NCBI GenBank assembly: GCA_026390165.1
Contig: JAPLGM010000004.1
Coordinates: 186,001 to 250,000, forward strand
Length of the DNA stretch: 64,000 nt
From: Campylobacterales bacterium
GTDB lineage: Bacteria; Campylobacterota; Campylobacteria; Campylobacterales; Sulfurimonadaceae
Direction of reading: 5' to 3'
Part shown: positions 1 to 64,000 of the stretch, piece by piece
Numbering within the stretch: the first letter of the stretch is position 1
How the letters are laid out: each line of letters opens with the position of its first letter
Notes under the pieces: model-generated
What the model saw: only the letters and a program-made list of their open reading frames with translations
Database searches by the model: none
What the model was told of the DNA's origin: nothing
Translations under genes and position numbers: made by a program

Positions 1-1
1 A

Positions 2-457
2 GGGATCGTCACAGTAGGGGATATTGGTTCTACAGGGCGATCCGATTATACGGTGGTAGGTGATGCCGTCAACCTTGCCTCTCGCCTTGAAGGGTTATGT
101 AAACATTATCACGTACGTCTTATTATCTCAGAATTTACGTATCAACGGTTGCAATCAACGTATGTGATTCGTGAACTCGATACCGTGCGAGTCAAAGGTA
201 AATCTCTCCCAATACGGATCTATGAAGTCATTGCAATAGGAACTCCTACCCAAGAGATGCAACGTCAACTCAATGAATTCCACCGTGCATTACAGCTTTA
301 TTATGGCGGAAAATTTACCGAAGCGATTGAAGCATTCACTCTCTTGAAATCTTCTTATGCTGAGTTGCTTTATGATATTTATATTGAGCGTTCACGGTAT
401 TTATTATCGCTAAATTTAGAGCATTTCGATGGGGTTTATGATTTTATAGAGAAGTAA
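2..457 (+). CDS. Adenylate/guanylate cyclase, C-terminal part (5' truncated by window)
   Basis: The open frame enters from the window edge, so only the C-terminal ~151 residues are visible. The stretch GDIGS..RSDYTVVGDAVNLASRLE is the conserved end of a class III nucleotide cyclase catalytic domain, which makes cAMP or cGMP from the nucleoside triphosphate. It is followed by about 90 residues with a helical, TPR-like look, as often found after the cyclase domain in CHASE2-type membrane cyclases. The GTG at 53 lies inside the conserved VVGDAVN motif and is not a real start. Upstream sensor domains and the metal-binding aspartates are outside the window, so the stimulus is unknown. It ends 153 bases before the capsule operon and is probably a separate transcription unit. 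Confidence 0.85.
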   Translation, partial: GIVTVGDIGSTGRSDYTVVGDAVNLASRLEGLCKHYHVRLIISEFTYQRLQSTYVIRELDTVRVKGKSLPIRIYEVIAIGTPTQEMQRQLNEFHRALQLYYGGKFTEAIEAFTLLKSSYAELLYDIYIERSRYLLSLNLEHFDGVYDFIEK

Positions 458-543
458 AATCGTGTATATGTGTGCGTGATCAGAGCTTGATGGTATGATC
501 GAAGAGGGAGATATGTCTGAAAGTGATTAGGTGTTCATTTAAG

Positions 544-549
544 TATAAT
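544..549 (+). promoter_or_regulatory. Candidate -10 box of the capsule operon
   Basis: A perfect TATAAT lies 61 bases upstream of manC in the only sizeable gap before an 18-gene co-directional run. No good -35 hexamer is seen at the usual distance, which is common for Campylobacterota housekeeping promoters. Predicted transcription would start near 556, inside or just before the nested inverted repeat at 553-590. Confidence 0.5.
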
Positions 550-552
550 AGC

Positions 553-590
553 ATACTAATAGTAGTAAAATACTACCCTTAAATTAGTAT
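553..590. repeat. Nested inverted repeats in the manC leader
   Basis: Two perfect inverted repeats are nested. The outer arms are ATACTAAT (553-560) and ATTAGTAT (583-590); the inner arms are GTAGTA (562-567) and TACTAC (571-576) around AAA. Together they can form one long stem-loop in the RNA, or serve as operators in the DNA. They sit between the candidate -10 box and the Shine-Dalgarno-like AAAGG at about 599-602. The pairing is read directly; a regulatory role is inferred. Confidence 0.6.
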
Positions 591-610
591 ATAAAAGTAA
601 AGGTTTTTTT

Positions 611-1981
611 ATGATAAATATAATTCTATGCGGTGGAAGCGGGACTCGTTTATGGCCTATTAGTCGAACGCTTATGCCAAAACAATTTGTAAAACTTTTT
701 GATGATAAATCACTTTTTCAATTGACAGTTGAGAGAAATAATTCTATTTGTAATAAACAATTTATTGTTTCCAATACAGAGCAATATTTTTTAGCATTAG
801 ACCAGCTTGGAGAACTACATAAAACTACAGATAAGTACCTTTTAGAGCCTATCGGACGCAATACAGCCCCTGCAATTGCGCTAGCTTGTATGGAGCTTGA
901 CCCGCAAGAAATTGTTCTTATTACCCCCAGCGATCATCTTATCAAAGATCAGGATGCCTATTTACAAGTCGTTACCCGAGCTAAAGAACTTGCTTCTCAA
1001 GATTACTTAGTAACATTTGGAATTACCCCTGCATTTGCTGAAACGGGATTTGGATATATCGAATCAGATGGGGACGAGGTGATATCTTTTAAAGAAAAAC
1101 CTGATGTTATTACAGCTCAAGAGTATGTAAATGCGGGTAATTACTATTGGAACTCAGGAATGTTTTGTTTCAAAGCAGGCGTTTTTTTAGATGAACTCCA
1201 AAAGTATTCTCCGAAAATTTATGATAGTTGTAAAATCGCATTGGCAAAGGCAGATACTAACGGGTTGACGAGAATCAAACACGAAGATATGATTGCTATT
1301 CCAGAAGACAGTATTGATTATGCTGTGATGGAAAAAAGCGATCGTGTCAAAGTAGTTGCAAGCAATATTGGATGGAGTGATGTGGGGAGTTTTGATGCTC
1401 TTTATGAGGAACTACCAAAAGATGCTAACGGCAATACGTCATGTGATAATCATATTAGCATTGATAGTAAAAATAATCTTATTTTGTGTGATGGTCGCAA
1501 GATTGCTACGGTAGATGTCGAAGATCTCATTATTGTTGATACGGGTGATGCTCTGCTTGTGTCTAAAAAAGGGTCATCTCAAAAAGTAAAAAAAGTTGTA
1601 GCAGAACTTAAAAACCGTAAGAGTGAAATGCACAACATTCATCTCACAGCGCATAGACCATGGGGAACCTATACTATTTTAGAAGACACTCCAGGATATA
1701 AAATTAAACGGATTGTTGTTCAACCGGGTCAACGCCTAAGTTTGCAAAAACATTTTCACCGTAGTGAGCACTGGATCGTTGTCAGTGGTACAGCAACAGT
1801 AACAGTAGGAGAACATAGTATGCTCATTCGTCCCAATGAAAGCACCTATATCAAAATGGGAGAGATACATCGCTTAACGAATGAGGGAAAAATACCTGTA
1901 GTACTGATTGAAGCACAAGTGGGTGAGTATACAGGTGAGGACGACATAGTTCGTATTACTGATGATTATAATCGAGGGTAA
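611..1981 (+). CDS. manC: Mannose-1-phosphate guanylyltransferase / mannose-6-phosphate isomerase
   Basis: Bifunctional type II enzyme making GDP-mannose from mannose-1-phosphate and GTP, usually with a second phosphomannose isomerase activity. The N-terminal half carries the nucleotidyltransferase signature GGSGTRLWP (from residue 8) with the downstream MPKQF and a FKEKP motif. The C-terminal ~110 residues form a cupin beginning RPWGTY with the metal-site stretch QKHFHRSEHW. The 456-residue length is close to the usual 460-480. ATG at 611 follows AAAGG. It is the first gene of the capsule run and supplies the precursor for Gmd/Rmd downstream and for any mannosyl transfer. The partner phosphomannomutase is encoded at 15656. 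Confidence 0.95.
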   Translation: MINIILCGGSGTRLWPISRTLMPKQFVKLFDDKSLFQLTVERNNSICNKQFIVSNTEQYFLALDQLGELHKTTDKYLLEPIGRNTAPAIALACMELDPQEIVLITPSDHLIKDQDAYLQVVTRAKELASQDYLVTFGITPAFAETGFGYIESDGDEVISFKEKPDVITAQEYVNAGNYYWNSGMFCFKAGVFLDELQKYSPKIYDSCKIALAKADTNGLTRIKHEDMIAIPEDSIDYAVMEKSDRVKVVASNIGWSDVGSFDALYEELPKDANGNTSCDNHISIDSKNNLILCDGRKIATVDVEDLIIVDTGDALLVSKKGSSQKVKKVVAELKNRKSEMHNIHLTAHRPWGTYTILEDTPGYKIKRIVVQPGQRLSLQKHFHRSEHWIVVSGTATVTVGEHSMLIRPNESTYIKMGEIHRLTNEGKIPVVLIEAQVGEYTGEDDIVRITDDYNRG

Positions 1982-1984
1982 CTT

Positions 1985-3088
1985 TTGGCATTAACATTAA
2001 ACTGGATTAAAAAATACCGTCTTTTTAGTGCTACAGTTGTAGCACCGACATTGATTGCATCCATCTATTATGGAATGATTGCCTCTGATATTTATATTAG
2101 TGAATCACAGTTTGTCGTTCGTGCACCGGATAAACCGACGGTTTCAGGTCTGGGAGCGATGTTGCAAAGCACAGGACTAAGCAGTGCGCATGATGATGTT
2201 TATACGGTGCGTGATTATATTCTCTCTCGTGATGCCCTAACTTCATTGGATCAAAATCTCAGCTATCATAAGCTTTATGGTGATTCAAAATCAGATATAT
2301 TTAGCCGTTTCAATGGTTTTGGACTCGATGACAGTTTTGAAGCATTGTATAAATATTATCAAAAATATATCGGAATATCGATTGATTCTCAATCCTCCAT
2401 TTTGACCTTAAGTGTACAGGCTTTTGATGCCAATGAAGCCAAAAAAATCAATGAGTATCTATTGTCGATCAGTGAACAACTGGTTAATCGCCTCAATGAA
2501 CGCGGTCGTACGGATATGATCGGATTTGCGGAGGATGAAGTAGCGCGTGCGATGGTGCGTGCGAAAACAGCGTCTATGGCCGTTTCGACATACCGTGATG
2601 CCAAATCAGTTTTTGATCCGGAAAAACAGTCAGCACTTCAGCTCCAACTGGTATCAAAAATTCAAGATGAATTGATCGCAACACGTGCTCAGCTCTCCCA
2701 GATGATCAGCCTCTCTCCTGAAAATCCACAAGTGGAATTGTTGCAAAACAAAATCGCAAACTTGACATCTCAAATTGCATCTGAAACAGCTAAAGTTACA
2801 GGAAGCAATAGTTCTTTGGCACAAAAATCATCCAAATATGAACAGCTAATTCTTGAGCGTGATTTTGCAGGTAAACAGCTTGCAGCAGCTCTTGCATCGC
2901 TGGAGAGTGCACGAAATGAAGCATTACGTCAGCACCTCTATTTAGAGCGTATTAGTCAGGCAAATACACCGGATATTGCACTTGAACCGCGACGCATTAG
3001 AAGTATTTTAACGGTATTTATACTTGGTTTGATTGTTTGGGGAATTTTATCGATGCTGTTAGCAGGTATTCGTGAGCATAATGATTAA
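1985..3088 (+). CDS. kpsE: Capsule export inner-membrane protein, KpsE/CtrB/BexC family
   Basis: Polysaccharide co-polymerase-type protein that spans the periplasm and couples the KpsMT transporter to the outer-membrane channel. A transmembrane helix lies near residues 14-32 and a second at about 340-362, with a long mostly helical periplasmic region between them containing coiled-coil stretches (roughly 170-330). A proline/arginine motif (LEPRRIRS) precedes the last helix, as in the family. Length 367 is typical (about 370-385). The start used is TTG at 1985, three bases after manC ends; no better start precedes the first membrane helix. Its end overlaps kpsM. Family assignment is firm; which outer-membrane partner it meets is inferred to be the lipoprotein at 17226. 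Confidence 0.88.
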   Translation: MALTLNWIKKYRLFSATVVAPTLIASIYYGMIASDIYISESQFVVRAPDKPTVSGLGAMLQSTGLSSAHDDVYTVRDYILSRDALTSLDQNLSYHKLYGDSKSDIFSRFNGFGLDDSFEALYKYYQKYIGISIDSQSSILTLSVQAFDANEAKKINEYLLSISEQLVNRLNERGRTDMIGFAEDEVARAMVRAKTASMAVSTYRDAKSVFDPEKQSALQLQLVSKIQDELIATRAQLSQMISLSPENPQVELLQNKIANLTSQIASETAKVTGSNSSLAQKSSKYEQLILERDFAGKQLAAALASLESARNEALRQHLYLERISQANTPDIALEPRRIRSILTVFILGLIVWGILSMLLAGIREHND

Positions 3089-3872
3089 ACGAGCCTCTTT
3101 GGGCCGATCATTCCGTATACAATTACGTGTGATTGGTGCACTTTTGATGCGCGAGATTATCACCCGCTATGGGCGTCACAATATTGGATTTTTGTGGCTT
3201 TTTGCAGAGCCGATGATGTTTACACTTGGGGTAACAGCTCTGTGGATGATGGCAGATGCAACGCATGGTTCAAATCTCCCGATTACTGCATTTGCGTTGA
3301 CAGGATACAGTTCTGTTTTGGTGTGGCGTAATACTGTTGGTCGTACGACGGCTGCGATCATGCCGAATCTAAGTCTTATGTATCATCGCAATGTTCGGGT
3401 TATCGATATTTTTGCTTCTAGGATTATATTGGAGATTGTTGGTGCAGGGGCATCGTTTGTTATTTTAACCCTATTTTTTCTCGGAATCGAATGGATTATT
3501 CCTCCTCACGATATTTTAAAAGTCATTTTTGGTTGGGCAATGTTAGCGTGGTTTGGTGCTGGATTGGCACTGTTTCTTGGAGCATTAAGTGAACGATCAG
3601 AGGTGATTGAAAAGCTTTGGCATCCAATCTCTTACTTACTTTTTCCGCTCTCAGGTGCTGCTTTTATGGTGGAATGGTTGCCGCAGCAGGCGCAAAATGT
3701 GGTTTTGTATCTGCCTATGGTTCACGGTGTTGAGATTTTGCGGGAGGGCTTTTTTGGCAGCGCGGTACATGCTCATTATGATATGGGATATATGGCAGTT
3801 TGTAATCTTTGTTTGACACTTTTTGGTTTTGCGATGGAACGAGATATTAGTCGTCGTGTGGAACCTGAATGA
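3072..3872 (+). CDS. kpsM: Capsule polysaccharide ABC transporter permease, KpsM
   Basis: ABC-2 type membrane subunit that moves the finished lipid-linked polysaccharide across the inner membrane. The protein has about six hydrophobic segments and the N-terminal [11 protein letters not shown] motif typical of KpsM/CtrC/BexB. The length is 266 residues against about 258-265 in the family. A GTG at 3072 or an ATG at 3081 could start it; both overlap the end of kpsE, so translation is probably coupled. The next gene, the ATPase, starts inside its stop codon (ATGA). With kpsE, kpsT, kpsC and kpsS in the same run, it defines an ABC-transporter-dependent (group 2/3-like) capsule rather than a Wzy-dependent one. 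Confidence 0.93.
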
Positions 3873-4525
3873 TAAAATTAGAAAATATTGTCAAAAAGTA
3901 TCATACTCGTGCAGGGTCACGTACTGTTCTCGATCATATTAATTTAGAGGTTAAGCGTGGTGAGAAGGTTGGTATTTTAGGACGTAACGGTGCTGGAAAA
4001 TCGACGCTAATCCGTTTGATGAGTGGTGCAGAGCTTCCGACATCAGGGCATATTTATCGTGGTATGCGCCTTTCATGGCCGCTTGCCTTTGGAGGAGCCT
4101 TTCAGGGAAGCTTGACAGGTATTGATAATTTGAAATTTATTTGCCGCGTATATGGTGCGGATTATCGGGATAAGATTGCATTTGTTGAAGAATTTTCAGA
4201 ACTCGGGCAGTATCTACGCGAACCGATCAAAAAATATTCAGCAGGAATGCGGGCACGACTTGCCTTTGCTATATCAATGTCGATTGAATTTGATTGTTTT
4301 CTTATTGATGAGATTGTAGCTGTTGGGGATAGCCGATTTCATGAAAAATGCAATATTGAGCTTTTTGAAAAACGACGAGATAGATCTATGATTTTGGTTT
4401 CTCATGATCCAGGATATATTCGAGAACATTGTGATCATGCAGCTGTCCTTATTGCTGGGAAACTTTATAGTTTTGATCATATTGATGAAGCATTTGAATT
4501 TTATGACAAGAGTATTGCCTTATGA
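3869..4525 (+). CDS. kpsT: Capsule polysaccharide ABC transporter ATPase, KpsT
   Basis: ATP-binding subunit that powers KpsM. It shows Walker [10 protein letters not shown] at residues 38-46, a KKYSAGM signature region, Walker [12 protein letters not shown] and the switch histidine in LVSHD. The 218-residue length equals the short KpsT/CtrD type. There is no C-terminal carbohydrate-binding extension of the kind found in the O9a Wzt transporter, so export should not depend on recognition of a terminal modification by the ATPase. The start overlaps the kpsM stop (ATGA) and its own stop overlaps the next start in the same way. Confidence 0.94.
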
Positions 4526-5784
4526 TTTCTAAACTAAAATTAAGTACACGTTCTCTTTCCTCGCAGCGCATGACTCTTTTAAAGCAGATGAGAAAAAATC
4601 GTCCACAGATTTCAATTCAATCCAAGCAGCTTCTAGTCGATGTGTCAGCTATTATCCAAGAGGATGCGCATACAGGAATTCAGCGTGTAGTACGGGCGTT
4701 ATTGGTACAATTATTTGCTAATCCACCCGAGGGTTATCACGTCCTACCTGTCTTTTGTACTCGCGAACATGGTTATCGTTATGCTGATAGCGTATTTGTC
4801 CATAAATTTACTTCGTATGATAATAATAATAAAATGCCCATAGCTGATGTTGTTGTAAATAATAAAGATATTTTTTTTGGTCTTGATCTGGTAGCACGTT
4901 TTTTACCCTTGCATAAAAAGCAACTTTTGAACTGGAAACTACAAGGAGTGAAACTTCATATCCTTGTGTACGACATGTTACCCCATTTGCATCCCGAGTG
5001 GTTCACTTCACGATCTGTAAAAAATTTTCATCGGTGGCTTCGTACCATTTCTGTCTATAGCGATCAACTTATTTGCATATCAAATTCAGTGAAAAATGAG
5101 TTAAGAGAGTGGCTTTGTAATCAAAACTTTAGTATTCATACCCCTCGAATCGTTACCATACCCCTTGGCTGCGAGATAGCATCCAGTATGCCAAGCTCAG
5201 GGATGGATGATCAAATAGCAGGCATACTGGAGAGCTTAAAAAAACAAAAGTTTATTCTTATGGTCGGGACGATTGAACCGCGCAAGGGATATGATGATGC
5301 ACTAAAAGCTATGAAAACTTTTTGGGACACTGGAGAAGATATTGCATTGGTTATTGTCGGAAAGACAGGGTGGAAAACAGTTAAATTACAAGAGAGACTC
5401 CTTTCTCATCCACAGCAAGGTTTTAAGCTGTTTTGGCTAAAAAATGTAAGTGATCAGGTACTCCAAAAATTGTATGAAATGGCAAATGTGGTATTAGTAA
5501 CATCGTATGGTGAAGGATTTGGATTACCAATTGTAGAAGCGATCTATTATGCTAAACCATTGCTAGTGAGAGATATTCCTGTGTTTCGGGAAGTCGTGTA
5601 TGGTTATAAAAATATTGAGTATTTTAGTGACGACAATATGCTTGTAAGTAAATTGAAAAGTCAGCTTCAAAATCCTCAAAAAAATTTAGAGAGTGAATTT
5701 CATGGGTCAACATGGTATGAGAGTGTTTTACGGTTAAATGCTTTATTCCTGACAAATCAACAAAAAAGTAGTTTTAATGGGTAG
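4522..5784 (+). CDS. GT4-family glycosyltransferase
   Basis: Retaining GT-B glycosyltransferase of 420 residues, cytoplasmic, presumably building the capsule repeat from a GDP-sugar. The C-terminal donor site is visible as [10 protein letters not shown] and [10 protein letters not shown], followed by DIPVFREV. The N-terminal acceptor domain holds LLVDVS and [11 protein letters not shown]. The same pattern recurs in the second module of the 8709 gene and, more distantly, in the 18398 gene, so these are paralogues. Sugar and linkage specificity cannot be read from sequence; mannose or D-rhamnose is suggested by the nucleotide-sugar genes nearby. The start overlaps the kpsT stop. Confidence 0.85.
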
Positions 5785-6949
5785 CATTAACTCTTATGCT
5801 CAGAATTTTGAAGATGTGATGCTTTGGCGGGCATTAGGTCATATTCCGAATGGTTTTTATATTGATGTTGGCGCATGGTCACCTGATACTGATTCTGTTA
5901 CTCGATTATTTTATGAGAAAGGTTGGAGAGGTATTAATATTGAACCAAATCCTAAGTTTCACAAACAATATTTACATAAAAGAGCTGAAGATATTAATCT
6001 TAATGTAGCTGTTAGTGATGAAATAGGAACAGCTGAAATATATTTTGTATCGAATCCTGGTCTTTCATCTTTGGATAAATCAATCGCTGAGGGGCATGTT
6101 GCTTCAGGTTGGACAGCTAAACCATCACTAGTAAATGTTACAACACTTTCAAAAATTTGTGAAACTTTTTCTGAGAATCAGGCAATACACTTTTTAAAAG
6201 TTGATGTTGAGGGATTTGAGAAAAATGTTTTTCTTGGTAATGATTGGAAAAAATATCGTCCATGGATTATAGTAGCTGAAGCAACGCTTCCAATGACTCA
6301 GGTTGAAAATTATGAAGAGTGGGAGTATATTCTTTTAGATGCAAATTATCTTTTTGTTTATGCCGACGGTTTGAACCGTTTTTATCTCGCAGAAGAGCAC
6401 AAAGAGCTTTTAAAATTTTTTAAATATCCGCCGAATGTATTTGACAATTTTTCCATTAAAAAAGATGTTCAAAATACTCTAATTTATAATTCTAATACTG
6501 TTTATTGTGAGTTGAATAATGGTTTTCATATCATAGAACCATGGGGTGTTTGGTGTTCAGGTAAATTGGCATCGATGTCCATTGGAATTCGAGAAAATCA
6601 AAACTATCCCATACTGATTAATTTAAAAATAGCATTGAAAATATTTGCACCATTGTTGGAATATTCTCCTCTAATAAAAATTTCGCAACAAGAGTCCATT
6701 CTAGCGTATGTTTTATTCAGATCTACAACGCAAGAATTGAATGAATTGTCTTTAATTATCCATTGCGAGAATGAAGAGTCTGATTTAATATTTGAAATAA
6801 CGAATGAAGGTTCACCGATGGATTTTGGAAGTGTAGATAATCGTATTTTGAGTTTCGGAATGACTATCTTGTCAGCAGAAATTGTTAAAGATGATGAAAT
6901 GGGTAATCATCTACAAAAAAATCCACATATTATAGGGATTTTATCATGA
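5777..6949 (+). CDS. FkbM-family methyltransferase with C-terminal extension
   Basis: SAM-dependent methyltransferase of the FkbM family, likely O-methylating a sugar of the capsule. The N-terminal SYAQNFEDVML, the SAM loop FYIDVGAWSPD, the INIEPNP segment and LKVDVEGFE are characteristic. The catalytic domain takes up about residues 1-215; residues ~220-390 form an extra region without a motif I recognise, possibly a beta-rich binding domain. It overlaps the previous gene by 8 bases and the next by 4 (ATGA), so it is tightly coupled to the coiled-coil protein. Terminal methylation stops chain growth in the E. coli O8 system; a similar capping role here is a hypothesis. Confidence 0.82.
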   Translation: MGSINSYAQNFEDVMLWRALGHIPNGFYIDVGAWSPDTDSVTRLFYEKGWRGINIEPNPKFHKQYLHKRAEDINLNVAVSDEIGTAEIYFVSNPGLSSLDKSIAEGHVASGWTAKPSLVNVTTLSKICETFSENQAIHFLKVDVEGFEKNVFLGNDWKKYRPWIIVAEATLPMTQVENYEEWEYILLDANYLFVYADGLNRFYLAEEHKELLKFFKYPPNVFDNFSIKKDVQNTLIYNSNTVYCELNNGFHIIEPWGVWCSGKLASMSIGIRENQNYPILINLKIALKIFAPLLEYSPLIKISQQESILAYVLFRSTTQELNELSLIIHCENEESDLIFEITNEGSPMDFGSVDNRILSFGMTILSAEIVKDDEMGNHLQKNPHIIGILS

Positions 6950-8709
6950 CAAGCAATGATATTAGTTTAGAAATATTGCAACAACTCAATCAAGAATTTG
7001 CAATAAAAGAGGCTGATTTTTATTCTACAATCAAAAATCTCCATCAGCATGAAGATCAGCTAAACGCCGAAATAGAGAGCTTGAAGGTAGAATTAATTGG
7101 TAGAAATGAGAATACTCAAACGAAAATAGCAGAAATTACTCATTTACAATCTTTAATTGCAGAACTCGAACAAGAAAAAGTTGCATTTCAGAATACGTAT
7201 AATGAGCAATTAAACGTTTATCGTGAAAGTATGAATGAGTATAAAGAAGAATTAGAGGCTCAAATTAATACGATTGGTACCGAACTCAAAACACAGACCG
7301 AACGCTCAACAGAGTATTTGACTTCATTGGGACAAAGAGAGAAAGAGTTTGCACGTGAACTGGCAAAACTTAGAGAAAGTGGTGATCTACAACGTCAGAG
7401 TATCGAGACGCAATACAAAGAGGTGATTGCCGAACTTTCGAATGAGTATAAAACCCGTGAATCAAATTTGGCTTCTCAAATAGAGAATATTCGTACCGAA
7501 CTCAAAAGACAAACCGAACGCTCAACAGAGTATTTGACTGCATTGGGACAAAGAGAGAAAGAGTTTGCAAGTGAACTTGTAAAACTCATAGAAAGTGGCG
7601 ATCTACAACGTCAGAGTATCGAGACTCAATACAAAGAGGTGATTGCCGAACTTTCGAATGAGTATAAAACCCGTGAATCAAATTTGGCTTCTCAAATAGA
7701 GAATATTCGTACCGAACTCAAAACACAAACTGAACGCTCAACAGAGTATTTGACTGCATTGGGACAGAGAGAAAAAGAGTTTGCACGTGAATTAAAACAG
7801 ATAGTGGATGAAAAACATACTACAGAGTTAAAAAACAGTGATTTGTCTCATCTATTAACGGCAGCGCAACTATTAGAGTCACAATTAAAGGGTGAATTGG
7901 CTATGCGTCAGCAGATACTATCTGATTTATCCGTAGAACTTAAAAAACTACAAGGGAGCTTCACGTGGCGGATAACAGCTCCGCTACGTGCCGTGGCTAA
8001 ACTGTTTATATCCTCCCCTTCTGATTCCGAAGAAGTATCAATATCTTCAGTGAGTACTTCCTCTATAGAGAGTAATTTAGCAATAGCAGATTCATCTTTG
8101 AATACTACGATGATCGAAGAATCTAAAATAACCCAGTCTGAGCACCCTATAATCCATATAAAGGAGACATTTATGTCATCATCCCCAATCGTAGCTGCGA
8201 CATCACTCGATGAATTACTCGCTTATCATGACGCCGATTTTATTCACTGTGCGTATATTACTTTGCTCGGACGCGTGCCTGATCCTGAGGGGAACCGTTA
8301 TTATCTTGGACGTATACGTGCTGGTCGTGCAAAGATTGAAATTATTGATCAGATCGCATCATCTTCAGAAGCAAAAGAACTAAGTGTTAGTATCTTAGGA
8401 TTGCAACAAGCACTGGGACGATACCGGTGGGAAAAAATACCTATTATTGGATCGGTGATACGAAGCATAACGCGTCATGATGAAATTTCTTGTCAGATAC
8501 GTCAAATAGAAAATAATATTTATCTTCTTGGGAAAGATACGTGTAAACGTTTTGATAGAATAGAAAAAAATATTGCAATAGTTGCTAGTGAAAGTATTAA
8601 GATAGATAATGAACCTGATGAACTAAACCATTTATCATCCCATGCTCGAGAAATTTATTTTCAGCTAAAAGCGGCTGCATTAAAACAAGAATTTGGGGGT
8701 ACAAAGTAA
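6946..8709 (+). CDS. Coiled-coil protein with tandem repeats and DUF4214 domain; candidate chain-length ruler
   Basis: The 587-residue protein has no signal peptide. Residues ~10-335 are predicted by eye as an almost unbroken charged coiled coil, including two and a half copies of a 72-residue unit. About residues 337-350 carry the motif SFTWRITAPLRAV, a variant of a short motif often seen at the end of coiled coils in polysaccharide-assembly proteins. Residues ~418-470 (AYITLLGRVPDPEGNRYY) match DUF4214, a domain common in glycan-related proteins. It lies between a methyltransferase and a multi-module glycosyltransferase with 1-4-base overlaps. Together these suggest a cytoplasmic scaffold or molecular ruler that sets chain length, as the WbdD coiled coil does. 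The architecture is seen; the function is inferred. Confidence 0.7.
   Translation: MTSNDISLEILQQLNQEFAIKEADFYSTIKNLHQHEDQLNAEIESLKVELIGRNENTQTKIAEITHLQSLIAELEQEKVAFQNTYNEQLNVYRESMNEYKEELEAQINTIGTELKTQTERSTEYLTSLGQREKEFARELAKLRESGDLQRQSIETQYKEVIAELSNEYKTRESNLASQIENIRTELKRQTERSTEYLTALGQREKEFASELVKLIESGDLQRQSIETQYKEVIAELSNEYKTRESNLASQIENIRTELKTQTERSTEYLTALGQREKEFARELKQIVDEKHTTELKNSDLSHLLTAAQLLESQLKGELAMRQQILSDLSVELKKLQGSFTWRITAPLRAVAKLFISSPSDSEEVSISSVSTSSIESNLAIADSSLNTTMIEESKITQSEHPIIHIKETFMSSSPIVAATSLDELLAYHDADFIHCAYITLLGRVPDPEGNRYYLGRIRAGRAKIEIIDQIASSSEAKELSVSILGLQQALGRYRWEKIPIIGSVIRSITRHDEISCQIRQIENNIYLLGKDTCKRFDRIEKNIAIVASESIKIDNEPDELNHLSSHAREIYFQLKAAALKQEFGGTK
7279..7797 (+). repeat. 216-bp tandem repeat, about 2.4 copies, within a coding sequence
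   Basis: Copies begin at 7279, 7495 and 7711, each at the same ACCGAACTC, giving a 216-base period (72 codons). Copies 1 and 2 differ at about ten positions and are identical over their last ~85 bases; the third is partial and ends near 7797. A diverged half copy seems to lie just before 7279. The period keeps the reading frame, so gain or loss of a unit would lengthen or shorten the coiled coil without disrupting the gene. Confidence 0.9.
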
Positions 8710-11700
8710 TGCGTATTGTTATTGATTTACAAGCAGCGCAGGGTAGAAGTCGTTTCCGTGGTATTGGCCGGTATAGTATTTCACTTGCAAAAGCTATGGT
8801 ACGTAACCGTGGCGATCATGAGATAATTATTGCTCTCAATGGTCTTCTCCCAGAAAGCATCGAATTTATACGTGCAGAATTTGACGGATTATTGCCTCAG
8901 AGTAATATTGTAATATGGCAGGCTATTGCTCCTCTTTATCCTGCTGGTGATAATCCAGCCCATAGTTTGAACAAGCAAGTATCAGAATTACTCAGGAATA
9001 ATTTTTTAGCTAGTTTACAACCAGATATTGTACATATAACTAATCTTATGGATGGTTGGGATGAAGATGTCGTAACGAGTGTGAATGAAGAAAATAAAAG
9101 TTTTTTAACAGCGGTTACATTCTATGACGTGATACCATTAATGAATCCTCAGACATATTTAGTAGATCCTGCTGTATCACGTTATTATCACGAAAAAATA
9201 AATAATTTAAAGCGTGCAGATATTTTATTAGCCATTTCAAAATCATCATCTGAAGAAGCGATTGATTATCTTGAAGTTAACCATTTAAAAGTATTTAATA
9301 TTATGTCGGCAACTGAAGATTATTTTCAGCCTCTCTATCTCTCTAATACAACTGAGCAATTGATTCATCAAAAATTTGGATTAATACATCCTTTCATAAT
9401 GTATTCTGGTGCGACGGATGAACGTAAAAACCATTTACGGTTGATTAAAGCCTTTTCTTTATTACCCATAGATGTGAGAAAAAGTCATCAGCTTATCTTA
9501 GTTGGGCATTTACCGAATGAACATAGAGAAAAGTTTGAAATGTATATTAAACTATGTGGACTTCAAAAAAGTGATGTTCTAATTACTGGTCGTGTTAGTG
9601 ATGATGAAATGGTACAGCTGTACAATTTATGCAAACTATTTGTTTTTCCTTCATGGCATGAGGGGTTTGGTCTTCCTGCACTAGAAGCGATGGCTTGCGG
9701 TGCAGCAGTAATAGGCTCAAATACATCGAGTATTCCTGAAGTAATTGGGCGAGTGGATGCACTGTTTGATCCTTTTGACGAACAGTCTATTATGCTAAAA
9801 ATTTTAGAAGTACTGAATAATGATAAATTACGAGCCGATCTTGCTTCTCATGGTCTACGCCAAGCAAGAAAATTTTCATGGGATGAAAGTGCTAGACGAG
9901 CATTAAAAGCTTTCGAGGATTCTTATGCGGTACATAAGCCAACAATTAGAGAAGAAAGTTCAAAGCAAATTATCACGTCAAAGCTTATTGAAAAAATTAT
10001 AAAACTTGAGAATAAATTAATTAATGAAATTGATTTGAAAAAACTAGCTGGAGTGATTGCGCATAATCATCCTAAAAACAGTGAAAAGCAGTTATTCATT
10101 GATGTGTCTGAACTTGCCCATCGAGATAGTAAAACAGGTATTCAACGTGTTGTTCGTAGTATTGTGGCAGAATTAATAGCTAATCCTCCGGCTGGATATA
10201 GAGTTGAACCTGTTTATGTTATTGAACATATAACAAACTATTATTGTTACGCACGAAAATTTAAACAGAATTTTTCTGGTGATTATACGGAGTTAGCTGA
10301 AGATACACCTATAGAGCTAGCCAATGGTGATATTTTTATAGGATTAGATTTACAGCATCACGTTGTTATGCAGCAAGAACCTTTTTACAGATACATGAAA
10401 CAAATGGGCGTCCAAGTACATTTTGTAATATATGATTTATTACCGGTTCTATTGCCAGATGTATTTCCAAAAGGTACAGCTGATATACATGGTAAATGGT
10501 TGAGCGTATTGGCGCAGGCCGATGGAGTCTTATGTATTTCTCGAGCGGTTGCTGATGAGATGCTTGAATGGTTGAATGTATTTGGTCCTGAGCGAGTAAG
10601 ACCATTAAATATAGGATGGTTTCATCTGGGAGCAGATGTTTCTGGCTCTGTACCGAGTAAAGGGCTTCCTGATAACGCCAAAAGTGTTTTTATAGCATTA
10701 TCTAAGCGACCAACTTTTGTAATGGTAGGTACAATTGAACCACGTAAAGGGCAGATGCAGACTTTATTGGCGTGTGAACAGCTTTGGGCTCAAGGGATAG
10801 ATATTAATTTGGTCATCGTTGGTAAAAATGGATGGAATGTTGATCTCTTACTTGAAATGCTTCGCAACCATTCAGAACTGGGTAAACGATTGTTTTGGTT
10901 AGCAGGCGTTAGTGATGAGTACCTTGAAAAGGTGTATGCTTCTTCTTCATGTTTAATAGGTGCTTCTGAGGGTGAGGGATTTGGATTACCACTCATTGAA
11001 GCTGCTCAATATAAAATTCCAATGATACTTCGGGATATTCCGGTTTTTAGAGAAGTAGCAGGTGAATTTGCTTATTACTTTAAAAACGATAAGAATCCAG
11101 CAGTTTTAGCAACTAGTATCAAAGAATGGATGTTATTGAATGAAAAAAACAATCAGCCTAAATCTGACTTGATGCCTTGGATAACTTGGAAACAAAGTAC
11201 AGAAGATTTATTGAATATAGTGTTGAAGAATCAATGGTATAGCAATTGGAAGCCAGATAATATATATCGTTTTTGGGGCGGTGACAACCGTTTAGGCACC
11301 CAAGTTGGAAAACGTACCGGTAAAAATATTGAATCGATAGGTGAAGCAGGTTATCTAATTTTCGGTCCATATATCACTATGCCAGTAGGCAACTACAATA
11401 TCACTATCAAGGGTACTTCTCATGTCATTAGTAGTGCGCGAATGGATGTTGCGGTTAATGGAGGTTCTGTAATCCTTGGAGAATCTCCTTTGGGTGAAGC
11501 AGATAGTGATGGTTGTATGATATCGTTACCAATCCTACTGAATAAGGAATGCAATGATCTTGAAGTCAGGATATGGGTCAGTGCGGAGTCTGATATAAAG
11601 ATTAGTGAAATCGAAATTATTCCAGAGTCTGCTGTAGAAATTAAAGATATTACGGAAGATATCGGAAACATGGATAATACAGACATGGCAGTTGAGAGTG

Positions 11701-11789
11701 CAGAAGTTATTGCCCTTGAATCTGAAATTAGCCCGATATCCACAAACGCAAATAAAACTAAACAATCAAAACGTAATAAAAGACGGTAA
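8709..11789 (+). CDS. Double-module GT4 glycosyltransferase with C-terminal beta-rich domain
   Basis: The 1026-residue cytoplasmic protein has two complete GT-B modules. Module 1 (about 1-420) starts MRIVIDLQAAQG.SRFRGIGRY and has its donor motif EGFGLPALEA near residue 318. Module 2 (about 455-850) starts [22 protein letters not shown] and has VGTIEPRKG and EGFGLPLIEA near 755; it is closely similar to the 4522 gene product. Residues ~860-970 look like a beta-sandwich, perhaps carbohydrate binding, then a Lys/Arg-rich tail. The layout resembles WbdA-type polymerases that make two linkages alternately. Its start overlaps the coiled-coil gene stop (TAATG), supporting complex formation. Actual sugars and linkages are unknown. 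Confidence 0.85.
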   Translation: MRIVIDLQAAQGRSRFRGIGRYSISLAKAMVRNRGDHEIIIALNGLLPESIEFIRAEFDGLLPQSNIVIWQAIAPLYPAGDNPAHSLNKQVSELLRNNFLASLQPDIVHITNLMDGWDEDVVTSVNEENKSFLTAVTFYDVIPLMNPQTYLVDPAVSRYYHEKINNLKRADILLAISKSSSEEAIDYLEVNHLKVFNIMSATEDYFQPLYLSNTTEQLIHQKFGLIHPFIMYSGATDERKNHLRLIKAFSLLPIDVRKSHQLILVGHLPNEHREKFEMYIKLCGLQKSDVLITGRVSDDEMVQLYNLCKLFVFPSWHEGFGLPALEAMACGAAVIGSNTSSIPEVIGRVDALFDPFDEQSIMLKILEVLNNDKLRADLASHGLRQARKFSWDESARRALKAFEDSYAVHKPTIREESSKQIITSKLIEKIIKLENKLINEIDLKKLAGVIAHNHPKNSEKQLFIDVSELAHRDSKTGIQRVVRSIVAELIANPPAGYRVEPVYVIEHITNYYCYARKFKQNFSGDYTELAEDTPIELANGDIFIGLDLQHHVVMQQEPFYRYMKQMGVQVHFVIYDLLPVLLPDVFPKGTADIHGKWLSVLAQADGVLCISRAVADEMLEWLNVFGPERVRPLNIGWFHLGADVSGSVPSKGLPDNAKSVFIALSKRPTFVMVGTIEPRKGQMQTLLACEQLWAQGIDINLVIVGKNGWNVDLLLEMLRNHSELGKRLFWLAGVSDEYLEKVYASSSCLIGASEGEGFGLPLIEAAQYKIPMILRDIPVFREVAGEFAYYFKNDKNPAVLATSIKEWMLLNEKNNQPKSDLMPWITWKQSTEDLLNIVLKNQWYSNWKPDNIYRFWGGDNRLGTQVGKRTGKNIESIGEAGYLIFGPYITMPVGNYNITIKGTSHVISSARMDVAVNGGSVILGESPLGEADSDGCMISLPILLNKECNDLEVRIWVSAESDIKISEIEIIPESAVEIKDITEDIGNMDNTDMAVESAEVIALESEISPISTNANKTKQSKRNKRR

Positions 11790-11819
11790 TAAAGAACAAC
11801 ATAAGGATTTGGCTAGTAA

Positions 11820-12599
11820 ATGAAATCACTACACATCAATCACCCTTTGTGTAAAGCAACTATATTAGAACAAGGTGCGCAACTCATCGATTTTCAGCCG
11901 ACAGGTGAGGCTCCGCTTCTATGGTCTGCTGAACTCTCAACTTACTGTGAGGGGAAGCCGTTTCGTGGGGGTATCCCGATCTGCTGGCCGTGGTTTGGCA
12001 AAGGTCAAATACCTTCACACGGATTTGCTCGAATCATGCCGTGGGAGCTGGAGAGTCGAGACGAGTGTGAGGATGGGGTGAGATTACGTTGGATTTTACG
12101 TGACAGTGATGCAACACGTGCGATTTGGCCCCATTCGTTTGCGCTTACTCTCGATATGCATTTGAGTTCGAAATGTACAATGACGCTGCAAATAGATGCA
12201 CCCATAGAGACGACGGGGGCATTACACACCTATTTATTTACCGATGATGTCGGAATAATACAAATAGAGGGTTTGGGAGATCAATACATCGATGCACTCG
12301 ATGATGGAAAAATAGTCAAAACGGATGAAAAAATTCTGATAATTAAGGGAAATGTTGATAGAATTTATACGCATAGCTTAGGAAATAATTTATTAATTGG
12401 TCGAGATAAAATACTTCAAGTAACACATTATAATTATAGTGATATTGTTGTTTGGAATCCTTGGAGTGAAGGTGTAATGCGACTAAGCGATATGGCAGAA
12501 AATGATTATCAGAAGATGATATGTGTCGAGACGGCTAGAATTTTAAAGCCATTTGGTAAGCGAGACACTTTAGGTCTTGTAATTTGTAAATTAAAATAA
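11820..12599 (+). CDS. D-hexose-6-phosphate mutarotase-like (YeaD family aldose epimerase)
   Basis: Interconverts alpha and beta anomers of hexose-6-phosphates such as glucose- or mannose-6-phosphate. The motif GGIPICWPWFG followed by HGFAR is diagnostic for the YeaD branch of the galactose-mutarotase superfamily; the histidine is expected to be catalytic. The 259-residue length is slightly shorter than the usual 290-300. ATG at 11820 follows AAGGAT. Its placement inside the capsule run suggests it helps feed mannose-6-phosphate to ManC/phosphomannomutase, but this is inference: such genes often occur outside sugar clusters. Confidence 0.82.
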   Translation: MKSLHINHPLCKATILEQGAQLIDFQPTGEAPLLWSAELSTYCEGKPFRGGIPICWPWFGKGQIPSHGFARIMPWELESRDECEDGVRLRWILRDSDATRAIWPHSFALTLDMHLSSKCTMTLQIDAPIETTGALHTYLFTDDVGIIQIEGLGDQYIDALDDGKIVKTDEKILIIKGNVDRIYTHSLGNNLLIGRDKILQVTHYNYSDIVVWNPWSEGVMRLSDMAENDYQKMICVETARILKPFGKRDTLGLVICKLK

Positions 12600-14525
<1,926 letters not shown>

Positions 14526-14526
<1 letters not shown>

Positions 14527-15650
14527 TGAAAATCACTCTCGAAGCTTCTCCCATACTCCATACCCTCACGGGTATCGGTCGCTATACTTGGGAACTTGCT
14601 ACGCGATTATCCTATCACCCTGAAATTGATGATGTTGCTTTGTATGTACGAAATGAAATTGTGTGTGATGCTGAAGCAGTCATGAAAATGGGGCAGGAAA
14701 AAAAGCAGTATCCGTTGTGGTCAAAACCGATACGATTGACAAAACGGTTTTTAAAACGTCGTCATGCATATAATCGATGTCACCATTCGCTGGTACATGG
14801 ACCAAATTATTTTCTTCCGTCATGTGCTGAGAGCGGCATTATCACTGTCCATGATCTTTCTATTTATCGTTATCCCCAAACGCATCCGTTAGAACGTATT
14901 GCACAATTTGAAAAGAATTTTGATGCAACTCTCAGGCGTGCAAGCCATATTATTACCGATTCGGAAGCGATGCGTAGAGAGATTATTAATTTTTTTGGTT
15001 GGTCAGATGAACGTATTTCTGTTATAGGGCTGGGGGTAGCCCCTGAATTTAAGCCACGAGATTTTGATAATCAGTTTTTTTTAAATCGATATGGACTAAT
15101 CGCTGATGGGTATACTCTGTGTGTTTCAACGATCGAACCGCGAAAAAATATTGATAAACTTTTATCAGCCTACCGAATACTTCCTCAAAATTTGCGCAAT
15201 CGATTTCCTCTCGTTATCATAGGTGGAATAGGATGGCATGCGGAGCCGATTGTAGAACAAATAGAAGTAGGCGTGCGAGAGGGATGGGTCATTCGCCCCG
15301 GATTTGTTCCTGAACACGATCTATTGCTATTTTATTCCCATGCGAGATTGTTTGTTTATCCTTCTGCGTATGAAGGATTTGGACTTCCGGTTGTTGAAGC
15401 GATGGCGAGCGGTGTCCCTGTCATTATTTCCAATCGTACCAGTTTACCGGAAGTAGCTCAGGGAGCGGGAATCGTAATCGAACCGGATGACCAAACAGAA
15501 TTTGTTATGGCTCTACAACGAGGTTTGGATGATGAAATATGGCGTGCAAAAGCAAAGAGTAATGGGATAGAAGCTGCTAGAAACTATACATGGGAAAAAT
15601 GCGTTAATGAAACCGTTAATGTCTACCAAAAAATTGACAAACAAAGGTAA
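14526..15650 (+). CDS. GT4-family glycosyltransferase
   Basis: The 374-residue GT-B enzyme has an N-terminal acceptor domain starting MKITLEASPIL and TGIGRYTWELA, and the C-terminal donor motifs VSTIEPRKN and EGFGLPVVEAMASG. It resembles module 1 of the 8709 gene more than the TGIQRVVR group and is typical of mannosyl- or rhamnosyltransferases using GDP-sugars. The ATG at 14526 shares a base with the rmd stop; a TTG one codon earlier is less likely. It is flanked by the two ends of the GDP-sugar pathway (rmd, phosphomannomutase), consistent with a D-rhamnosyl or mannosyl donor, though that is inference. Confidence 0.86.
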
Positions 15651-15655
15651 AGTAA

Positions 15656-17149
15656 ATGATAGATGAAAATTTTTCCAATAGTACAATATCTGTGCTGATG
15701 CAACAAAGTGGTGTTGCTTTTGGAACCAGCGGTGCAAGAGGGTTAGTGAGCGCAATGACAGATAAGGTCTGTTTTGCTTATACGGTGGGATTTTTACAAT
15801 ATCTTACGGAACGCGGTGAATTTTTTTCAGGACAGAAAGTAGCGGTTGCCGGAGATTTGCGTCCAAGTTCAGAACGTATTAAGAGAGCTTGTTTAGCAGC
15901 AATACAGTATTGTGGCGGAATTGCTGTTGATTGCGGTGAAGTGCCAACACCTGCTTTGTGTTATTATGCTTATGGGTTGGGTATCCCCTCGATGATGGTG
16001 ACGGGAAGTCACATCCCCGACGATCGTAACGGAATTAAGTTTAATCGCGCGCATGGAGAGTTTCTGAAAATAGATGAAATGATGATGCGTGAAGAAAGGG
16101 TAAAAATTCCTGAAAATTTCTTTGATACTGAAGGGATGCTTTGTGTAGGTATCGCTGATTATGACTGTATGGATGTCTCTGATTTATATATCGCTCGCTA
16201 TGTTGATTTTTTTGGTTCTGAAGCTTTAAGAGGGGTGCGATTAGGTGTTTATGAACATTCGGCTGTCGGACGCGATATTGTTATACGGATTCTTAGTGGC
16301 TTGAATGCTGATGTCGTGAGACTTGGAAGATCCGATGTCTTTATACCGGTAGACACAGAAGCCGTGAGAGAAGAAGATGTGATATTAGCTAAAAATTGGG
16401 CAAATGAGAACGACTTATATGCTATTTTAACGACGGACGGAGATTCGGATAGACCGTTATTGGCTGATGAAAAAGGGGAGTGGATACGAGGCGATGTTTT
16501 GGGTATCGTAGCCGCGCAATTTTTGTCTGCTCAAGGTGTTGTTACTCCCATTAGCAGTAATACTGCATTAGAACGAGCTGGCTTTGCTACCGTGACGAAA
16601 CGAACACGTATAGGCTCTCCTTTTGTTATTTCTGCGATGACGGAACTCTCTGAAAGTGGTCAAAAACCTATCGTAGGATATGAAGCCAACGGCGGATTTT
16701 TATTGAATGATGATATTACTAACAAAGATGAAATTTTGTCAGCATTACCAACGCGCGATGCTGTTTTGCCTATGCTATGCGCTGTAATTGCTTCGCGACA
16801 GCAGGGTAAGCTTTCTGAATTTATGAAAAACTTACCGCAACGTTACACATTAAGTGATCGCATCAAAGAGATGCCGACATCAATCAGTGAATCTCAATTG
16901 GAGATGTTCAATAGTTCGGAAGGGATGAGCGTTGCTGAGAATATTTTTGGAAATATTTGCGGTAAAAGTAATTTGATTGACCACACTGATGGAGTCAGAA
17001 TCAGTTTTGATTCAGAAGAAATTATCCATTTGCGTCCTTCGGGGAATGCTCCAGAATTACGAGTCTATGTTGAAGCTGCTTCGATTGAGCGTGCGAATAC
17101 AATTTTACATGAAACAATGAAGATCGTCTTAACATGGAAATCACGTTAA
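15656..17149 (+). CDS. manB: Phosphomannomutase (alpha-D-phosphohexomutase family)
   Basis: Interconverts mannose-6-phosphate and mannose-1-phosphate, the step before ManC. The active-site serine loop TGSHIPDDRNGIKF, the metal loop DGDSDRP, the sugar loop GYEANGG and the phosphate-binding RPSGNAPELR are all present in the expected order. The 497 residues are somewhat more than the usual 450-460. The serine loop has His-Ile where most family members have His-Asn, a minor variant. ATG at 15656 follows AAAGGTAA closely after the previous gene. Phosphoglucomutase activity is a possible side activity. Confidence 0.9.
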   Translation: MIDENFSNSTISVLMQQSGVAFGTSGARGLVSAMTDKVCFAYTVGFLQYLTERGEFFSGQKVAVAGDLRPSSERIKRACLAAIQYCGGIAVDCGEVPTPALCYYAYGLGIPSMMVTGSHIPDDRNGIKFNRAHGEFLKIDEMMMREERVKIPENFFDTEGMLCVGIADYDCMDVSDLYIARYVDFFGSEALRGVRLGVYEHSAVGRDIVIRILSGLNADVVRLGRSDVFIPVDTEAVREEDVILAKNWANENDLYAILTTDGDSDRPLLADEKGEWIRGDVLGIVAAQFLSAQGVVTPISSNTALERAGFATVTKRTRIGSPFVISAMTELSESGQKPIVGYEANGGFLLNDDITNKDEILSALPTRDAVLPMLCAVIASRQQGKLSEFMKNLPQRYTLSDRIKEMPTSISESQLEMFNSSEGMSVAENIFGNICGKSNLIDHTDGVRISFDSEEIIHLRPSGNAPELRVYVEAASIERANTILHETMKIVLTWKSR

Positions 17150-17225
17150 AAGGGTATTATTCTCAATATCCTGAGTGGTAAAAGTTAGTTAGAATATCGA
17201 AGTTAATTTGAATGAAAGAAGAATT

Positions 17226-18395
17226 ATGAATTTGAAAGAGATTTCCCTACTCTCTGGAGTGGTTAGTGTTTTATTATTAACAGGATGTGCAAGTACGACT
17301 TCCTATCTCTCATCAAGTGGACCTAGCACGTCAAAGGTGAATGAGGTGAATGAAACCAACAGTGCCGTCCAGATTGTCGATGTCGATGATAAAGTAGCGC
17401 GCCGTTTATTAAATAGCAACAAGCAAGCACAATTTTCTGAAGCATTTACGGAAAAAATAAGTTCAAATTATACGGTTGGGGCAGGGGATGCACTGGAAGT
17501 ATCAATTTGGGAAGCACCTCCTGCAACTCTTTTTGGTTCAGGACTTTCGGATATTAAATCAGGTGGAGCTACAAGTAAAGTAAGTACATTACCTGAGCAG
17601 ATTATTCAAAGCAATGGCATGGTGAATATCCCTTTTGCAGGACAAGTGAGTGCAGCTGGAAAAACACTGCATGAAATCGAAAGTGAAATCATAAAGCGTC
17701 TTCATGGTAAGGCGAATCAGCCTCAAGTTTTGGTGCGCCTTACACGTAATACTTCAGCTAATGTTACTATAGTTGGGGAAGTGGGAGCGAGTGTCCGTAT
17801 GCCGCTAAGTCCAAGAGGGGAAAAGCTTCTTGATGCCCTTGCAGCTTCGGGTGGAGTACGGCAACCCGTCAATAAAATGACGATGCAAGTGACGCGTGGG
17901 GATGTGGTTCGTTCTATGCCCCTTGAACGTGTTATCTTAGATCCAAAACAAAACATTGTTTTACAACCGGGGGATGTTATTACGGCAATGTATCAACCTC
18001 TTAGTTTCACAGTACTGGGTGCTACGGGTAAAAATGAAGAGCAAAATTTTGAGGCACAAGGAATATCATTAGCTCAGGCATTAGCGCGTGCCGGAGGATT
18101 ACAAGATGCTCGTGCAGATGCTCAGGGAGTATTTATTTTTCGTTTTGAAGATCCAGACGCTGTCGAATGGAAGTCAAAACCTAATATGACGCCGGATGGT
18201 AAAGTCCCTGTCATTTATCGAGTGGATTTGAAAAATCCAGCTACTTTTTTCGTTGCGCAGGGTTTTCCGATACGCAACAAAGATGTTTTGTATGTGTCCA
18301 ATGCGCCAGCAGCAGAGATGCAAAAGTTTCTTAATATCTTGACCTCCGCTATCTTTACGGTTACGGCACCTATGAGTTCAGGATTGATTAAATAG
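17226..18395 (+). CDS. Outer-membrane polysaccharide export lipoprotein (CtrA/BexD/Wza type)
   Basis: Forms the outer-membrane export channel for the capsule. The ATG at 17226 gives a clean lipoprotein signal with lipobox LLTGC (Cys21); an in-frame TTG at 17208 would add six residues before it and is less likely. A polysaccharide-export domain begins at YTVGAGDALEVSIWE, followed by two SLBB-like domains and a C-terminal stretch of about 20 residues that could be the membrane-spanning helix. At 389 residues it matches CtrA/BexD/Wza rather than the longer KpsD of E. coli. It lies 76 bases after manB, the largest gap within the capsule run, so an internal promoter is possible, but none is clear. 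Confidence 0.88.
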   Translation: MNLKEISLLSGVVSVLLLTGCASTTSYLSSSGPSTSKVNEVNETNSAVQIVDVDDKVARRLLNSNKQAQFSEAFTEKISSNYTVGAGDALEVSIWEAPPATLFGSGLSDIKSGGATSKVSTLPEQIIQSNGMVNIPFAGQVSAAGKTLHEIESEIIKRLHGKANQPQVLVRLTRNTSANVTIVGEVGASVRMPLSPRGEKLLDALAASGGVRQPVNKMTMQVTRGDVVRSMPLERVILDPKQNIVLQPGDVITAMYQPLSFTVLGATGKNEEQNFEAQGISLAQALARAGGLQDARADAQGVFIFRFEDPDAVEWKSKPNMTPDGKVPVIYRVDLKNPATFFVAQGFPIRNKDVLYVSNAPAAEMQKFLNILTSAIFTVTAPMSSGLIK

Positions 18396-18397
18396 CG

Positions 18398-19546
18398 ATG
18401 ATTATGGATGTAACACGCCTCGTAGGCAGATTCTTTAAAAGAAAGCTACCTACTGGGATTGATAGGGTATGTCTAGCTTACGTGGAGCGTTATGGGGACA
18501 AAAGCTGTGCTTTGATACGCATAGGAGACAAATATCATATTGTAGGTAAATCTATTTCACAAGAAATTTTCACTCTGCTTTTATGCCCTGAAAATGCTAA
18601 ACACACTCATATGATTTGGTTGCTACTACGTTCATTTTTTACATTAAACTCTTCCCCTACAAGAGGAAAAATAATGTTTAATATTGGACATATGGGGTTA
18701 GATAGAGAAGAGTATCCACATGTTATTAAGAAAATGGAGGTTAAACCTATTTTTATGGTGCATGATCTTATCCCGATTCACTATCCAGAATATGGGCGTG
18801 TAGGTGAGAAAGAACGGCATATAAGAAGGATAAATTGTGTATTGGATACGGCAACAGCCATTGTCACAAATTCTCAAGCAACACTGAATGAGTTAAGAGT
18901 ATATTCTGATGCTCAGAATAAGCCAACCCCATACGCCATTGCAGCTCTTTTAGGTACCCTTGTTTTAACGAAGGAACAATGCAATGCACCTCTTAAGGTT
19001 CCATATTTTGTAATATTAGGGACAATTGAAGGACGTAAAAATCATTTATTATTATTGAATATTTGGCGAAATTTGGTAGATACTCTCGGTGATGAAACTC
19101 CAATATTGGTCATTATTGGACAGCGTGGTTGGGAGTGTGAAAATGTTATTGATCTTCTAGATAGATGTGACAAATTAAAAAATTATGTCATTGAAATTCC
19201 TCGATGTTCGGATGAGATGTTATCTGCCTATCTACACCACACGTGTGCGCTTCTTTTCCCTTCTTTTGTTGAGGGTTATGGGATGCCATTAGCAGAAGCA
19301 CTAAGTATTGGAGTCCCTGTCCTTGCGAGTGATTTGGGAGTCTTTCGAGAGATTGCTGGAGATATACCCGAGTATATTGATTCGTTAGATGGAAAAAGAT
19401 GGAAAGAGATGATCATTGAATACGCACGTTCAAATTCATCTAAACGTCAGGATCAAATAGAACGGATCAAAAAACTTGAATTGCCAACGTGGGAGTATCA
19501 TTTTAATCAAGTGGATAATTTGATTACTTTAATGGTTAGTAAATGA
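18398..19546 (+). CDS. GT4-family glycosyltransferase
   Basis: The 382-residue GT-B protein starts MIMDVTRLVG and LPTGIDRVCLAYV, a distant version of the TGIQRVVR acceptor-domain motif seen in the 4522 and 8709 products. Donor-domain motifs are LGTIEGRKNH, EGYGMPLAEAL and FREIAGD. Family membership is clear, specificity is not. It starts two bases after the export lipoprotein gene and overlaps kpsC (ATGA), so it sits among the export and linker genes. One possibility is that it adds the first repeat-unit sugar to the Kdo linker, but nothing in the sequence proves this. Confidence 0.82.
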   Translation: MIMDVTRLVGRFFKRKLPTGIDRVCLAYVERYGDKSCALIRIGDKYHIVGKSISQEIFTLLLCPENAKHTHMIWLLLRSFFTLNSSPTRGKIMFNIGHMGLDREEYPHVIKKMEVKPIFMVHDLIPIHYPEYGRVGEKERHIRRINCVLDTATAIVTNSQATLNELRVYSDAQNKPTPYAIAALLGTLVLTKEQCNAPLKVPYFVILGTIEGRKNHLLLLNIWRNLVDTLGDETPILVIIGQRGWECENVIDLLDRCDKLKNYVIEIPRCSDEMLSAYLHHTCALLFPSFVEGYGMPLAEALSIGVPVLASDLGVFREIAGDIPEYIDSLDGKRWKEMIIEYARSNSSKRQDQIERIKKLELPTWEYHFNQVDNLITLMVSK

Positions 19547-20604
19547 ATTATTTTTTCGGATTTTCCTACTGGAAACACCCTCTTATTGAACCTTTTTTTG
19601 ATAAGCAATCGGTTTTTATTAATCCATTTTTTAAACGTGAATACTTGAAAAAAGCACTTCAGAAAGGGATGAATAATAAAAGTTCAATTTATATTTGGGG
19701 TAAAAAAGAGTTTCCAGAAGTTGAACAGTATGCCCATGATCACGCTATTGCCCTCTTTCGTGTTGAAGATGGATTTATCCGATCGGTAGGGTTAGGTTCC
19801 GACCTGACACAACCATATTCTCTTGTTGTGGATTCGAGGGGGATCTATTTTGATCCAACGGCAGAAAGCGATTTGGAGCATATTCTCCAAAATCATCTTT
19901 TTTCGAAAGCTGAAATTGGACGTGCTAGAGATATTCGACATTATCTAATTGAAAAAAAGATCTCGAAATATAATCTTTATAGCAATGTAGAGTTGGCTTT
20001 ACCAAAAGATAAAAAAATTATTATTGTTCCAGGGCAAGTGGAAGATGATGCGTCAATTTTGTATGGGGCGAACGGGATGAGCAATTTGAAGCTGCTACAA
20101 CAAACGAGAATAAATCGTCCGGATGCGTATATCGTCTATAAACCACATCCTGATGTTCTCGTCGGTAATCGAGTAGGAGCTGTTATTGAAAGCGATGCGC
20201 TTAGTTATTGTGACCGCATTGTTACGGAAGTGGGTATTGACAGCGTCTTGGCTTGCGCTGATGAAGTTCACACGATGACCTCACTGGTAGGATTTGAGGC
20301 AATGATGCGAGGGATTAAAGTGGTTACCTACGGAGTACCGTTTTATGCAGGGTGGGGATTGAGTGAAGATTCCCATAGGTGTGAGCGACGGAGCCGAATA
20401 TTGAATATCGATGAACTTGTTGCTGGGGCGTATTTACTCTATCCTCGTTATATTCATCCTGAAACGAAAATGCAGTGTGAGATTGAAGAGGTAGTGAACG
20501 TATTTGAGCGAGAACGTAGCGTATACCGTAACTCGATTACACAAAAAGTTCGTAACTGGATGAGCCGAAAGTCACAGCAAATTTACCGTATAATACGAGA
20601 TTAA
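19543..20604 (+). CDS. kpsC: KpsC-like beta-Kdo transferase, single module
   Basis: Adds beta-linked Kdo residues to the glycolipid on which ABC-exported capsules are built. Motifs FGFSYWKHPL at the N-terminus, FRVEDGFIRSVGLG, VPGQVEDDAS and YKPHPDV are those of a KpsC catalytic module. Canonical KpsC is about 670 residues with two such modules; this protein is only 353, and the opening and the VEDDAS motif look most like the C-terminal module. The neighbouring sequence carries no remnant of the other module, so this is not a simple frameshift. Start and stop fit tightly with neighbours. Family firm; module identity is from memory. Confidence 0.8.
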   Translation: MNYFFGFSYWKHPLIEPFFDKQSVFINPFFKREYLKKALQKGMNNKSSIYIWGKKEFPEVEQYAHDHAIALFRVEDGFIRSVGLGSDLTQPYSLVVDSRGIYFDPTAESDLEHILQNHLFSKAEIGRARDIRHYLIEKKISKYNLYSNVELALPKDKKIIIVPGQVEDDASILYGANGMSNLKLLQQTRINRPDAYIVYKPHPDVLVGNRVGAVIESDALSYCDRIVTEVGIDSVLACADEVHTMTSLVGFEAMMRGIKVVTYGVPFYAGWGLSEDSHRCERRSRILNIDELVAGAYLLYPRYIHPETKMQCEIEEVVNVFERERSVYRNSITQKVRNWMSRKSQQIYRIIRD

Positions 20605-20627
20605 ATTAAATATAAAGAGTTTTTTCG

Positions 20628-21863
20628 ATGGTAAAAGAGGGGATAGAATCGTTTAAAGGGAAGCAGGTTCTTTTATTGCAAGGTGCTGTAGGTCCTTTTT
20701 TTAAACATCTGGCTCTTGATTTGCAACATGTTGGTGCAACTGTTCATAAAATAAATTTTAATGGAGGAGATTGGTTCTTTTCCTCCAAGGGCGCTGTAAA
20801 TTTCAGAGGTACATTTGAAGAGTGGCCTCAATTTTTTACATATTTTATTGAAAAAAATCAAATTGAAATGATTATGCTATTTGGTGATTGCCGTAAGTAT
20901 CATCGAATCGCACATGCTATAGCCGATAAAAAAGGGATAGATATTGGTGTGTTTGAGGAAGGATATATCCGTCCTGATTACATTACATTTGAAAGATTTG
21001 GAGTCAATGGACATTCTCAAATACCGCGTGATCCAATATTTTACCAATCTTTATTGGATGATGAGTTTACGGTAGTTGGAACGGTTCCTGTTGGACGTAC
21101 CTTTCGCTATGCGGCATGGTGGGCGACACTCTATTATTTTTACAGTGCCCTATTGTATCCACTGTTTCGACACTATTCGCACCACCGTCCGCTAAACCCT
21201 TTTGAGGGGCTCTATTGGATCCGCTCTGTATGGCGAAAACAGTGGTATCGATACAAAGAGTCTGGAATGCAAAATAATTTAATTACAACCTATACAAAAC
21301 AATATTTTTTGGTTCCCTTGCAAATATCAACGGATGCTCAGATCGTTGATCATTCTGATTTTGAATCCGTGGAACACTTTCTTGAAAAAGTGATTACTTC
21401 GTTTGCTGTGCATGCGCCAAAAGAGACGTGGCTCGTGATCAAGCATCACCCTTTGGATCGTGGTTATAACGATTATAGTGCCTTTATTCATAGATTGGCA
21501 CAGCATCATGATATTATGAAAAGAGTCCATTATATTCATGATCAACATCTTCCGACATTGTTGGAGCATGCACGGGGTGCTATTATGATTAATTCAACTG
21601 TTGGACTTTCAGCAATTCATCACAATACCCCTTTAAAAGTGTGTGGAACTGCTATTTATGATTTAGAAGGGTTGACCTATCAAGGTTCATTAAATCAGTT
21701 TTGGAATGAATCGGATAACTTTAAATGTGATCGTGAATTACATAAACGCTTTAATGGATACGTTATCAATTACAAACAAATCAATGGAAGTTTTTATCGT
21801 AAGCTGAAAAGTTCTGATTTAAAATGTGGTATTTTTTGGTCTTTATCCACGTCAAATCTATAA
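20628..21863 (+). CDS. kpsS: KpsS beta-Kdo transferase
   Basis: Transfers the first beta-Kdo to lyso-phosphatidylglycerol, starting the capsule anchor. The opening QVLLLQGAVGPFFKHLA, the FNGGDWF segment and IKHHPLDRG are characteristic of KpsS/LipB. The length, 411 residues, is normal (about 390-420). It begins 23 bases after kpsC with a weak purine-rich site and is the last gene of the capsule run. A 270-base gap before nuoA follows it. Genes for CMP-Kdo supply are not in the window; they would be shared with lipopolysaccharide synthesis. Confidence 0.9.
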   Translation: MVKEGIESFKGKQVLLLQGAVGPFFKHLALDLQHVGATVHKINFNGGDWFFSSKGAVNFRGTFEEWPQFFTYFIEKNQIEMIMLFGDCRKYHRIAHAIADKKGIDIGVFEEGYIRPDYITFERFGVNGHSQIPRDPIFYQSLLDDEFTVVGTVPVGRTFRYAAWWATLYYFYSALLYPLFRHYSHHRPLNPFEGLYWIRSVWRKQWYRYKESGMQNNLITTYTKQYFLVPLQISTDAQIVDHSDFESVEHFLEKVITSFAVHAPKETWLVIKHHPLDRGYNDYSAFIHRLAQHHDIMKRVHYIHDQHLPTLLEHARGAIMINSTVGLSAIHHNTPLKVCGTAIYDLEGLTYQGSLNQFWNESDNFKCDRELHKRFNGYVINYKQINGSFYRKLKSSDLKCGIFWSLSTSNL

Positions 21864-22133
21864 AAGTCGTTTGATACTAAAAAATTTTGCAAAATAATGA
21901 ATCATTACTCTTCTTTGAGAGAAGGACTAAATTTTATCTTGTTACAGTTTGTAACTAATATAGCTTCTTTTGGTAGAAAAAATAAATCTCCTATGTTAAG
22001 AAAGGTAACAGAAGGTAAATAAGTTTCTGAAATAAGGGGGTTGTTTAATTCTCTTTTTGTTATAGTGCAATAATTGTTTATTTCTCGCATATACCAATGC
22101 GGATTTACCATTAATACGATAAAGGTCGGACTC
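21864..22133. other. Intergenic region between capsule and nuo operons
   Basis: This AT-rich 270-base gap holds a perfect 6-bp inverted repeat, GTTACA-GTT-TGTAAC (21941-21955), and a short palindrome AATGA-A-TCATT near 21896-21906. No GC-rich hairpin with a T-run is seen after kpsS. The candidate nuo promoter lies at its right end. A 76-codon minus-strand frame crosses the region but has neither a recognisable sequence nor a good start. Confidence 0.6.
22066..22074 (+). promoter_or_regulatory. Candidate extended -10 promoter of the nuo operon
   Basis: TGCAATAAT matches the extended -10 form TGnTATAAT with one mismatch and lies about 60 bases before nuoA, behind a T-rich tract. Campylobacterota promoters often lack a -35 box, as here. 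It is the best candidate in the gap, chosen by eye. Confidence 0.4.
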
Positions 22134-22523
22134 ATGGAGCACTATAACGTAGCAAATCCTTATTTTGGGGTATTTGTCCTGTTTGTACTTACGTTTGGGG
22201 CATTTTATGCGACAACGGTACTTGCACGCTTAGCCAGCCGCGCATTGGCGGCTAAAGACACGGAAAAAATAAAACTTTCCCCGTATGAGTGCGGACCTGA
22301 GGTGAGTAAACAGCCTAACCGTATCTCAACGCAGTTTTATCTGTTTGCGTTGTTATTTTTATTGTTTGATGTCGAGATCGTCTTTATGTTCCCATGGGCG
22401 ATTGACTTTAAATTACTCGGATGGTTTGGTTTCGCGGAGATGATGATGTTCATCGTGTTACTGGCTATCGGGTTTATTTACGCTTGGAAGAAAGGAGCCC
22501 TCGAATGGCACAACATCAAGTAA
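22134..22523 (+). CDS. nuoA: NADH-quinone oxidoreductase subunit A
   Basis: Small membrane subunit of complex I near the quinone site. Three hydrophobic helices are seen (about residues 8-28, 65-85 and 95-115), and the loop contains the conserved YECGPE with its cysteine. The ATG at 22134 follows AAAGG and gives 129 residues, the normal size; the longer frame from 22074 has no ribosome site. Its end overlaps nuoB by 19 bases. First gene of the 14-gene nuo cluster. Confidence 0.95.
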
Positions 22524-23014
22524 ACTATCTAAAAGACGGCGGTCTTCCTGTCGCCCTTACGACAATTGATAAAGTTGTTAATTGGGGTCGTTCTAACTCT
22601 CTGTGGGCATTAACGTACGGGTTGGCATGTTGCGGTATTGAGATGATGGCTTCAGGGGCGTCACGCTATGACTTCGACCGTTTTGGTACAATTTTCCGAG
22701 CTTCTCCGCGTCAGGCTGAGCTTATGGTGGTTGCAGGGACGTTGACGAAAAAGCATGCGGAGTTTATCCGCCGTTTGTATGACCAGATGGCAGAACCAAA
22801 ATGGGTTATCTCGATGGGTTCATGTGCCAATACGGGGGGGATGTTTAACACCTACGCAACCGTTCAGGGAGTTGATCGTGTTATCCCTGTTGACTTATAT
22901 CTTCCAGGGTGTGCACCTCGTCCTGAAACGTTGCAATATGGGGTTTTAATGCTTCAACAAAAGATTCGTCGTGAGAGTGCATCTCGTGCTCAAAAACCAA
23001 AAAGGTTGATGTAA
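22505..23014 (+). CDS. nuoB: NADH-quinone oxidoreductase subunit B
   Basis: Peripheral-arm subunit carrying cluster N2, the last electron carrier before quinone. The ligands are visible: the CC pair in [11 protein letters not shown], the cysteine in MGSCANTGG, and LPGCAPRPE. The ATG at 22505 has AAAGGAG about seven bases upstream and gives 169 residues, as in the family; in-frame codons further upstream lie in nuoA and are ignored. The stop overlaps nuoC (TAATG). Confidence 0.96.
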
Positions 23015-23820
23015 TGAGAGCTTATACTCCTAAAGACAACGTACAAAAAAAACCGTATTACACCGATCGTTATTGGGTTGCTCCCCAAGTGGCGAAACAT
23101 GATGTAAGCAGTGATGCTGTTTTCACCGACGATTTAGAAGCGATCAAAGCACAGTTTGACGTTTTGGAAGCGTATATCCAAGTGGATCAAATGGTCGTTA
23201 TTATCAATGCGGCAGATAATTTTGGTGTGATCGAAATGCTCAAAAATGAGCGTGCTTACAATCAGCTTTCTGAAATGTCGGCTATTGATTGGCTAGCAGA
23301 TGAGGGAAAATTTGAAATTTTCTACCAAATGTTGAGTATGAGCAAACGTAAGCGTCTTCGCATTAAATGCAAAATTGACGAAAAAGAGTCGATTCAAAGC
23401 GTTGAAAAATTGTTCCGCAGTGCCGACTGGTCGGAGCGTGAAATGTACGATATGTTCGGTGTGATAGTCAATAATCACCCGTTTATGAAACGTATTTTGA
23501 TGCCGGATGATTGGGAAGGGTTTCCATTACGCAAAACGTATCCTCTTCAAGGGGATGAGTTTGCGGCATGGTACGAGGTTGATAAAATCTTCGGTAAAGA
23601 GGCGCGCGAGATTATCGGACCTGAAAATCGTGATCCTGCACGAATTGACCGTTACGATACAGAACGTTTTGCACGTCTTGGGCATGAAGTACCTCGTGGA
23701 ACTGATATTAGCAATGGTGAGCCTGATACTCCGCTTGTCTATCAAGAGTCTGAGGGTGTATTTATGATCGAAAAATTTGATGCAGAGAAAAGTGTTGTGA
23801 TCTCTGATCGCGACCGTTAA
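23014..23820 (+). CDS. nuoC: NADH-quinone oxidoreductase subunit C
   Basis: The 30-kDa hydrophilic subunit that binds NuoB and NuoD at the quinone-reducing end. The conserved signature is seen as [15 protein letters not shown] and FPLRKTYPL in the second half. The length is 268 residues; the N-terminal ~70 residues are variable. It is a separate protein here, not fused to NuoD as in E. coli. It starts by one-base overlap with nuoB and ends ten bases before nuoD. Confidence 0.95.
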
Positions 23821-23830
23821 GGAGCTATGA

Positions 23831-25057
23831 ATGCAACAACCCAATCGTCTTAGACCCTTTTTTGAAAACATCACGTTTGATCGTGCCGATAATGAAATGA
23901 TCCTTAACTTTGGGCCTCAACACCCCTCGGCTCACGGGCAATTACGTCTGATGTTGCACATGCAGCAAGAGCAAATCACCAAAGCGCATCCGGACATCGG
24001 GTATCTTCACCGTGGTATGGAGAAGATGGCGGAGAATATGATTTACAACGAGTTTATGCCGACAACCGATCGTATGGACTACATCGCATCCAGCTCAAAC
24101 AACTACGGTTTTGCCCTTGCTGTCGAGCGTTTGATTGGTCTTGAAGTACCGCGTCGTGCGAAAGTCATTCGTATGATGTTGCTCGAAACCAACCGTCTTA
24201 TGTCCCACCTCTTTTGGTTGGCAACGACGGCGTTGGACATTGGAGCTATGACGGTATTCTTGTTTGCATTCCGTGAGCGTGAATATTTGATGGATTTGAT
24301 CGAAGATTACTGCGGTGCGCGTCTGACTCATTCAGCTGTTCGTATCGGTGGGGTTCCACTGGATTTGCCGGATAATTTTATCGCCGATTTGCGTAAATTT
24401 TTGGACAAATTGCCTGAAAATATTAAAGACTACGAAGACCTTCTCGATAGCAACCGTATTTGGTTGATGCGTATGGAAAATGTGGGAGTTATCTCTGAAG
24501 AGATGGCACTTAGTTGGGGATGTTCAGGGGTAATGCTCCGCGCATCGGGTGTTGAGTGGGATATTCGTAAAGAAGAGCCGTACGAGTTGTACGACGAAGT
24601 AGAGTTCAATGTTCCTGTTTCTGACAAAGGGGATAACTACGCCCGATATAAGCTTTATATGGCAGAGATGCGCGAGTCGGCAAAAATCTTGTATCAAGTG
24701 ATTGATATGTATGCGGGAACCCAGCCTGCTTTAATGGCACATGCCCCACAATATATCTCTGCACCTAAGCTTGATATTATGACGCAAAACTATTCGTTGA
24801 TGCAGCATTTCGTCCTTGTGACACAAGGGATGCGTCCACCTGTAGGTGAAGTTTATATCCCGACCGAATCACCAAAAGGGGAACTTGGGTATTACATCAA
24901 TAGCCAAGGTGGAGCGTACCCGTACCGTCTTAAACTTCGCGCGCCGTCGTTTTGGCACACGGGTATTTTGACCGATTTATTGCCGGGGCATTATATCCCC
25001 GACGTAGTATCTATCATCGGGACGACTAATATCGTCTTCGGTGAAGTTGACCGCTAA
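23831..25057 (+). CDS. nuoD: NADH-quinone oxidoreductase subunit D
   Basis: The 49-kDa subunit that forms the quinone pocket with NuoB. Recognised by [14 protein letters not shown] near the N-terminus, [22 protein letters not shown] and the C-terminal [18 protein letters not shown]. The 408-residue length is standard. ATG at 23831 is preceded by AAGGAG. Nothing unusual is seen in the conserved quinone-site histidine segment. Confidence 0.96.
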
Positions 25058-25068
25058 GAGGAGCACTT

Positions 25069-25299
25069 ATGAAACGTTACGACCTTCGTCACCTAAAAGG
25101 TGCTTTTTATGACCGTATGGCTGAAATTTTAAAAGAGGAGAGCGACCCGAAAGAGGTTGTAATCTTCTTGTTTGAAATTGGCGATTTTACCCCTGTTCAA
25201 GGCTCTGCTGACTTAGTAAAATCAAGCGGATTTGAGCTTGTAAATTCATTGAAATTTAATGAAGTCGACTGGACCATCGTGGTCAAGCGTAAGGATTAA
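25069..25299 (+). CDS. nuoE: Cysteine-free NuoE-like subunit (Campylobacterota type)
   Basis: The 76-residue soluble protein sits exactly where nuoE belongs. It contains no cysteine at all, so it cannot hold the [2Fe-2S] cluster N1a of true NuoE. Size and position agree with the small proteins encoded between nuoD and nuoG in Campylobacter jejuni (Cj1575c) and Helicobacter pylori (HP1264), which are reported to replace NuoE. RBS GAGGAG precedes the ATG and nuoF follows after two bases. It probably acts as an adaptor for the unusual NuoF next door. Homology beyond size, position and general look could not be verified. Confidence 0.75.
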   Translation: MKRYDLRHLKGAFYDRMAEILKEESDPKEVVIFLFEIGDFTPVQGSADLVKSSGFELVNSLKFNEVDWTIVVKRKD

Positions 25300-25301
25300 A
25301 A

Positions 25302-27338
25302 GTGAGTAAAGTCTATTTCTCCACATGGCGTGGTGAGCAGATCAACAACATGGGTAAACCTGAATCCCAGTGGGAAAAATCAGCGTACAATCTCCCCGAA
25401 GAGTACAATGAACATTCTCACGCAAAAGCGTTTATCGGATGGGATGGTTTGGCACTGTTTAATCCCGATGTGGATGTTGTACGTCTGGCTACTGAATATG
25501 CGGCGCAATATCAGGTTTATTCTGAAGCATGTGGTCGTTGTGCGCCAGGGCGATGGGGTGGACGTATTTTGTATGATCTACTTGATAAAATTGCGCGTGG
25601 TGAGGGGGCTGCATCGGATATGGATCATCTCAAAGAGGTCTCCAAAACGATGCAAGAAACCTCCAAATGTGAGATTGGTAAAACGGTTCCGACTCCGCTT
25701 TTGGATTTGATGACCCATTTTGAGCATGAATTTATGGCATGTATCACGGAGCAAAAAGCTTCTAAGCATTATCATCTGGAAGATACGAGTTATATCGCCA
25801 AGATTACGGCGCCGTGTATGGATGCGTGTCCTGCACACGTTGACATTCCCGCGTATATTGAGGGTGTTCGTGATTTGCGTTTTGATGACTCTCTGATGGC
25901 AACCCGTCAAACGATGCCATTAGCCCATACGTGTGGTCGTGTTTGTCCTCACCCGTGTGAGACAGAGTGTCGCCGTACGAATCTTGATGAGCCGATTTCG
26001 ATCATGGAACTCAAACGTTTGGGTGCCGATTATGAGACCGATCACGGGTTTGGATTCTTCCATCCAGTAGAGAAAAAGGCTTCAATTGGTAAAAAAGTAG
26101 CCGTTATCGGTTCTGGTCCTGCGGGACTTACGGGAGCATACTACCTCGCTCTTGACGGAATCGACGTTGATGTCTACGAAGAGCTCCCTGTCCTTGGCGG
26201 TGAAGTTGCCGTCGGTGTCCCTGAATACCGTATGCCCATTGATAAGTATAATCAAGACATCGAAGCCGTACGCGATCTTGGGGTGAACTTTATTACCAAT
26301 ACCAAAGTAACTGCCGATATGATGCGTCAATATGAGAACGATTATGATGCGATTTTGGTGGCAACGGGGACACGTATCTCGAAAAAAGTCTATTGTGATA
26401 ATGAACGTCCTGCCATTCAAGGGTATTGGGGTGCAATTGACTTTTTAGATAAGGTCAATCTGCAAGTGAAGTACGATATTATGGTTCCGAAAGAGGATCA
26501 AGTACGCCATATGCTTCCTTCCAATTTTGTTGATTTAACAGGCAAAACACTGGTCTGTGTTGGTGGTGGATTTACGTCGATGGACGTAGTACGATGTGCG
26601 ATTCGTGCAAACGCTAAAAAAGTCGTTATGTTGTACCGTCGTGATGAAAAAACGATTATCAAAAATACGACATACGAAGAGTATCATGAAGCCGTTGAAG
26701 AGGGGGTTGAGTTTATCTTCCACTCCGCGGTTGCCGCCATGTACGATGAGAATGATGTACTCAAATCGCTTACCGTTGATCGTTATGAATTGGTTCCTGA
26801 TCCTAATGGGGGACGGGCAACGTTGGAAAAAATTGAGGGGGCAAGCTTTGAGATGGCGTGTGATTATCTCATCCCTGCTGTTTCTCAAAGTGCCGATTTG
26901 AAATTGATACCCGAAGAATGGGAGATTGAACGTACCTCATGGGCGACAATCAAAACAAACGGAAAAGATTACATGACCTCACGCAAAGGGATTTTTGCAG
27001 CAGGGGATTGTGAATACGGTCCGATGACGATTGTTAATGCCGTTGGTCAAGCCAAGCGGGCGGCGTCAGTGATGGCACGTTATGTGGTTAATGGTGAGAT
27101 TACTTTAGTGGATGATGAGATTATGGAAGATCACTTGCGTAAACTCAAAGTCTATGACAAAAAAGAGAAAATCACCGGCTGGCTCCCAGGGTTACCGCGT
27201 CAACACAGTGAAGTGCTCACCGTGGAAGAGCGTCGTGATAACAATCGTGAAGTCAAATACGGCTTTACCCAAGAAGAGGCAATGTCTGAGGCAGAGCGTT
27301 GTATGCGTTGTTATTACATTGCAATGGTTGCACACTAA
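25302..27338 (+). CDS. nuoF: Atypical NuoF: NuoF C-terminal-like domain fused to GltD/DPD-type Fe-S flavoprotein
   Basis: The 678-residue protein has two parts. Residues ~1-150 resemble only the C-terminal iron-sulfur part of NuoF (EACGRCAPGRWGG at 76-87, SKCEIG at 122), with C77, C80 and C123 but glycine where NuoF has its third cysteine. The NADH- and FMN-binding region of NuoF is absent. Residues ~165-678 match the GltD/dihydropyrimidine dehydrogenase flavoprotein: cysteines at 172, 176, 211, 215, 219 and 223 for [4Fe-4S] clusters, a FAD motif VIGSGPAGLTGAYYLA near 269 and a second nucleotide motif VGGGFTSMD near 415. It likely feeds electrons from NAD(P)H or a ferredoxin/flavodoxin into the complex. 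Architecture seen; donor inferred. Confidence 0.85.
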   Translation: MSKVYFSTWRGEQINNMGKPESQWEKSAYNLPEEYNEHSHAKAFIGWDGLALFNPDVDVVRLATEYAAQYQVYSEACGRCAPGRWGGRILYDLLDKIARGEGAASDMDHLKEVSKTMQETSKCEIGKTVPTPLLDLMTHFEHEFMACITEQKASKHYHLEDTSYIAKITAPCMDACPAHVDIPAYIEGVRDLRFDDSLMATRQTMPLAHTCGRVCPHPCETECRRTNLDEPISIMELKRLGADYETDHGFGFFHPVEKKASIGKKVAVIGSGPAGLTGAYYLALDGIDVDVYEELPVLGGEVAVGVPEYRMPIDKYNQDIEAVRDLGVNFITNTKVTADMMRQYENDYDAILVATGTRISKKVYCDNERPAIQGYWGAIDFLDKVNLQVKYDIMVPKEDQVRHMLPSNFVDLTGKTLVCVGGGFTSMDVVRCAIRANAKKVVMLYRRDEKTIIKNTTYEEYHEAVEEGVEFIFHSAVAAMYDENDVLKSLTVDRYELVPDPNGGRATLEKIEGASFEMACDYLIPAVSQSADLKLIPEEWEIERTSWATIKTNGKDYMTSRKGIFAAGDCEYGPMTIVNAVGQAKRAASVMARYVVNGEITLVDDEIMEDHLRKLKVYDKKEKITGWLPGLPRQHSEVLTVEERRDNNREVKYGFTQEEAMSEAERCMRCYYIAMVAH

Positions 27339-27349
27339 TGGAGGGCGGG

Positions 27350-29593
27350 ATGATAGAATTTACGATAAATAACCAACCCGTTACAGCACTCAAGGGTGAG
27401 ACGATTCTTCAAGTAGCACGTAAAACAGGATTTTATATTCCTACGATGTGTTATATTGAAAAAACAAAACCGTGTGCATCGTGTCGGTTGTGTGTTGTTG
27501 AAGCGGACAGTGTCGATGGATTGATTCTCAGTTGTCAAACTCCACCAACGCAAGGGTTGGCTGTCACGATCGATTCAGATCGTTTGCAACAAGAACGTAC
27601 TAATATTATGCGTCTTTACGATGTCAACCATCCTTTGGAATGTGGCGTATGCGATAAATCGGGTGCGTGTGACCTCCAAAACAAAACATTAGAATTTGGT
27701 ATATCGGCACAACACTTCAGTGCTAAAGACCAAAATCGAAAAATAGAGCATTGGGGATTGATTAATTACGACCCTTCTTTGTGTATTTTATGTGAAAAAT
27801 GTGTTCATGTTTGTAATGAGATTATTGGCGATGATGCGATTACCCTCCAGTTCGGAGGATACAAATCGGCGGTTGTCCCTAAAAACAGTGAGAAGCTTGA
27901 CTGTACCTTTTGCGGTGAGTGTATCGCCGTGTGTCCTGTTGGAGCATTGGTGAGTTCACAATTTCAATACAGTGCGAATGCTTGGGAGTTAACCCAAATT
28001 CCTGCGACATGTGCTCATTGTTCTGCTGGTTGTTCCTTGACGTATGAAGTTAAACACACCTCGAATTCTAATGGAGCAAAACCAAAAATTTACCGTGTTA
28101 CGAATAATTTTGAGGTGGCAACGTTGTGCGGTGCAGGACGTTTTGGATTTGATTTTGACATTCAAGCTTCCAAAGATAATGAACTTTTTGAAAAAGCGGT
28201 TGCTTCTTTTAAAAATGCGAAAGCAATCCGTTTTAGCTCTCTTATCACCAATGAAGAGGCAATGATTTTACAGCGTCTCAAAGCGAAAATGGGGATTAAG
28301 CTTTTTAATGAAGAGGCAAGAGGGTACCAATCGTTTATGAGTGCTTACAGTTCCGTGAGCGGAAAAAGTGCGTTTAGCGGTTCATTGGACGCGATAGCTC
28401 AAAGCGACGGAATCATTGTATTGGGGGGACGTGTCAGCGCCGATAATCCAGCAGTTCGTTACGCGATGACGACAGCTGCACGCCATAATGGTGCCCGTGT
28501 GGTCTATATGCACCCACTTGAAGATGCTTTACTTCAAAATGTTATTACCCAAATGGTGCGATATGAAGCAGGTTCGGAAGAGGGGGTTGTAGCGATGCTT
28601 GCCCAAACTCTTTTGAAGAATTGCGATATCAGCGATGAGACAAAAGGATTCTTGGATTCGTTGGATGATGGCTACTTGTGCGCGGAGTCCAATGTTGGGG
28701 ATGAAGAGTTTGATCGTATCGCAGCCTCGTTACGTCGTGCTAAACGTAAAACGTTGATTATCGGTTCGGATGTATTACATCATAAGCGTGCAGCTAATAT
28801 TGCAAGATTGTGTGGATTGATTGAAAAATACAGTGATTATTCTCTTGTAATTATCCCTCAAAACGTTAATACTGTAGGGGTGTCACTTATCTGTGATTTG
28901 GATCAGGATGAAAAAATATCTGATGTTGTCGGCTATAATGCAAAAGGTGACTTTATCGTCGGTTCATTGGGTGAGTATGATATGGCGCTTCCTTCTCTTA
29001 ACCAACAAGAGGGGACGTTCGTTAGTCTTAACTATCAATTGCTAAGTACGAATGTAGCAGTTGCATTTGAGGGATATTGTCTAAACGATATTACAACTTC
29101 TTTAGGGGTAAAAGCAGAAAATACTATTGATTATACGGTTCAATTGCCTACAGAAAAAGGGTTTAAAGCGGTAGAATTTGATGCTTTAGGAAACTTTTAC
29201 GGTCCATTGGGTGAAGATAATCGCGGTTATCAATTGGAAACGATGGATTGTACAATAGATGGTGTGTTAGAAGAGATTGAGGATTTACCAGAGTTTAACG
29301 GAACAGTTGTCTATTATTCTAACCCTGTGAATCAATTTAACGGTTACACAGCACGTACCTCACAATTAGAGCACGATACGTCCCTTCGTGGATCGGCACA
29401 GTTTGCCGCTGCGGCACGTCTTAGTGGTGGTGAACGCATTCAAATCGAGGGGGCCAATACTGTTCGAACCTTCATTCTCGATGAAAGTTTGAAGGGGACA
29501 ATTGCCTTAGTTCCGACATTCGATACCTCTTTTGGCGGATTGCCTGAGACGTATCGTTTTGAAAAAATTAAACTTATAAAGGTGGGGAGTTAA
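27350..29593 (+). CDS. nuoG: NADH-quinone oxidoreductase subunit G, first copy
   Basis: The 747-residue iron-sulfur subunit has a full cofactor set: [2Fe-2S] ligands C34, C45, C48 and C62; the His-ligated cluster HPLECGVCDKSGAC (H94, C98, C101, C107); two ferredoxin-like sites at C145-C155 and C185-C195; and the extra N7 site C221, C224, C228, C260. The C-terminal two thirds are the molybdopterin-oxidoreductase-like scaffold without cofactor. The ATG at 27350 is chosen because GGAGGGCGG lies right before it; an in-frame ATG at 27338 overlaps the nuoF stop. It is followed after three bases by a second nuoG. Confidence 0.93.
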   Translation: MIEFTINNQPVTALKGETILQVARKTGFYIPTMCYIEKTKPCASCRLCVVEADSVDGLILSCQTPPTQGLAVTIDSDRLQQERTNIMRLYDVNHPLECGVCDKSGACDLQNKTLEFGISAQHFSAKDQNRKIEHWGLINYDPSLCILCEKCVHVCNEIIGDDAITLQFGGYKSAVVPKNSEKLDCTFCGECIAVCPVGALVSSQFQYSANAWELTQIPATCAHCSAGCSLTYEVKHTSNSNGAKPKIYRVTNNFEVATLCGAGRFGFDFDIQASKDNELFEKAVASFKNAKAIRFSSLITNEEAMILQRLKAKMGIKLFNEEARGYQSFMSAYSSVSGKSAFSGSLDAIAQSDGIIVLGGRVSADNPAVRYAMTTAARHNGARVVYMHPLEDALLQNVITQMVRYEAGSEEGVVAMLAQTLLKNCDISDETKGFLDSLDDGYLCAESNVGDEEFDRIAASLRRAKRKTLIIGSDVLHHKRAANIARLCGLIEKYSDYSLVIIPQNVNTVGVSLICDLDQDEKISDVVGYNAKGDFIVGSLGEYDMALPSLNQQEGTFVSLNYQLLSTNVAVAFEGYCLNDITTSLGVKAENTIDYTVQLPTEKGFKAVEFDALGNFYGPLGEDNRGYQLETMDCTIDGVLEEIEDLPEFNGTVVYYSNPVNQFNGYTARTSQLEHDTSLRGSAQFAAAARLSGGERIQIEGANTVRTFILDESLKGTIALVPTFDTSFGGLPETYRFEKIKLIKVGS

Positions 29594-29596
29594 ATC

Positions 29597-32083
29597 ATGA
29601 ATGAAATAACGATAACCATAGACGGCAAAGAGGTTCAAACGCAAGAGGGTGAATTTATCCTCAATGCGGCGCGGGCCAATGGGATATTTATCCCTGCTAT
29701 CTGTTATCTGACACGTTGCTCGCCAACATTGGCATGCCGTATTTGTCTCGTAGAAGCGGATGGTAAACAAGTTTATGCGTGTAATGCAAAAGCAAAGCAG
29801 GGGATGAATATCACGAGCACAACTGCTACGATTGAAACAGAAAAACGTGCCATTATGGAAGTATATGATGTAAATCATCCTCTTGAGTGCGGCGTGTGTG
29901 ATCAATCGGGAGAGTGTGAATTACAAAATTACACCCTTGAAGTGGGCGTTGATAAACAAACCTATTCGATTGCTGATACCCATAAACCGGCACAAAATTG
30001 GGGACTTATCCATTATGACCCTGCCTTGTGTATCATGTGTGAGCGTTGTATTACCGTGTGTAAAGATATGATCGGTGATGCAGCCCTTTCAACGGTTGCT
30101 CGCGGTGGTGAAAATATTGAAGCAGCATTTAAAGAGTCGATGCCAAAAGATGCCTATGCAATGTGGAATAAGCTCAATAAATCGCTTATCGCCCCCAATG
30201 CAGGGACAACGCTTGATTGTACTAACTGCGGTGAGTGTACGGCTGTCTGCCCTGTCGGTGCGTTGGTAAGTAGTGATTATCAATACAGTTCTAATGCGTG
30301 GGAACATACCCAAATTCCTGCAACGTGTGCCCACTGTAGCGCAGGATGTCAAATCAGTTATGATATTAAACATACCGATATTACGAACCCTGAGGCGAAG
30401 ATTTATCGTGTCAAAAACGAGTGGAATTACGTCTCATTATGTGGTGCAGGACGTTATGGATACGATTTTGAAAATCGAAACGTAACAAAAGATCCGAAAG
30501 CATTCGATGCCGCTTTACGTGCCTTTAAAAATGCCGATACCATTCGTTTCACTTCGACAATTACCAATGAAGAGGCTATGATTTTACAACGTCTCAAAGA
30601 GAAGTTTGGGTATAAACTGATCAACGAAGAAGCACGAGACTTTAAAAACTTTTTGAGTAACTACAGCACCATTACGGGAGAATCTCTCTATCATGGGACT
30701 CTCAAAGAGGTTCATGAGGCAGATTTCGTTGTTTCTATCGGTACGGCACTGAAAACGGACAACCCCAATGCCCGCTTTGCGATGAACAATGCATTATCGA
30801 TGAACAAAGGGGCAGGTCTTTATTTCCATCCGATCAATGATCCTGTTATTGCTGATATGTCAAAAAATGTGACGCAATTCAATCATGCACCTTTGATGGA
30901 AGAGGCTGCATTGTATTTGATCCTTGATCTTTTTGCAGATAAGACAGCAATCCCATCAAGTATTACGGAGTATTTAGCAACATTTCACTCCATGAAAACC
31001 ATTACCGTCGAAGAGACAGTTGATGAAAAAGTGACCGAAACCGTCATCAAAAAAGTTCTTAATGAAGAGAGCGGACTTGAAGAAGAGGTGAGTGAGCAAG
31101 TCACGAAAACTGTGAAGAAAAAAGTCTCCAAAGAGGTAGAGGTGGATGAAAACCGTCTATTAGAGCTTTTGAGTGCTCCCAAAGGGTTCAAAGAGACATT
31201 GACCAAGTATTTGGCAAAAAAATCGACTTTTGCACTCATGGTTGGTCCCGATTTGTATAGCCACCCTAATGCGGCCAACTGTGCTCGTTTGGTAGGGCTT
31301 ATCGAGAAATACACGGCGTTTAGTGTAACGATGATACCCAATCTTGCCAATACATTAGGGGTTGCCCTAGTATGTGACGTGGATGAGGCTGCTGGAGCGT
31401 TTACTATAGGTTATAATACGACAGGAAATTTCACACTTAGCGCACTTGGTGGCGGTGATTTGGATATGCCGGCATTGAATCAGCAAGAGGGGACATTAGT
31501 CAGTATTGATAAGCGTGTCAATCCGACCAATGTGGCACTACCGTATAGTGGATATGTATTGAATGATATTGCGTCGGCTCTTGGTGTCAGTGCTTCGTTA
31601 ACGGTTGATTACACGTCACAACTTCCTATAAACGCAGGATTTAAAGCGGTGGAATTTGATACGTTGCCCAACCATTATACCAATGCAGGTGAAGAGGTGC
31701 GTGGATACGTACTCAAATCGCAACGTAGTGATGTAAATGGGGATGAAGGGATTCAGCCATTTGCTGAAAATAATGCTTTAGAGGGTTCTCTTGTCTATCT
31801 AGCGAATCCCGTTTTACAGTTTAGTCCGTTTACTGCCGCATCCCATCAATTACGTGAAGAGGGTGGGTTGTACGTATCAACGGACTTTATGAACAGTAAT
31901 GCGTTAAATACAGGGGATAGTGTACGGGTAAAAACAGCTCACGGTGAGATGGTGCTTCCGATCATTCATGATTCAAAAATAAATGGAGATATACCCTATC
32001 TTCCGATGTTTGATTCCAAAATTAATTCTAGTGCATTGTTTGGCGATTATCGCTTTACGACTGTATCTATTCAAAAGGTGTAA
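29597..32083 (+). CDS. nuoG: NADH-quinone oxidoreductase subunit G, second copy
   Basis: The 828-residue paralogue of the previous gene has the same cluster layout: C36, C47, C50, C62 for [2Fe-2S], H94/C98/C101/C107, two ferredoxin-like sites and the N7 motif CAHCSAGC. It carries about 80 more residues, mainly a loop after the second ferredoxin motif start (near 165-195) and a strongly charged Glu/Lys/Val-rich insertion near residues 466-525 that reads as repeated V-T-E/K-K-V patterns. The two copies align over their whole length, indicating an old duplication, not a recent one. Both keep all ligands, so both could be functional, either side by side or as alternatives. Confidence 0.93.
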   Translation: MNEITITIDGKEVQTQEGEFILNAARANGIFIPAICYLTRCSPTLACRICLVEADGKQVYACNAKAKQGMNITSTTATIETEKRAIMEVYDVNHPLECGVCDQSGECELQNYTLEVGVDKQTYSIADTHKPAQNWGLIHYDPALCIMCERCITVCKDMIGDAALSTVARGGENIEAAFKESMPKDAYAMWNKLNKSLIAPNAGTTLDCTNCGECTAVCPVGALVSSDYQYSSNAWEHTQIPATCAHCSAGCQISYDIKHTDITNPEAKIYRVKNEWNYVSLCGAGRYGYDFENRNVTKDPKAFDAALRAFKNADTIRFTSTITNEEAMILQRLKEKFGYKLINEEARDFKNFLSNYSTITGESLYHGTLKEVHEADFVVSIGTALKTDNPNARFAMNNALSMNKGAGLYFHPINDPVIADMSKNVTQFNHAPLMEEAALYLILDLFADKTAIPSSITEYLATFHSMKTITVEETVDEKVTETVIKKVLNEESGLEEEVSEQVTKTVKKKVSKEVEVDENRLLELLSAPKGFKETLTKYLAKKSTFALMVGPDLYSHPNAANCARLVGLIEKYTAFSVTMIPNLANTLGVALVCDVDEAAGAFTIGYNTTGNFTLSALGGGDLDMPALNQQEGTLVSIDKRVNPTNVALPYSGYVLNDIASALGVSASLTVDYTSQLPINAGFKAVEFDTLPNHYTNAGEEVRGYVLKSQRSDVNGDEGIQPFAENNALEGSLVYLANPVLQFSPFTAASHQLREEGGLYVSTDFMNSNALNTGDSVRVKTAHGEMVLPIIHDSKINGDIPYLPMFDSKINSSALFGDYRFTTVSIQKV

Positions 32084-32086
32084 AGC

Positions 32087-33076
32087 ATGGATATGGCATT
32101 TATCATCGAAACGATTATAAAAATCGTTGTCATTTTATTGGTGTTCTCGGCACTTGCAGGACTGGGTACGTATTTTGAGCGTAAAGTATTGGCGTTTATG
32201 CAGCGTCGTCTTGGGCCCATGCACGTAGGTCCTTTTGGACTGCTCCAAGTTGCTGCGGATGGGATCAAGCTTTTCACAAAAGAGGATATTATCCCTCAAA
32301 ATGTTGTGAAGCCGATCTTTAAAATTGCTCCCGTCATTACAGCAGCAACGGCATTTATGGCGGCGGCAGCGATTCCATTTTGGCCTGAGTTTAGTGCCTT
32401 TGGATACAAAGTTCACCCGATTGTGGCTGATATTAACGTTGGTATCCTCTATGTATTAGGGATAATGGCAGTGGGGCTTTATGGACCACTTCTGGGAGGG
32501 ATGGCATCTGCGAATAAATTTTCGTTGATATCAGCGGCGCGTAGTGCAGCAGTATTTATCTCCTACGAGGTAATAAGTGGTCTTGCATTGCTTGCCCCTT
32601 TGATGATGGTCGGGTCATTGTCTTTAATTGACATTAACAACTACCAAGCAGGGGGAATTGGGAATTGGATCGTATGGTCACAGCCCGTTGCCTTTATTCT
32701 TTTTTGGATTGCAGCGTTTGCTGAGACAGGACGTACTCCGTTTCATCTTATTGCGAACGACCATGAAATTATTGATGGATTTGGTACGGAATATTCAGGT
32801 ATGCGATGGGGTCTTTTCTTCATCGGTGAGTATGCCAATATGTTCTTTATTTCGTTTGTAATCGCCATCATTTTCTTGGGCGGTTTTGGTGATGGATCGA
32901 TTGCAGGGGCATTTCAATTGCTTCTAAAAGTTTCATTTTTCTTCTTCTTTTTCCTTTGGACACGTGCAGCTTGGCCAGATGTACGACCTGACCAATTGAT
33001 GTGGTTGTGTTGGAAAGTGTTGATGCCTCTAGCCGTGGTCAATATTGTGATCACCGGTCTTGTGATGATGTTTTAA
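32087..33076 (+). CDS. nuoH: NADH-quinone oxidoreductase subunit H
   Basis: Membrane subunit linking the peripheral arm to the proton pumps and forming part of the quinone tunnel. About eight hydrophobic helices; conserved ERKVLAFMQRRLGPMHVGPFG near residue 30 and FAETGRTPFHL near 220 are the family hallmarks. The length is 329 residues (usual 320-340). ATG 32087 directly follows the nuoG stop, with AAGGTG overlapping that stop. Confidence 0.96.
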   Translation: MDMAFIIETIIKIVVILLVFSALAGLGTYFERKVLAFMQRRLGPMHVGPFGLLQVAADGIKLFTKEDIIPQNVVKPIFKIAPVITAATAFMAAAAIPFWPEFSAFGYKVHPIVADINVGILYVLGIMAVGLYGPLLGGMASANKFSLISAARSAAVFISYEVISGLALLAPLMMVGSLSLIDINNYQAGGIGNWIVWSQPVAFILFWIAAFAETGRTPFHLIANDHEIIDGFGTEYSGMRWGLFFIGEYANMFFISFVIAIIFLGGFGDGSIAGAFQLLLKVSFFFFFFLWTRAAWPDVRPDQLMWLCWKVLMPLAVVNIVITGLVMMF

Positions 33077-33086
33077 GGAGGGATGG

Positions 33087-33704
33087 ATGCAGCATAATGA
33101 ACCATTGAATGATCGTAATGTAAGTGAGCAAAGTCCGTATTTTTACGTTGATATTGAAGCGTATCCAACGACAGGTTGGGATAAGTTTAAGCAAGTTATT
33201 AAAAGAAGCTTCAAAGGGGAGCTTTTTGTTGGTTTGTGGGTAGTCATGCGTGAGATGATCAAATTTGATATCCACACCGTTCAATACCCTAAAGAGAAAC
33301 TTCCCATTGGGCCTCGCTACCGTGCTGTGCATAAGCTATTGCGTTTATGGGAATCAGGATATGAACGGTGTATCGGGTGTGGATTGTGTGAAAAAATCTG
33401 TATCTCTGATTGTATCCGTATGGACACAAAAATCGATGAGAACAGCCGTAAAGAGGTGACGGAGTACAGTATCAATCTTGGTCGCTGTATTTTTTGCGGA
33501 TATTGTGCCGAAGTGTGTCCTGAACTGGCAATTGTTCACGGACAGCGTTATGAGAACGGTTCGGAACAACGGGCTCATTTCGTCATCAAAGACGATATGC
33601 TCACACCACTTGATTGGTTAACATCAGGTCAGCAAGCAGAGTTCCCAGGTTTTGGTGCCATTACCCCAAATGAGAGCGTTACTAAAACGCCTCTCGCGTA
33701 TTAA
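33087..33704 (+). CDS. nuoI: NADH-quinone oxidoreductase subunit I
   Basis: Ferredoxin-like subunit with clusters N6a and N6b that pass electrons to NuoB. The two motifs CIGCGLCEKIC and CIFCGYCAEVCPE are complete. In the second half of the first motif the usual C-P is replaced by ICISDC, a mild variant also seen in related proteins. The 205-residue length includes an N-terminal extension of about 60 residues compared with short NuoI. AAGGAGG precedes the ATG. Confidence 0.95.
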   Translation: MQHNEPLNDRNVSEQSPYFYVDIEAYPTTGWDKFKQVIKRSFKGELFVGLWVVMREMIKFDIHTVQYPKEKLPIGPRYRAVHKLLRLWESGYERCIGCGLCEKICISDCIRMDTKIDENSRKEVTEYSINLGRCIFCGYCAEVCPELAIVHGQRYENGSEQRAHFVIKDDMLTPLDWLTSGQQAEFPGFGAITPNESVTKTPLAY

Positions 33705-33716
33705 GGAGGAGAAAAT

Positions 33717-34304
33717 ATGTTTGAAGCAGTCGCTTTTTATCTGTTTGCGGCACTCACAATCGTAATGTTTACCATTACGGTGATGACATCCCAAGCATTG
33801 TACGCATTGACCGCCATGGCGGCAGGGATGATTTTTATCTCAGCATTTTTCTTTATTTTGGGTGCAGACTTTTTGGGTGCTATCCAAATTATTGTTTATA
33901 CGGGTGCTGTTATGGCATTGTACGCATTTGGAATGATGTTTTTTGACACGACACGTAACGTGATAGAAAAACGTAATAATCCCCGTTTTGTCGTTATTCT
34001 TGGAGGATTGGCAGCAGTTTTGGTTGTTCTTATCGTCCTCGCCCCCATTGTTACAACGGACTTAAATGCCCATTATCCTATTGACACTAGCGTTGGAAAT
34101 TCACAAGCAATTGGAATGGTTTTATTTACGAAGTATCTCGTCCCTTTTGAAGTGGCAGCCGTTATGTTACTTGTTGCGATGATTGCAGGGATTGTTTTGG
34201 CAGGTAAAAAAATGGATAAATCATTGACGCTGATGGCGGATGAAGAGATTGCCTTGATGCACGCATTATCTCACGATACTACAGAGGAAAAGGGGGGTCA
34301 CTGA
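33717..34304 (+). CDS. nuoJ: NADH-quinone oxidoreductase subunit J
   Basis: Membrane subunit with five hydrophobic helices; the third has the conserved IQIIVYTGAVMALYAFGMM with the flexible pi-bulge segment that takes part in coupling. Length 195, as expected. The ATG follows AAGGAGG; the stop overlaps nuoK by one base (TGATG), so the two are co-translated. Confidence 0.95.
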   Translation: MFEAVAFYLFAALTIVMFTITVMTSQALYALTAMAAGMIFISAFFFILGADFLGAIQIIVYTGAVMALYAFGMMFFDTTRNVIEKRNNPRFVVILGGLAAVLVVLIVLAPIVTTDLNAHYPIDTSVGNSQAIGMVLFTKYLVPFEVAAVMLLVAMIAGIVLAGKKMDKSLTLMADEEIALMHALSHDTTEEKGGH

Positions 34305-34609
34305 TGGAATTAACACTGAACCATTATTTGGTGCTTTCAGCGGTATTATTTGCAATCGGTTTGATTGGGGTAATGCGCCGCAAGAACTTGTTGATGCTCT
34401 TTTTTGCAACGGAAATTTTGCTTAATGCTGTCAACGTCGGTATGGCGGCAATTTCCCATTATCGCGGTGATTATACAGGGCAAATGTTTGCATTCTTTAT
34501 TATCGCGATTGCTGCATCGGAAGTTGCGGTGGGTTTGGGTCTCCTTATTGTTTGGTACAAACGTACTGGCAAGATTGATCTTGATCAAATGACATCGATG
34601 AGAGGATAG
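34304..34609 (+). CDS. nuoK: NADH-quinone oxidoreductase subunit K
   Basis: Small 101-residue antiporter-like membrane subunit with three helices. The two membrane glutamates used in proton transfer are visible in FFATEILLNAVN (first) and IAASEVAVGLGL (second). The size is canonical and the position between nuoJ and nuoL is the universal one. Confidence 0.96.
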   Translation: MELTLNHYLVLSAVLFAIGLIGVMRRKNLLMLFFATEILLNAVNVGMAAISHYRGDYTGQMFAFFIIAIAASEVAVGLGLLIVWYKRTGKIDLDQMTSMRG

Positions 34610-34615
34610 AAGCAG

Positions 34616-36505
34616 ATGGAAATTTATTTATACACGGCACTTTTTTCTCCGTTGGTAGGATCGTTGATTACGGCACTTTTTGGGGCATCACGAAAAACCT
34701 ATTTTACAGGTATTCTCGCATCTGGACTTCTTTTTGCCTCTTTTGTGAGCAGTCTAATTTTGCTCACCTACGTGATGGCGGGTCATACTGTCCACGTTGA
34801 GATGATGACATGGATAGCTACGGGAGATTTGTATATTCCCTTTGGTTTTGTTGTCGATCAAGTTAGTGTTACGATGATGATGGTTGTTACAACGGTCTCT
34901 ACCGTGGTTCATATCTACTCTATCGGATATATGTCTCACGACAAAGGGTTTAATCGCTTTTTCTCTTACCTCTCCGCGTTCGTATTCTCAATGATGGTAC
35001 TCGTTATGAGTGACAACTTTTTGGGTCTCTTTATCGGATGGGAAGGGGTTGGTCTATGTTCATGGCTCCTTATTGGTTTTTGGTATCATAAAGAATCGGC
35101 AACATGGGCAGCGAACGAAGCGTTTATTATGAACCGTATTGCGGACTTAGCGATGTTGATCGGTATCTTTATGATCTATTGGAATCTCGGTTCATTGCAA
35201 TATGATGTTGTGTTTGCCCATATTTCATCTCTCCCAATGCCTATTATTACATGGATTGGTATTTTCCTCTTTATCGGTGCAATGGGTAAATCGGCACAGT
35301 TTCCTCTCCACACATGGCTTGCTGATGCGATGGAAGGACCTACCCCTGTTTCGGCATTGATCCATGCTGCGACAATGGTTACGGCGGGTGTTTATCTCGT
35401 TGTCCGTGCCAATCCAATCTATAGCGAAATTCCTGATGTGGGTAATGCAATTGCATCATTGGGTGCATTTGTCGCGATGTTCGCCGCAACAATGGCATTG
35501 GTAAATCGTGATATGAAACGAATTATCGCCTATTCAACCCTTTCACAACTGGGTTATATGTTTGTAGCAGCTGGTTTGGGTGCCTATTGGGTAGCCTTGT
35601 TCCACCTTATGGCACACGCATTTTTCAAAGCTCTTTTATTCCTCGGAGCGGGTAACGTAATGCACGCTATGCACGATGAACTTGATCCATTTAAAATGGG
35701 TGGTTTGAAAACGTCGATGAAATGGACATGGATTCTTATGACATTGGCATCGGTCGCGTTAGCAGGTATCTATCCATTGGCAGGTTTTTTCTCGAAAGAT
35801 CTCATCTTAGAGGTAGCATTTGTTGAACAACACTATATTCTTTATACGGTATTGTTATTGACAGCAGGTATGACAGCATTTTATTCTTTCCGTCTGGTTG
35901 CATTGATCTTCCATGGCGATAAACGCCATTTGGAGCATGGGATTCATCCTCATGAAGCGTATACCTTTATGTTGTATGCAATGGCACCATTGGCAATTCT
36001 TGCGGTGATTGCGGGTATGGTTTTCAAAACTCCGTATTATCAAATGGTAACTCAGCTTCTACCAGCAGTTCAATACCACATCCATAACCACACGACGTTT
36101 TGGATTATGACGATTGGTACGCAACTGTTTGTTATCTTAGCGATTGCCTACGCGTACAAAAAATATGCGAAAGCGGTTAAAGTGGATAAAAAAGTCGAAT
36201 CAGGCTTTTTCTATCAATTGCTTTATAATCAATACTACATTCCAAAAATCTATGATGAAGTATTCTCAAAACCGTATTTGCAGCTCTCTAAATTGGCATG
36301 GAAACAGATTGATCTAAGAATCGTCGATGCTACAGTGGATGGAATTGCCAATATTATTTATCAAACGGGTGAAAAAACACATACGATGCAAGATGGTAAT
36401 CTCTCAAGCATGTTGCGTTGGATGGTTATAGGTGTAGTGGTTTTATTGGTACTTGCTGTGGCGTTTACTGCGGGTTATAACGCAGTTAACCTACGGGCAA
36501 TGTAA
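34616..36505 (+). CDS. nuoL: NADH-quinone oxidoreductase subunit L
   Basis: Largest antiporter-like proton pump. Many helices (about 16); key motifs are FIGWEGVGLCSWLLIGFW with the essential glutamate, AMEGPTPVSALIHAATMV, and STLSQLGYMFVAAGLG. The C-terminal ~100 residues contain the lateral amphipathic helix and a last membrane helix. The 629-residue length is normal. ATG at 34616 lies six bases after nuoK. Confidence 0.96.
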   Translation: MEIYLYTALFSPLVGSLITALFGASRKTYFTGILASGLLFASFVSSLILLTYVMAGHTVHVEMMTWIATGDLYIPFGFVVDQVSVTMMMVVTTVSTVVHIYSIGYMSHDKGFNRFFSYLSAFVFSMMVLVMSDNFLGLFIGWEGVGLCSWLLIGFWYHKESATWAANEAFIMNRIADLAMLIGIFMIYWNLGSLQYDVVFAHISSLPMPIITWIGIFLFIGAMGKSAQFPLHTWLADAMEGPTPVSALIHAATMVTAGVYLVVRANPIYSEIPDVGNAIASLGAFVAMFAATMALVNRDMKRIIAYSTLSQLGYMFVAAGLGAYWVALFHLMAHAFFKALLFLGAGNVMHAMHDELDPFKMGGLKTSMKWTWILMTLASVALAGIYPLAGFFSKDLILEVAFVEQHYILYTVLLLTAGMTAFYSFRLVALIFHGDKRHLEHGIHPHEAYTFMLYAMAPLAILAVIAGMVFKTPYYQMVTQLLPAVQYHIHNHTTFWIMTIGTQLFVILAIAYAYKKYAKAVKVDKKVESGFFYQLLYNQYYIPKIYDEVFSKPYLQLSKLAWKQIDLRIVDATVDGIANIIYQTGEKTHTMQDGNLSSMLRWMVIGVVVLLVLAVAFTAGYNAVNLRAM

Positions 36506-36515
36506 GGAGATGTTG

Positions 36516-38063
36516 ATGCAAGAACATATTTTATCGATTTTGATTTTTTTCCCGGCGTTGGCAGCAATGCTCGGATTTGTAGTGCATAAGGATAGTGCAA
36601 AGGCATACGGTATTACCGTTGCTGGTATTGAGTTTTTCCTTTCGTTATGGTTGTGGCATATCTATGATCCGATGACATCGGGGATGCAATTTATGGAGAT
36701 GGCACCGCTTGTCTCTGCCTTTGGTATTAATTATATGGTGGGGATTGACGGCATTTCTCTCTTTATTATTATCCTATCGGCTTTTTTTACTTTAATAGGG
36801 ATTCTCTCACTGACCGAAACACGTCGCGTTAAAGATCTTATCCTCACGTTGCTTTTTTTAGAGATGACGATGATCGGGGTTTTCTCAGCATTGGATGCGA
36901 TTGTTTTCTATGTTTTTTGGGAGCTCTCTTTGGTTCCGATGCTTTATATTATTGGTGCGTGGGGCGGACCGCTTCGCATTTATGCGTCCGTTAAATTTTT
37001 CCTCTATACCTTTACAGGATCGTTGGTGATGTTAGTAGGGATGCTCTTTATGGCGTATTTCTATTATCAAGCAACCGGTCAATGGAGTTTTTCACTTCTT
37101 GAGTGGTATCGTTTGATTTTACCTGTCAATTACCAAATGTGGTTGTTCGCCGCTTTCTTCTTAGGTTTTGCGATCAAAGTTCCGATGTTTCCCTTTCACA
37201 CGTGGCTCCCCTACGCACACGGTCAAGCACCGACTATCGGTTCGGTTATTTTGGCAGCTATTTTGCTTAAAATGGGTACTTATGCGTTTGTCCGTTTTTC
37301 ATTACCACTTTTCCCCGATGCAACGGTCGCATTTATGTTCCCGATTGCTATATTGGCGATTATTATGATTATCTATGGAGCGATGGTTGCCTACGCCCAA
37401 GAGGATATCAAACAAGTGGTTGCGTATAGTTCGATTTCACATATGGGTGTCATTATTCTTGGAACATTTGCCCTTAACGTTGAAGGGATCAGTGGTTCCG
37501 TCTTTTTGATGATTGCTCACGGGGTTGTCTCAGGGGCGTTGTTCTTATTGGTTGGGGTGATCTATGATCGTCGCCATACGAAGTTGATGTCGGAGTTCGG
37601 GGGTCTTGCATCCGTAATGCCACGCTATGCGACTATTTTTGGTATTATGATGATGGCTTCTGTCGGATTGCCATTGACCATTAATTTCGTTGGGGAGTTT
37701 TTAAGTCTCCTTGGCTTTTACAAACAGTCACACTCCTATACCCTTGTAGCGGGTACAGCTATTATTGTGGGGGCTATCTATATGTTGAGCGCCTACAAAA
37801 AAGCCTTCTTTGGTCCTGTTACGAAAGAAGAGAATAAACACCTTAAAGATCTTAATAAAACGGAGCTTTATGGATTGGTTCCTCTCGTTGTTATCGCGAT
37901 TTGGTTGGGTGTCTACCCAAAACCGGTATTAGAACCGATTAATAACAGTGTTGAAGCGATTGTTCAGCTTATGCACGACAAAGCGCAAACACCTGAAGCC
38001 CAAAAACGTATCCCAAATCTTGCCAAGACGGGCACGATGAATTCCGTTCAGGAGGCACACTAA
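36516..38063 (+). CDS. nuoM: NADH-quinone oxidoreductase subunit M
   Basis: Antiporter-like proton pump of 515 residues. The first essential glutamate is in [34 protein letters not shown] and [11 protein letters not shown] are the other hallmarks. The ATG at 36516 is chosen because AAGGAG ends six bases before it; the in-frame ATG at 36510 abuts that site and upstream codons lie inside nuoL. Its stop overlaps nuoN (TAATG). Confidence 0.96.
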
Positions 38064-39568
38064 TGTTAGAGCCTGTTACTGTTTCCTTAGCGTCGCTTAA
38101 TATTACGACGCTCGCCCCTATGGTGATTGCCATTATTGGGGCATTGGTTATTTTGTCGATAGATTTGTTCAAAGGGGGGCTTCATAAGTCTCTGTATGTT
38201 ATGGTGAGCTTGCTCTTTTTGTTACTTGACTTGGGAGCTATTGTCGATTTTGGCAATCTTTTCCTCCGAAATGGTACCATTTTGGGGATGTTTGATGTGA
38301 TGCTTATTGATGGTTTGGCAATTTTGGCACAAATCATTATCGTAGCGGGTTCAATGCTTTTTATCCCATTGGCATTGACTTCAAAACGGTTCCATGAATA
38401 CAATTATCCAGAATATTTCGCCCTTTTCTTGTTTATGATTGCAGGGTTCCAGTTTATGGTTTCCACAGATAATTTGATTATGGTTTTTATCGGATTGGAG
38501 ATGGCTTCATTAGCACTCTATACCCTTATTGCGTTGCACAACCGATCAAAATCGTTTGAAGCAGCAGTGAAGTACTTCACTATGGGTGCCTTAGCAGCTG
38601 GATTTTTTGCCTTTGGATCAATGATACTTTACGCGATTACGGGTTCGGTTGAAATTAACCAAATCGCTTTGGCACTCGCCAAAGATGAGTATACAAATAT
38701 AGGTTATGTTCTTCTGGGTGTTACCTTTTTATTGGCAGCCTTCGGATTTAAACTCTCTATGGTCCCTTTTCATACATGGACACCTGATGTCTATGAAGGT
38801 TCCTCTGCGGCACTTGCAGGCTATATGTCAATCGTACCGAAAATCGCAGGTTTTGTCGTTGCAATGCGCTTGTTTGAATTCTTGGTTCATAGTGGTGTCG
38901 TATGGCTTCAAGTCATTTTATACGTTGTCGTGGTGGTTACGATGACCGCATCCAATATTTGGGCGTTGGTACAAAGCGATGTGAAGCGGATGTTGGCATA
39001 CAGCTCAATCTCTCATGCCGGTTTTGTTATGGCAGCTATCTTGATTGGGTCTACTCAATCCAATACAGGACTGTTTTTATATTGGGCTCTTTTTAGCTTT
39101 ACAAACTTGGGTGCTTTTTCTATGTTATGGGTTAACCGTCAGAAAAATCTCGTACCAGGACAAAGTTCTGACCATCCGTATGAGAAATTTTCAGGGTTGG
39201 TTCGTACGATGCCAATGGCAGCCGTTGTGATGGCATTGTTTATGCTCTCTCTTGCTGGCGTTCCCCCTTTTGCCCTTTTCTGGGGTAAAATGTACCTGAT
39301 TGGTTCAGCAGTTTCTGGTGGTTACACGGTACTTGCCCTTATTATGGCATTGAACTCTGCTATTGCGGCATATTACTATCTTAAACTAATTGTTTTCATG
39401 TTTATGAAAGAGCCACTTCCTGCGTATGGAAGAAAATATTTGATGAATGCCTCTCTTTCACTTAAAACGATTATTGGTATTGCCGCCGTCAGTGCAATAT
39501 TTGGTGTTTTTGCTGTGAATCCACTTCTAAAAGTAATCACATTATTCGTGTATAATAGCGGTTATTAA
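38063..39568 (+). CDS. nuoN: NADH-quinone oxidoreductase subunit N
   Basis: Third antiporter-like pump, 501 residues, about 14 helices. Motifs include [17 protein letters not shown] with the conserved glutamate, [16 protein letters not shown] and [16 protein letters not shown]. It ends the nuo set; pflA begins 20 bases later with its own strong ribosome site, so it may be transcribed with it. Confidence 0.96.
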
Positions 39569-39588
39569 AATATTTACGCGGAGGCTGA

Positions 39589-41928
39589 ATGATACGCTCT
39601 CTTTTGCTTTTCATTTGGCTCCCTCTTTGCGCTTTGGATCTCTCTATCCAAAGCGGAAGAGAAGATTCTCAAGGGTACAGTGTTTTACATCTACGGGAGA
39701 CGAAACCCTTTAAATGCACCACGTCACATAACGATTTCAATGAGATTGTTTCGATTGAATGCAAGATCCCTAATCTCCGTCCACTCCCTCCTATTACCAG
39801 TGCCTATTTTACCATTGGACAAACATCAACTACTTTGACAATCACTCCAAAAAAGAGAATTGCCCTTTTTCCTATAGGATTTGATTTACATCAAGATATC
39901 CACGTCTATATTTCAGATGAGACTCCTGTTAACCACTGGACCATAGTGGGTTACGAAACAAAAATACCGATGCTGAAAGAGAGACCATTAGCTCCTCATG
40001 GACTGAACTTGCCGATTAAAATAGCAAAAGAGAGTTATCCCTTTGTAGGCTGGATTGATCTAAAAGGGAATCCAATAACCATGAAGAGTACGCAAGATGT
40101 GACAGAGTATGTAGAGCTTAAAAAAGCATACAGCGCTAAAGATTACAAACAAGTCCTCTCTATTGCAAGTGCAACACTCAAAAAGCATCCCAACTCTATT
40201 TTTAATAATGAGTTTATCCTCTATCAAATGAGAGCACTCCATTATCTTGGACGGTATGAGGAGCTTATACCCCTCTCAAAACAGTTTATTCGTCTTTATT
40301 CAAATGATTCCAATATTGCTGAGGTATTGGCGTATACAGCTGATGCCTACAGCCAGTTAGGACAAAATAGCGATTCTGATTATTTTTATGATCGTCTCTT
40401 TAGTGAATATGCTGATGACCCTTTTGCCGCACAGGGGATGTTTTTTAAAGCACAACAGTTACAAACGATGTTAGAGTCTAAAAAGGCGGCCAAATATTAT
40501 CGAGAGGCACTCTTTCGAACCAAGGATGTTAATTTAGCATCCGCAAGTGCATTTGAGTTAGCACGACTGGAGATGGGGGCGAATCATCTTCCAAAAGTAA
40601 AAGAGTACCTTGAGAAAATAGCGCACGTCAATCCCAATTACTTTGTTGAGATAAAAGATAAATCTATGGAGATGATCGGGTTACTTAAGGAGCATAAAGA
40701 TTTTCTGACTGCGGCAATGATTACCAAAATTTTGATGGCGAAGGCTCTCCCTAAATCAGACGAGCACCAACCATTATTGAAAAACTTAGGACTTTTATAT
40801 GCGAGCGGGGGGGAGAAAGAAAAAGCACTTGATGCGTTTAATGAGTATCTCAAACTTTACCCTCAGGGTGATTCGGTCGATGAAATCCAACGTGCCAAAG
40901 ATGGGCTATTTTTTGAAAAAGAGGAACCCAAGGGAGAGAGTGGGATAAAAAAATATAATGATTTGATCGAACGGTATGGCAGCGATTCTATTGGGCATAA
41001 AGCCTTGTATAAAAAAGAGCAGCTCCTCTTTAAAGAGAAAAAGTATGATGCAATTCTAAAAATGGAAAATGATTTGTATCAGCTTGATACGACTGCCTAT
41101 CCAGAGGTTAATACTATTATTACTCAAAGTGCCGTTGAAATAACCAAGCAAAAACTTCAAGCATTAAAATGTTCAGAAGCGCTATCGATGCAAAAAATGT
41201 ATAAAATTAAACTTCCCGTACAGTGGGATGGATTGACGTTTGATTGTGCCTTGCAGATGGGTAATTTCCCTGTTGCCCAAACGATGGTGACCAAACATCT
41301 AAAATCCAAAAATATTGGAGAGTTACAGCTGTGGCTGTCGCGCGCGGTAAAGACAAATTTCGCTCAGGGCAAATACAAAGAGGCAACCCAAGCGGGGAAA
41401 GAACTGATTGATTTGTTGGAAGCGCAAAAGAATCCTCCGCTCAATGACATCTATCGACTGATGTTTGACACGGCACAACGTAGTGGGGATGGTGAGGGGA
41501 TGGTACGTTATATCAAAGGGTGTGAAAGTCTATTTGGCGTTGATTTCAAAGACATTGAGCGCTATACGCAGATGGTTGCCTTGGGGGTAAAGCGCAAAGA
41601 TGATGTGATGATCCAAAGTTATTCCCAAAAAGTGATAACCTTGCAAGAGCGAACCAAAACGTACACACAGTCCCCTTTTATCGAGTTTACCCTCGTCCAA
41701 TCGTTGATGAATCGGGATAAAAATAAAGAGGCAGTAAATGTTCTCAAAAGTTTAAATTCCCGTAACCTTAACAATGAAAAGAGGGCGCGCCAACACTATC
41801 TCATGGGTTCATTACTTATGAAACTTGGGCGAAACAGTGAAGCTAAGATCGCATTTAATACTAGTATCAAAGCCGATAAAAATTCGGCGTGGGGGAAACT
41901 GGCTAAGGATGCCTTAGGATTGTTATAG
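39589..41928 (+). CDS. pflA: PflA-like periplasmic flagellar motor protein (TPR repeats)
   Basis: The 779-residue exported protein starts with a short signal peptide (MIRSLLLFIWLPLCALDLS). Residues ~25-150 look beta-rich; from about 180 to the end the protein is a helical solenoid with tetratricopeptide-like pairs (for example YLGRYEELIPLSKQF and LYASGGEKEKALDAF). In Campylobacter jejuni the gene following nuoN is pflA (Cj1565c, about 790 residues), needed for flagellar rotation as part of the motor's medial scaffold; size, order and architecture fit that. Orthology is inferred from these, not from an alignment. GGAGG precedes the ATG. The 3' end overlaps the convergent miaA gene by 26 bases. 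Confidence 0.72.
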   Translation: MIRSLLLFIWLPLCALDLSIQSGREDSQGYSVLHLRETKPFKCTTSHNDFNEIVSIECKIPNLRPLPPITSAYFTIGQTSTTLTITPKKRIALFPIGFDLHQDIHVYISDETPVNHWTIVGYETKIPMLKERPLAPHGLNLPIKIAKESYPFVGWIDLKGNPITMKSTQDVTEYVELKKAYSAKDYKQVLSIASATLKKHPNSIFNNEFILYQMRALHYLGRYEELIPLSKQFIRLYSNDSNIAEVLAYTADAYSQLGQNSDSDYFYDRLFSEYADDPFAAQGMFFKAQQLQTMLESKKAAKYYREALFRTKDVNLASASAFELARLEMGANHLPKVKEYLEKIAHVNPNYFVEIKDKSMEMIGLLKEHKDFLTAAMITKILMAKALPKSDEHQPLLKNLGLLYASGGEKEKALDAFNEYLKLYPQGDSVDEIQRAKDGLFFEKEEPKGESGIKKYNDLIERYGSDSIGHKALYKKEQLLFKEKKYDAILKMENDLYQLDTTAYPEVNTIITQSAVEITKQKLQALKCSEALSMQKMYKIKLPVQWDGLTFDCALQMGNFPVAQTMVTKHLKSKNIGELQLWLSRAVKTNFAQGKYKEATQAGKELIDLLEAQKNPPLNDIYRLMFDTAQRSGDGEGMVRYIKGCESLFGVDFKDIERYTQMVALGVKRKDDVMIQSYSQKVITLQERTKTYTQSPFIEFTLVQSLMNRDKNKEAVNVLKSLNSRNLNNEKRARQHYLMGSLLMKLGRNSEAKIAFNTSIKADKNSAWGKLAKDALGLL

Positions 41929-42811
41929 CTATCGTAGTCAACTCTTTCACTCCCCCTCTCGTATGAAGCACGAACTGATTATTATTAAAAGTTTGCTGAC
42001 GCTTTGCCAGCTGTGATGTGTGGGTCGAGATCTCTTCTAAAAGTTTTTGTTTTGTTATTTTCCCATCCAAAAATTCCAGTGTCTCGATGATTCCAATGGC
42101 TTTCATACTGTTGGGGGCTCTTCCATAGAGGCGCTCTAGTTCCGCCACTTCATCGATAATCCCCTGTGAAACCATTTTTTGAGTACGTAATCGTATTCGC
42201 TCTCGTAAAATAGATCGATCAATATCAATGGAGAGAATAGGGCAGTTATGTATGATGGGTTGGGGGGGATGGTCGTGAAACCATTGCGATGGAGGGGTCG
42301 AGGTTTGAAGAGTGAGATGGAGCATTTTTTCGATTCGATAGGTATCACTCGGGGTTATTTTTGACATCGTTAGGGGATCAATTTCGGATAAAAAGTGATG
42401 TGCTTCTCCTAAATCGTGCAACATTAGAGCCGTTTGAGAGCGTACCTCTTTTGAAATTTCAGGAAGTGTTGAGAGCCCTTCAATCATACTTTTAAGATAA
42501 AAACTGCTTCCACCTACAATGATAAGATTCTTACCGTGTTGTGTTGCGATAGATTGGGCACGATGATACTCGTTGATAAAGGTAAAAACGTTGGCATTCT
42601 CATTGGGGGCTAAGGTATTGATACCAAAATGATCTATGGTTAATAGCTCTTCGGGTGAGGGTTTTGCAGAAGCAATATTAATCTCACGGTAGATGCTGAG
42701 TGAATCAATAGAGAGGATAAGGGCATTATGCTCTACAGCAAGTGCTAAGGCTAAATCACTTTTACCTGATGCGGTGGGTCCGATGATGGCTAGTTGTTTC
42801 ATGAAGGACAT
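41903..42811 (-). CDS. miaA: tRNA dimethylallyltransferase
   Basis: Adds a dimethylallyl group to A37 of tRNAs reading UNN codons. The P-loop GPTASGKSDLALALA is at the N-terminus, followed by SIDSLSIYREINIASAKPS and later IVGGSSFYLKSMIEGLS and the C-terminal SMKAIGIIET; all are family marks. Length 302 is typical. Start ATG at 42811; a second in-frame ATG lies three codons in (42802), and no clear ribosome site decides between them. Divergent from mqnP with a short shared upstream region. Confidence 0.95.
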   Translation of the reverse strand: MSFMKQLAIIGPTASGKSDLALALAVEHNALILSIDSLSIYREINIASAKPSPEELLTIDHFGINTLAPNENANVFTFINEYHRAQSIATQHGKNLIIVGGSSFYLKSMIEGLSTLPEISKEVRSQTALMLHDLGEAHHFLSEIDPLTMSKITPSDTYRIEKMLHLTLQTSTPPSQWFHDHPPQPIIHNCPILSIDIDRSILRERIRLRTQKMVSQGIIDEVAELERLYGRAPNSMKAIGIIETLEFLDGKITKQKLLEEISTHTSQLAKRQQTFNNNQFVLHTRGGVKELTTIAITILRHP

Positions 42812-42869
42812 TATATCTCAAAGTGTAATTACGATAAAATAAAAGATAATGATACAAAAAAGGTCCCGT

Positions 42870-43730
42870 GTGAAGAGAATAGCCAAACGTTTACGAGATT
42901 TTAATGAGCTGGTGATGTTTCAACACGCTATTTTTTCGCTCCCTTTTATTTTTATTGCGATGATTGTAGCGGCGCATGGGTGGTTTGGCTTTGAGCTTTT
43001 GGGATTAGGAGCTGTAGCAGCAATCAGCGCACGCAATACAGCGATGGGATTTAACCGTTATGTAGATCGCGTTTATGATGCTCACAATCCCCGTACGGCA
43101 AACCGCCCTAGTGTTGATGGACGGCTTACGGGAGGCGCAATCGCTATTTTTACCCTTCTCAATGGGTTGATATTTATCGGTGTGGCATATTTTGTAAATC
43201 CTTTAGCTTTTTACGTCAGCGTCCCTGTCTTGCTTGTTCTTTTAAGTTACTCCTATTTTAAACGTTTTAGTTCGATGGCGCATATTATTTTGGGACTATC
43301 GCTGGGGTTGGCGCCAATGGCAGGCTCTATTGCAGTGAGTGAAACAATTCCATTATGGACACTGTTTCTCTCCTTTGGGGTGATGTTTTGGGTTGCAGGA
43401 TTTGATCTCCTCTATTCACTGCAAGATATGGAGTTTGATAAAAGCAATGGGCTTCACTCAATCCCCTCACAGTATGGGAGTGAGGTGACCCTTCGAATCT
43501 CTTTGATGTTTCATGTGTTTACGATACTTTTATGGGAACTTTTCGTCCTTGAAGCCTCTTTAGGATGGATGGCACAGTTTGGTATTTTATTATCTATGCT
43601 TATGTTAAGTTATGAACATTATTTGGTACGACGTGATTTCACCAAGATTGATCGTGCTTTTTTTACGGTCAATGGATATTTAGGATTTGTATTTTTTGGA
43701 TGCATAATTTTAGATGAGGTGATGAGATGA
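42870..43730 (+). CDS. mqnP: MqnP-like prenyltransferase (menaquinone synthesis, UbiA family)
   Basis: Integral-membrane prenyltransferase of about 286 residues, expected to attach the polyprenyl tail in the futalosine menaquinone pathway used by Campylobacterota. The first aspartate-rich motif is NRYVDRVYDAHNPRTANRP; the second is DLLYSLQDMEFDKSNGLHS. About eight hydrophobic helices. A GTG start at 42870 is preferred because AAAAAAGG ends six bases before it and the protein then begins close to the conserved DFNELVMF; the ATG at 42849 adds seven residues without a good ribosome site. UbiA activity is an alternative, but ubiquinone is not expected in this group. Confidence 0.88.
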   Translation: MKRIAKRLRDFNELVMFQHAIFSLPFIFIAMIVAAHGWFGFELLGLGAVAAISARNTAMGFNRYVDRVYDAHNPRTANRPSVDGRLTGGAIAIFTLLNGLIFIGVAYFVNPLAFYVSVPVLLVLLSYSYFKRFSSMAHIILGLSLGLAPMAGSIAVSETIPLWTLFLSFGVMFWVAGFDLLYSLQDMEFDKSNGLHSIPSQYGSEVTLRISLMFHVFTILLWELFVLEASLGWMAQFGILLSMLMLSYEHYLVRRDFTKIDRAFFTVNGYLGFVFFGCIILDEVMR

Positions 43731-44245
43731 GGGATATTCGGCTGATAGAGGCTCCTTTAACGATTACTTTTGAGGATACGCACATAAGAGAGCGTGACTT
43801 TGAGCGTGACTTTGGGACACGAAGTGAAACGGATGATGACGCGATAGGTCAATGGCTACGATCGGCAAAGGCAAAAGGGGATACAAGTGAGAGCGATCCT
43901 GTCGTATTGCACATGATTGTAGAGTTGTACCGTAAAATGGATCGGTTAGAACATTTGATATTGGGAAATGCACCGACACGAATAGTATTGGCTCATCATG
44001 GGGAGGTTGAGAAGATTGGATTGGAGCATTTCGAACTCTCTGAAGCTCTATTGGATATTTCGAACCATTACTATGGACGATTAGAGCTTCCTATCCATCC
44101 CAGACGTGAGGTTTCATTTTATTTTGAAGCTCTTTCCCCAACATTGGGAAAAATTATTCGGATGCACCCAAAGGATGAGAGCGAATGGGGTGTCTATATG
44201 CGCGCTCGTGAACGTATGATGATACGACAGCTAAAGGGATATTAA
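43727..44245 (+). CDS. Conserved protein of unknown function, possibly PilZ-like
   Basis: The 172-residue soluble protein overlaps mqnP by four bases (ATGA) and the next gene by one. The first 75 residues are highly charged and include an acidic/basic helix (DPVVLHMIVELYRKMDRLEHLIL). The second half (about 90-172) looks like a small beta-barrel ending in an arginine-rich helix (MRARERMMIRQLKGY), which recalls degenerate PilZ domains, but the c-di-GMP-binding RxxxR and D/NxSxxG motifs are not evident. I do not recognise the family with confidence. Confidence 0.6.
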   Translation: MRDIRLIEAPLTITFEDTHIRERDFERDFGTRSETDDDAIGQWLRSAKAKGDTSESDPVVLHMIVELYRKMDRLEHLILGNAPTRIVLAHHGEVEKIGLEHFELSEALLDISNHYYGRLELPIHPRREVSFYFEALSPTLGKIIRMHPKDESEWGVYMRARERMMIRQLKGY

Positions 44246-44760
44246 TGAGTTTCGAGATTGCAGCGATATTTATTGCCCTTTCCGTCTTAGTCTTGGGGAT
44301 TATTTATTATACGATTACGAAAGAGAATGAAACCAATACAAAACTCCACTCCATTGCCAAAGCAGTTGAAGAACTCCATCGTGAACTGTATAAAATAGAC
44401 AAACGTCTGAGCGCTGAGATGGAAATTATAGGATCACTGCAAGAGTCCGCCCCCACTGTTTCCCGTGCTATGCACGAACAAGCCGATCACGATATCAACC
44501 GAATGTCCGTTCCCATTATGGAAGCTTTAGGACATATAGAGGGGACGTTTAGCGCTTACAAAGATAAAACAGAGAATCGTTTACGTTATTTGGAAGAGCG
44601 GATACGCAATCTATCCCTTCCTAGCTCAATTAGTGGATTGGACGATGACAAGGTGATCGGACGGTATAACCAAGGGCTTGAAGTAGATGCTATCGCCAAA
44701 GAGCTTCGCTTATCTAAAGCAGAGGTTGAGTTTGTATTAAAAATTAATCAGTTGAGATAA
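44245..44760 (+). CDS. Membrane-anchored coiled-coil protein with C-terminal HTH-like segment
   Basis: The 171-residue protein has an N-terminal membrane helix (AAIFIALSVLVLGIIYY), a cytoplasmic coiled-coil region of about 90 residues, and a C-terminal ~40 residues reading VIGRYNQGLEVDAIAKELRLSKAEVEFVLKI, which looks like a helix-turn-helix. This arrangement matches small proteins annotated as DUF2802/DUF6115 in other bacteria, some encoded near flagellar genes. Function unknown. It overlaps its upstream neighbour by one base and priA starts two bases after it, so all four genes from mqnP to priA are likely one operon. Confidence 0.68.
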   Translation: MSFEIAAIFIALSVLVLGIIYYTITKENETNTKLHSIAKAVEELHRELYKIDKRLSAEMEIIGSLQESAPTVSRAMHEQADHDINRMSVPIMEALGHIEGTFSAYKDKTENRLRYLEERIRNLSLPSSISGLDDDKVIGRYNQGLEVDAIAKELRLSKAEVEFVLKINQLR

Positions 44761-44762
44761 GG

Positions 44763-46727
44763 GTGTATTTTTACTCCATAGCCCTTTTAGGCTCTCCTCT
44801 CGAACCGCTTACTTATCATTCAGATACTATTTTATGTAAAGGCACTAAGGTTTCGGTGGCACTTTCCAATCGTGAGATGGAAGGGGTGATTCTTCTTGAA
44901 GTAGAAAAGCCTGAATTTAAAACCAGTTCTATTCTCGCACTCTTACCGTTGTGTACGGCAAGTATGCATTCCCAAGCTGGAGCGTGGGAACAAGGAGAAG
45001 TGCAGAATGAGAGAATATTTATCTATTCAGAAATTCAAATTCAAATAGCCTCTTTTATGTCCGAATATTATGGGTGTTCCCTTGGGGAGGCATTAAATTT
45101 ATTTGTCCCTTTTCTCCAACGCGTTCCCACTCTCCTAAGTGGTAACGAAGATGCTGATAAACAGTTGCATTCCCACTCAGGAGAGTGGGAACGAGAGCAG
45201 CACACTGCTATAAATATCGCCCTCTCTCCCATTCAAATCCAAGCACTCGATTTTATCCATTCCCATCCCGTTTCCCTCCTTTTCGGAGACACAGGTGCAG
45301 GAAAAAGTGAGATATATATGAAACGGATGGATGAGATTTTAAGTGAGGGGAAGCGGTGTTTGCTGCTTCTCCCAGAAATCTCTCTCACGCCTCAAATGGA
45401 ACACCGTTTTAAAACCCATTTCGGAGAGATGTTTGTCCTGTGGCACTCCAAAATGACGACGAAACAAAAAAAGGGGACATTGGAAAAAATTGTCGATGGG
45501 AGTGCTCGGATTATTGCGGGTCCCCGTTCGGCACTTTTTTTGCCGATAGAAGATTTGGGGCTGATTGTTGTGGATGAGGAGCATGACGAGAGCTATAAAT
45601 CTTCCTCACGTCCCCGTTACAATGCACGGGATATGGCGATCTATACGGGAAAATTGTTAAACATACCCGTTATATTGGGGAGTGCTACCCCCAGTCTCTC
45701 CAGTTATGCCAAGATCCCTTTTTTCCGTCTTCGTGGGGGATATTACACCTCTAAACGGACGTTTGTTTTTGAACCCTCCATCGAGGCACTCACCCCGTTT
45801 ATTGATGAGGCGATAGAGGATAATTTTAGAGGAGGGCATCAGGGGATTGTTTTTATCCCTACCCGGGCCAATTTTAAAACGATGCTGTGTGATAGTTGCG
45901 GCTATGTTATCGAGTGTCCGTTTTGCAGTGTCGGGATGTCGTTACATAAAAATTCCCGCGCCCTCAAATGTCATTACTGCAACTACACCGAAGTACTCCC
46001 TCGTCTTTGTCCGAAATGTCAAAGTGGGCGTTTAAGTACGTCACGACTAGGGACGGCGGAGGCGGTGGAACATTTCCAAAAGCGCTTTAGTGAACTAAAA
46101 ATACAACAGTTTGATCGTGATGTGATTACGACCCAAAACAAGCTCACCAAAGTACTCAAAGCGTTTAATAATCGTGAAATTGATCTATTGGTGGGGACTC
46201 AAATGCTCTCAAAGGGGCATGATTATCACGATATTGCCCTTGCGGTAGTGATGGGAATTGATAATGTATTGGCGCAAGGAGATTACCGTGCACGGGAGAA
46301 GGCCTTATCGCTTCTCATCCAAATCGCAGGACGAAGCGGACGAAAAAATGACTCCACTGTTATCGTACAGAGTTTTAACGAACATTTTTTTCGACCGTTT
46401 TTAGAGGATTATGAGAGTTTTTTAAAAGAGGAATTGACCATTCGTAAAGGGTACTATCCCCCCCATAAAAAACTGGCTCGTTTGTTGTTTGCTCATAAGA
46501 ATGGGATCAAGGCGAAAAGTGAAATGGAGAAAACCGTCGAGATTCTGACAACTCTCTCTATCGTGGAAATTATCGGCGCAGGTGTATCACCTATTGAGAG
46601 AATTGCCGATAAATACCGATTCCAGATACTCTTGCGCAGTGATAAAAGTACCGATTTAATCCGTGCCATAAGACGCGTTAAAACACCACTGTGTGAAATT
46701 GATATGGATCCCATAGAGTTTACGTAA
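44763..46727 (+). CDS. priA: Primosomal replication protein N' (PriA helicase) with REP-derived insertions
   Basis: Helicase that reloads DnaB at stalled forks. Walker A GDTGAGKSE, the DEEH box in VVDEEHDES, and a zinc module with eight cysteines (CDSCGYVIECPFC, CHYC, CPKC) are intact, as are IAGRSGRK and the helicase motif VGTQMLSKGHDY. The length is 654 residues; I recall about 620 for Campylobacter PriA. Much of the excess lies between residues ~65 and 147, where three palindromic elements are embedded in frame. The GTG start at 44763 follows the preceding stop by two bases with AAGG abutting. dnaB, its functional partner, is encoded two genes downstream. Confidence 0.93.
   Translation: MYFYSIALLGSPLEPLTYHSDTILCKGTKVSVALSNREMEGVILLEVEKPEFKTSSILALLPLCTASMHSQAGAWEQGEVQNERIFIYSEIQIQIASFMSEYYGCSLGEALNLFVPFLQRVPTLLSGNEDADKQLHSHSGEWEREQHTAINIALSPIQIQALDFIHSHPVSLLFGDTGAGKSEIYMKRMDEILSEGKRCLLLLPEISLTPQMEHRFKTHFGEMFVLWHSKMTTKQKKGTLEKIVDGSARIIAGPRSALFLPIEDLGLIVVDEEHDESYKSSSRPRYNARDMAIYTGKLLNIPVILGSATPSLSSYAKIPFFRLRGGYYTSKRTFVFEPSIEALTPFIDEAIEDNFRGGHQGIVFIPTRANFKTMLCDSCGYVIECPFCSVGMSLHKNSRALKCHYCNYTEVLPRLCPKCQSGRLSTSRLGTAEAVEHFQKRFSELKIQQFDRDVITTQNKLTKVLKAFNNREIDLLVGTQMLSKGHDYHDIALAVVMGIDNVLAQGDYRAREKALSLLIQIAGRSGRKNDSTVIVQSFNEHFFRPFLEDYESFLKEELTIRKGYYPPHKKLARLLFAHKNGIKAKSEMEKTVEILTTLSIVEIIGAGVSPIERIADKYRFQILLRSDKSTDLIRAIRRVKTPLCEIDMDPIEFT
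44966..44994. repeat. REP-like palindrome inside priA, copy 1
   Basis: The arms TTCCCA (44969-44974) and TGGGAA (44985-44990) flank AGCTGGAGCG. The unit resembles the widespread palindrome of type CATTCCCACGCTGGAGCGTGGGAACGAG that I associate with REP elements and RAYT transposases. It encodes H-S-Q-A-G-A-W-E-Q in priA. One arm base has drifted, so the element is not new. Confidence 0.7.
45121..45150. repeat. REP-like palindrome inside priA, copy 2 (degenerate)
   Basis: GTTCCCACT (45123-45131) pairs with AGTGGTAAC (45138-45146) with one mismatch, around a short spacer. It resembles copies 1 and 3 but is read in another frame of priA (V-P-T-L-L-S-G-N). This is the least well conserved of the three. 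Confidence 0.55.
45165..45195. repeat. REP-like palindrome inside priA, copy 3
   Basis: A perfect 9-bp stem, TTCCCACTC (45170-45178) and GAGTGGGAA (45183-45191), closes a 4-base loop; ACGAG follows. It is read in the same frame as copy 1, giving H-S-H-S-G-E-W-E-R. It lies only about 20 bases after copy 2. Confidence 0.72.
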
Positions 46728-46757
46728 AATTAACATCCAACAAGCTACAATGATTTT

Positions 46758-47819
46758 ATGATTACACGATACCCCACCAAAAAAATATATGTCGGAAATG
46801 TTGCCATCGGAGGAGATGCCCCTATCTCTGTCCAGTCGATGACCTATTCACGCACAGCTGATGTTGCTGCAACGGTTGAGCAGATCAATCGTCTCCATTT
46901 TGCAGGGTGTGACATCGTTCGTGTTGCCGTCCCTGACGAAGAGGATGCACTGGCCCTTAAAGCGATCAAAGAACAAATTTCTCTCCCCCTCGTCGCCGAC
47001 ATCCATTTTAATTACAAACTAGCACTTATTGCGGCAGAAGTGGTCGATTGTATCCGTTTTAACCCCGGAAATATCGGTGAAAAATCCCGTATCCGCGAGA
47101 TTGTTAAGGCGTGTCAAGAGCGTCATATCCCCATCCGTATCGGTGTGAATGCAGGGAGTTTGGAAAAAGAGTTCGAACAGCGTTATGGACAAAGTGCCCA
47201 GGGGATGGTTGCATCTGCTGAGTACAATATCAAGTTTCTTGAAGATCTTGGATTTACCGATATTAAAGTCTCTCTCAAGGCTAGCGACGTACAGCGTACC
47301 GTTGAAGCCTATCGGATGTTACGACCGAAAAATAACTATCCGTTTCATTTGGGTGTGACGGAAGCGGGGACGATTTTTCACGCGACGATCAAAAGTGCTA
47401 TCGGTCTTGGGGCATTATTGCTTGATGGTATCGGCGATACGATGCGCGTCTCTATTACTGGGGAGCTTGAAGAGGAGATCAAAGTGGGGCGGGCTATCCT
47501 CAAAGATAGTGGCGTGGCAAAAGAGGGGGTGAATATCATCTCCTGTCCGACGTGCGGACGAATAGAAGCCGATTTGGTCACTGCGGTAGCCGTGATCGAA
47601 GAGCGGACGAAGCACATCAAAAAACCGCTCGATTTATCGGTGATGGGGTGTGTCGTTAATGCCATCGGAGAAGCGAAGCATGCCGATGTTGCCATTGCGT
47701 ATGGCAAAGGGTCAGGTCTCGTGATGGTGAAGGGGGAAGTTGTGGCGCGGTTAAGCGAGGATGCCCTTGTGGATCGTTTCGTAGAGGAAGTTGAAAAAAT
47801 GGCGGCAGTAGAAGATTGA
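46758..47819 (+). CDS. ispG: 4-hydroxy-3-methylbut-2-enyl diphosphate synthase (IspG/GcpE)
   Basis: [4Fe-4S] enzyme of the MEP isoprenoid pathway that makes HMBPP, ultimately serving quinone tails and MiaA's substrate. N-terminal [12 protein letters not shown] and [10 protein letters not shown] belong to the TIM barrel; the cluster ligands are in [12 protein letters not shown] and [13 protein letters not shown]. The 353-residue length is typical of bacterial two-domain IspG. No Shine-Dalgarno is seen before the ATG; a TACAAT box ends six bases upstream, so a leaderless message is possible. The end overlaps dnaB by one base. Confidence 0.96.
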
Positions 47820-49279
47820 TGGAGGAGTCGTTATATAATTTAGCGTTCGAGCGTTCTGTCCTTAGTTCTATTATCTTCGACCCTGCACAGTTCGATGAGT
47901 TTGAAGCGGTACTCAATGCGGAAGATTTTTATCTCGCAGCCCACCAAGAGATTTATCGTGCAATGCTCTCCCTCTCCCACCGTGATCTCCCTATCGATGA
48001 AGAGTTCATCAAGAAAGAGTTGAGTGGAAAACAAAAGTTTGATGAGAGGGTTTTGGTCGAAATCCTTACGGCAAATCCTATTTCAAATACCACGGCCTAC
48101 GTCCAAGAGATCAAAGATAAGGCAATTAAGCGTCATCTTCTTACCCTCACCACAGAAATCAAGCGGGTCACACTCGAAGAGAATTTAAACGGCAATGATG
48201 TTGTCGATTTGGTCGAAAGAAAGCTCTATGAGATTACCCAAAATTCCCAATCGATCGATTTTAAAGATGCTGTGAAAATAACCGATGATACGATGGCATA
48301 CATCGAAGAGATGCGTGAGCGTGGCGATGCGATTTTGGTCGGTGTCGATACGGGGTATGCAGAACTCAATAAGATGACGACTGGATTTGGCAAAGGGGAT
48401 TTGGTTATTGTGGCGGCTAGACCTGCAATGGGAAAAACTTCTTTTGCCCTCAATATGGTGCAAAATCTCATCGAAAAAGGGAAAGGGGTCGCATTTTTTT
48501 CTCTAGAAATGCCTGCTGAACAGCTGATGTTGAGACTACTGAGTGTTCAGACATCGATACAGCTTCAGCGTCTTCGTGTTGGAGACATGAATCCAGAGGA
48601 GTACAAACGGCTTAACGATGCAGTGGATAAAATGCGCCACTCTAAACTCTTCGTAGACGATCACGGTTCGGTTAATATCCATCAGCTGAGATCCAAACTT
48701 CGTAAGCTCAAAAGCCGACACCCTGAAATTGAACTGGCAGTCATCGATTACCTCCAAATCATGAACGGTACGGGGGGGAAAGATCGTCACCTTGAAGTGA
48801 GTGAAATTTCACGGGGGCTGAAAATGCTCGCCCGTGAACTCGAAATCCCCATCGTTGCCCTCTCCCAGCTCAATCGTAGTCTCGAGTCACGCTCCGATAA
48901 GCGTCCGATGCTCAGTGATATTCGAGAGTCGGGTTCGATTGAGCAAGATGCCGATATTATCCTTTTTGTCTATCGTAATGATGTCTATCTTTACAAAGAG
49001 GAAAAAGAGCGGGAAAAAGAGGCGATTGCGGCAGGAAAAGAGTTTATCTCCAAGTACGTCGAAAAAGAGGAGGAAGAGGCGGAGATTATTATTGGCAAAC
49101 AGCGTAATGGTCCGACTGGGCACGTGAAACTGGTCTTTCAGAAGAAATTCACCCGCTTTGTTGATAAACCGACCTTTGGTGCGGCGCAGATTGTCTATGA
49201 GAGTATCGATATGAAAAGTGCCACGATGAATCTGGATGATGGTATGGGCTCGGGAAATGTTTCAATGCCCATCATTTAA
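47819..49279 (+). CDS. dnaB: Replicative DNA helicase DnaB
   Basis: Hexameric fork helicase of 486 residues. The N-terminal helical domain starts with NLAFERSVLSSIIFD; the RecA-like domain has Walker A ARPAMGKTSFALN, LEMPAEQLMLR, VIDYLQIM and LSQLNRSLESR..KRPMLSDIRESGSIEQDAD. No intein is seen. The ATG at 47819 is inside the ispG stop (TGATG). A Glu/Lys-rich stretch near residues 395-425 replaces the short C-terminal loop of E. coli DnaB, as in other members of the phylum. Followed by hairpins. Confidence 0.96.
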   Translation: MEESLYNLAFERSVLSSIIFDPAQFDEFEAVLNAEDFYLAAHQEIYRAMLSLSHRDLPIDEEFIKKELSGKQKFDERVLVEILTANPISNTTAYVQEIKDKAIKRHLLTLTTEIKRVTLEENLNGNDVVDLVERKLYEITQNSQSIDFKDAVKITDDTMAYIEEMRERGDAILVGVDTGYAELNKMTTGFGKGDLVIVAARPAMGKTSFALNMVQNLIEKGKGVAFFSLEMPAEQLMLRLLSVQTSIQLQRLRVGDMNPEEYKRLNDAVDKMRHSKLFVDDHGSVNIHQLRSKLRKLKSRHPEIELAVIDYLQIMNGTGGKDRHLEVSEISRGLKMLARELEIPIVALSQLNRSLESRSDKRPMLSDIRESGSIEQDADIILFVYRNDVYLYKEEKEREKEAIAAGKEFISKYVEKEEEEAEIIIGKQRNGPTGHVKLVFQKKFTRFVDKPTFGAAQIVYESIDMKSATMNLDDGMGSGNVSMPII

Positions 49280-49287
49280 TTTTAAAC

Positions 49288-49312
49288 GCCAAAGGAATAA
49301 AATCCCTTTGGC
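49288..49312 (+). other. Short hairpin after dnaB
   Basis: GCCAAAGG (49288-49295) and CCTTTGGC (49305-49312) are perfect inverted arms, 9 bases after the dnaB stop. There is no T-run directly after, so on its own it is not a classical terminator. Confidence 0.5.
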
Positions 49313-49340
49313 TACGCTAGCCGCTATGGCTACTAAAGCT

Positions 49341-49363
49341 TGCCTCTGACGAGGCAGATTTTT
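49341..49363 (+). terminator. Candidate intrinsic terminator between dnaB and comEC
   Basis: TGCCTC-TGAC-GAGGCA forms a 6-bp stem with a 4-base loop (49341-49356), followed by GATTTTT. It could end the ispG-dnaB message. The stem is short, so termination would be partial, and comEC might be reached by read-through. Confidence 0.5.
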
Positions 49364-49381
49364 ACCGAAAAAAGGGCTTTG

Positions 49382-50647
49382 ATGGCAAAACTTGAGCGTA
49401 TAGATCTTTTTGATCGACGTAGCGGTTCTTTTTTTGTCCTTTTTCTTCTCGTTATCGCTTCCCTCTCCCTTGGCTACGAATATTTCCAATTTACGAAACT
49501 AAAAACCTTCGATGATCCGCTCGTACGTGTTGAAGTGGTGGCTCAAGAGATCAAACTTATTCGAGAACAACCAAAAACATCAATGAAGCTACGATTAGAA
49601 AACGGTTCGCTGTGCCGATGCGTGATGAGCCCTTATTTGAGAGATTTGCGTGGGCGTGAGCTTTTGGTAGAGCTTCAGGTGAAAAAGGTCACTTTTTTGG
49701 ATTTTCTCAAAGGGTTTCGTGCAAAATGTGAAATTTATGAGGTCTATCCCCCTTTGAGCCTCAAAGAGAAGTGGTATCGTAATATCGCTTCAGGACATGA
49801 AAATCAACGGATGAAAGAGCTTTACGGTGGATTGTTCGTGGCTACTCCTATGTCTCAAGATTTTCAGGAGCTTATAGGGGCGATGGGGCTAAGTCCTGCC
49901 CTCTCTATCAGCGGATACCATTTCGGGATTTTGAGTATTATTGCCTATTTTTTACTTCGTCGTCCCTATCGGTGGTTACACAATCGTTACTTTCCCTATC
50001 GACACGGCAATCGGGATCTCTCTTTGGTCGTTATCGGGCTACTTTTTAGTTATTTGGTGATTTTGGAGTTTAATCCTGCGATGGTGCGGTCGTTTGGGAT
50101 GATCATGGTGGGGTATTGGCTTTATGATCGGGGAATTAAAATCATCTCGGTTCAAACCTTGCTCATCGCGGTGGGACTTCTTCTTGCGTTCTTTCCACGC
50201 CTTTTTTTCTCGTTATCGTTTTGGTTCTCGACGTTTGGGGTATTCTCTATCTTTGTTTTCGTTCGCTATTATGGCCAGTGGAAGCCGTGGCAGATCTTTT
50301 TGGCTCTCAACTTTTGGTGCTATACTGTGATGCTCCCTATTTCCTTGGCGATTTTCGGAACATTCGGGTGGTGGCATATTGGTTCTATCCCCCTCTCTCT
50401 CCTCTTTAATATTTATTATCCTACGGTATTGGCACTTCACTCTTTCACGCCGTGGGGGGATCTTTTTGACCCCTATTTATTGAAGATGTTTGAGATGGGG
50501 GATATGCACCCTGTATTTATCCCTGTGTGGATGGGGATTGCAAGCGTTGTTTTGGCGATTATGGCAATGCGGTGGCAATGGGCATTTTGGAGTTTAGGTG
50601 CTCTTGGTCTGGGTACGTTGCTGGGCGCGGTGTATCAAATAGCATAG
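49382..50647 (+). CDS. comEC: ComEC/Rec2-related membrane protein (short form)
   Basis: Probable DNA-uptake channel protein of 421 residues. A first membrane helix (about 15-35) is followed by a beta-rich external domain (about 45-150) and the competence domain, recognised by LSPALSISGYHFGILS and then many helices. The C-terminal metallo-beta-lactamase domain of full ComEC is missing, as is common in Campylobacterota. ATG 49382 is selected for AAAAAAGGG just upstream; the longer frame from TTG 49340 begins in the hairpin region. Its 3' end overlaps the convergent YihY-family gene by 54 bases. Confidence 0.85.
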   Translation: MAKLERIDLFDRRSGSFFVLFLLVIASLSLGYEYFQFTKLKTFDDPLVRVEVVAQEIKLIREQPKTSMKLRLENGSLCRCVMSPYLRDLRGRELLVELQVKKVTFLDFLKGFRAKCEIYEVYPPLSLKEKWYRNIASGHENQRMKELYGGLFVATPMSQDFQELIGAMGLSPALSISGYHFGILSIIAYFLLRRPYRWLHNRYFPYRHGNRDLSLVVIGLLFSYLVILEFNPAMVRSFGMIMVGYWLYDRGIKIISVQTLLIAVGLLLAFFPRLFFSLSFWFSTFGVFSIFVFVRYYGQWKPWQIFLALNFWCYTVMLPISLAIFGTFGWWHIGSIPLSLLFNIYYPTVLALHSFTPWGDLFDPYLLKMFEMGDMHPVFIPVWMGIASVVLAIMAMRWQWAFWSLGALGLGTLLGAVYQIA

Positions 50648-51403
50648 TTTCATCCCGTAAATGACGATAATCCACGAAACATAAATCCATAAAAAGAAGA
50701 AGATAAGGGCAGAGAATGAGCCGTACATTGTTGCGTAGGTTTTGTTATAAAAGACATACTGGACAAAACTGTTTTTCGCCACTCCCCACACAAGGGCAAC
50801 AACAAATGAGCTGATTGCGGCTGCTTTGGGGGAGACATTCGCATTGACGGCAATTTTATAGATCAAAAAGAAAATCCCCCATAGGAGTAAAAAAGGGAAG
50901 ATAGAGAGGGCGTTAAGGGCGAATCCGGTGATTGTGGCTTGGAGATACGCTTTGAGACTCATGGAAACGATAAGGATGATGGGAGTAAGGGTGATCAAGG
51001 TCCAATAGGTCGTAATGGAGTCCCAAACTGCTCGCTTAGGCGTTTTGAAAATTTTCTGGACGATATATTCGAAGTTTTGAAAAAAGAGCAAGGAGGAGAT
51101 AATCATGGTGCTAAACCCAATTACCCCAAGTTGCACCGAATTTTTGGAAAATGATTCAAAATACTCGGCAATGGCTGCCGTCTGAACGGGCATAATATTG
51201 TCAAAAATAAACATCTGAATTTTCGTATATTGCTCTTGGAAAACAGGAACATTGGCGATAAGACTCAGCGATATGATCAGCAGTGGGACGACGGTAAAAA
51301 TCGTATAAAAGCTGAGGCTAGAGGCATACACGGTAATGTCTTGATCAAACATCATCAAGACAAAATGTCTCCCTTGTCGCCAGATCGCTTTTAATCGTCT
51401 CAA
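50594..51403 (-). CDS. YihY/BrkB family inner-membrane protein
   Basis: The 269-residue protein has about six hydrophobic helices. The signature is YASSLSFYTIFTVVPLLIISLSL in the first helix and MYGSFSALIFFFLWIYVSW near the end. Molecular role is unsettled for the family (the older ribonuclease BN name is wrong). The start is TTG at 51403, immediately after the glcD stop, with GGGACTT upstream; an ATG start 15 codons in would cut into the conserved N-terminus. Last gene of the three-gene minus-strand run. Confidence 0.88.
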   Translation of the reverse strand: MRRLKAIWRQGRHFVLMMFDQDITVYASSLSFYTIFTVVPLLIISLSLIANVPVFQEQYTKIQMFIFDNIMPVQTAAIAEYFESFSKNSVQLGVIGFSTMIISSLLFFQNFEYIVQKIFKTPKRAVWDSITTYWTLITLTPIILIVSMSLKAYLQATITGFALNALSIFPFLLLWGIFFLIYKIAVNANVSPKAAAISSFVVALVWGVAKNSFVQYVFYNKTYATMYGSFSALIFFFLWIYVSWIIVIYGMKLCYLIHRAQQRTQTKST

Positions 51404-52789
51404 TTATAGAAGTCCCATTTTGGCAGGATTGAGGATATTGTTAGGATCGAATGCCCGTTTGATGGATTGAAAGAGTGCCATCTCTTCAGAGGTAAACGCC
51501 ATCGACATATAGGGGGCTTTTGCCAGTCCTATCCCATGCTCACCGCTGAGGGTTCCCCCCAAATCAATGGTCGCTTGGAAGACTTCACGAATCGCTTCGT
51601 AGCCAATTTTTACCTGTTCTGGGTCTTTTCCATCGATCATGACATTGGTGTGGACATTACCATCCCCTGTGTGACCGAAGCAGGGGATATTAATATTATA
51701 TTTAAGGGCAATGGCATTAAATTTCTCTAACAGCTCAGGTAATGCCGAACGGGGAACCGTAACATCTTCATTGATTTTTTTGGAACCATAGACGGAGAGA
51801 GATTGACTCGCATTACGTCGCGCAAACCACAAATCAGATGCTTCTTGTTTATTTTGAGCGATTTTAAAGTCACTGCATCCGTTTTCACGGAATACTTTTG
51901 CGATGATCCCCAGTTGGAAATCCAAATCATCTTCAAGATTTCCATCGACATCGGTGACGAGGATGGCCCCTGCTTCGATCGGCAACCCTTTATGATACAC
52001 TTGCTCAACCGCACGAATGGTGAGATTATCCAAAAACTCCATAGCAACAGGCGTGACACCGCTTGCCATCGTTTTGTAGACCGCTTCCATAGCGACACTT
52101 ACCGTTGGGAAAATTCCCATCGCAGTTTTGGTCATTTTAGGCTTCGAGAGGAGTTTTAGGGTCACTTCCGTTGTAACGGCAAGGGTTCCCTCTGAAGCGA
52201 TAAGAATTCCTGTAATGTTATATCCTGCCACGTCTTTAATGGTGCGTTTACCCGCTTTAATAATATCGCCATTGGGGAGAACGGCACGCATCGCCATGAC
52301 ATAATCTTTGGTAATGCCATATTTTGCCGCACGCATCCCCCCGGCATTTTCATTGACATTGCCACCGATTGTCGAATACTCTTGGCTTGCAGGATCGGGA
52401 GGATAAAATAGACCTACCTCCTCTACCGCCTTTTGAAGCTCCATATTGACGACTCCCGGTTGGACGATGGCAACCATATTTTGCATATCGATCTCTAAAA
52501 TTTTGTTCATGTGTTTTTCAAATGCCAAAACAATGCCGCCACTGCTAGGGAGTGCTCCGCCGGTAAAACCACTTCCTGCCCCACGAGGGACAATGACGAT
52601 ACGGTGTTCATTACAATATTTCAAAATATCACTCACATCCTGCTCGTGACGGGGGAACAAAACGGCATCGGGTTGAAATTTTTCACGAGTTGCATCATAG
52701 CTGTAGGCGATGAGGTGCGCTTTATCGCTGTAAAGATTCTCTTTTCCCACTAAGGTCGTAAAAAAATCAAGTGCTGATGAGGGTAGCAT
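51404..52789 (-). CDS. glcD: FAD-linked oxidase, glycolate/D-lactate oxidase subunit GlcD
   Basis: The 461-residue flavoprotein of the FAD_binding_4 family oxidises a 2-hydroxyacid such as glycolate or D-lactate. PRGAGSGFTGGALP is the FAD-binding motif; GGNVNENAGGMRAAKYG, AGKRTIKDVAGYNITG, and the C-terminal CFGHTGDGNVH and GGTLSGEHGIGLAK are as in GlcD. No iron-sulfur partner (GlcF) is next to it. In Campylobacter jejuni the same gene order, glcD (Cj1213c) then Cj1214c then an M23 peptidase, is remembered. ATG overlaps the stop of the gene upstream (TAATG), with AAGGAG. Confidence 0.92.
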   Translation of the reverse strand: MLPSSALDFFTTLVGKENLYSDKAHLIAYSYDATREKFQPDAVLFPRHEQDVSDILKYCNEHRIVIVPRGAGSGFTGGALPSSGGIVLAFEKHMNKILEIDMQNMVAIVQPGVVNMELQKAVEEVGLFYPPDPASQEYSTIGGNVNENAGGMRAAKYGITKDYVMAMRAVLPNGDIIKAGKRTIKDVAGYNITGILIASEGTLAVTTEVTLKLLSKPKMTKTAMGIFPTVSVAMEAVYKTMASGVTPVAMEFLDNLTIRAVEQVYHKGLPIEAGAILVTDVDGNLEDDLDFQLGIIAKVFRENGCSDFKIAQNKQEASDLWFARRNASQSLSVYGSKKINEDVTVPRSALPELLEKFNAIALKYNINIPCFGHTGDGNVHTNVMIDGKDPEQVKIGYEAIREVFQATIDLGGTLSGEHGIGLAKAPYMSMAFTSEEMALFQSIKRAFDPNNILNPAKMGLL

Positions 52790-53589
52790 TACTGCTCCTT
52801 TAGTTCAAAATGGTGTAATAGTGCACTTTTTTCACCAAATTTAGCTTTGAAAAGTTCATATAACTCTCTGTTTTTTGGGTTGTTTAAGGCGATTTGTTCC
52901 AGATAATAGGGTTCATAACTTTTTAGTTTCGAACTTCCCTCTCCCCACCATCCGGCGCGAATGGTTGCAACACGGGTGAAAAATGGGGTCATAGAAGTAT
53001 TGATATCGGCAGAGGAGGGGGCTATTTGAAGGAGAGCAAAATTTTTACAATCGAGGGTAAAGAGGGTATCACTGCTTTGAATCGTGAGAAGTCCAATGGA
53101 GTTGGCAGTACAAAAATTATGAAAATCTTTTACTAATGGAGTCGGATGCCCCTCGTAGGAGAGATAGGTGGCATAGAGATCAGGATGAACCCATTCGACA
53201 TTGGGAAGAGTTTTGGTCACTTTGACATAGGTATCATCATTGGGGGCAATGAGCAATCCGCGATTGTAATCGTAAGCAATGACCACTTCGTCGGATATTT
53301 TTGGATCCCATTTTCCACTTGGGAGGGTGTTTTGTTTCAGTCCATCGTAGTTACCAAAAGAGAGAGTTGCACGGTGTGTTGAAGGGTTGACGTGTTCAAC
53401 ACGGGCGTTGGCGATGATGGAGCTATGAGTAGTATCAAAATGACGAACAACAAAGCCACTCATCCCCTCTTTTGCTTGGGGAGCATCTATTGTTCCGCCT
53501 TGTTCTTGTACTTCAAGTAGGGGAGAAGAGATGGGGGATGCCTCAAGCACCGCTATACAGATGAGAGAAAAAAACCAAATGCGCATCAT
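52789..53589 (-). CDS. Exported protein with PgbA N-terminal-type domain
   Basis: The 266-residue protein has a signal peptide (MMRIWFFSLICIAVLEAS). The body (about 25-190), including MSGFVVRHFDTTHSSI and YDYNRGLLIAPN, resembles the N-terminal domain of H. pylori PgbA, named for plasminogen binding; in free-living relatives the role is unknown. The ATG at 53589 has AAAGG seven bases upstream; the longer frame from TTG 53604 would include that ribosome site. It is co-transcribed with glcD and the YihY gene and divergent from an M23 peptidase, suggesting an envelope role. The domain match is from memory. Confidence 0.68.
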   Translation of the reverse strand: MMRIWFFSLICIAVLEASPISSPLLEVQEQGGTIDAPQAKEGMSGFVVRHFDTTHSSIIANARVEHVNPSTHRATLSFGNYDGLKQNTLPSGKWDPKISDEVVIAYDYNRGLLIAPNDDTYVKVTKTLPNVEWVHPDLYATYLSYEGHPTPLVKDFHNFCTANSIGLLTIQSSDTLFTLDCKNFALLQIAPSSADINTSMTPFFTRVATIRAGWWGEGSSKLKSYEPYYLEQIALNNPKNRELYELFKAKFGEKSALLHHFELKEQ

Positions 53590-53618
53590 GGTAACCTTTG
53601 TCAAACGAAATGAGGACG

Positions 53619-53627
53619 ATTATAGCA
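53619..53627 (-). promoter_or_regulatory. Extended -10 promoter for the PgbA-like/glcD operon
   Basis: On the minus strand this reads TGCTATAAT, a perfect extended -10 (TGnTATAAT). It lies about 30 bases upstream of the ATG at 53589, a sensible leader length. Confidence 0.6.
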
Positions 53628-53653
53628 AAGAGAGACTTTGTAAACAGTTTTTT

Positions 53654-53662
53654 TGATATTAT
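53654..53662 (+). promoter_or_regulatory. Extended -10 promoter for the M23 peptidase gene
   Basis: TGATATTAT fits TGnTATAAT with one mismatch, follows a T-tract and lies about 42 bases before the ATG at 53704. Together with the minus-strand box it makes a compact divergent promoter pair. Confidence 0.5.
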
Positions 53663-53703
53663 TTAAGACTCTTTTTACGAAAAATGGGTGCTTAAGGATG
53701 TGA

Positions 53704-54897
53704 ATGGGTCGATTAATTTGGTTGCTGTTGTTACCCATTCTTGCATTTTCATCGTATGTTCAGCCCTTTAAATGGAAAGATGGGGAGAGTTTTCTCACCT
53801 TTTTAGAGCGGTCAAAACTTCCCCTTTCCCTCTATTATACTATGGATAATGACGATCAAAAGATGACCGAAGATATCCCCTATAACGCCAATTGCCAGAT
53901 GCTCGTTAGCTCGAAAAATACGATTCAGCAAATTATTATTCCTGTCAATGATGAACTTCAGCTACAAATTTATTATACCCTTCAAAAACGGTACGCTGTG
54001 CAGGTGATTCCCATTGTGAGTGAAACCTATAAAGAGATCCTTTATACCCAGATTACCAGTGCCCCGTACGATGATATTCTCCGCTCTACAGGGTCTAAAA
54101 ATCTCGCGGCTACATTTGTCCGGATGTTCAAAGGGAGGGTGAATTTTAAAAAAGATCTAAAAAATGGTGATCCTTTGGTGATGGTCTACGATCAGCAATA
54201 CCGGTTAGGAAAACCGTTTTCAATGCCTGAAGTCTCGGGGGCGATGATTCAAATCGGAGGGAAACGGTATGCCCTTTATCGGCACAAAGATGGGAATTTT
54301 TACGATGAGAAAGGGGCGCAATTCGAGAAATTGCTTTTTATGACCCCTATACGAAATTCCCGTATTACTTCTCTTTTTACGAAGCGGCGTTATCACCCTG
54401 TATTGCACCGCTATCGTGCCCATGTAGGGGTTGATTATGGAGCGCGTCCGGGTACACCTGTATTGTCTACGGGTGAGGGAAAGGTGAGTTTTGTCGGGAC
54501 GTCGCGAGGATATGGAAATACAATCAAAATTCATCATGTCAGCGGTCATACAAGTCTTTATGCCCATCTCAAAGGGTTTAAATCTGGGCTGCATATTGGT
54601 TCGGTGGTAAAACAAAGCGATCTTATCGGGTATGTGGGTTCCACAGGGCTCTCCTCGGGTCCTCATCTTCATTTTGGGATGTACGTCGGGGTAACACCGA
54701 TTGATCCTCTCAGTGTAATGACGAAGAAAACGGAAGGGTTTAGTGGGAAAGAGCATACTGCTTTTATGGCGATTCGTAGCAAACTGGATCGAATTTTTGA
54801 TAAAGAGTTATTGACGAAGCCTCTCAAACGGAAGGGACTTGATTTCGCAAATGTTTATTATGTGGATAAAGATTCATTTAAACCGAAGATGTTCTAA
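53704..54897 (+). CDS. M23 (LytM) peptidoglycan endopeptidase, Csd3/Pgp3-like
   Basis: The 397-residue exported zinc peptidase probably trims peptidoglycan crosslinks or peptides and so influences cell shape. It has a signal peptide (LIWLLLLPILAFSS), an N-terminal inhibitory-type region (about 20-220) and a C-terminal LytM domain with zinc ligands in HVGVDYG (His and Asp) and the HLHFG motif preceded by STGLSSGP. Length and layout match Csd3/HdpA of H. pylori and Pgp3 of C. jejuni; activity as D,D-carboxy/endopeptidase follows from those. ATG 53704 follows AAGGAT. Convergent with the TonB receptor; a weak hairpin CCCTC..GAGGG lies at 54898-54916. Confidence 0.88.
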   Translation: MGRLIWLLLLPILAFSSYVQPFKWKDGESFLTFLERSKLPLSLYYTMDNDDQKMTEDIPYNANCQMLVSSKNTIQQIIIPVNDELQLQIYYTLQKRYAVQVIPIVSETYKEILYTQITSAPYDDILRSTGSKNLAATFVRMFKGRVNFKKDLKNGDPLVMVYDQQYRLGKPFSMPEVSGAMIQIGGKRYALYRHKDGNFYDEKGAQFEKLLFMTPIRNSRITSLFTKRRYHPVLHRYRAHVGVDYGARPGTPVLSTGEGKVSFVGTSRGYGNTIKIHHVSGHTSLYAHLKGFKSGLHIGSVVKQSDLIGYVGSTGLSSGPHLHFGMYVGVTPIDPLSVMTKKTEGFSGKEHTAFMAIRSKLDRIFDKELLTKPLKRKGLDFANVYYVDKDSFKPKMF

Positions 54898-54917
54898 CCC
54901 TCTCTCATTGTGAGGGA

Positions 54918-56957
54918 TTAGAATTTATAACCTAGGGTTGCGTAAAAATTACGTCCCGGTTCATTAAGAACGAGGGGTGCTGTCCCTGAAGAAGTAATCA
55001 GCTGATTACCGATGTAGCTGTTATTGAGAGCATACGTGCGGTTGAAGAAGTTATTAATTCCGGTACTGAGTGAAAACCCTTTCCCTAGTTCTGCCCCATA
55101 TTTTAGATTTAAGAGGGCATAGCCGGCAATCTCTTTTTCACCGTTATTGGAATCGATCGTTTGATGGCTTGCTGCGATCCATTCTGCCATAGCGTAATGA
55201 GCCGTGTCATCAAACACCAATGCCGCGCGCCCTTTGAGCGGGGGAATTTCGGCGAGATTCTTATTGGTTTGGGTAGCGCTTAGTTGTGAAGGATCTTTTT
55301 TGCTCCCTTTTTGATATGCAGCACCTGCTTCGAGACGCCATTCATTTCCAAGGAGATAATCACCATGCAGATCCACTCCGACAATGGTTGCATCGATGTT
55401 AGCCCATGTACTGGTTGTAGTGCTTGTTTGATACGCGTAAATAAAATCTTTTAAGTCACTGTAAAATGCTGTCCCTTTGAGATGAAAATTCCCAGAGGTG
55501 TGTTCTGCCCCCACATCAATCTCGCGGTTTTTGGTTTCGTTGAGGTTGGTGTTACCACTGGCAACCCAGTAAAGCTCTTTGGCATCGGGGACACGAATAG
55601 ATTGCCCCGCACCCAAAAATACATTGGTGTGAGCGGTGTAGTTGTATTTTGCGAGGAGGTTGGCACTAACATCGTTGTAGCTACGATCTTTCATATTGGT
55701 GAGAAATGTTTTATTGAGAGCCAACGGATCTGCTGCGGCTAATCCTTGATTAGGATTAATGGTCGTATCATCATAACGGACTCCACTGCTTATTTCATAG
55801 TTACCGATTGTTTTGAGTCCTTTGGCATAGAGGGCGATATTTTTTGTATCGACATCAGGAAGCATAATATTTAGAGCTGGATTAGATGCAGGTCCTTTTG
55901 TCCCATTCCAATTACGTAAGCTCGTATCGACTCCGACGGCTACTTTTGCTCCTGAGAGGGTGAGAGTGTTTTCTACGGAAGCTCCTTGAATCGTTGCCTC
56001 GACGGGAGCAACCATAACAGGTTTCCCTACCATTCCGATACGGAAGTCTGTCCCCATAACATGCTTGACCTTGGAGTGATACCCCTCAATTTTCAACTCA
56101 TCTGAGAAACGGGATAGATTGAAAAATTGATATTTTCCTTTAAACATATCGGTATCATCGATTTGAGCATCCATCGGATAACGGGGATAGAGAACATTAT
56201 CGGCACGATCTCCGAAATAGCTCAGGGTTAGCTTTTGGTTATCACCGATTTTCCCGACGATTTTTGCCCAATAATTGTTACGATCATACGCACTCATGTT
56301 TTTATTGGCAGGCTTGAATGCTTGAGAATTGGTAGGTGAACCAAGAAGATGGCTTGTTTGTTCCGTAAGGGTTCGACCATTACCATCTTTGTATTGCCCC
56401 GATGTTTCACGGCTAAACCCAACTTGGGCTTGTACCGCATCATTCCCCCCCTCTAGTGTTGTAGAGAGTTTACGATAATCAAAACTTCCCAGTGTCGCGG
56501 AGACTTCTCCGTGAACCCCTTTTTGAGGATCTTTGGTGACGACATTGATTTTACCGCCAAGGCTCCCAAATTTCGTCACGTCAAATGGTCCCTCTTGAAC
56601 TTCAACACTTTTGATTTGGCTGGAAGAGACGTGCATAGAAGGGGGATCCATACGGTTAGGACACGCACCGCATACTTTGGCATCATCAATGGTTATATTG
56701 AGGTTATCTTTTCGAAACCCGCGTAAAATAATATCATTCCCTACACCGCTATTACGAACGAGGGTGATTTCAGGGAGGGTATTAGAGAGCATTTCACCCA
56801 AATCGCTTTGACGAGAGAATTTAACCATCTCATCGGCAGAGACACTTTGTGCATCGGTTTTTGAACTATCCGCTTCAACGGTAATTTTTTGAATGGTAAC
56901 AGGTTCAGAGGCGAGGGCGAGTGTCGCAGCCAATGAAAGGAGAATAGCACTCTTCAT
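54918..56957 (-). CDS. TonB-dependent outer-membrane receptor, possibly for copper
   Basis: The 679-residue protein has a signal peptide (MKSAILLSLAATLALAS), a plug domain (about 35-145) and a C-terminal barrel ending in aromatic Phe (YATLGYKF). The plug contains VCGACPNRMDPPSMHV near residue 95; a Cys-containing CPNRMDPP motif is what I recall from OprC/NosA-type copper receptors, so copper is proposed over siderophores. There is no adjacent exbB/tonB or binding-protein gene. AAGGAAT lies before the ATG, and a minus-strand TATAAT (56987-56992) upstream. Substrate assignment is inference; receptor identity is firm. Confidence 0.88.
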   Translation of the reverse strand: MKSAILLSLAATLALASEPVTIQKITVEADSSKTDAQSVSADEMVKFSRQSDLGEMLSNTLPEITLVRNSGVGNDIILRGFRKDNLNITIDDAKVCGACPNRMDPPSMHVSSSQIKSVEVQEGPFDVTKFGSLGGKINVVTKDPQKGVHGEVSATLGSFDYRKLSTTLEGGNDAVQAQVGFSRETSGQYKDGNGRTLTEQTSHLLGSPTNSQAFKPANKNMSAYDRNNYWAKIVGKIGDNQKLTLSYFGDRADNVLYPRYPMDAQIDDTDMFKGKYQFFNLSRFSDELKIEGYHSKVKHVMGTDFRIGMVGKPVMVAPVEATIQGASVENTLTLSGAKVAVGVDTSLRNWNGTKGPASNPALNIMLPDVDTKNIALYAKGLKTIGNYEISSGVRYDDTTINPNQGLAAADPLALNKTFLTNMKDRSYNDVSANLLAKYNYTAHTNVFLGAGQSIRVPDAKELYWVASGNTNLNETKNREIDVGAEHTSGNFHLKGTAFYSDLKDFIYAYQTSTTTSTWANIDATIVGVDLHGDYLLGNEWRLEAGAAYQKGSKKDPSQLSATQTNKNLAEIPPLKGRAALVFDDTAHYAMAEWIAASHQTIDSNNGEKEIAGYALLNLKYGAELGKGFSLSTGINNFFNRTYALNNSYIGNQLITSSGTAPLVLNEPGRNFYATLGYKF

Positions 56958-56986
56958 ACATTTATTCCTTAAGAAAATATGAATAA

Positions 56987-56992
56987 ATTATA
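56987..56992 (-). promoter_or_regulatory. Candidate -10 box of the TonB-receptor gene
   Basis: The minus strand reads TATAAT, about 30 bases before the receptor's ATG. Just upstream on this strand are two direct TAACAC hexamers (57012-57017 and 57001-57006, 11 bases apart), a spacing typical of response-regulator dimers. Confidence 0.5.
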
Positions 56993-57036
56993 GAAGAGAA
57001 GTGTTACATTAGTGTTAAGTTTGTATAATTCACCTC

Positions 57037-57135
57037 ATGAAATTAAATATCAAACAAATACTCCTCATGGTTACTCTCTTGGCTGCTTCGGGCTATTTCC
57101 TCTTTAGTGGCTTTTCGATGTTATTCCACCCGTAA
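57037..57135 (+). CDS. Possible 32-residue single-pass membrane peptide
   Basis: An ATG at 57037 opens 32 codons (MKLNIKQILLMVTLLAASG then YFLFSGFSMLFHP) with a hydrophobic core and a positively charged N-terminus, suitable for a membrane helix. A TATAAT at 57024-57029 ends seven bases before the ATG, so a transcript would be leaderless. The 3' end overlaps the convergent agmatine deiminase gene by 15 bases. There is no Shine-Dalgarno and no homologue is known to me; it could be a chance frame or the remnant of a longer signal-peptide gene. Confidence 0.35.
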   Translation: MKLNIKQILLMVTLLAASGYFLFSGFSMLFHP

Positions 57136-58134
57136 CCCCACCTCTTCAGGAAACTGCATCGTCACACAGTGAAGTGAGCCGTGCTGACGAATAAGTACCG
57201 AACAGTCGATGGGGACAATATCACGCCCACGAAATGCACGTTCACAGATGGCAATGGCTTGGGTATCATGGGGATCGTTATAGACAGGTAGCAATACGGC
57301 ATCATTGATAATGAGAAAATTTGCATACGTTGCAGGGAGCCGCTCATCATCATAAAAATGTCCCTCTGTCATCGGTAGGGCAATAAGTTTAAACGGTTCA
57401 CCATCAAGATTGCGCAGTGCGTGCAACTCCTCTTCCATCTTTTTGAGTGCGTCGTAGTGTTCATCATTTTTATCATCACATTTGACATACATAATAGTAT
57501 TGGTATCGATGAAACGCGCCAAAGTATCGATATGACTGTCAGTATCATCTCCTGCCAAATAACCGTGATTGAGCCATAAAATTTGCTCTACACCGAACTC
57601 TTTTTTTAAAACTGCTTCGGTTTGTTCTTTGGAGAGATGAGGATTACGATTGGGGTTGAGGAGACACTCGGCGGTGGTAAGAAGCGAACCCATACCATTG
57701 GATTCTACGCCGCCCCCTTCTAAAATGAGATCAATTTTTTTCATTGGGGCACCATAGACGTGAGCAATAGCTCCACTCAGTGCATTATCCCGTGACGCAT
57801 CAAATTTACCGCCCCAACCTGTAAAGGTAAAGTCTAGTAGTAACGCTTCATCCTCTTCCTCATCAATTATGGAAAGGGGACTGCAATCGCGCGCCCATGT
57901 ATCGTCACTTTGATAGGGGACGAAAATAAGATTCTTATGCGAGGTAAAATAGCTTTTGACCACGTTAACATCATCACAGATGAGTAGGCACGGCTGATAG
58001 CGGGCAACGGCATTCGCAATATTGACAAAACAGTGGCGTGCTTCTTCGAGATAGGGTACCCAATCGCTTTGGGGGTGAGGAAATATGAGCTGGACAAAAC
58101 TTTGGGGTTCAAATTCGGCAGGGAAATAACGCAT
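57121..58134 (-). CDS. aguA: Agmatine deiminase
   Basis: Hydrolyses agmatine to N-carbamoylputrescine and ammonia, a step towards putrescine. The protein-arginine-deiminase-like fold is shown by DDTWARDCSP, LEGGGVESNG, HGYLAGDDTDSHID with the catalytic His, and the catalytic cysteine near the C-terminus in LHCVTMQFP. The 337-residue length is slightly below the usual 360. AAGGT precedes the ATG at 58134. No N-carbamoylputrescine amidase is next to it. Divergent from alr with only 27 bases between start codons. Confidence 0.92.
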   Translation of the reverse strand: MRYFPAEFEPQSFVQLIFPHPQSDWVPYLEEARHCFVNIANAVARYQPCLLICDDVNVVKSYFTSHKNLIFVPYQSDDTWARDCSPLSIIDEEEDEALLLDFTFTGWGGKFDASRDNALSGAIAHVYGAPMKKIDLILEGGGVESNGMGSLLTTAECLLNPNRNPHLSKEQTEAVLKKEFGVEQILWLNHGYLAGDDTDSHIDTLARFIDTNTIMYVKCDDKNDEHYDALKKMEEELHALRNLDGEPFKLIALPMTEGHFYDDERLPATYANFLIINDAVLLPVYNDPHDTQAIAICERAFRGRDIVPIDCSVLIRQHGSLHCVTMQFPEEVGLRVE

Positions 58135-58149
58135 TAACTGACCTTAGAA

Positions 58150-58155
58150 TATAAT
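58150..58155 (+). promoter_or_regulatory. -10 box of alr, implying a leaderless mRNA
   Basis: TATAAT ends six bases before the alr ATG at 58162. A transcript starting at the usual distance would begin at or within one or two bases of the start codon. No Shine-Dalgarno is present in this short stretch. Confidence 0.5.
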
Positions 58156-58161
58156 ATCAAA

Positions 58162-59181
58162 ATGGGAACACTTAAACTTAGCCGTGAGGCATTCATTTAT
58201 AATCTCGACATTATCGCACATCAAGTCGGTGGAAAAGATAAAATTGCCGTTGTTTTAAAAGACAATGCGTATGGGCATGGAGCAGTCTTGATCGCCAAAG
58301 CAGCGCAAGAGTATGGGATCAAACACGCGGTGGTGAGGTTAGAGCGTGAAGCGGTGGAGGTTGAACCGTTTTTTGAGACAATATTAATTCTTGCAGATTT
58401 TCCCGCTACGATGATGTTTCGTACGAATCCTAAATTTCACTACGTTCTCAACTCCCTCCACTTAATCGATAGATTCCCACGAGGGACGAAAGTCGAACTC
58501 AAAGTCGATACGGGGATGCACCGTAATGGAATAGCACCCGATGAGTTGGAGATTGCATTTGAGGCAATGGCGAAAAGCGGATTGGAGTGTGTTGGGGTGA
58601 TGAGTCACTTTCGAAGTGCTGATACCCTTAGTTCTGAGTGGTTTTGGCAACGGAAGAACTTTGAGGAAGTAAAAAGAAATGCTTCCACACTTGCTTTTAA
58701 ATATGGGTGGAAGCCTCGCTTTCATATTGCCAACTCCGCAGGGGCATTTCGAGGAGTCTCCAATGAGATGGTGCGGGTTGGAATCGCCCTCTATGGGTGT
58801 TTGGAGATGGATAAAACACTCCCTCAACCTGATCTTAAACCTCTCCTCTCGTTGTGGGGGAAGAAGATCTCTACACGGATTTTGCGAGCAGGGGAGAGGG
58901 TTGGTTATAACGGGACGTATGAAGCAGTCGTCGATGAGGTGATCTCCACGTACGATTTGGGATACGCCAACGGGCTTGACCGCCTCGCCTCCAATCGCTA
59001 TATGACCCCTGAAAGGGTTGCCTTACGGGGACGGATCTCGATGGACTGTGCTGCATTTTCGAGTGATGTGGAAGAGTTGCTTATTTTTGATAATGCCAAT
59101 GAATACGCAAGAGCAGTAGGAACTATCGGTTATGAGATTTTGGTGTGTCTCGATAAAGATTTAAAACGGATCTGGTATTAA
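58162..59181 (+). CDS. alr: Alanine racemase
   Basis: PLP enzyme making D-alanine for peptidoglycan. The PLP-lysine is Lys33 in VLKDNAYGHG; the C-terminal part has the GERVGYNGTY segment expected to carry the catalytic tyrosine and GRISMDC. The 339-residue length is at the short end of the family. The 3' end overlaps the convergent gene at 59178 by four bases. Alanine racemase and the M23 peptidase upstream both serve the cell wall but are not in one operon. Confidence 0.94.
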   Translation: MGTLKLSREAFIYNLDIIAHQVGGKDKIAVVLKDNAYGHGAVLIAKAAQEYGIKHAVVRLEREAVEVEPFFETILILADFPATMMFRTNPKFHYVLNSLHLIDRFPRGTKVELKVDTGMHRNGIAPDELEIAFEAMAKSGLECVGVMSHFRSADTLSSEWFWQRKNFEEVKRNASTLAFKYGWKPRFHIANSAGAFRGVSNEMVRVGIALYGCLEMDKTLPQPDLKPLLSLWGKKISTRILRAGERVGYNGTYEAVVDEVISTYDLGYANGLDRLASNRYMTPERVALRGRISMDCAAFSSDVEELLIFDNANEYARAVGTIGYEILVCLDKDLKRIWY

Positions 59182-59570
59182 GAGGTAATTTTCACAATTG
59201 CCTCACCGAAAATAGCCCCATCAAGTCTCATTTCAATGAGTTCTTCGAGACTCTCTTCATCGTCACAATATCCTAATACTTTCGTATCAAAGAGATAATG
59301 TTCTGCCACTTTCTGAATCTCTGAACTATTTTCAGCATTGACGATAAGGTAGGTAGCATGGAGGTTTTCACCCAAAACCGCTTCGACGACTGTCGTTACA
59401 TAGAGGGCAAAACGGATTGAATTGAGATGTAAATGGGTGATTATATCAAGGTTTTGTTCTTCAAAAACGAGGGCAATAACCGCGTTAGAGGGGGTATGGA
59501 TAATCGCATCAATCGATTCAACGTGATAAAAGCGCTCTGATGGGATGAGGGGGTGACCAAATAAAATCAT
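59178..59570 (-). CDS. Conserved hypothetical protein
   Basis: The 130-residue soluble protein alternates beta strands and helices (for example SNAVIALVFEE, HATYLIVNAEN, DTKVLGYC), suggesting a small alpha/beta fold; no signal peptide, membrane helix or catalytic motif is evident. It starts within the stop of the small zinc-ribbon-like gene (four-base overlap) and so belongs to an operon with it and rsmG. I do not recognise the family. Confidence 0.65.
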   Translation of the reverse strand: MILFGHPLIPSERFYHVESIDAIIHTPSNAVIALVFEEQNLDIITHLHLNSIRFALYVTTVVEAVLGENLHATYLIVNAENSSEIQKVAEHYLFDTKVLGYCDDEESLEELIEMRLDGAIFGEAIVKITS

Positions 59571-59785
59571 TTTTTATCCTTGTTTGTTAAACATTCAGAG
59601 CAACAGTAATATTTGCCGCCGCTCATTAACGCCTCTTTCGCTTGGACATAGGTGCCGCACGTTGCACACGGGATCATCGCCTCCTCGAGTGAGAGATCAT
59701 TTTCAGGTGCTTTGAGAGACTTCTTTTTGGCAAAAAAAACATAATAAATACCGACAATAAACCCGATAAAAAGTAAAAATTTCAT
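59567..59785 (-). CDS. Small membrane-anchored protein with Cys motif (PP0621 family-like)
   Basis: The 72-residue protein has an N-terminal membrane helix (FLLFIGFIVGIYYVFF), a short linker and two CxxC-like pairs: IPCATCGTYV and YYCCSECL, consistent with one zinc ribbon in the cytoplasm. It is similar in length and layout to the PP0621 family of unknown function. It overlaps the following gene and starts three bases after rsmG ends. Confidence 0.72.
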   Translation of the reverse strand: MKFLLFIGFIVGIYYVFFAKKKSLKAPENDLSLEEAMIPCATCGTYVQAKEALMSGGKYYCCSECLTNKDKK

Positions 59786-59788
59786 GAT

Positions 59789-60367
59789 TTACGACTCAAT
59801 TAGGAGATAGTGACGATGATGTTTTTCGATGATCTGATAGTTCAACGATTCGTCTATTTCATCATACACTTTTTCCCCTTTATAGAAGAGCAAGAGAGTT
59901 CCCTCTTCTCGAAAAGGTTCGGAAAGTTTTAACAACATTTGAGTATCGGTAACGGCGCGCGACGTGATAAAATCAAACGATTGAGGGGGAAGTTGCTCCA
60001 CCTTTACCGCTTTTACCTCCACATTGGTAAGCCCCAAATCGGCTTTGACAAACTGCAAAAAACTGGCACGTTTCGCAAGAGGTTCAACGAGGGTGAAATG
60101 GGTGTCAGGGAGGGCAAATGCCAAAATCATCCCCGGAAACCCAGCCCCTGTTCCAATGTCCATCCCCTTCTTAAAGGGGGGGAGAAAAGAGATAGGTGCC
60201 ACTGCATCGACGATAAATTCATCAATTTGCCCCGCAGTTTTTGCCCCTGTAAGGTTATGGATTTTATTCCATTTCAGTAGCAATGTCTTATACTCTTCAA
60301 CTTTTTCAAAAAACGTATCGGGAACGTTAATATTTTGGGCTTGAAGTAACGTTTTGAGTGATGCCAA
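59789..60367 (-). CDS. rsmG: 16S rRNA (guanine527-N7)-methyltransferase
   Basis: Makes m7G527 in 16S rRNA; loss typically gives low-level streptomycin resistance. [12 protein letters not shown], the SAM loop [27 protein letters not shown] and ITSRAV are family hallmarks. The length is 192 residues, a little below the usual 205. The start is TTG at 60367, supported by AGAGGAA about nine bases upstream; no ATG or GTG is nearby. In C. jejuni rsmG follows ribA directly; here a histidine kinase gene intervenes. Confidence 0.93.
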
Positions 60368-60429
60368 AGGAATTCCTCTTTCAAATAATTAAACCAATAG
60401 TACCAAAAAAATCCTTAGGTAATACGCGA

Positions 60430-62547
60430 TCAATCAGCTCTCTTTTTGGATTTATTTCTCGATTCTTCAAAGGCGTAATAAAGGGTTGTGTAAAAAGTAT
60501 TAACATCGAGGGGTTTACCGATATGTCCATCCATCCCCGAGTGACTGATTTTATGAATATCTTTTTCAAAGGTATTGCCTGTAACGGCTATAATAGAGAT
60601 AAAATCTTTTTTAGGATCTTGGCGTATCCATTTTGTTGCTTCAAACCCATCCATTATGGGCATTTGTATATCCATTAAAATGACTTTAATAGTAGAATTT
60701 TGTTCAACCATCTCAATCGCCTCTTTCCCATTTGAAGCGGTGATGACTGTGATGTTAGTACCTGCGAGCAGACCTTTAACAATGGAACAGTTAATTTCAT
60801 TGTCTTCTGCTAAGAGTAATGTCTCTCCACTAAATTGTTTTAATTTTTCTTTGAACTTTTGACCATTATTTTGCACTTGTTTTTCTTGATCCAAGTGACC
60901 ATACGCTAACAAGATTGTGTTGAAAATACGGAGTTGATTGTAAGGTTTTGCAAGGATTATCCCCCCTCTTCTTTTAAAATCATCTCCCATCCATACTAGT
61001 TTGAGATCCTCATTTTTGACCCGATTTTGAAGCTCTTTTTTAAATTCTCCCGATAATATCATATTGGTATCGATAAAGAGTATATCAAGAAAATGATTTT
61101 TTAACACCGCCAGTGCATCAGCAGGATTAGTGACTATTTTTACCTCATAATGAAAATATTCCAATCCCCGTTTTAAGACTTCGGCACTGATTAAATTTGT
61201 TTCCAGTATTAATCCATTTTTGGACATCAAGTCCGTTGTTGGAAGACGATAACGACGTTTTTCGTACGCAGAATCCGAATAAAAGTGTAGTTCAAATGAA
61301 AAAGTACTCCCTTGGTTTGGAGTACTTTCTACGTGAATACTTCCCCCCATTAAGGAGATAAGATTTTTGCAGATGATGAGCCCTAGTCCTGTTCCCCCAT
61401 ATTTACGTGTAATGGTTGCATCCGCTTGGACGTAAGGGGTGAATAATTGTTTCAATGATTCCGGTTTGATTCCAATACCTGTATCGATTATTGCAAAATG
61501 AATTTTTACATCCAAAGAGGTAATTTGCTCTGCCCGAAGACGTAGAATGACATTCCCCGTATCGGTAAATTTGATGGCATTATTGAGTAAATTTACCATT
61601 ATTTGGAATAGTCTCAAAGGATCCCCGATGAGTTTGTTCGGGACACTTTTGTCAATGTCAAAAATCAGTGCAAGGTTTTTCTCATTTGCTTTTTGACTAA
61701 TAATATTGGAGATATTGTCGAGCACCGTATTGAGGTTAAAAGGGATCTTTTCAATGATTATTTTACCCGCTTCAATTTTTGAATGATCTAAAATATCATT
61801 GACAAGGGTGAGTAAAATGGTGGAAGCATCTTTGATTTTAGTGAGTTGAGAGCGTTGCCTGAGTGTCAAGTCAGATTCCAAGAGAAGGTGATTTATCCCC
61901 ATTATTGCATTGATGGGGGCGCGAATGTCGTGATTCATCATCGCAATGAACTCATTTTTGGCTTGCATGACATTTTGAATTTCTTCTTTTTCTCTCGAAA
62001 GGAGTTGATTACGGTTTTTTAGAGCTTTAAGTACCCGTTCTCTCCACACAAGATAGCCTATGAAAGCTGCTAATATTGATAAAATTAGCCATTTTTCATA
62101 CCTTGGCCGTGATGTTTGCGATACGGTTGTCTTTTTTGGAGGGGTGAAAATAGGCTGAGGCGCTTTCGAAACAGTGAGCTGTTGATTAATAGCCGAGAAA
62201 TCTTTGCGATGCTTTATTAAAAGAAGTTCAATATCATCGGCAACTCCACGACTAATAAAAGCATTTGGATAAAAAGGGGCGATGTTATCTAAAATAATTT
62301 GGGCATCGTTGTGATTCGAGAAAGGTTCGATAGCAATTATTTGGGTTTTACCTGACTTTCGAACATGAACGATTAGATTCTTCTCCTTAGTATAGGTAAA
62401 TAGGGGCATGTCTGGATTGGCTATCTCATGCTCGTAGACGTACTGTGCTTTACTTTTCGTTTTATGGGTCTCAATAACAATTTTATAATTATCACTCAGG
62501 GCAAAAAGGGTCGTCAAGAGAGTAAAAAAGATAACCGTTAGTCGCAT
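60430..62547 (-). CDS. Hybrid sensor histidine kinase / response regulator
   Basis: The 705-residue kinase starts with a signal or first membrane segment (TVIFFTLLTTLFAL), then a periplasmic domain of about 130 residues whose second half (AIEPFSNHNDAQIILDNI, then FYPNAFISRG) weakly resembles a SPOR fold, a membrane helix at about 153-168, HisKA with His206 (MNHDIRAPINAIM), HATPase (TGLGLIICKNLISLMGG), a degenerate receiver (about 440-560) and a true receiver with phospho-acceptor Asp626 (VILMDIQMP) and Lys678. No output domain follows, so phosphate must pass to another protein. It starts 21 bases after ribA and is probably co-transcribed with it. The signal is unknown. Confidence 0.9.
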   Translation of the reverse strand: MRLTVIFFTLLTTLFALSDNYKIVIETHKTKSKAQYVYEHEIANPDMPLFTYTKEKNLIVHVRKSGKTQIIAIEPFSNHNDAQIILDNIAPFYPNAFISRGVADDIELLLIKHRKDFSAINQQLTVSKAPQPIFTPPKKTTVSQTSRPRYEKWLILSILAAFIGYLVWRERVLKALKNRNQLLSREKEEIQNVMQAKNEFIAMMNHDIRAPINAIMGINHLLLESDLTLRQRSQLTKIKDASTILLTLVNDILDHSKIEAGKIIIEKIPFNLNTVLDNISNIISQKANEKNLALIFDIDKSVPNKLIGDPLRLFQIMVNLLNNAIKFTDTGNVILRLRAEQITSLDVKIHFAIIDTGIGIKPESLKQLFTPYVQADATITRKYGGTGLGLIICKNLISLMGGSIHVESTPNQGSTFSFELHFYSDSAYEKRRYRLPTTDLMSKNGLILETNLISAEVLKRGLEYFHYEVKIVTNPADALAVLKNHFLDILFIDTNMILSGEFKKELQNRVKNEDLKLVWMGDDFKRRGGIILAKPYNQLRIFNTILLAYGHLDQEKQVQNNGQKFKEKLKQFSGETLLLAEDNEINCSIVKGLLAGTNITVITASNGKEAIEMVEQNSTIKVILMDIQMPIMDGFEATKWIRQDPKKDFISIIAVTGNTFEKDIHKISHSGMDGHIGKPLDVNTFYTTLYYAFEESRNKSKKRAD

Positions 62548-62568
62548 AAAACCCCATCGTGATAAAAT

Positions 62569-63156
62569 TTAAAGGATATGACCCATACACTCTTTTTTGG
62601 TTTTTAAATATCCTTCATTATAAGGGTTCGAATCAATAATTACGGGGATACGCTCCACAATCTCAACATCCAACCCCTCTACGACGGAAACTTTAGCCGG
62701 ATTGTTCGTTAAAAGTTTGATTTTTGTAAGTCCAAAATCATTAAAAATTTCCCGTACCACATCATACGTCCGTTGATCCGGGGCAAATCCTAGTTCCACA
62801 TTAGCTTCAATGGTATTTCGTCCTTGATCTTGGAGAGCATAGGCGTTGATTTTATTAAGAAGCCCAATATTACGCCCTTCTTGACGATGATAAATGACCA
62901 TCCCCCCTTCAATGGCGATTAATTTAAGGGCTTCGTGGAGCTGATTGTTACAATCGCATTTGATGCTTCCAAGGGTATCCCCTGTTAAGCATTCGGAATG
63001 TATTCGAACGAGGGGAGCAACGGCTCGTTCAAAATTTTCCGTAAAAATAGCAAGATGTTCTTGATGCCCCTCTTTGTAGGCACGTATTTTAAAGTGACCG
63101 TATTTAGTGGGGAGATTAGCAATGGCAGATTTTTCAAAAAGTGTGTGAATATTCAT
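62569..63156 (-). CDS. ribA: GTP cyclohydrolase II
   Basis: First step of riboflavin synthesis: GTP to diaminopyrimidine phosphate, formate and pyrophosphate. Zinc ligands are in SECLTGDTLGSIKCDC (C-x10-C-x-C); the arginine nucleophile and glutamate lie in YHRQEGRNIGL; the C-terminal LLTNNPAKV is conserved. The 195-residue length is standard for a stand-alone RibA not fused to RibB. The ATG at 63156 has no clear ribosome site. Divergent from hemB, matching the hemB-ribA arrangement I remember in C. jejuni. Confidence 0.94.
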   Translation of the reverse strand: MNIHTLFEKSAIANLPTKYGHFKIRAYKEGHQEHLAIFTENFERAVAPLVRIHSECLTGDTLGSIKCDCNNQLHEALKLIAIEGGMVIYHRQEGRNIGLLNKINAYALQDQGRNTIEANVELGFAPDQRTYDVVREIFNDFGLTKIKLLTNNPAKVSVVEGLDVEIVERIPVIIDSNPYNEGYLKTKKECMGHIL

Positions 63157-63164
63157 TTGGTAAT

Positions 63165-63170
63165 TATAAT
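63165..63170 (+). promoter_or_regulatory. Candidate -10 box of hemB within a bidirectional ATTATAAT
   Basis: TATAAT on the plus strand lies 61 bases before hemB. The surrounding ATTATAAT is palindromic, so the same bases read TATAAT on the minus strand, but that would sit only about seven bases from the ribA start. Confidence 0.4.
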
Positions 63171-63230
63171 TCTCTTTTCTTAATCTAACACGCGCTAAAC
63201 TTTCATATTCTTTTATTTTGGAGCACTTTT

Positions 63231-64000
63231 ATGGATCGTTTTCGACGTACACGCTTTAACTCTCACTTGCGTTCATTGGTACGTGAAACGCATGTTACTG
63301 TCAATGATTTTATTTATCCGCTGTTTGTCCGTCCAGGGGAGGGGATAAAAACCGAAGTCTCCTCTATGCCGGGTGTCTATCAAATGAGCTTAGATGAGAT
63401 CTTAAAAGAGTGTGAACTTCTCCAAAAACTGGGGATTTATTCGATCATTTTATTCGGTATCCCCGAAGTTAAAGATTCCATAGGGTCGGATGCACTGTGT
63501 GATCACGGGATTATTGCGACAGCGGTGCGGGCTATTAAACGCGCCTATCCTACTATGTTCGTCGTGACCGATTTGTGTTTTTGTGAATATACGGATCATG
63601 GGCATTGCGGAATTCTCGATCATGTTCATGAAAGTGTCGATAATGATTTGACATTGGGGATTTCAGCGCAACAAGCATTGGTACATGCTCGTGCAGGTGT
63701 GGATATGATTGCCCCCTCCGGGATGATGGACGGGATTATTACGACACTGCGGGATGCACTTGATGGGGGCGGATATCCTAATCTCCCTATTATGAGCTAT
63801 TCGACGAAATTTGCGAGTGGTTATTATGGACCGTTTCGTGATGTAGCGGAGTCGGTTCCCAGTTTCGGAGACCGTTCTACCTACCAGATGGATCCAGCCA
63901 ACCGTCGTGAAGCAATTCGTGAAAGCCTTGCTGATGAAGCTCAAGGGGCAGATATTTTGATGGTGAAACCTGCGTTAGCCTATCTTGACATTATTCGTGA
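63231..64000 (+). CDS. hemB: Delta-aminolevulinic acid dehydratase (porphobilinogen synthase), 3' truncated by window
   Basis: Condenses two 5-aminolevulinate molecules into porphobilinogen for haem. The visible 256 codons begin [10 protein letters not shown] and contain [12 protein letters not shown], the metal-site cysteines in [28 protein letters not shown], the Schiff-base lysine region [19 protein letters not shown], and the second active-site lysine in DILMVKPA. This is about 80 percent of a usual ~325-residue protein, and the frame is open to the edge. GGAG precedes the ATG. The three metal-site cysteines suggest a zinc-type enzyme. Confidence 0.96.

Follow-up and report, generated by a model that had tools for sequence, protein, structure and literature searches.

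The window (the whole stretch of 64,000 nucleotides analysed here, from a Campylobacterales bacterium) carries a kpsMTEDCS locus that, judged from its sequence, is group 2-like. All features described below lie on the forward strand. The upstream part encodes KpsE of the BexC/CtrB/KpsE family (1985..3088; TIGR01010, E 9e-116; like several of the curated Kps models, matched below its own cut-off), KpsM (3072..3872; ABC2_membrane, and NF050053 at E 4e-29, below cut-off), KpsT (3869..4525) and a GT4 glycosyltransferase (4522..5784; Glycos_transf_1, E 1e-25). The downstream part encodes the GDP-mannose 4,6-dehydratase Gmd (12606..13646; TIGR01472, above cut-off), a NAD-dependent reductase (13624..14526; GDP_Man_Dehyd, E 5e-49) that we call Rmd-like from its place beside gmd, a KpsD-type outer-membrane export protein (17208..18395; Poly_export and SLBB), a single-module KpsC of 353 aa (19543..20604; E 7e-68 to the KpsC chain 6mgd) and KpsS (20628..21863; NF050054, E 3e-136, below cut-off). 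The genome of Burkholderia sp. BCC0506 contains a match to KpsM with 62% identity. KpsT, with 218 aa and ABC_tran as its only above-threshold domain, lacks a Wzt-type C-terminal domain, as the preliminary description of this DNA had held, whereas each of 11 relatives viewed has a long ABC ATPase of at least 400 aa.

Three overlapping genes are enclosed by this locus at 5777-11789, in the arrangement first described. They encode an FkbM-family methyltransferase and putative chain-capping enzyme of 390 aa (5777..6949), a putative ruler/docking protein of 587 aa with a coiled coil (6946..8709; domain search, alignment and AlphaFold2), and a candidate double GT4 polymerase of 1026 aa with an additional C-terminal region (8709..11789). 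The first two genes share four bases (tcATGA) and the second and third a single base (TAATG); the start of the FkbM gene also overlaps the upstream GT4 gene by eight bases. Two Glycos_transf_1 stretches (E 3.6e-56) account for the two GT4 modules attributed to the third protein.

Residues 30-192 of the first protein match Methyltransf_21/FkbM (PF05050; E 1.1e-29), which agrees with its earlier designation. An AlphaFold2 model from 23 sequences is mostly of high confidence over residues 9-224, and its best matches among PDB folds are methyltransferases, with low TM-scores. The protein has no match at E<=1 among PDB sequences and lacks the sequence kinship to WbdD that marks the WbdD-type methyltransferase-kinases. 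Domain searches detected no kinase domain, so a cap would be methyl only. Residues 226-390 (6452..6949) form an extra C-terminal region, possibly a beta-sandwich (DUF7024, E 0.005, below cut-off), that is not seen in the fused relatives described below and on which the preliminary description was silent. In the same model residues 225-390 are almost wholly at pLDDT <50. A weak relative of this region lies at the C-terminus of a 495-aa protein; the search gave one weak non-self match among 100 genomes, a two-row profile gave two non-self matches in 199 genomes (one being a row of that profile), and three weak matches occurred among 2460 ORFs. Given the low pLDDT and the few, weak relatives, a beta-sandwich or carbohydrate-binding nature is a guess.

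The second protein is predicted to be dominated by a long helix (residues 3-54, 61-289 and 297-354; 6952..8007) in an AlphaFold2 model from six sequences. Block-mean pLDDT falls from 85 to 53 up to residue 340, with residues 291-295 below 50, and from residue 344 on values are below 50, so the last part of the helix, inside and after the motif described next, is not secure. Long helices are thus predicted over residues 3-343, and hydrophobicity is periodic at 3.6 residues (8.51; in 1000 shuffles the 99th percentile was 6.71 and the maximum 8.52). This periodicity supports an amphipathic helix but no strict heptad pattern. As for the membrane-associated amphipathic helix of coiled-coil terminators, the model carries the helix to residue 354, at pLDDT below 50 from 344 on, and the hydrophobic moment is modest (0.36-0.38). 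The helix is somewhat longer, at about 340 residues, than the approximately 325 first estimated; the long helix itself, the SFTWRITAPLR motif at its end (residues 338-348; 7957..7989) and DUF4214 (residues 427-479; 8224..8382; domain search, E 1.6e-9) stand as described. Inside the coil is a 216-bp (72-aa) tandem repeat of 2.4 copies with 94% matches (7273..7791; TRF), and from this in-frame repeat the length of the coil has probably changed without loss of frame. The motif was found in 48 of the 2460 ORFs of 80 related loci, compared with 0.2 expected after residue shuffling. Alignments also revealed a C-terminal tail, LSSHAREIYFQLK (8632..8670), common to several fused terminators; among 26 motif-bearing proteins that extend 30-200 residues beyond the motif, 9 have its pattern, vs 1 of 1366 control ORFs, so that it is enriched yet far from universal. 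PADLOC matches of the coil protein to LmuB, JetC and ZorA were set aside, as they look like coiled-coil similarity. Literature searches returned no papers for an SFTWRITAPLR-type motif as text or for DUF4214 together with a glycosyltransferase.

Several relatives of the trio carry the first two parts in one protein. The complete Kps locus of genome G494 (L153) encodes an 890-aa fusion of FkbM, coil, the motif variant SFAWRLTAPVR, DUF4214 and tail, with 107/249 residues identical to the window protein over FkbM and 151/487 from coil to tail. The following glycosyltransferase, called a GT4 pair, is 60% identical to the window polymerase (587/977), and KpsM, KpsE, KpsS, KpsC, KpsD, ManC and Gmd are encoded around the fusion. 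The 217-aa KpsT of this locus is 74% identical to that of the window (159/216) and the GT4 beside kpsT 42% identical to the enzyme at 4522..5784; the window genome matches its 671-aa KpsC only over residues 350-669. The Kps loci L124/L150, L151 and L152, from Burkholderia sp. BCC0506 and two relatives, also encode fused FkbM-coil proteins with a DUF4214-like region. A 342-aa fusion of FkbM, a short spacer, motif and tail adjoins an 838-aa double GT4 protein in L037, and in L039 the same slot is taken by a WbdD-type methyltransferase-kinase (E 4e-101 against the PDB chains of WbdD). These cases support the family relation behind the description of the trio as the separated parts of a WbdD/WbdA-type ruler. 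Twelve genomes other than its own matched the polymerase; of the 11 loci viewed (L038, a 4 kb contig, was left out), eight have the motif or a near variant within the polymerase ORF or immediately upstream of it, L044 has a variant on the opposite strand, and neither L047 nor L048 has one. Wider stretches were taken from 5 of the 20 genomes matched in one relative search. Among 369 genomes from the class to which G494 belongs, a close match to the C-terminal part of the coil protein was found in one, G494 itself. Matches in plasmid searches cover at most about 40% of the query; they lie over the FkbM part and extend no farther than the beginning of the coil.

A census of 80 named FkbM loci, drawn from among the matches listed and containing the 2460 ORFs, shows how regularly coils accompany these enzymes. 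A coil-like run of at least 50 residues follows FkbM in 61 of the 80 loci, compared with 6 of 149 control ORFs taken from the remaining annotated ORFs of these loci, and the motif is present in the FkbM ORF itself in 39/80 against 1/149. A looser proxy of 28 residues was dropped as evidence, since it was satisfied by 71 of the 80 FkbM ORFs but also by 92 of the 149 controls; by this proxy, 31/80 have a coil-like segment and lack the motif by the pattern used, and six (one truncated at a contig end) have neither. In ten of the 80 loci the FkbM ORF extends up to the locus boundary. The motif lies in the next ORF in four loci; in three of these (L055, L056 and L116) the coil is repetitive and its reading frame seems to be broken there, which leaves one genome with a clean split. 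Looking for the trio elsewhere, as had been proposed, yielded fused forms in Kps loci and the clean split in this genome only.

Two related Kps loci, L153 and L154, suggest what the C-terminal part may do. Their fusion genes are identical at 1932 of 1947 bases (99.2%) up to residue 649, a stretch that covers FkbM, coil and motif and ends 22 residues past the motif, and then at only 542 of 711; the polymerases that follow are 41-52% identical in aligned parts, and Gmd, the next protein, is again nearly identical (340/343). What follows the motif thus changes together with the polymerase, as expected for a polymerase-docking module. In 21 of the 80 loci, selected for a motif, 60-200 residues from motif to end and an adjoining glycosyltransferase of at least 600 aa, the post-motif region covaries with the N-terminal 420 residues of the polymerase (partial r 0.32, p 0.011), whereas FkbM does not (partial r -0.03, p 0.586), the sole control for relatedness being to condition on FkbM. 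Over the C-terminal 420 residues the difference is less marked (post-motif 0.20, p 0.038; FkbM 0.13, p 0.088). Physical linkage of neighbouring DNA can also give rise to both the co-exchange and the correlation.

In WbdD/WbdA of E. coli O9a (also K. pneumoniae O3), a terminating methyltransferase is followed by a long coil whose membrane-side C-terminus recruits a double-glycosyltransferase polymerase (PMC11231755, PMC5082667). The trio of the window resembles a naturally divided WbdD-like terminator/ruler, combined with a Kdo-type exporter, and we put the probability that it represents a divided version of the terminator/ruler/polymerase complex of ABC-transporter-dependent O antigens (WbdD/WbdA and relatives) at roughly 0.6 from sequence comparison. 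The double GT4 protein would build the chain, probably containing mannose and D-rhamnose, and the C-terminal part of the 587-aa protein (coil end, motif, DUF4214 and tail) would hold this polymerase at the membrane side. A helix rises 1.5 Å per residue, and the coil of about 340 helical residues, when fully straight, would place the polymerase site roughly 50 nm from the capping enzyme. FkbM would methylate the growing end as soon as the chain extended far enough to meet the enzyme, and elongation would stop. Because capping enzyme and coil are two proteins, whose genes overlap by ATGA, FkbM would have to stay at the distal end of the coil through binding and not through a peptide bond; its extra C-terminal region may help it to dock there, or may bind glycan. 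Since KpsMT export presumably depends on the Kdo glycolipid, which sits at the opposite end of the chain, synthesis alone would be under the control of the cap, and action on polymerisation rather than on export fits the missing Wzt-type domain.

Alternatively, FkbM could decorate sugars along the chain and the coil could be a scaffold that gathers glycosyltransferases at the membrane, chain length then reflecting how synthesis and KpsMT export are balanced. The review PMC12220298 presumes that length in such systems arises from synthesis and export acting together. The detachment of FkbM in the window, its additional region and the six census loci with neither motif nor coil-like segment point the same way. 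The excess of long coil-like runs after FkbM is hard to explain by random decoration, however, and the same slot can hold a WbdD-type terminator, as in L039; we consider this explanation unlikely, if the strongest of the competitors. A ruler in decay is a less probable case still: the split would have parted the capping enzyme from the coil, length would no longer be measured, and the genes would be kept for methylation and scaffolding. That the clean split occurs in this one genome, and that the C-terminal part is so rarely matched in the class of G494, would suit such decay, but both genes are intact and overlap, all modules are kept, and the in-frame 72-aa repeat indicates that the length probably changed with the frame preserved.

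Polysaccharide loci often exchange genes, L153 and L154 being an example, and coil and FkbM are separate here; the two proteins might serve different machines, brought side by side only by chance when cassettes were exchanged in a variable locus. This is very improbable, given that several fused homologues keep their parts in the same order and that all three genes overlap.

A broader and more tentative proposal, which we hold with somewhat less than even confidence, is that a WbdD-like ruler determines chain length in some capsules that are Kdo-linked and exported by KpsMT. Here the ruler would be non-covalent, with FkbM docking on the free end of a coil of about 50 nm whose length changed by in-frame tandem duplication, and length control would be uncoupled from export. 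Complete Kps loci with a putative terminator-ruler, fused in some genomes and split here, offer a concrete candidate for control of capsule chain length. The split form would part capping enzyme from spacer naturally, making docking and spacing testable apart, and the L153/L154 pair represents a natural exchange of C-terminal module and polymerase.

A literature search restricted to open-licence papers found no split ruler combined with a Kps exporter. Among relatives, the fusions in L153, L154, L124, L151 and L152 share the FkbM, coil and DUF4214 parts, similar neighbours and, within the stretches fetched, the same exporter type, but FkbM and coil are fused in all five and separate in the window; L124, L151 and L152 also lack the SxSWRxTxPLR motif and a double GT4. 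Compared with WbdD/WbdA, the predicted parts correspond: a putative terminating methyltransferase, a long coil, a membrane-side C-terminus that may recruit the polymerase, and the double glycosyltransferase characteristic of a WbdA-type polymerase. WbdD, however, is one protein with a kinase, whereas the window has an FkbM-type enzyme with no kinase found and with cap and coil in two genes, and adds DUF4214 and a Kps exporter in place of Wzm/Wzt. The K. pneumoniae O7 terminator ORF6, with methyltransferase, CBM-like fold, coil and two glycosyltransferase modules, has an order like that of the window, but is a single protein with a kinase between methyltransferase and CBM-like fold and modules called GT2, and the CBM-like region of the window is putative. 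WbbB of K. pneumoniae O12 and ORF7 of O4 are coiled-coil terminators too, but add Kdo and are not methyltransferases. Terminator and coil, joined in one protein in WbdD, WbbB and the O7 and O4 proteins, occupy one gene in the fused homologues and two in the window.

The three overlapping reading frames at 5777-11789 on the forward strand were reproduced with the values of the preliminary description, and Pfam confirmed their domains: a 390-aa FkbM methyltransferase, a 587-aa coil protein and a 1026-aa polymerase candidate with two GT4 modules. AlphaFold2 places helices at residues 3-54, 61-289 and 297-354 of the coil protein, with confidence below 50 at residues 291-295 and from 344 onward, and the coil is predicted to be one long helix. 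Its 3.6-residue periodicity exceeds the 99th percentile of 1000 shuffles, the highest of which just equals it. Part of the coil arose by recent duplication, since a repeat unit of 216 bp, exactly 72 codons, fills 7273-7791 at 94%.

The trio lies in a locus that is of the Kps type as judged from its genes, which run ManC, KpsE, KpsM, KpsT (218 aa), GT4, the trio, an aldose-epimerase-like protein, Gmd, an Rmd-like reductase, GT4, phosphomannomutase, KpsD, a glycosyltransferase, a single KpsC module and KpsS. This KpsC (353 aa, 19543-20604) aligns with two-module KpsC over the C-terminal half alone, and none of the matches listed for the window's genome is to the N-terminal module. Because only the C-terminal module is found, the Kdo linker may differ from the usual poly-Kdo; the Kdo glycolipid route is described in PMC11666461.

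The DUF4214-like part has 20 matches among 398 genomes of the family of Burkholderia sp. BCC0506, and wider stretches were taken from five of the matching genomes. Locus L153 of genome G494 contains the trio's complete counterpart in fused form. An 890-aa protein combines FkbM, 388 residues up to SFAWRLTAPVR, DUF4214 (E 1.7e-8) and a tail; directly after it comes a polymerase of 1010 aa that shares 60% identity with the window's over 977 columns, an alignment that takes in the C-terminal region. KpsT is 74% and GT4 42% identical, and KpsM, KpsE, KpsS, KpsC, KpsD, ManC and Gmd are also present. The coil repeats of both share a QRE-x-[ED]-F element, which recurs every 72 residues in the window's coil and every 65 in that of L153. 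The main differences are that FkbM and coil occupy two genes in the window but one protein in L153, that the window FkbM has an extra C-terminal region, and that the window's KpsC is single-module. The window's C-terminal part matched G494 only among 369 genomes of that genome's class (E<=1e-12), and across 199 genomes belonging to the same order as the window, any further gene matched at most a part of the coil protein; the type is therefore rare in these samples. Looked for beside kps genes in other genomes, the trio was found in fused form; a clean split was seen in the window's genome only.

A close relative of L153, L154, bears on the role of the region after the motif. The two genes agree at 1932/1947 bases and then at 542/711, with the change at base 1947, 22 residues past the motif and before DUF4214. 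The polymerases downstream (1010 aa in L153, 1399 aa in L154) have 41-52% identity over aligned parts, and Gmd, next in order, is identical at 340/343 residues. Since the post-motif region and polymerase diverge together between near-identical flanks, they appear to have been exchanged as a unit. Across 21 of the best 80 FkbM loci, the post-motif region correlated with the first 420 polymerase residues given FkbM (0.32, p 0.011), and FkbM did not when conditioned on the post-motif stretch (-0.03, p 0.586). The two differed less over the last 420 residues (0.20, p 0.038, versus 0.13, p 0.088). Both the exchange and the correlation fit a polymerase-docking role, which PMC11231755 assigns to the WbdD C-terminus, and can also result from linkage of neighbouring DNA. 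Coil length, taken from FkbM end to an anchor (the motif in L153 and L154, LWEGYR in L124, L151 and L152), differs between relatives: 388 residues in L153 and L154, 391 in L124 of Burkholderia sp. BCC0506, and 351 and 336 in the fused relatives L152 and L151, as against 47 in the Wzm/Wzt relative L037. A tunable spacer would permit such variation among fused Kps relatives.

The 80 FkbM loci are the best of at least 452 in a domain scan of named genomes; each spans at most ~20 kb, and several are cut by contig ends. By a composition proxy, a coil-like run of at least 50 residues follows FkbM in 61 of these best 80 versus 6 of 149 further ORFs annotated in those loci, and the motif occurs in the FkbM ORF in 39/80 versus 1/149. 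Sorted with a looser coil proxy, the same best 80 comprise FkbM-coil-motif fusions (30), such fusions additionally joined to a glycosyltransferase (9), FkbM with a coil-like segment and no motif match (31), FkbM alone (6) and the motif in the next ORF (4). Kps genes similar to the window's accompany one of the 80, L124, where kpsS, kpsE, kpsM and kpsT share the contig region with a gene whose 823-aa product joins FkbM to a coil and ends in a DUF4214-like part. None of the four loci with the motif in the next ORF (L055, L056, L058, L116) is a clean split; L058 was rejected as one owing to a second methyltransferase, and at 587-3001 it has two successive methyltransferases (FkbM and another family) with PLR-type motifs before one polymerase, as if two terminators shared it. 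A 1767-aa ORF in a Nitrosospira MAG (L109, 2497-7800) is an all-in-one form, in which FkbM is joined to a coil-like segment of 244 residues, the motif and glycosyltransferase sequence. Loci from three genomes of the window's order (L002, L003, L004) have a gene with the reversed arrangement of DUF4214-like part, helical part and C-terminal methyltransferase; it follows that of an ABC ATPase of 402 aa in L002 and of 405 aa in L003, and in L004 the ABC gene is on the other strand, cut by the stretch end.

Within the phylum, 13 of 397 genomes, the window's own included, match the polymerase (E<=1e-60). All 11 other loci inspected have a long ABC ATPase (at least 400 aa), and in seven (L037, L040-L043, L045, L046) a methyltransferase-coil protein with a motif like the window's, such as SKSWKLTKPLR, SNSFKITKPLR or SKSWRITKPLR directly precedes the polymerase gene. 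The protein in this slot lacks the motif in L047 and L048, and L044 has a variant on the opposite strand. Most important is L037, where a single 342-aa protein combines an FkbM part sharing 64% identity with that of the window across 230 columns, a 47-residue spacer, SKSWKLTKPLR and a tail resembling that of the window coil protein. L039 encodes a WbdD-type methyltransferase-kinase with a repetitive coil (E 4e-101 to WbdD chains), then an ORF with further coil, a variant motif and glycosyltransferases. In this part of L039 (8919-13885) the coil of the methyltransferase-kinase consists of ~35-aa repeats, within which the frame breaks between the two ORFs. Similar breaks occur in L055, L056 and L116, which were rejected as clean splits for resembling frame breaks in repetitive coil DNA; these are possibly slippage-prone rulers or assembly errors.

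Homology and architecture thus support reading the trio as a WbdD/WbdA-like ruler split into separate genes, its function being predicted. Open-licence literature yielded no report combining FkbM, coiled coil, polysaccharide and glycosyltransferase, and the titles and abstract beginnings listed gave no split or Kps ruler. PMC12220298 leaves open length control in ABC-transporter-dependent capsules, and PMC5082667 puts the WbdD ruler at ~200 A and reports how insertions and truncations act. As a putative ruler, the trio departs from the known kind in two respects, the detachment of the capping enzyme from the coil and the use with a Kps exporter.
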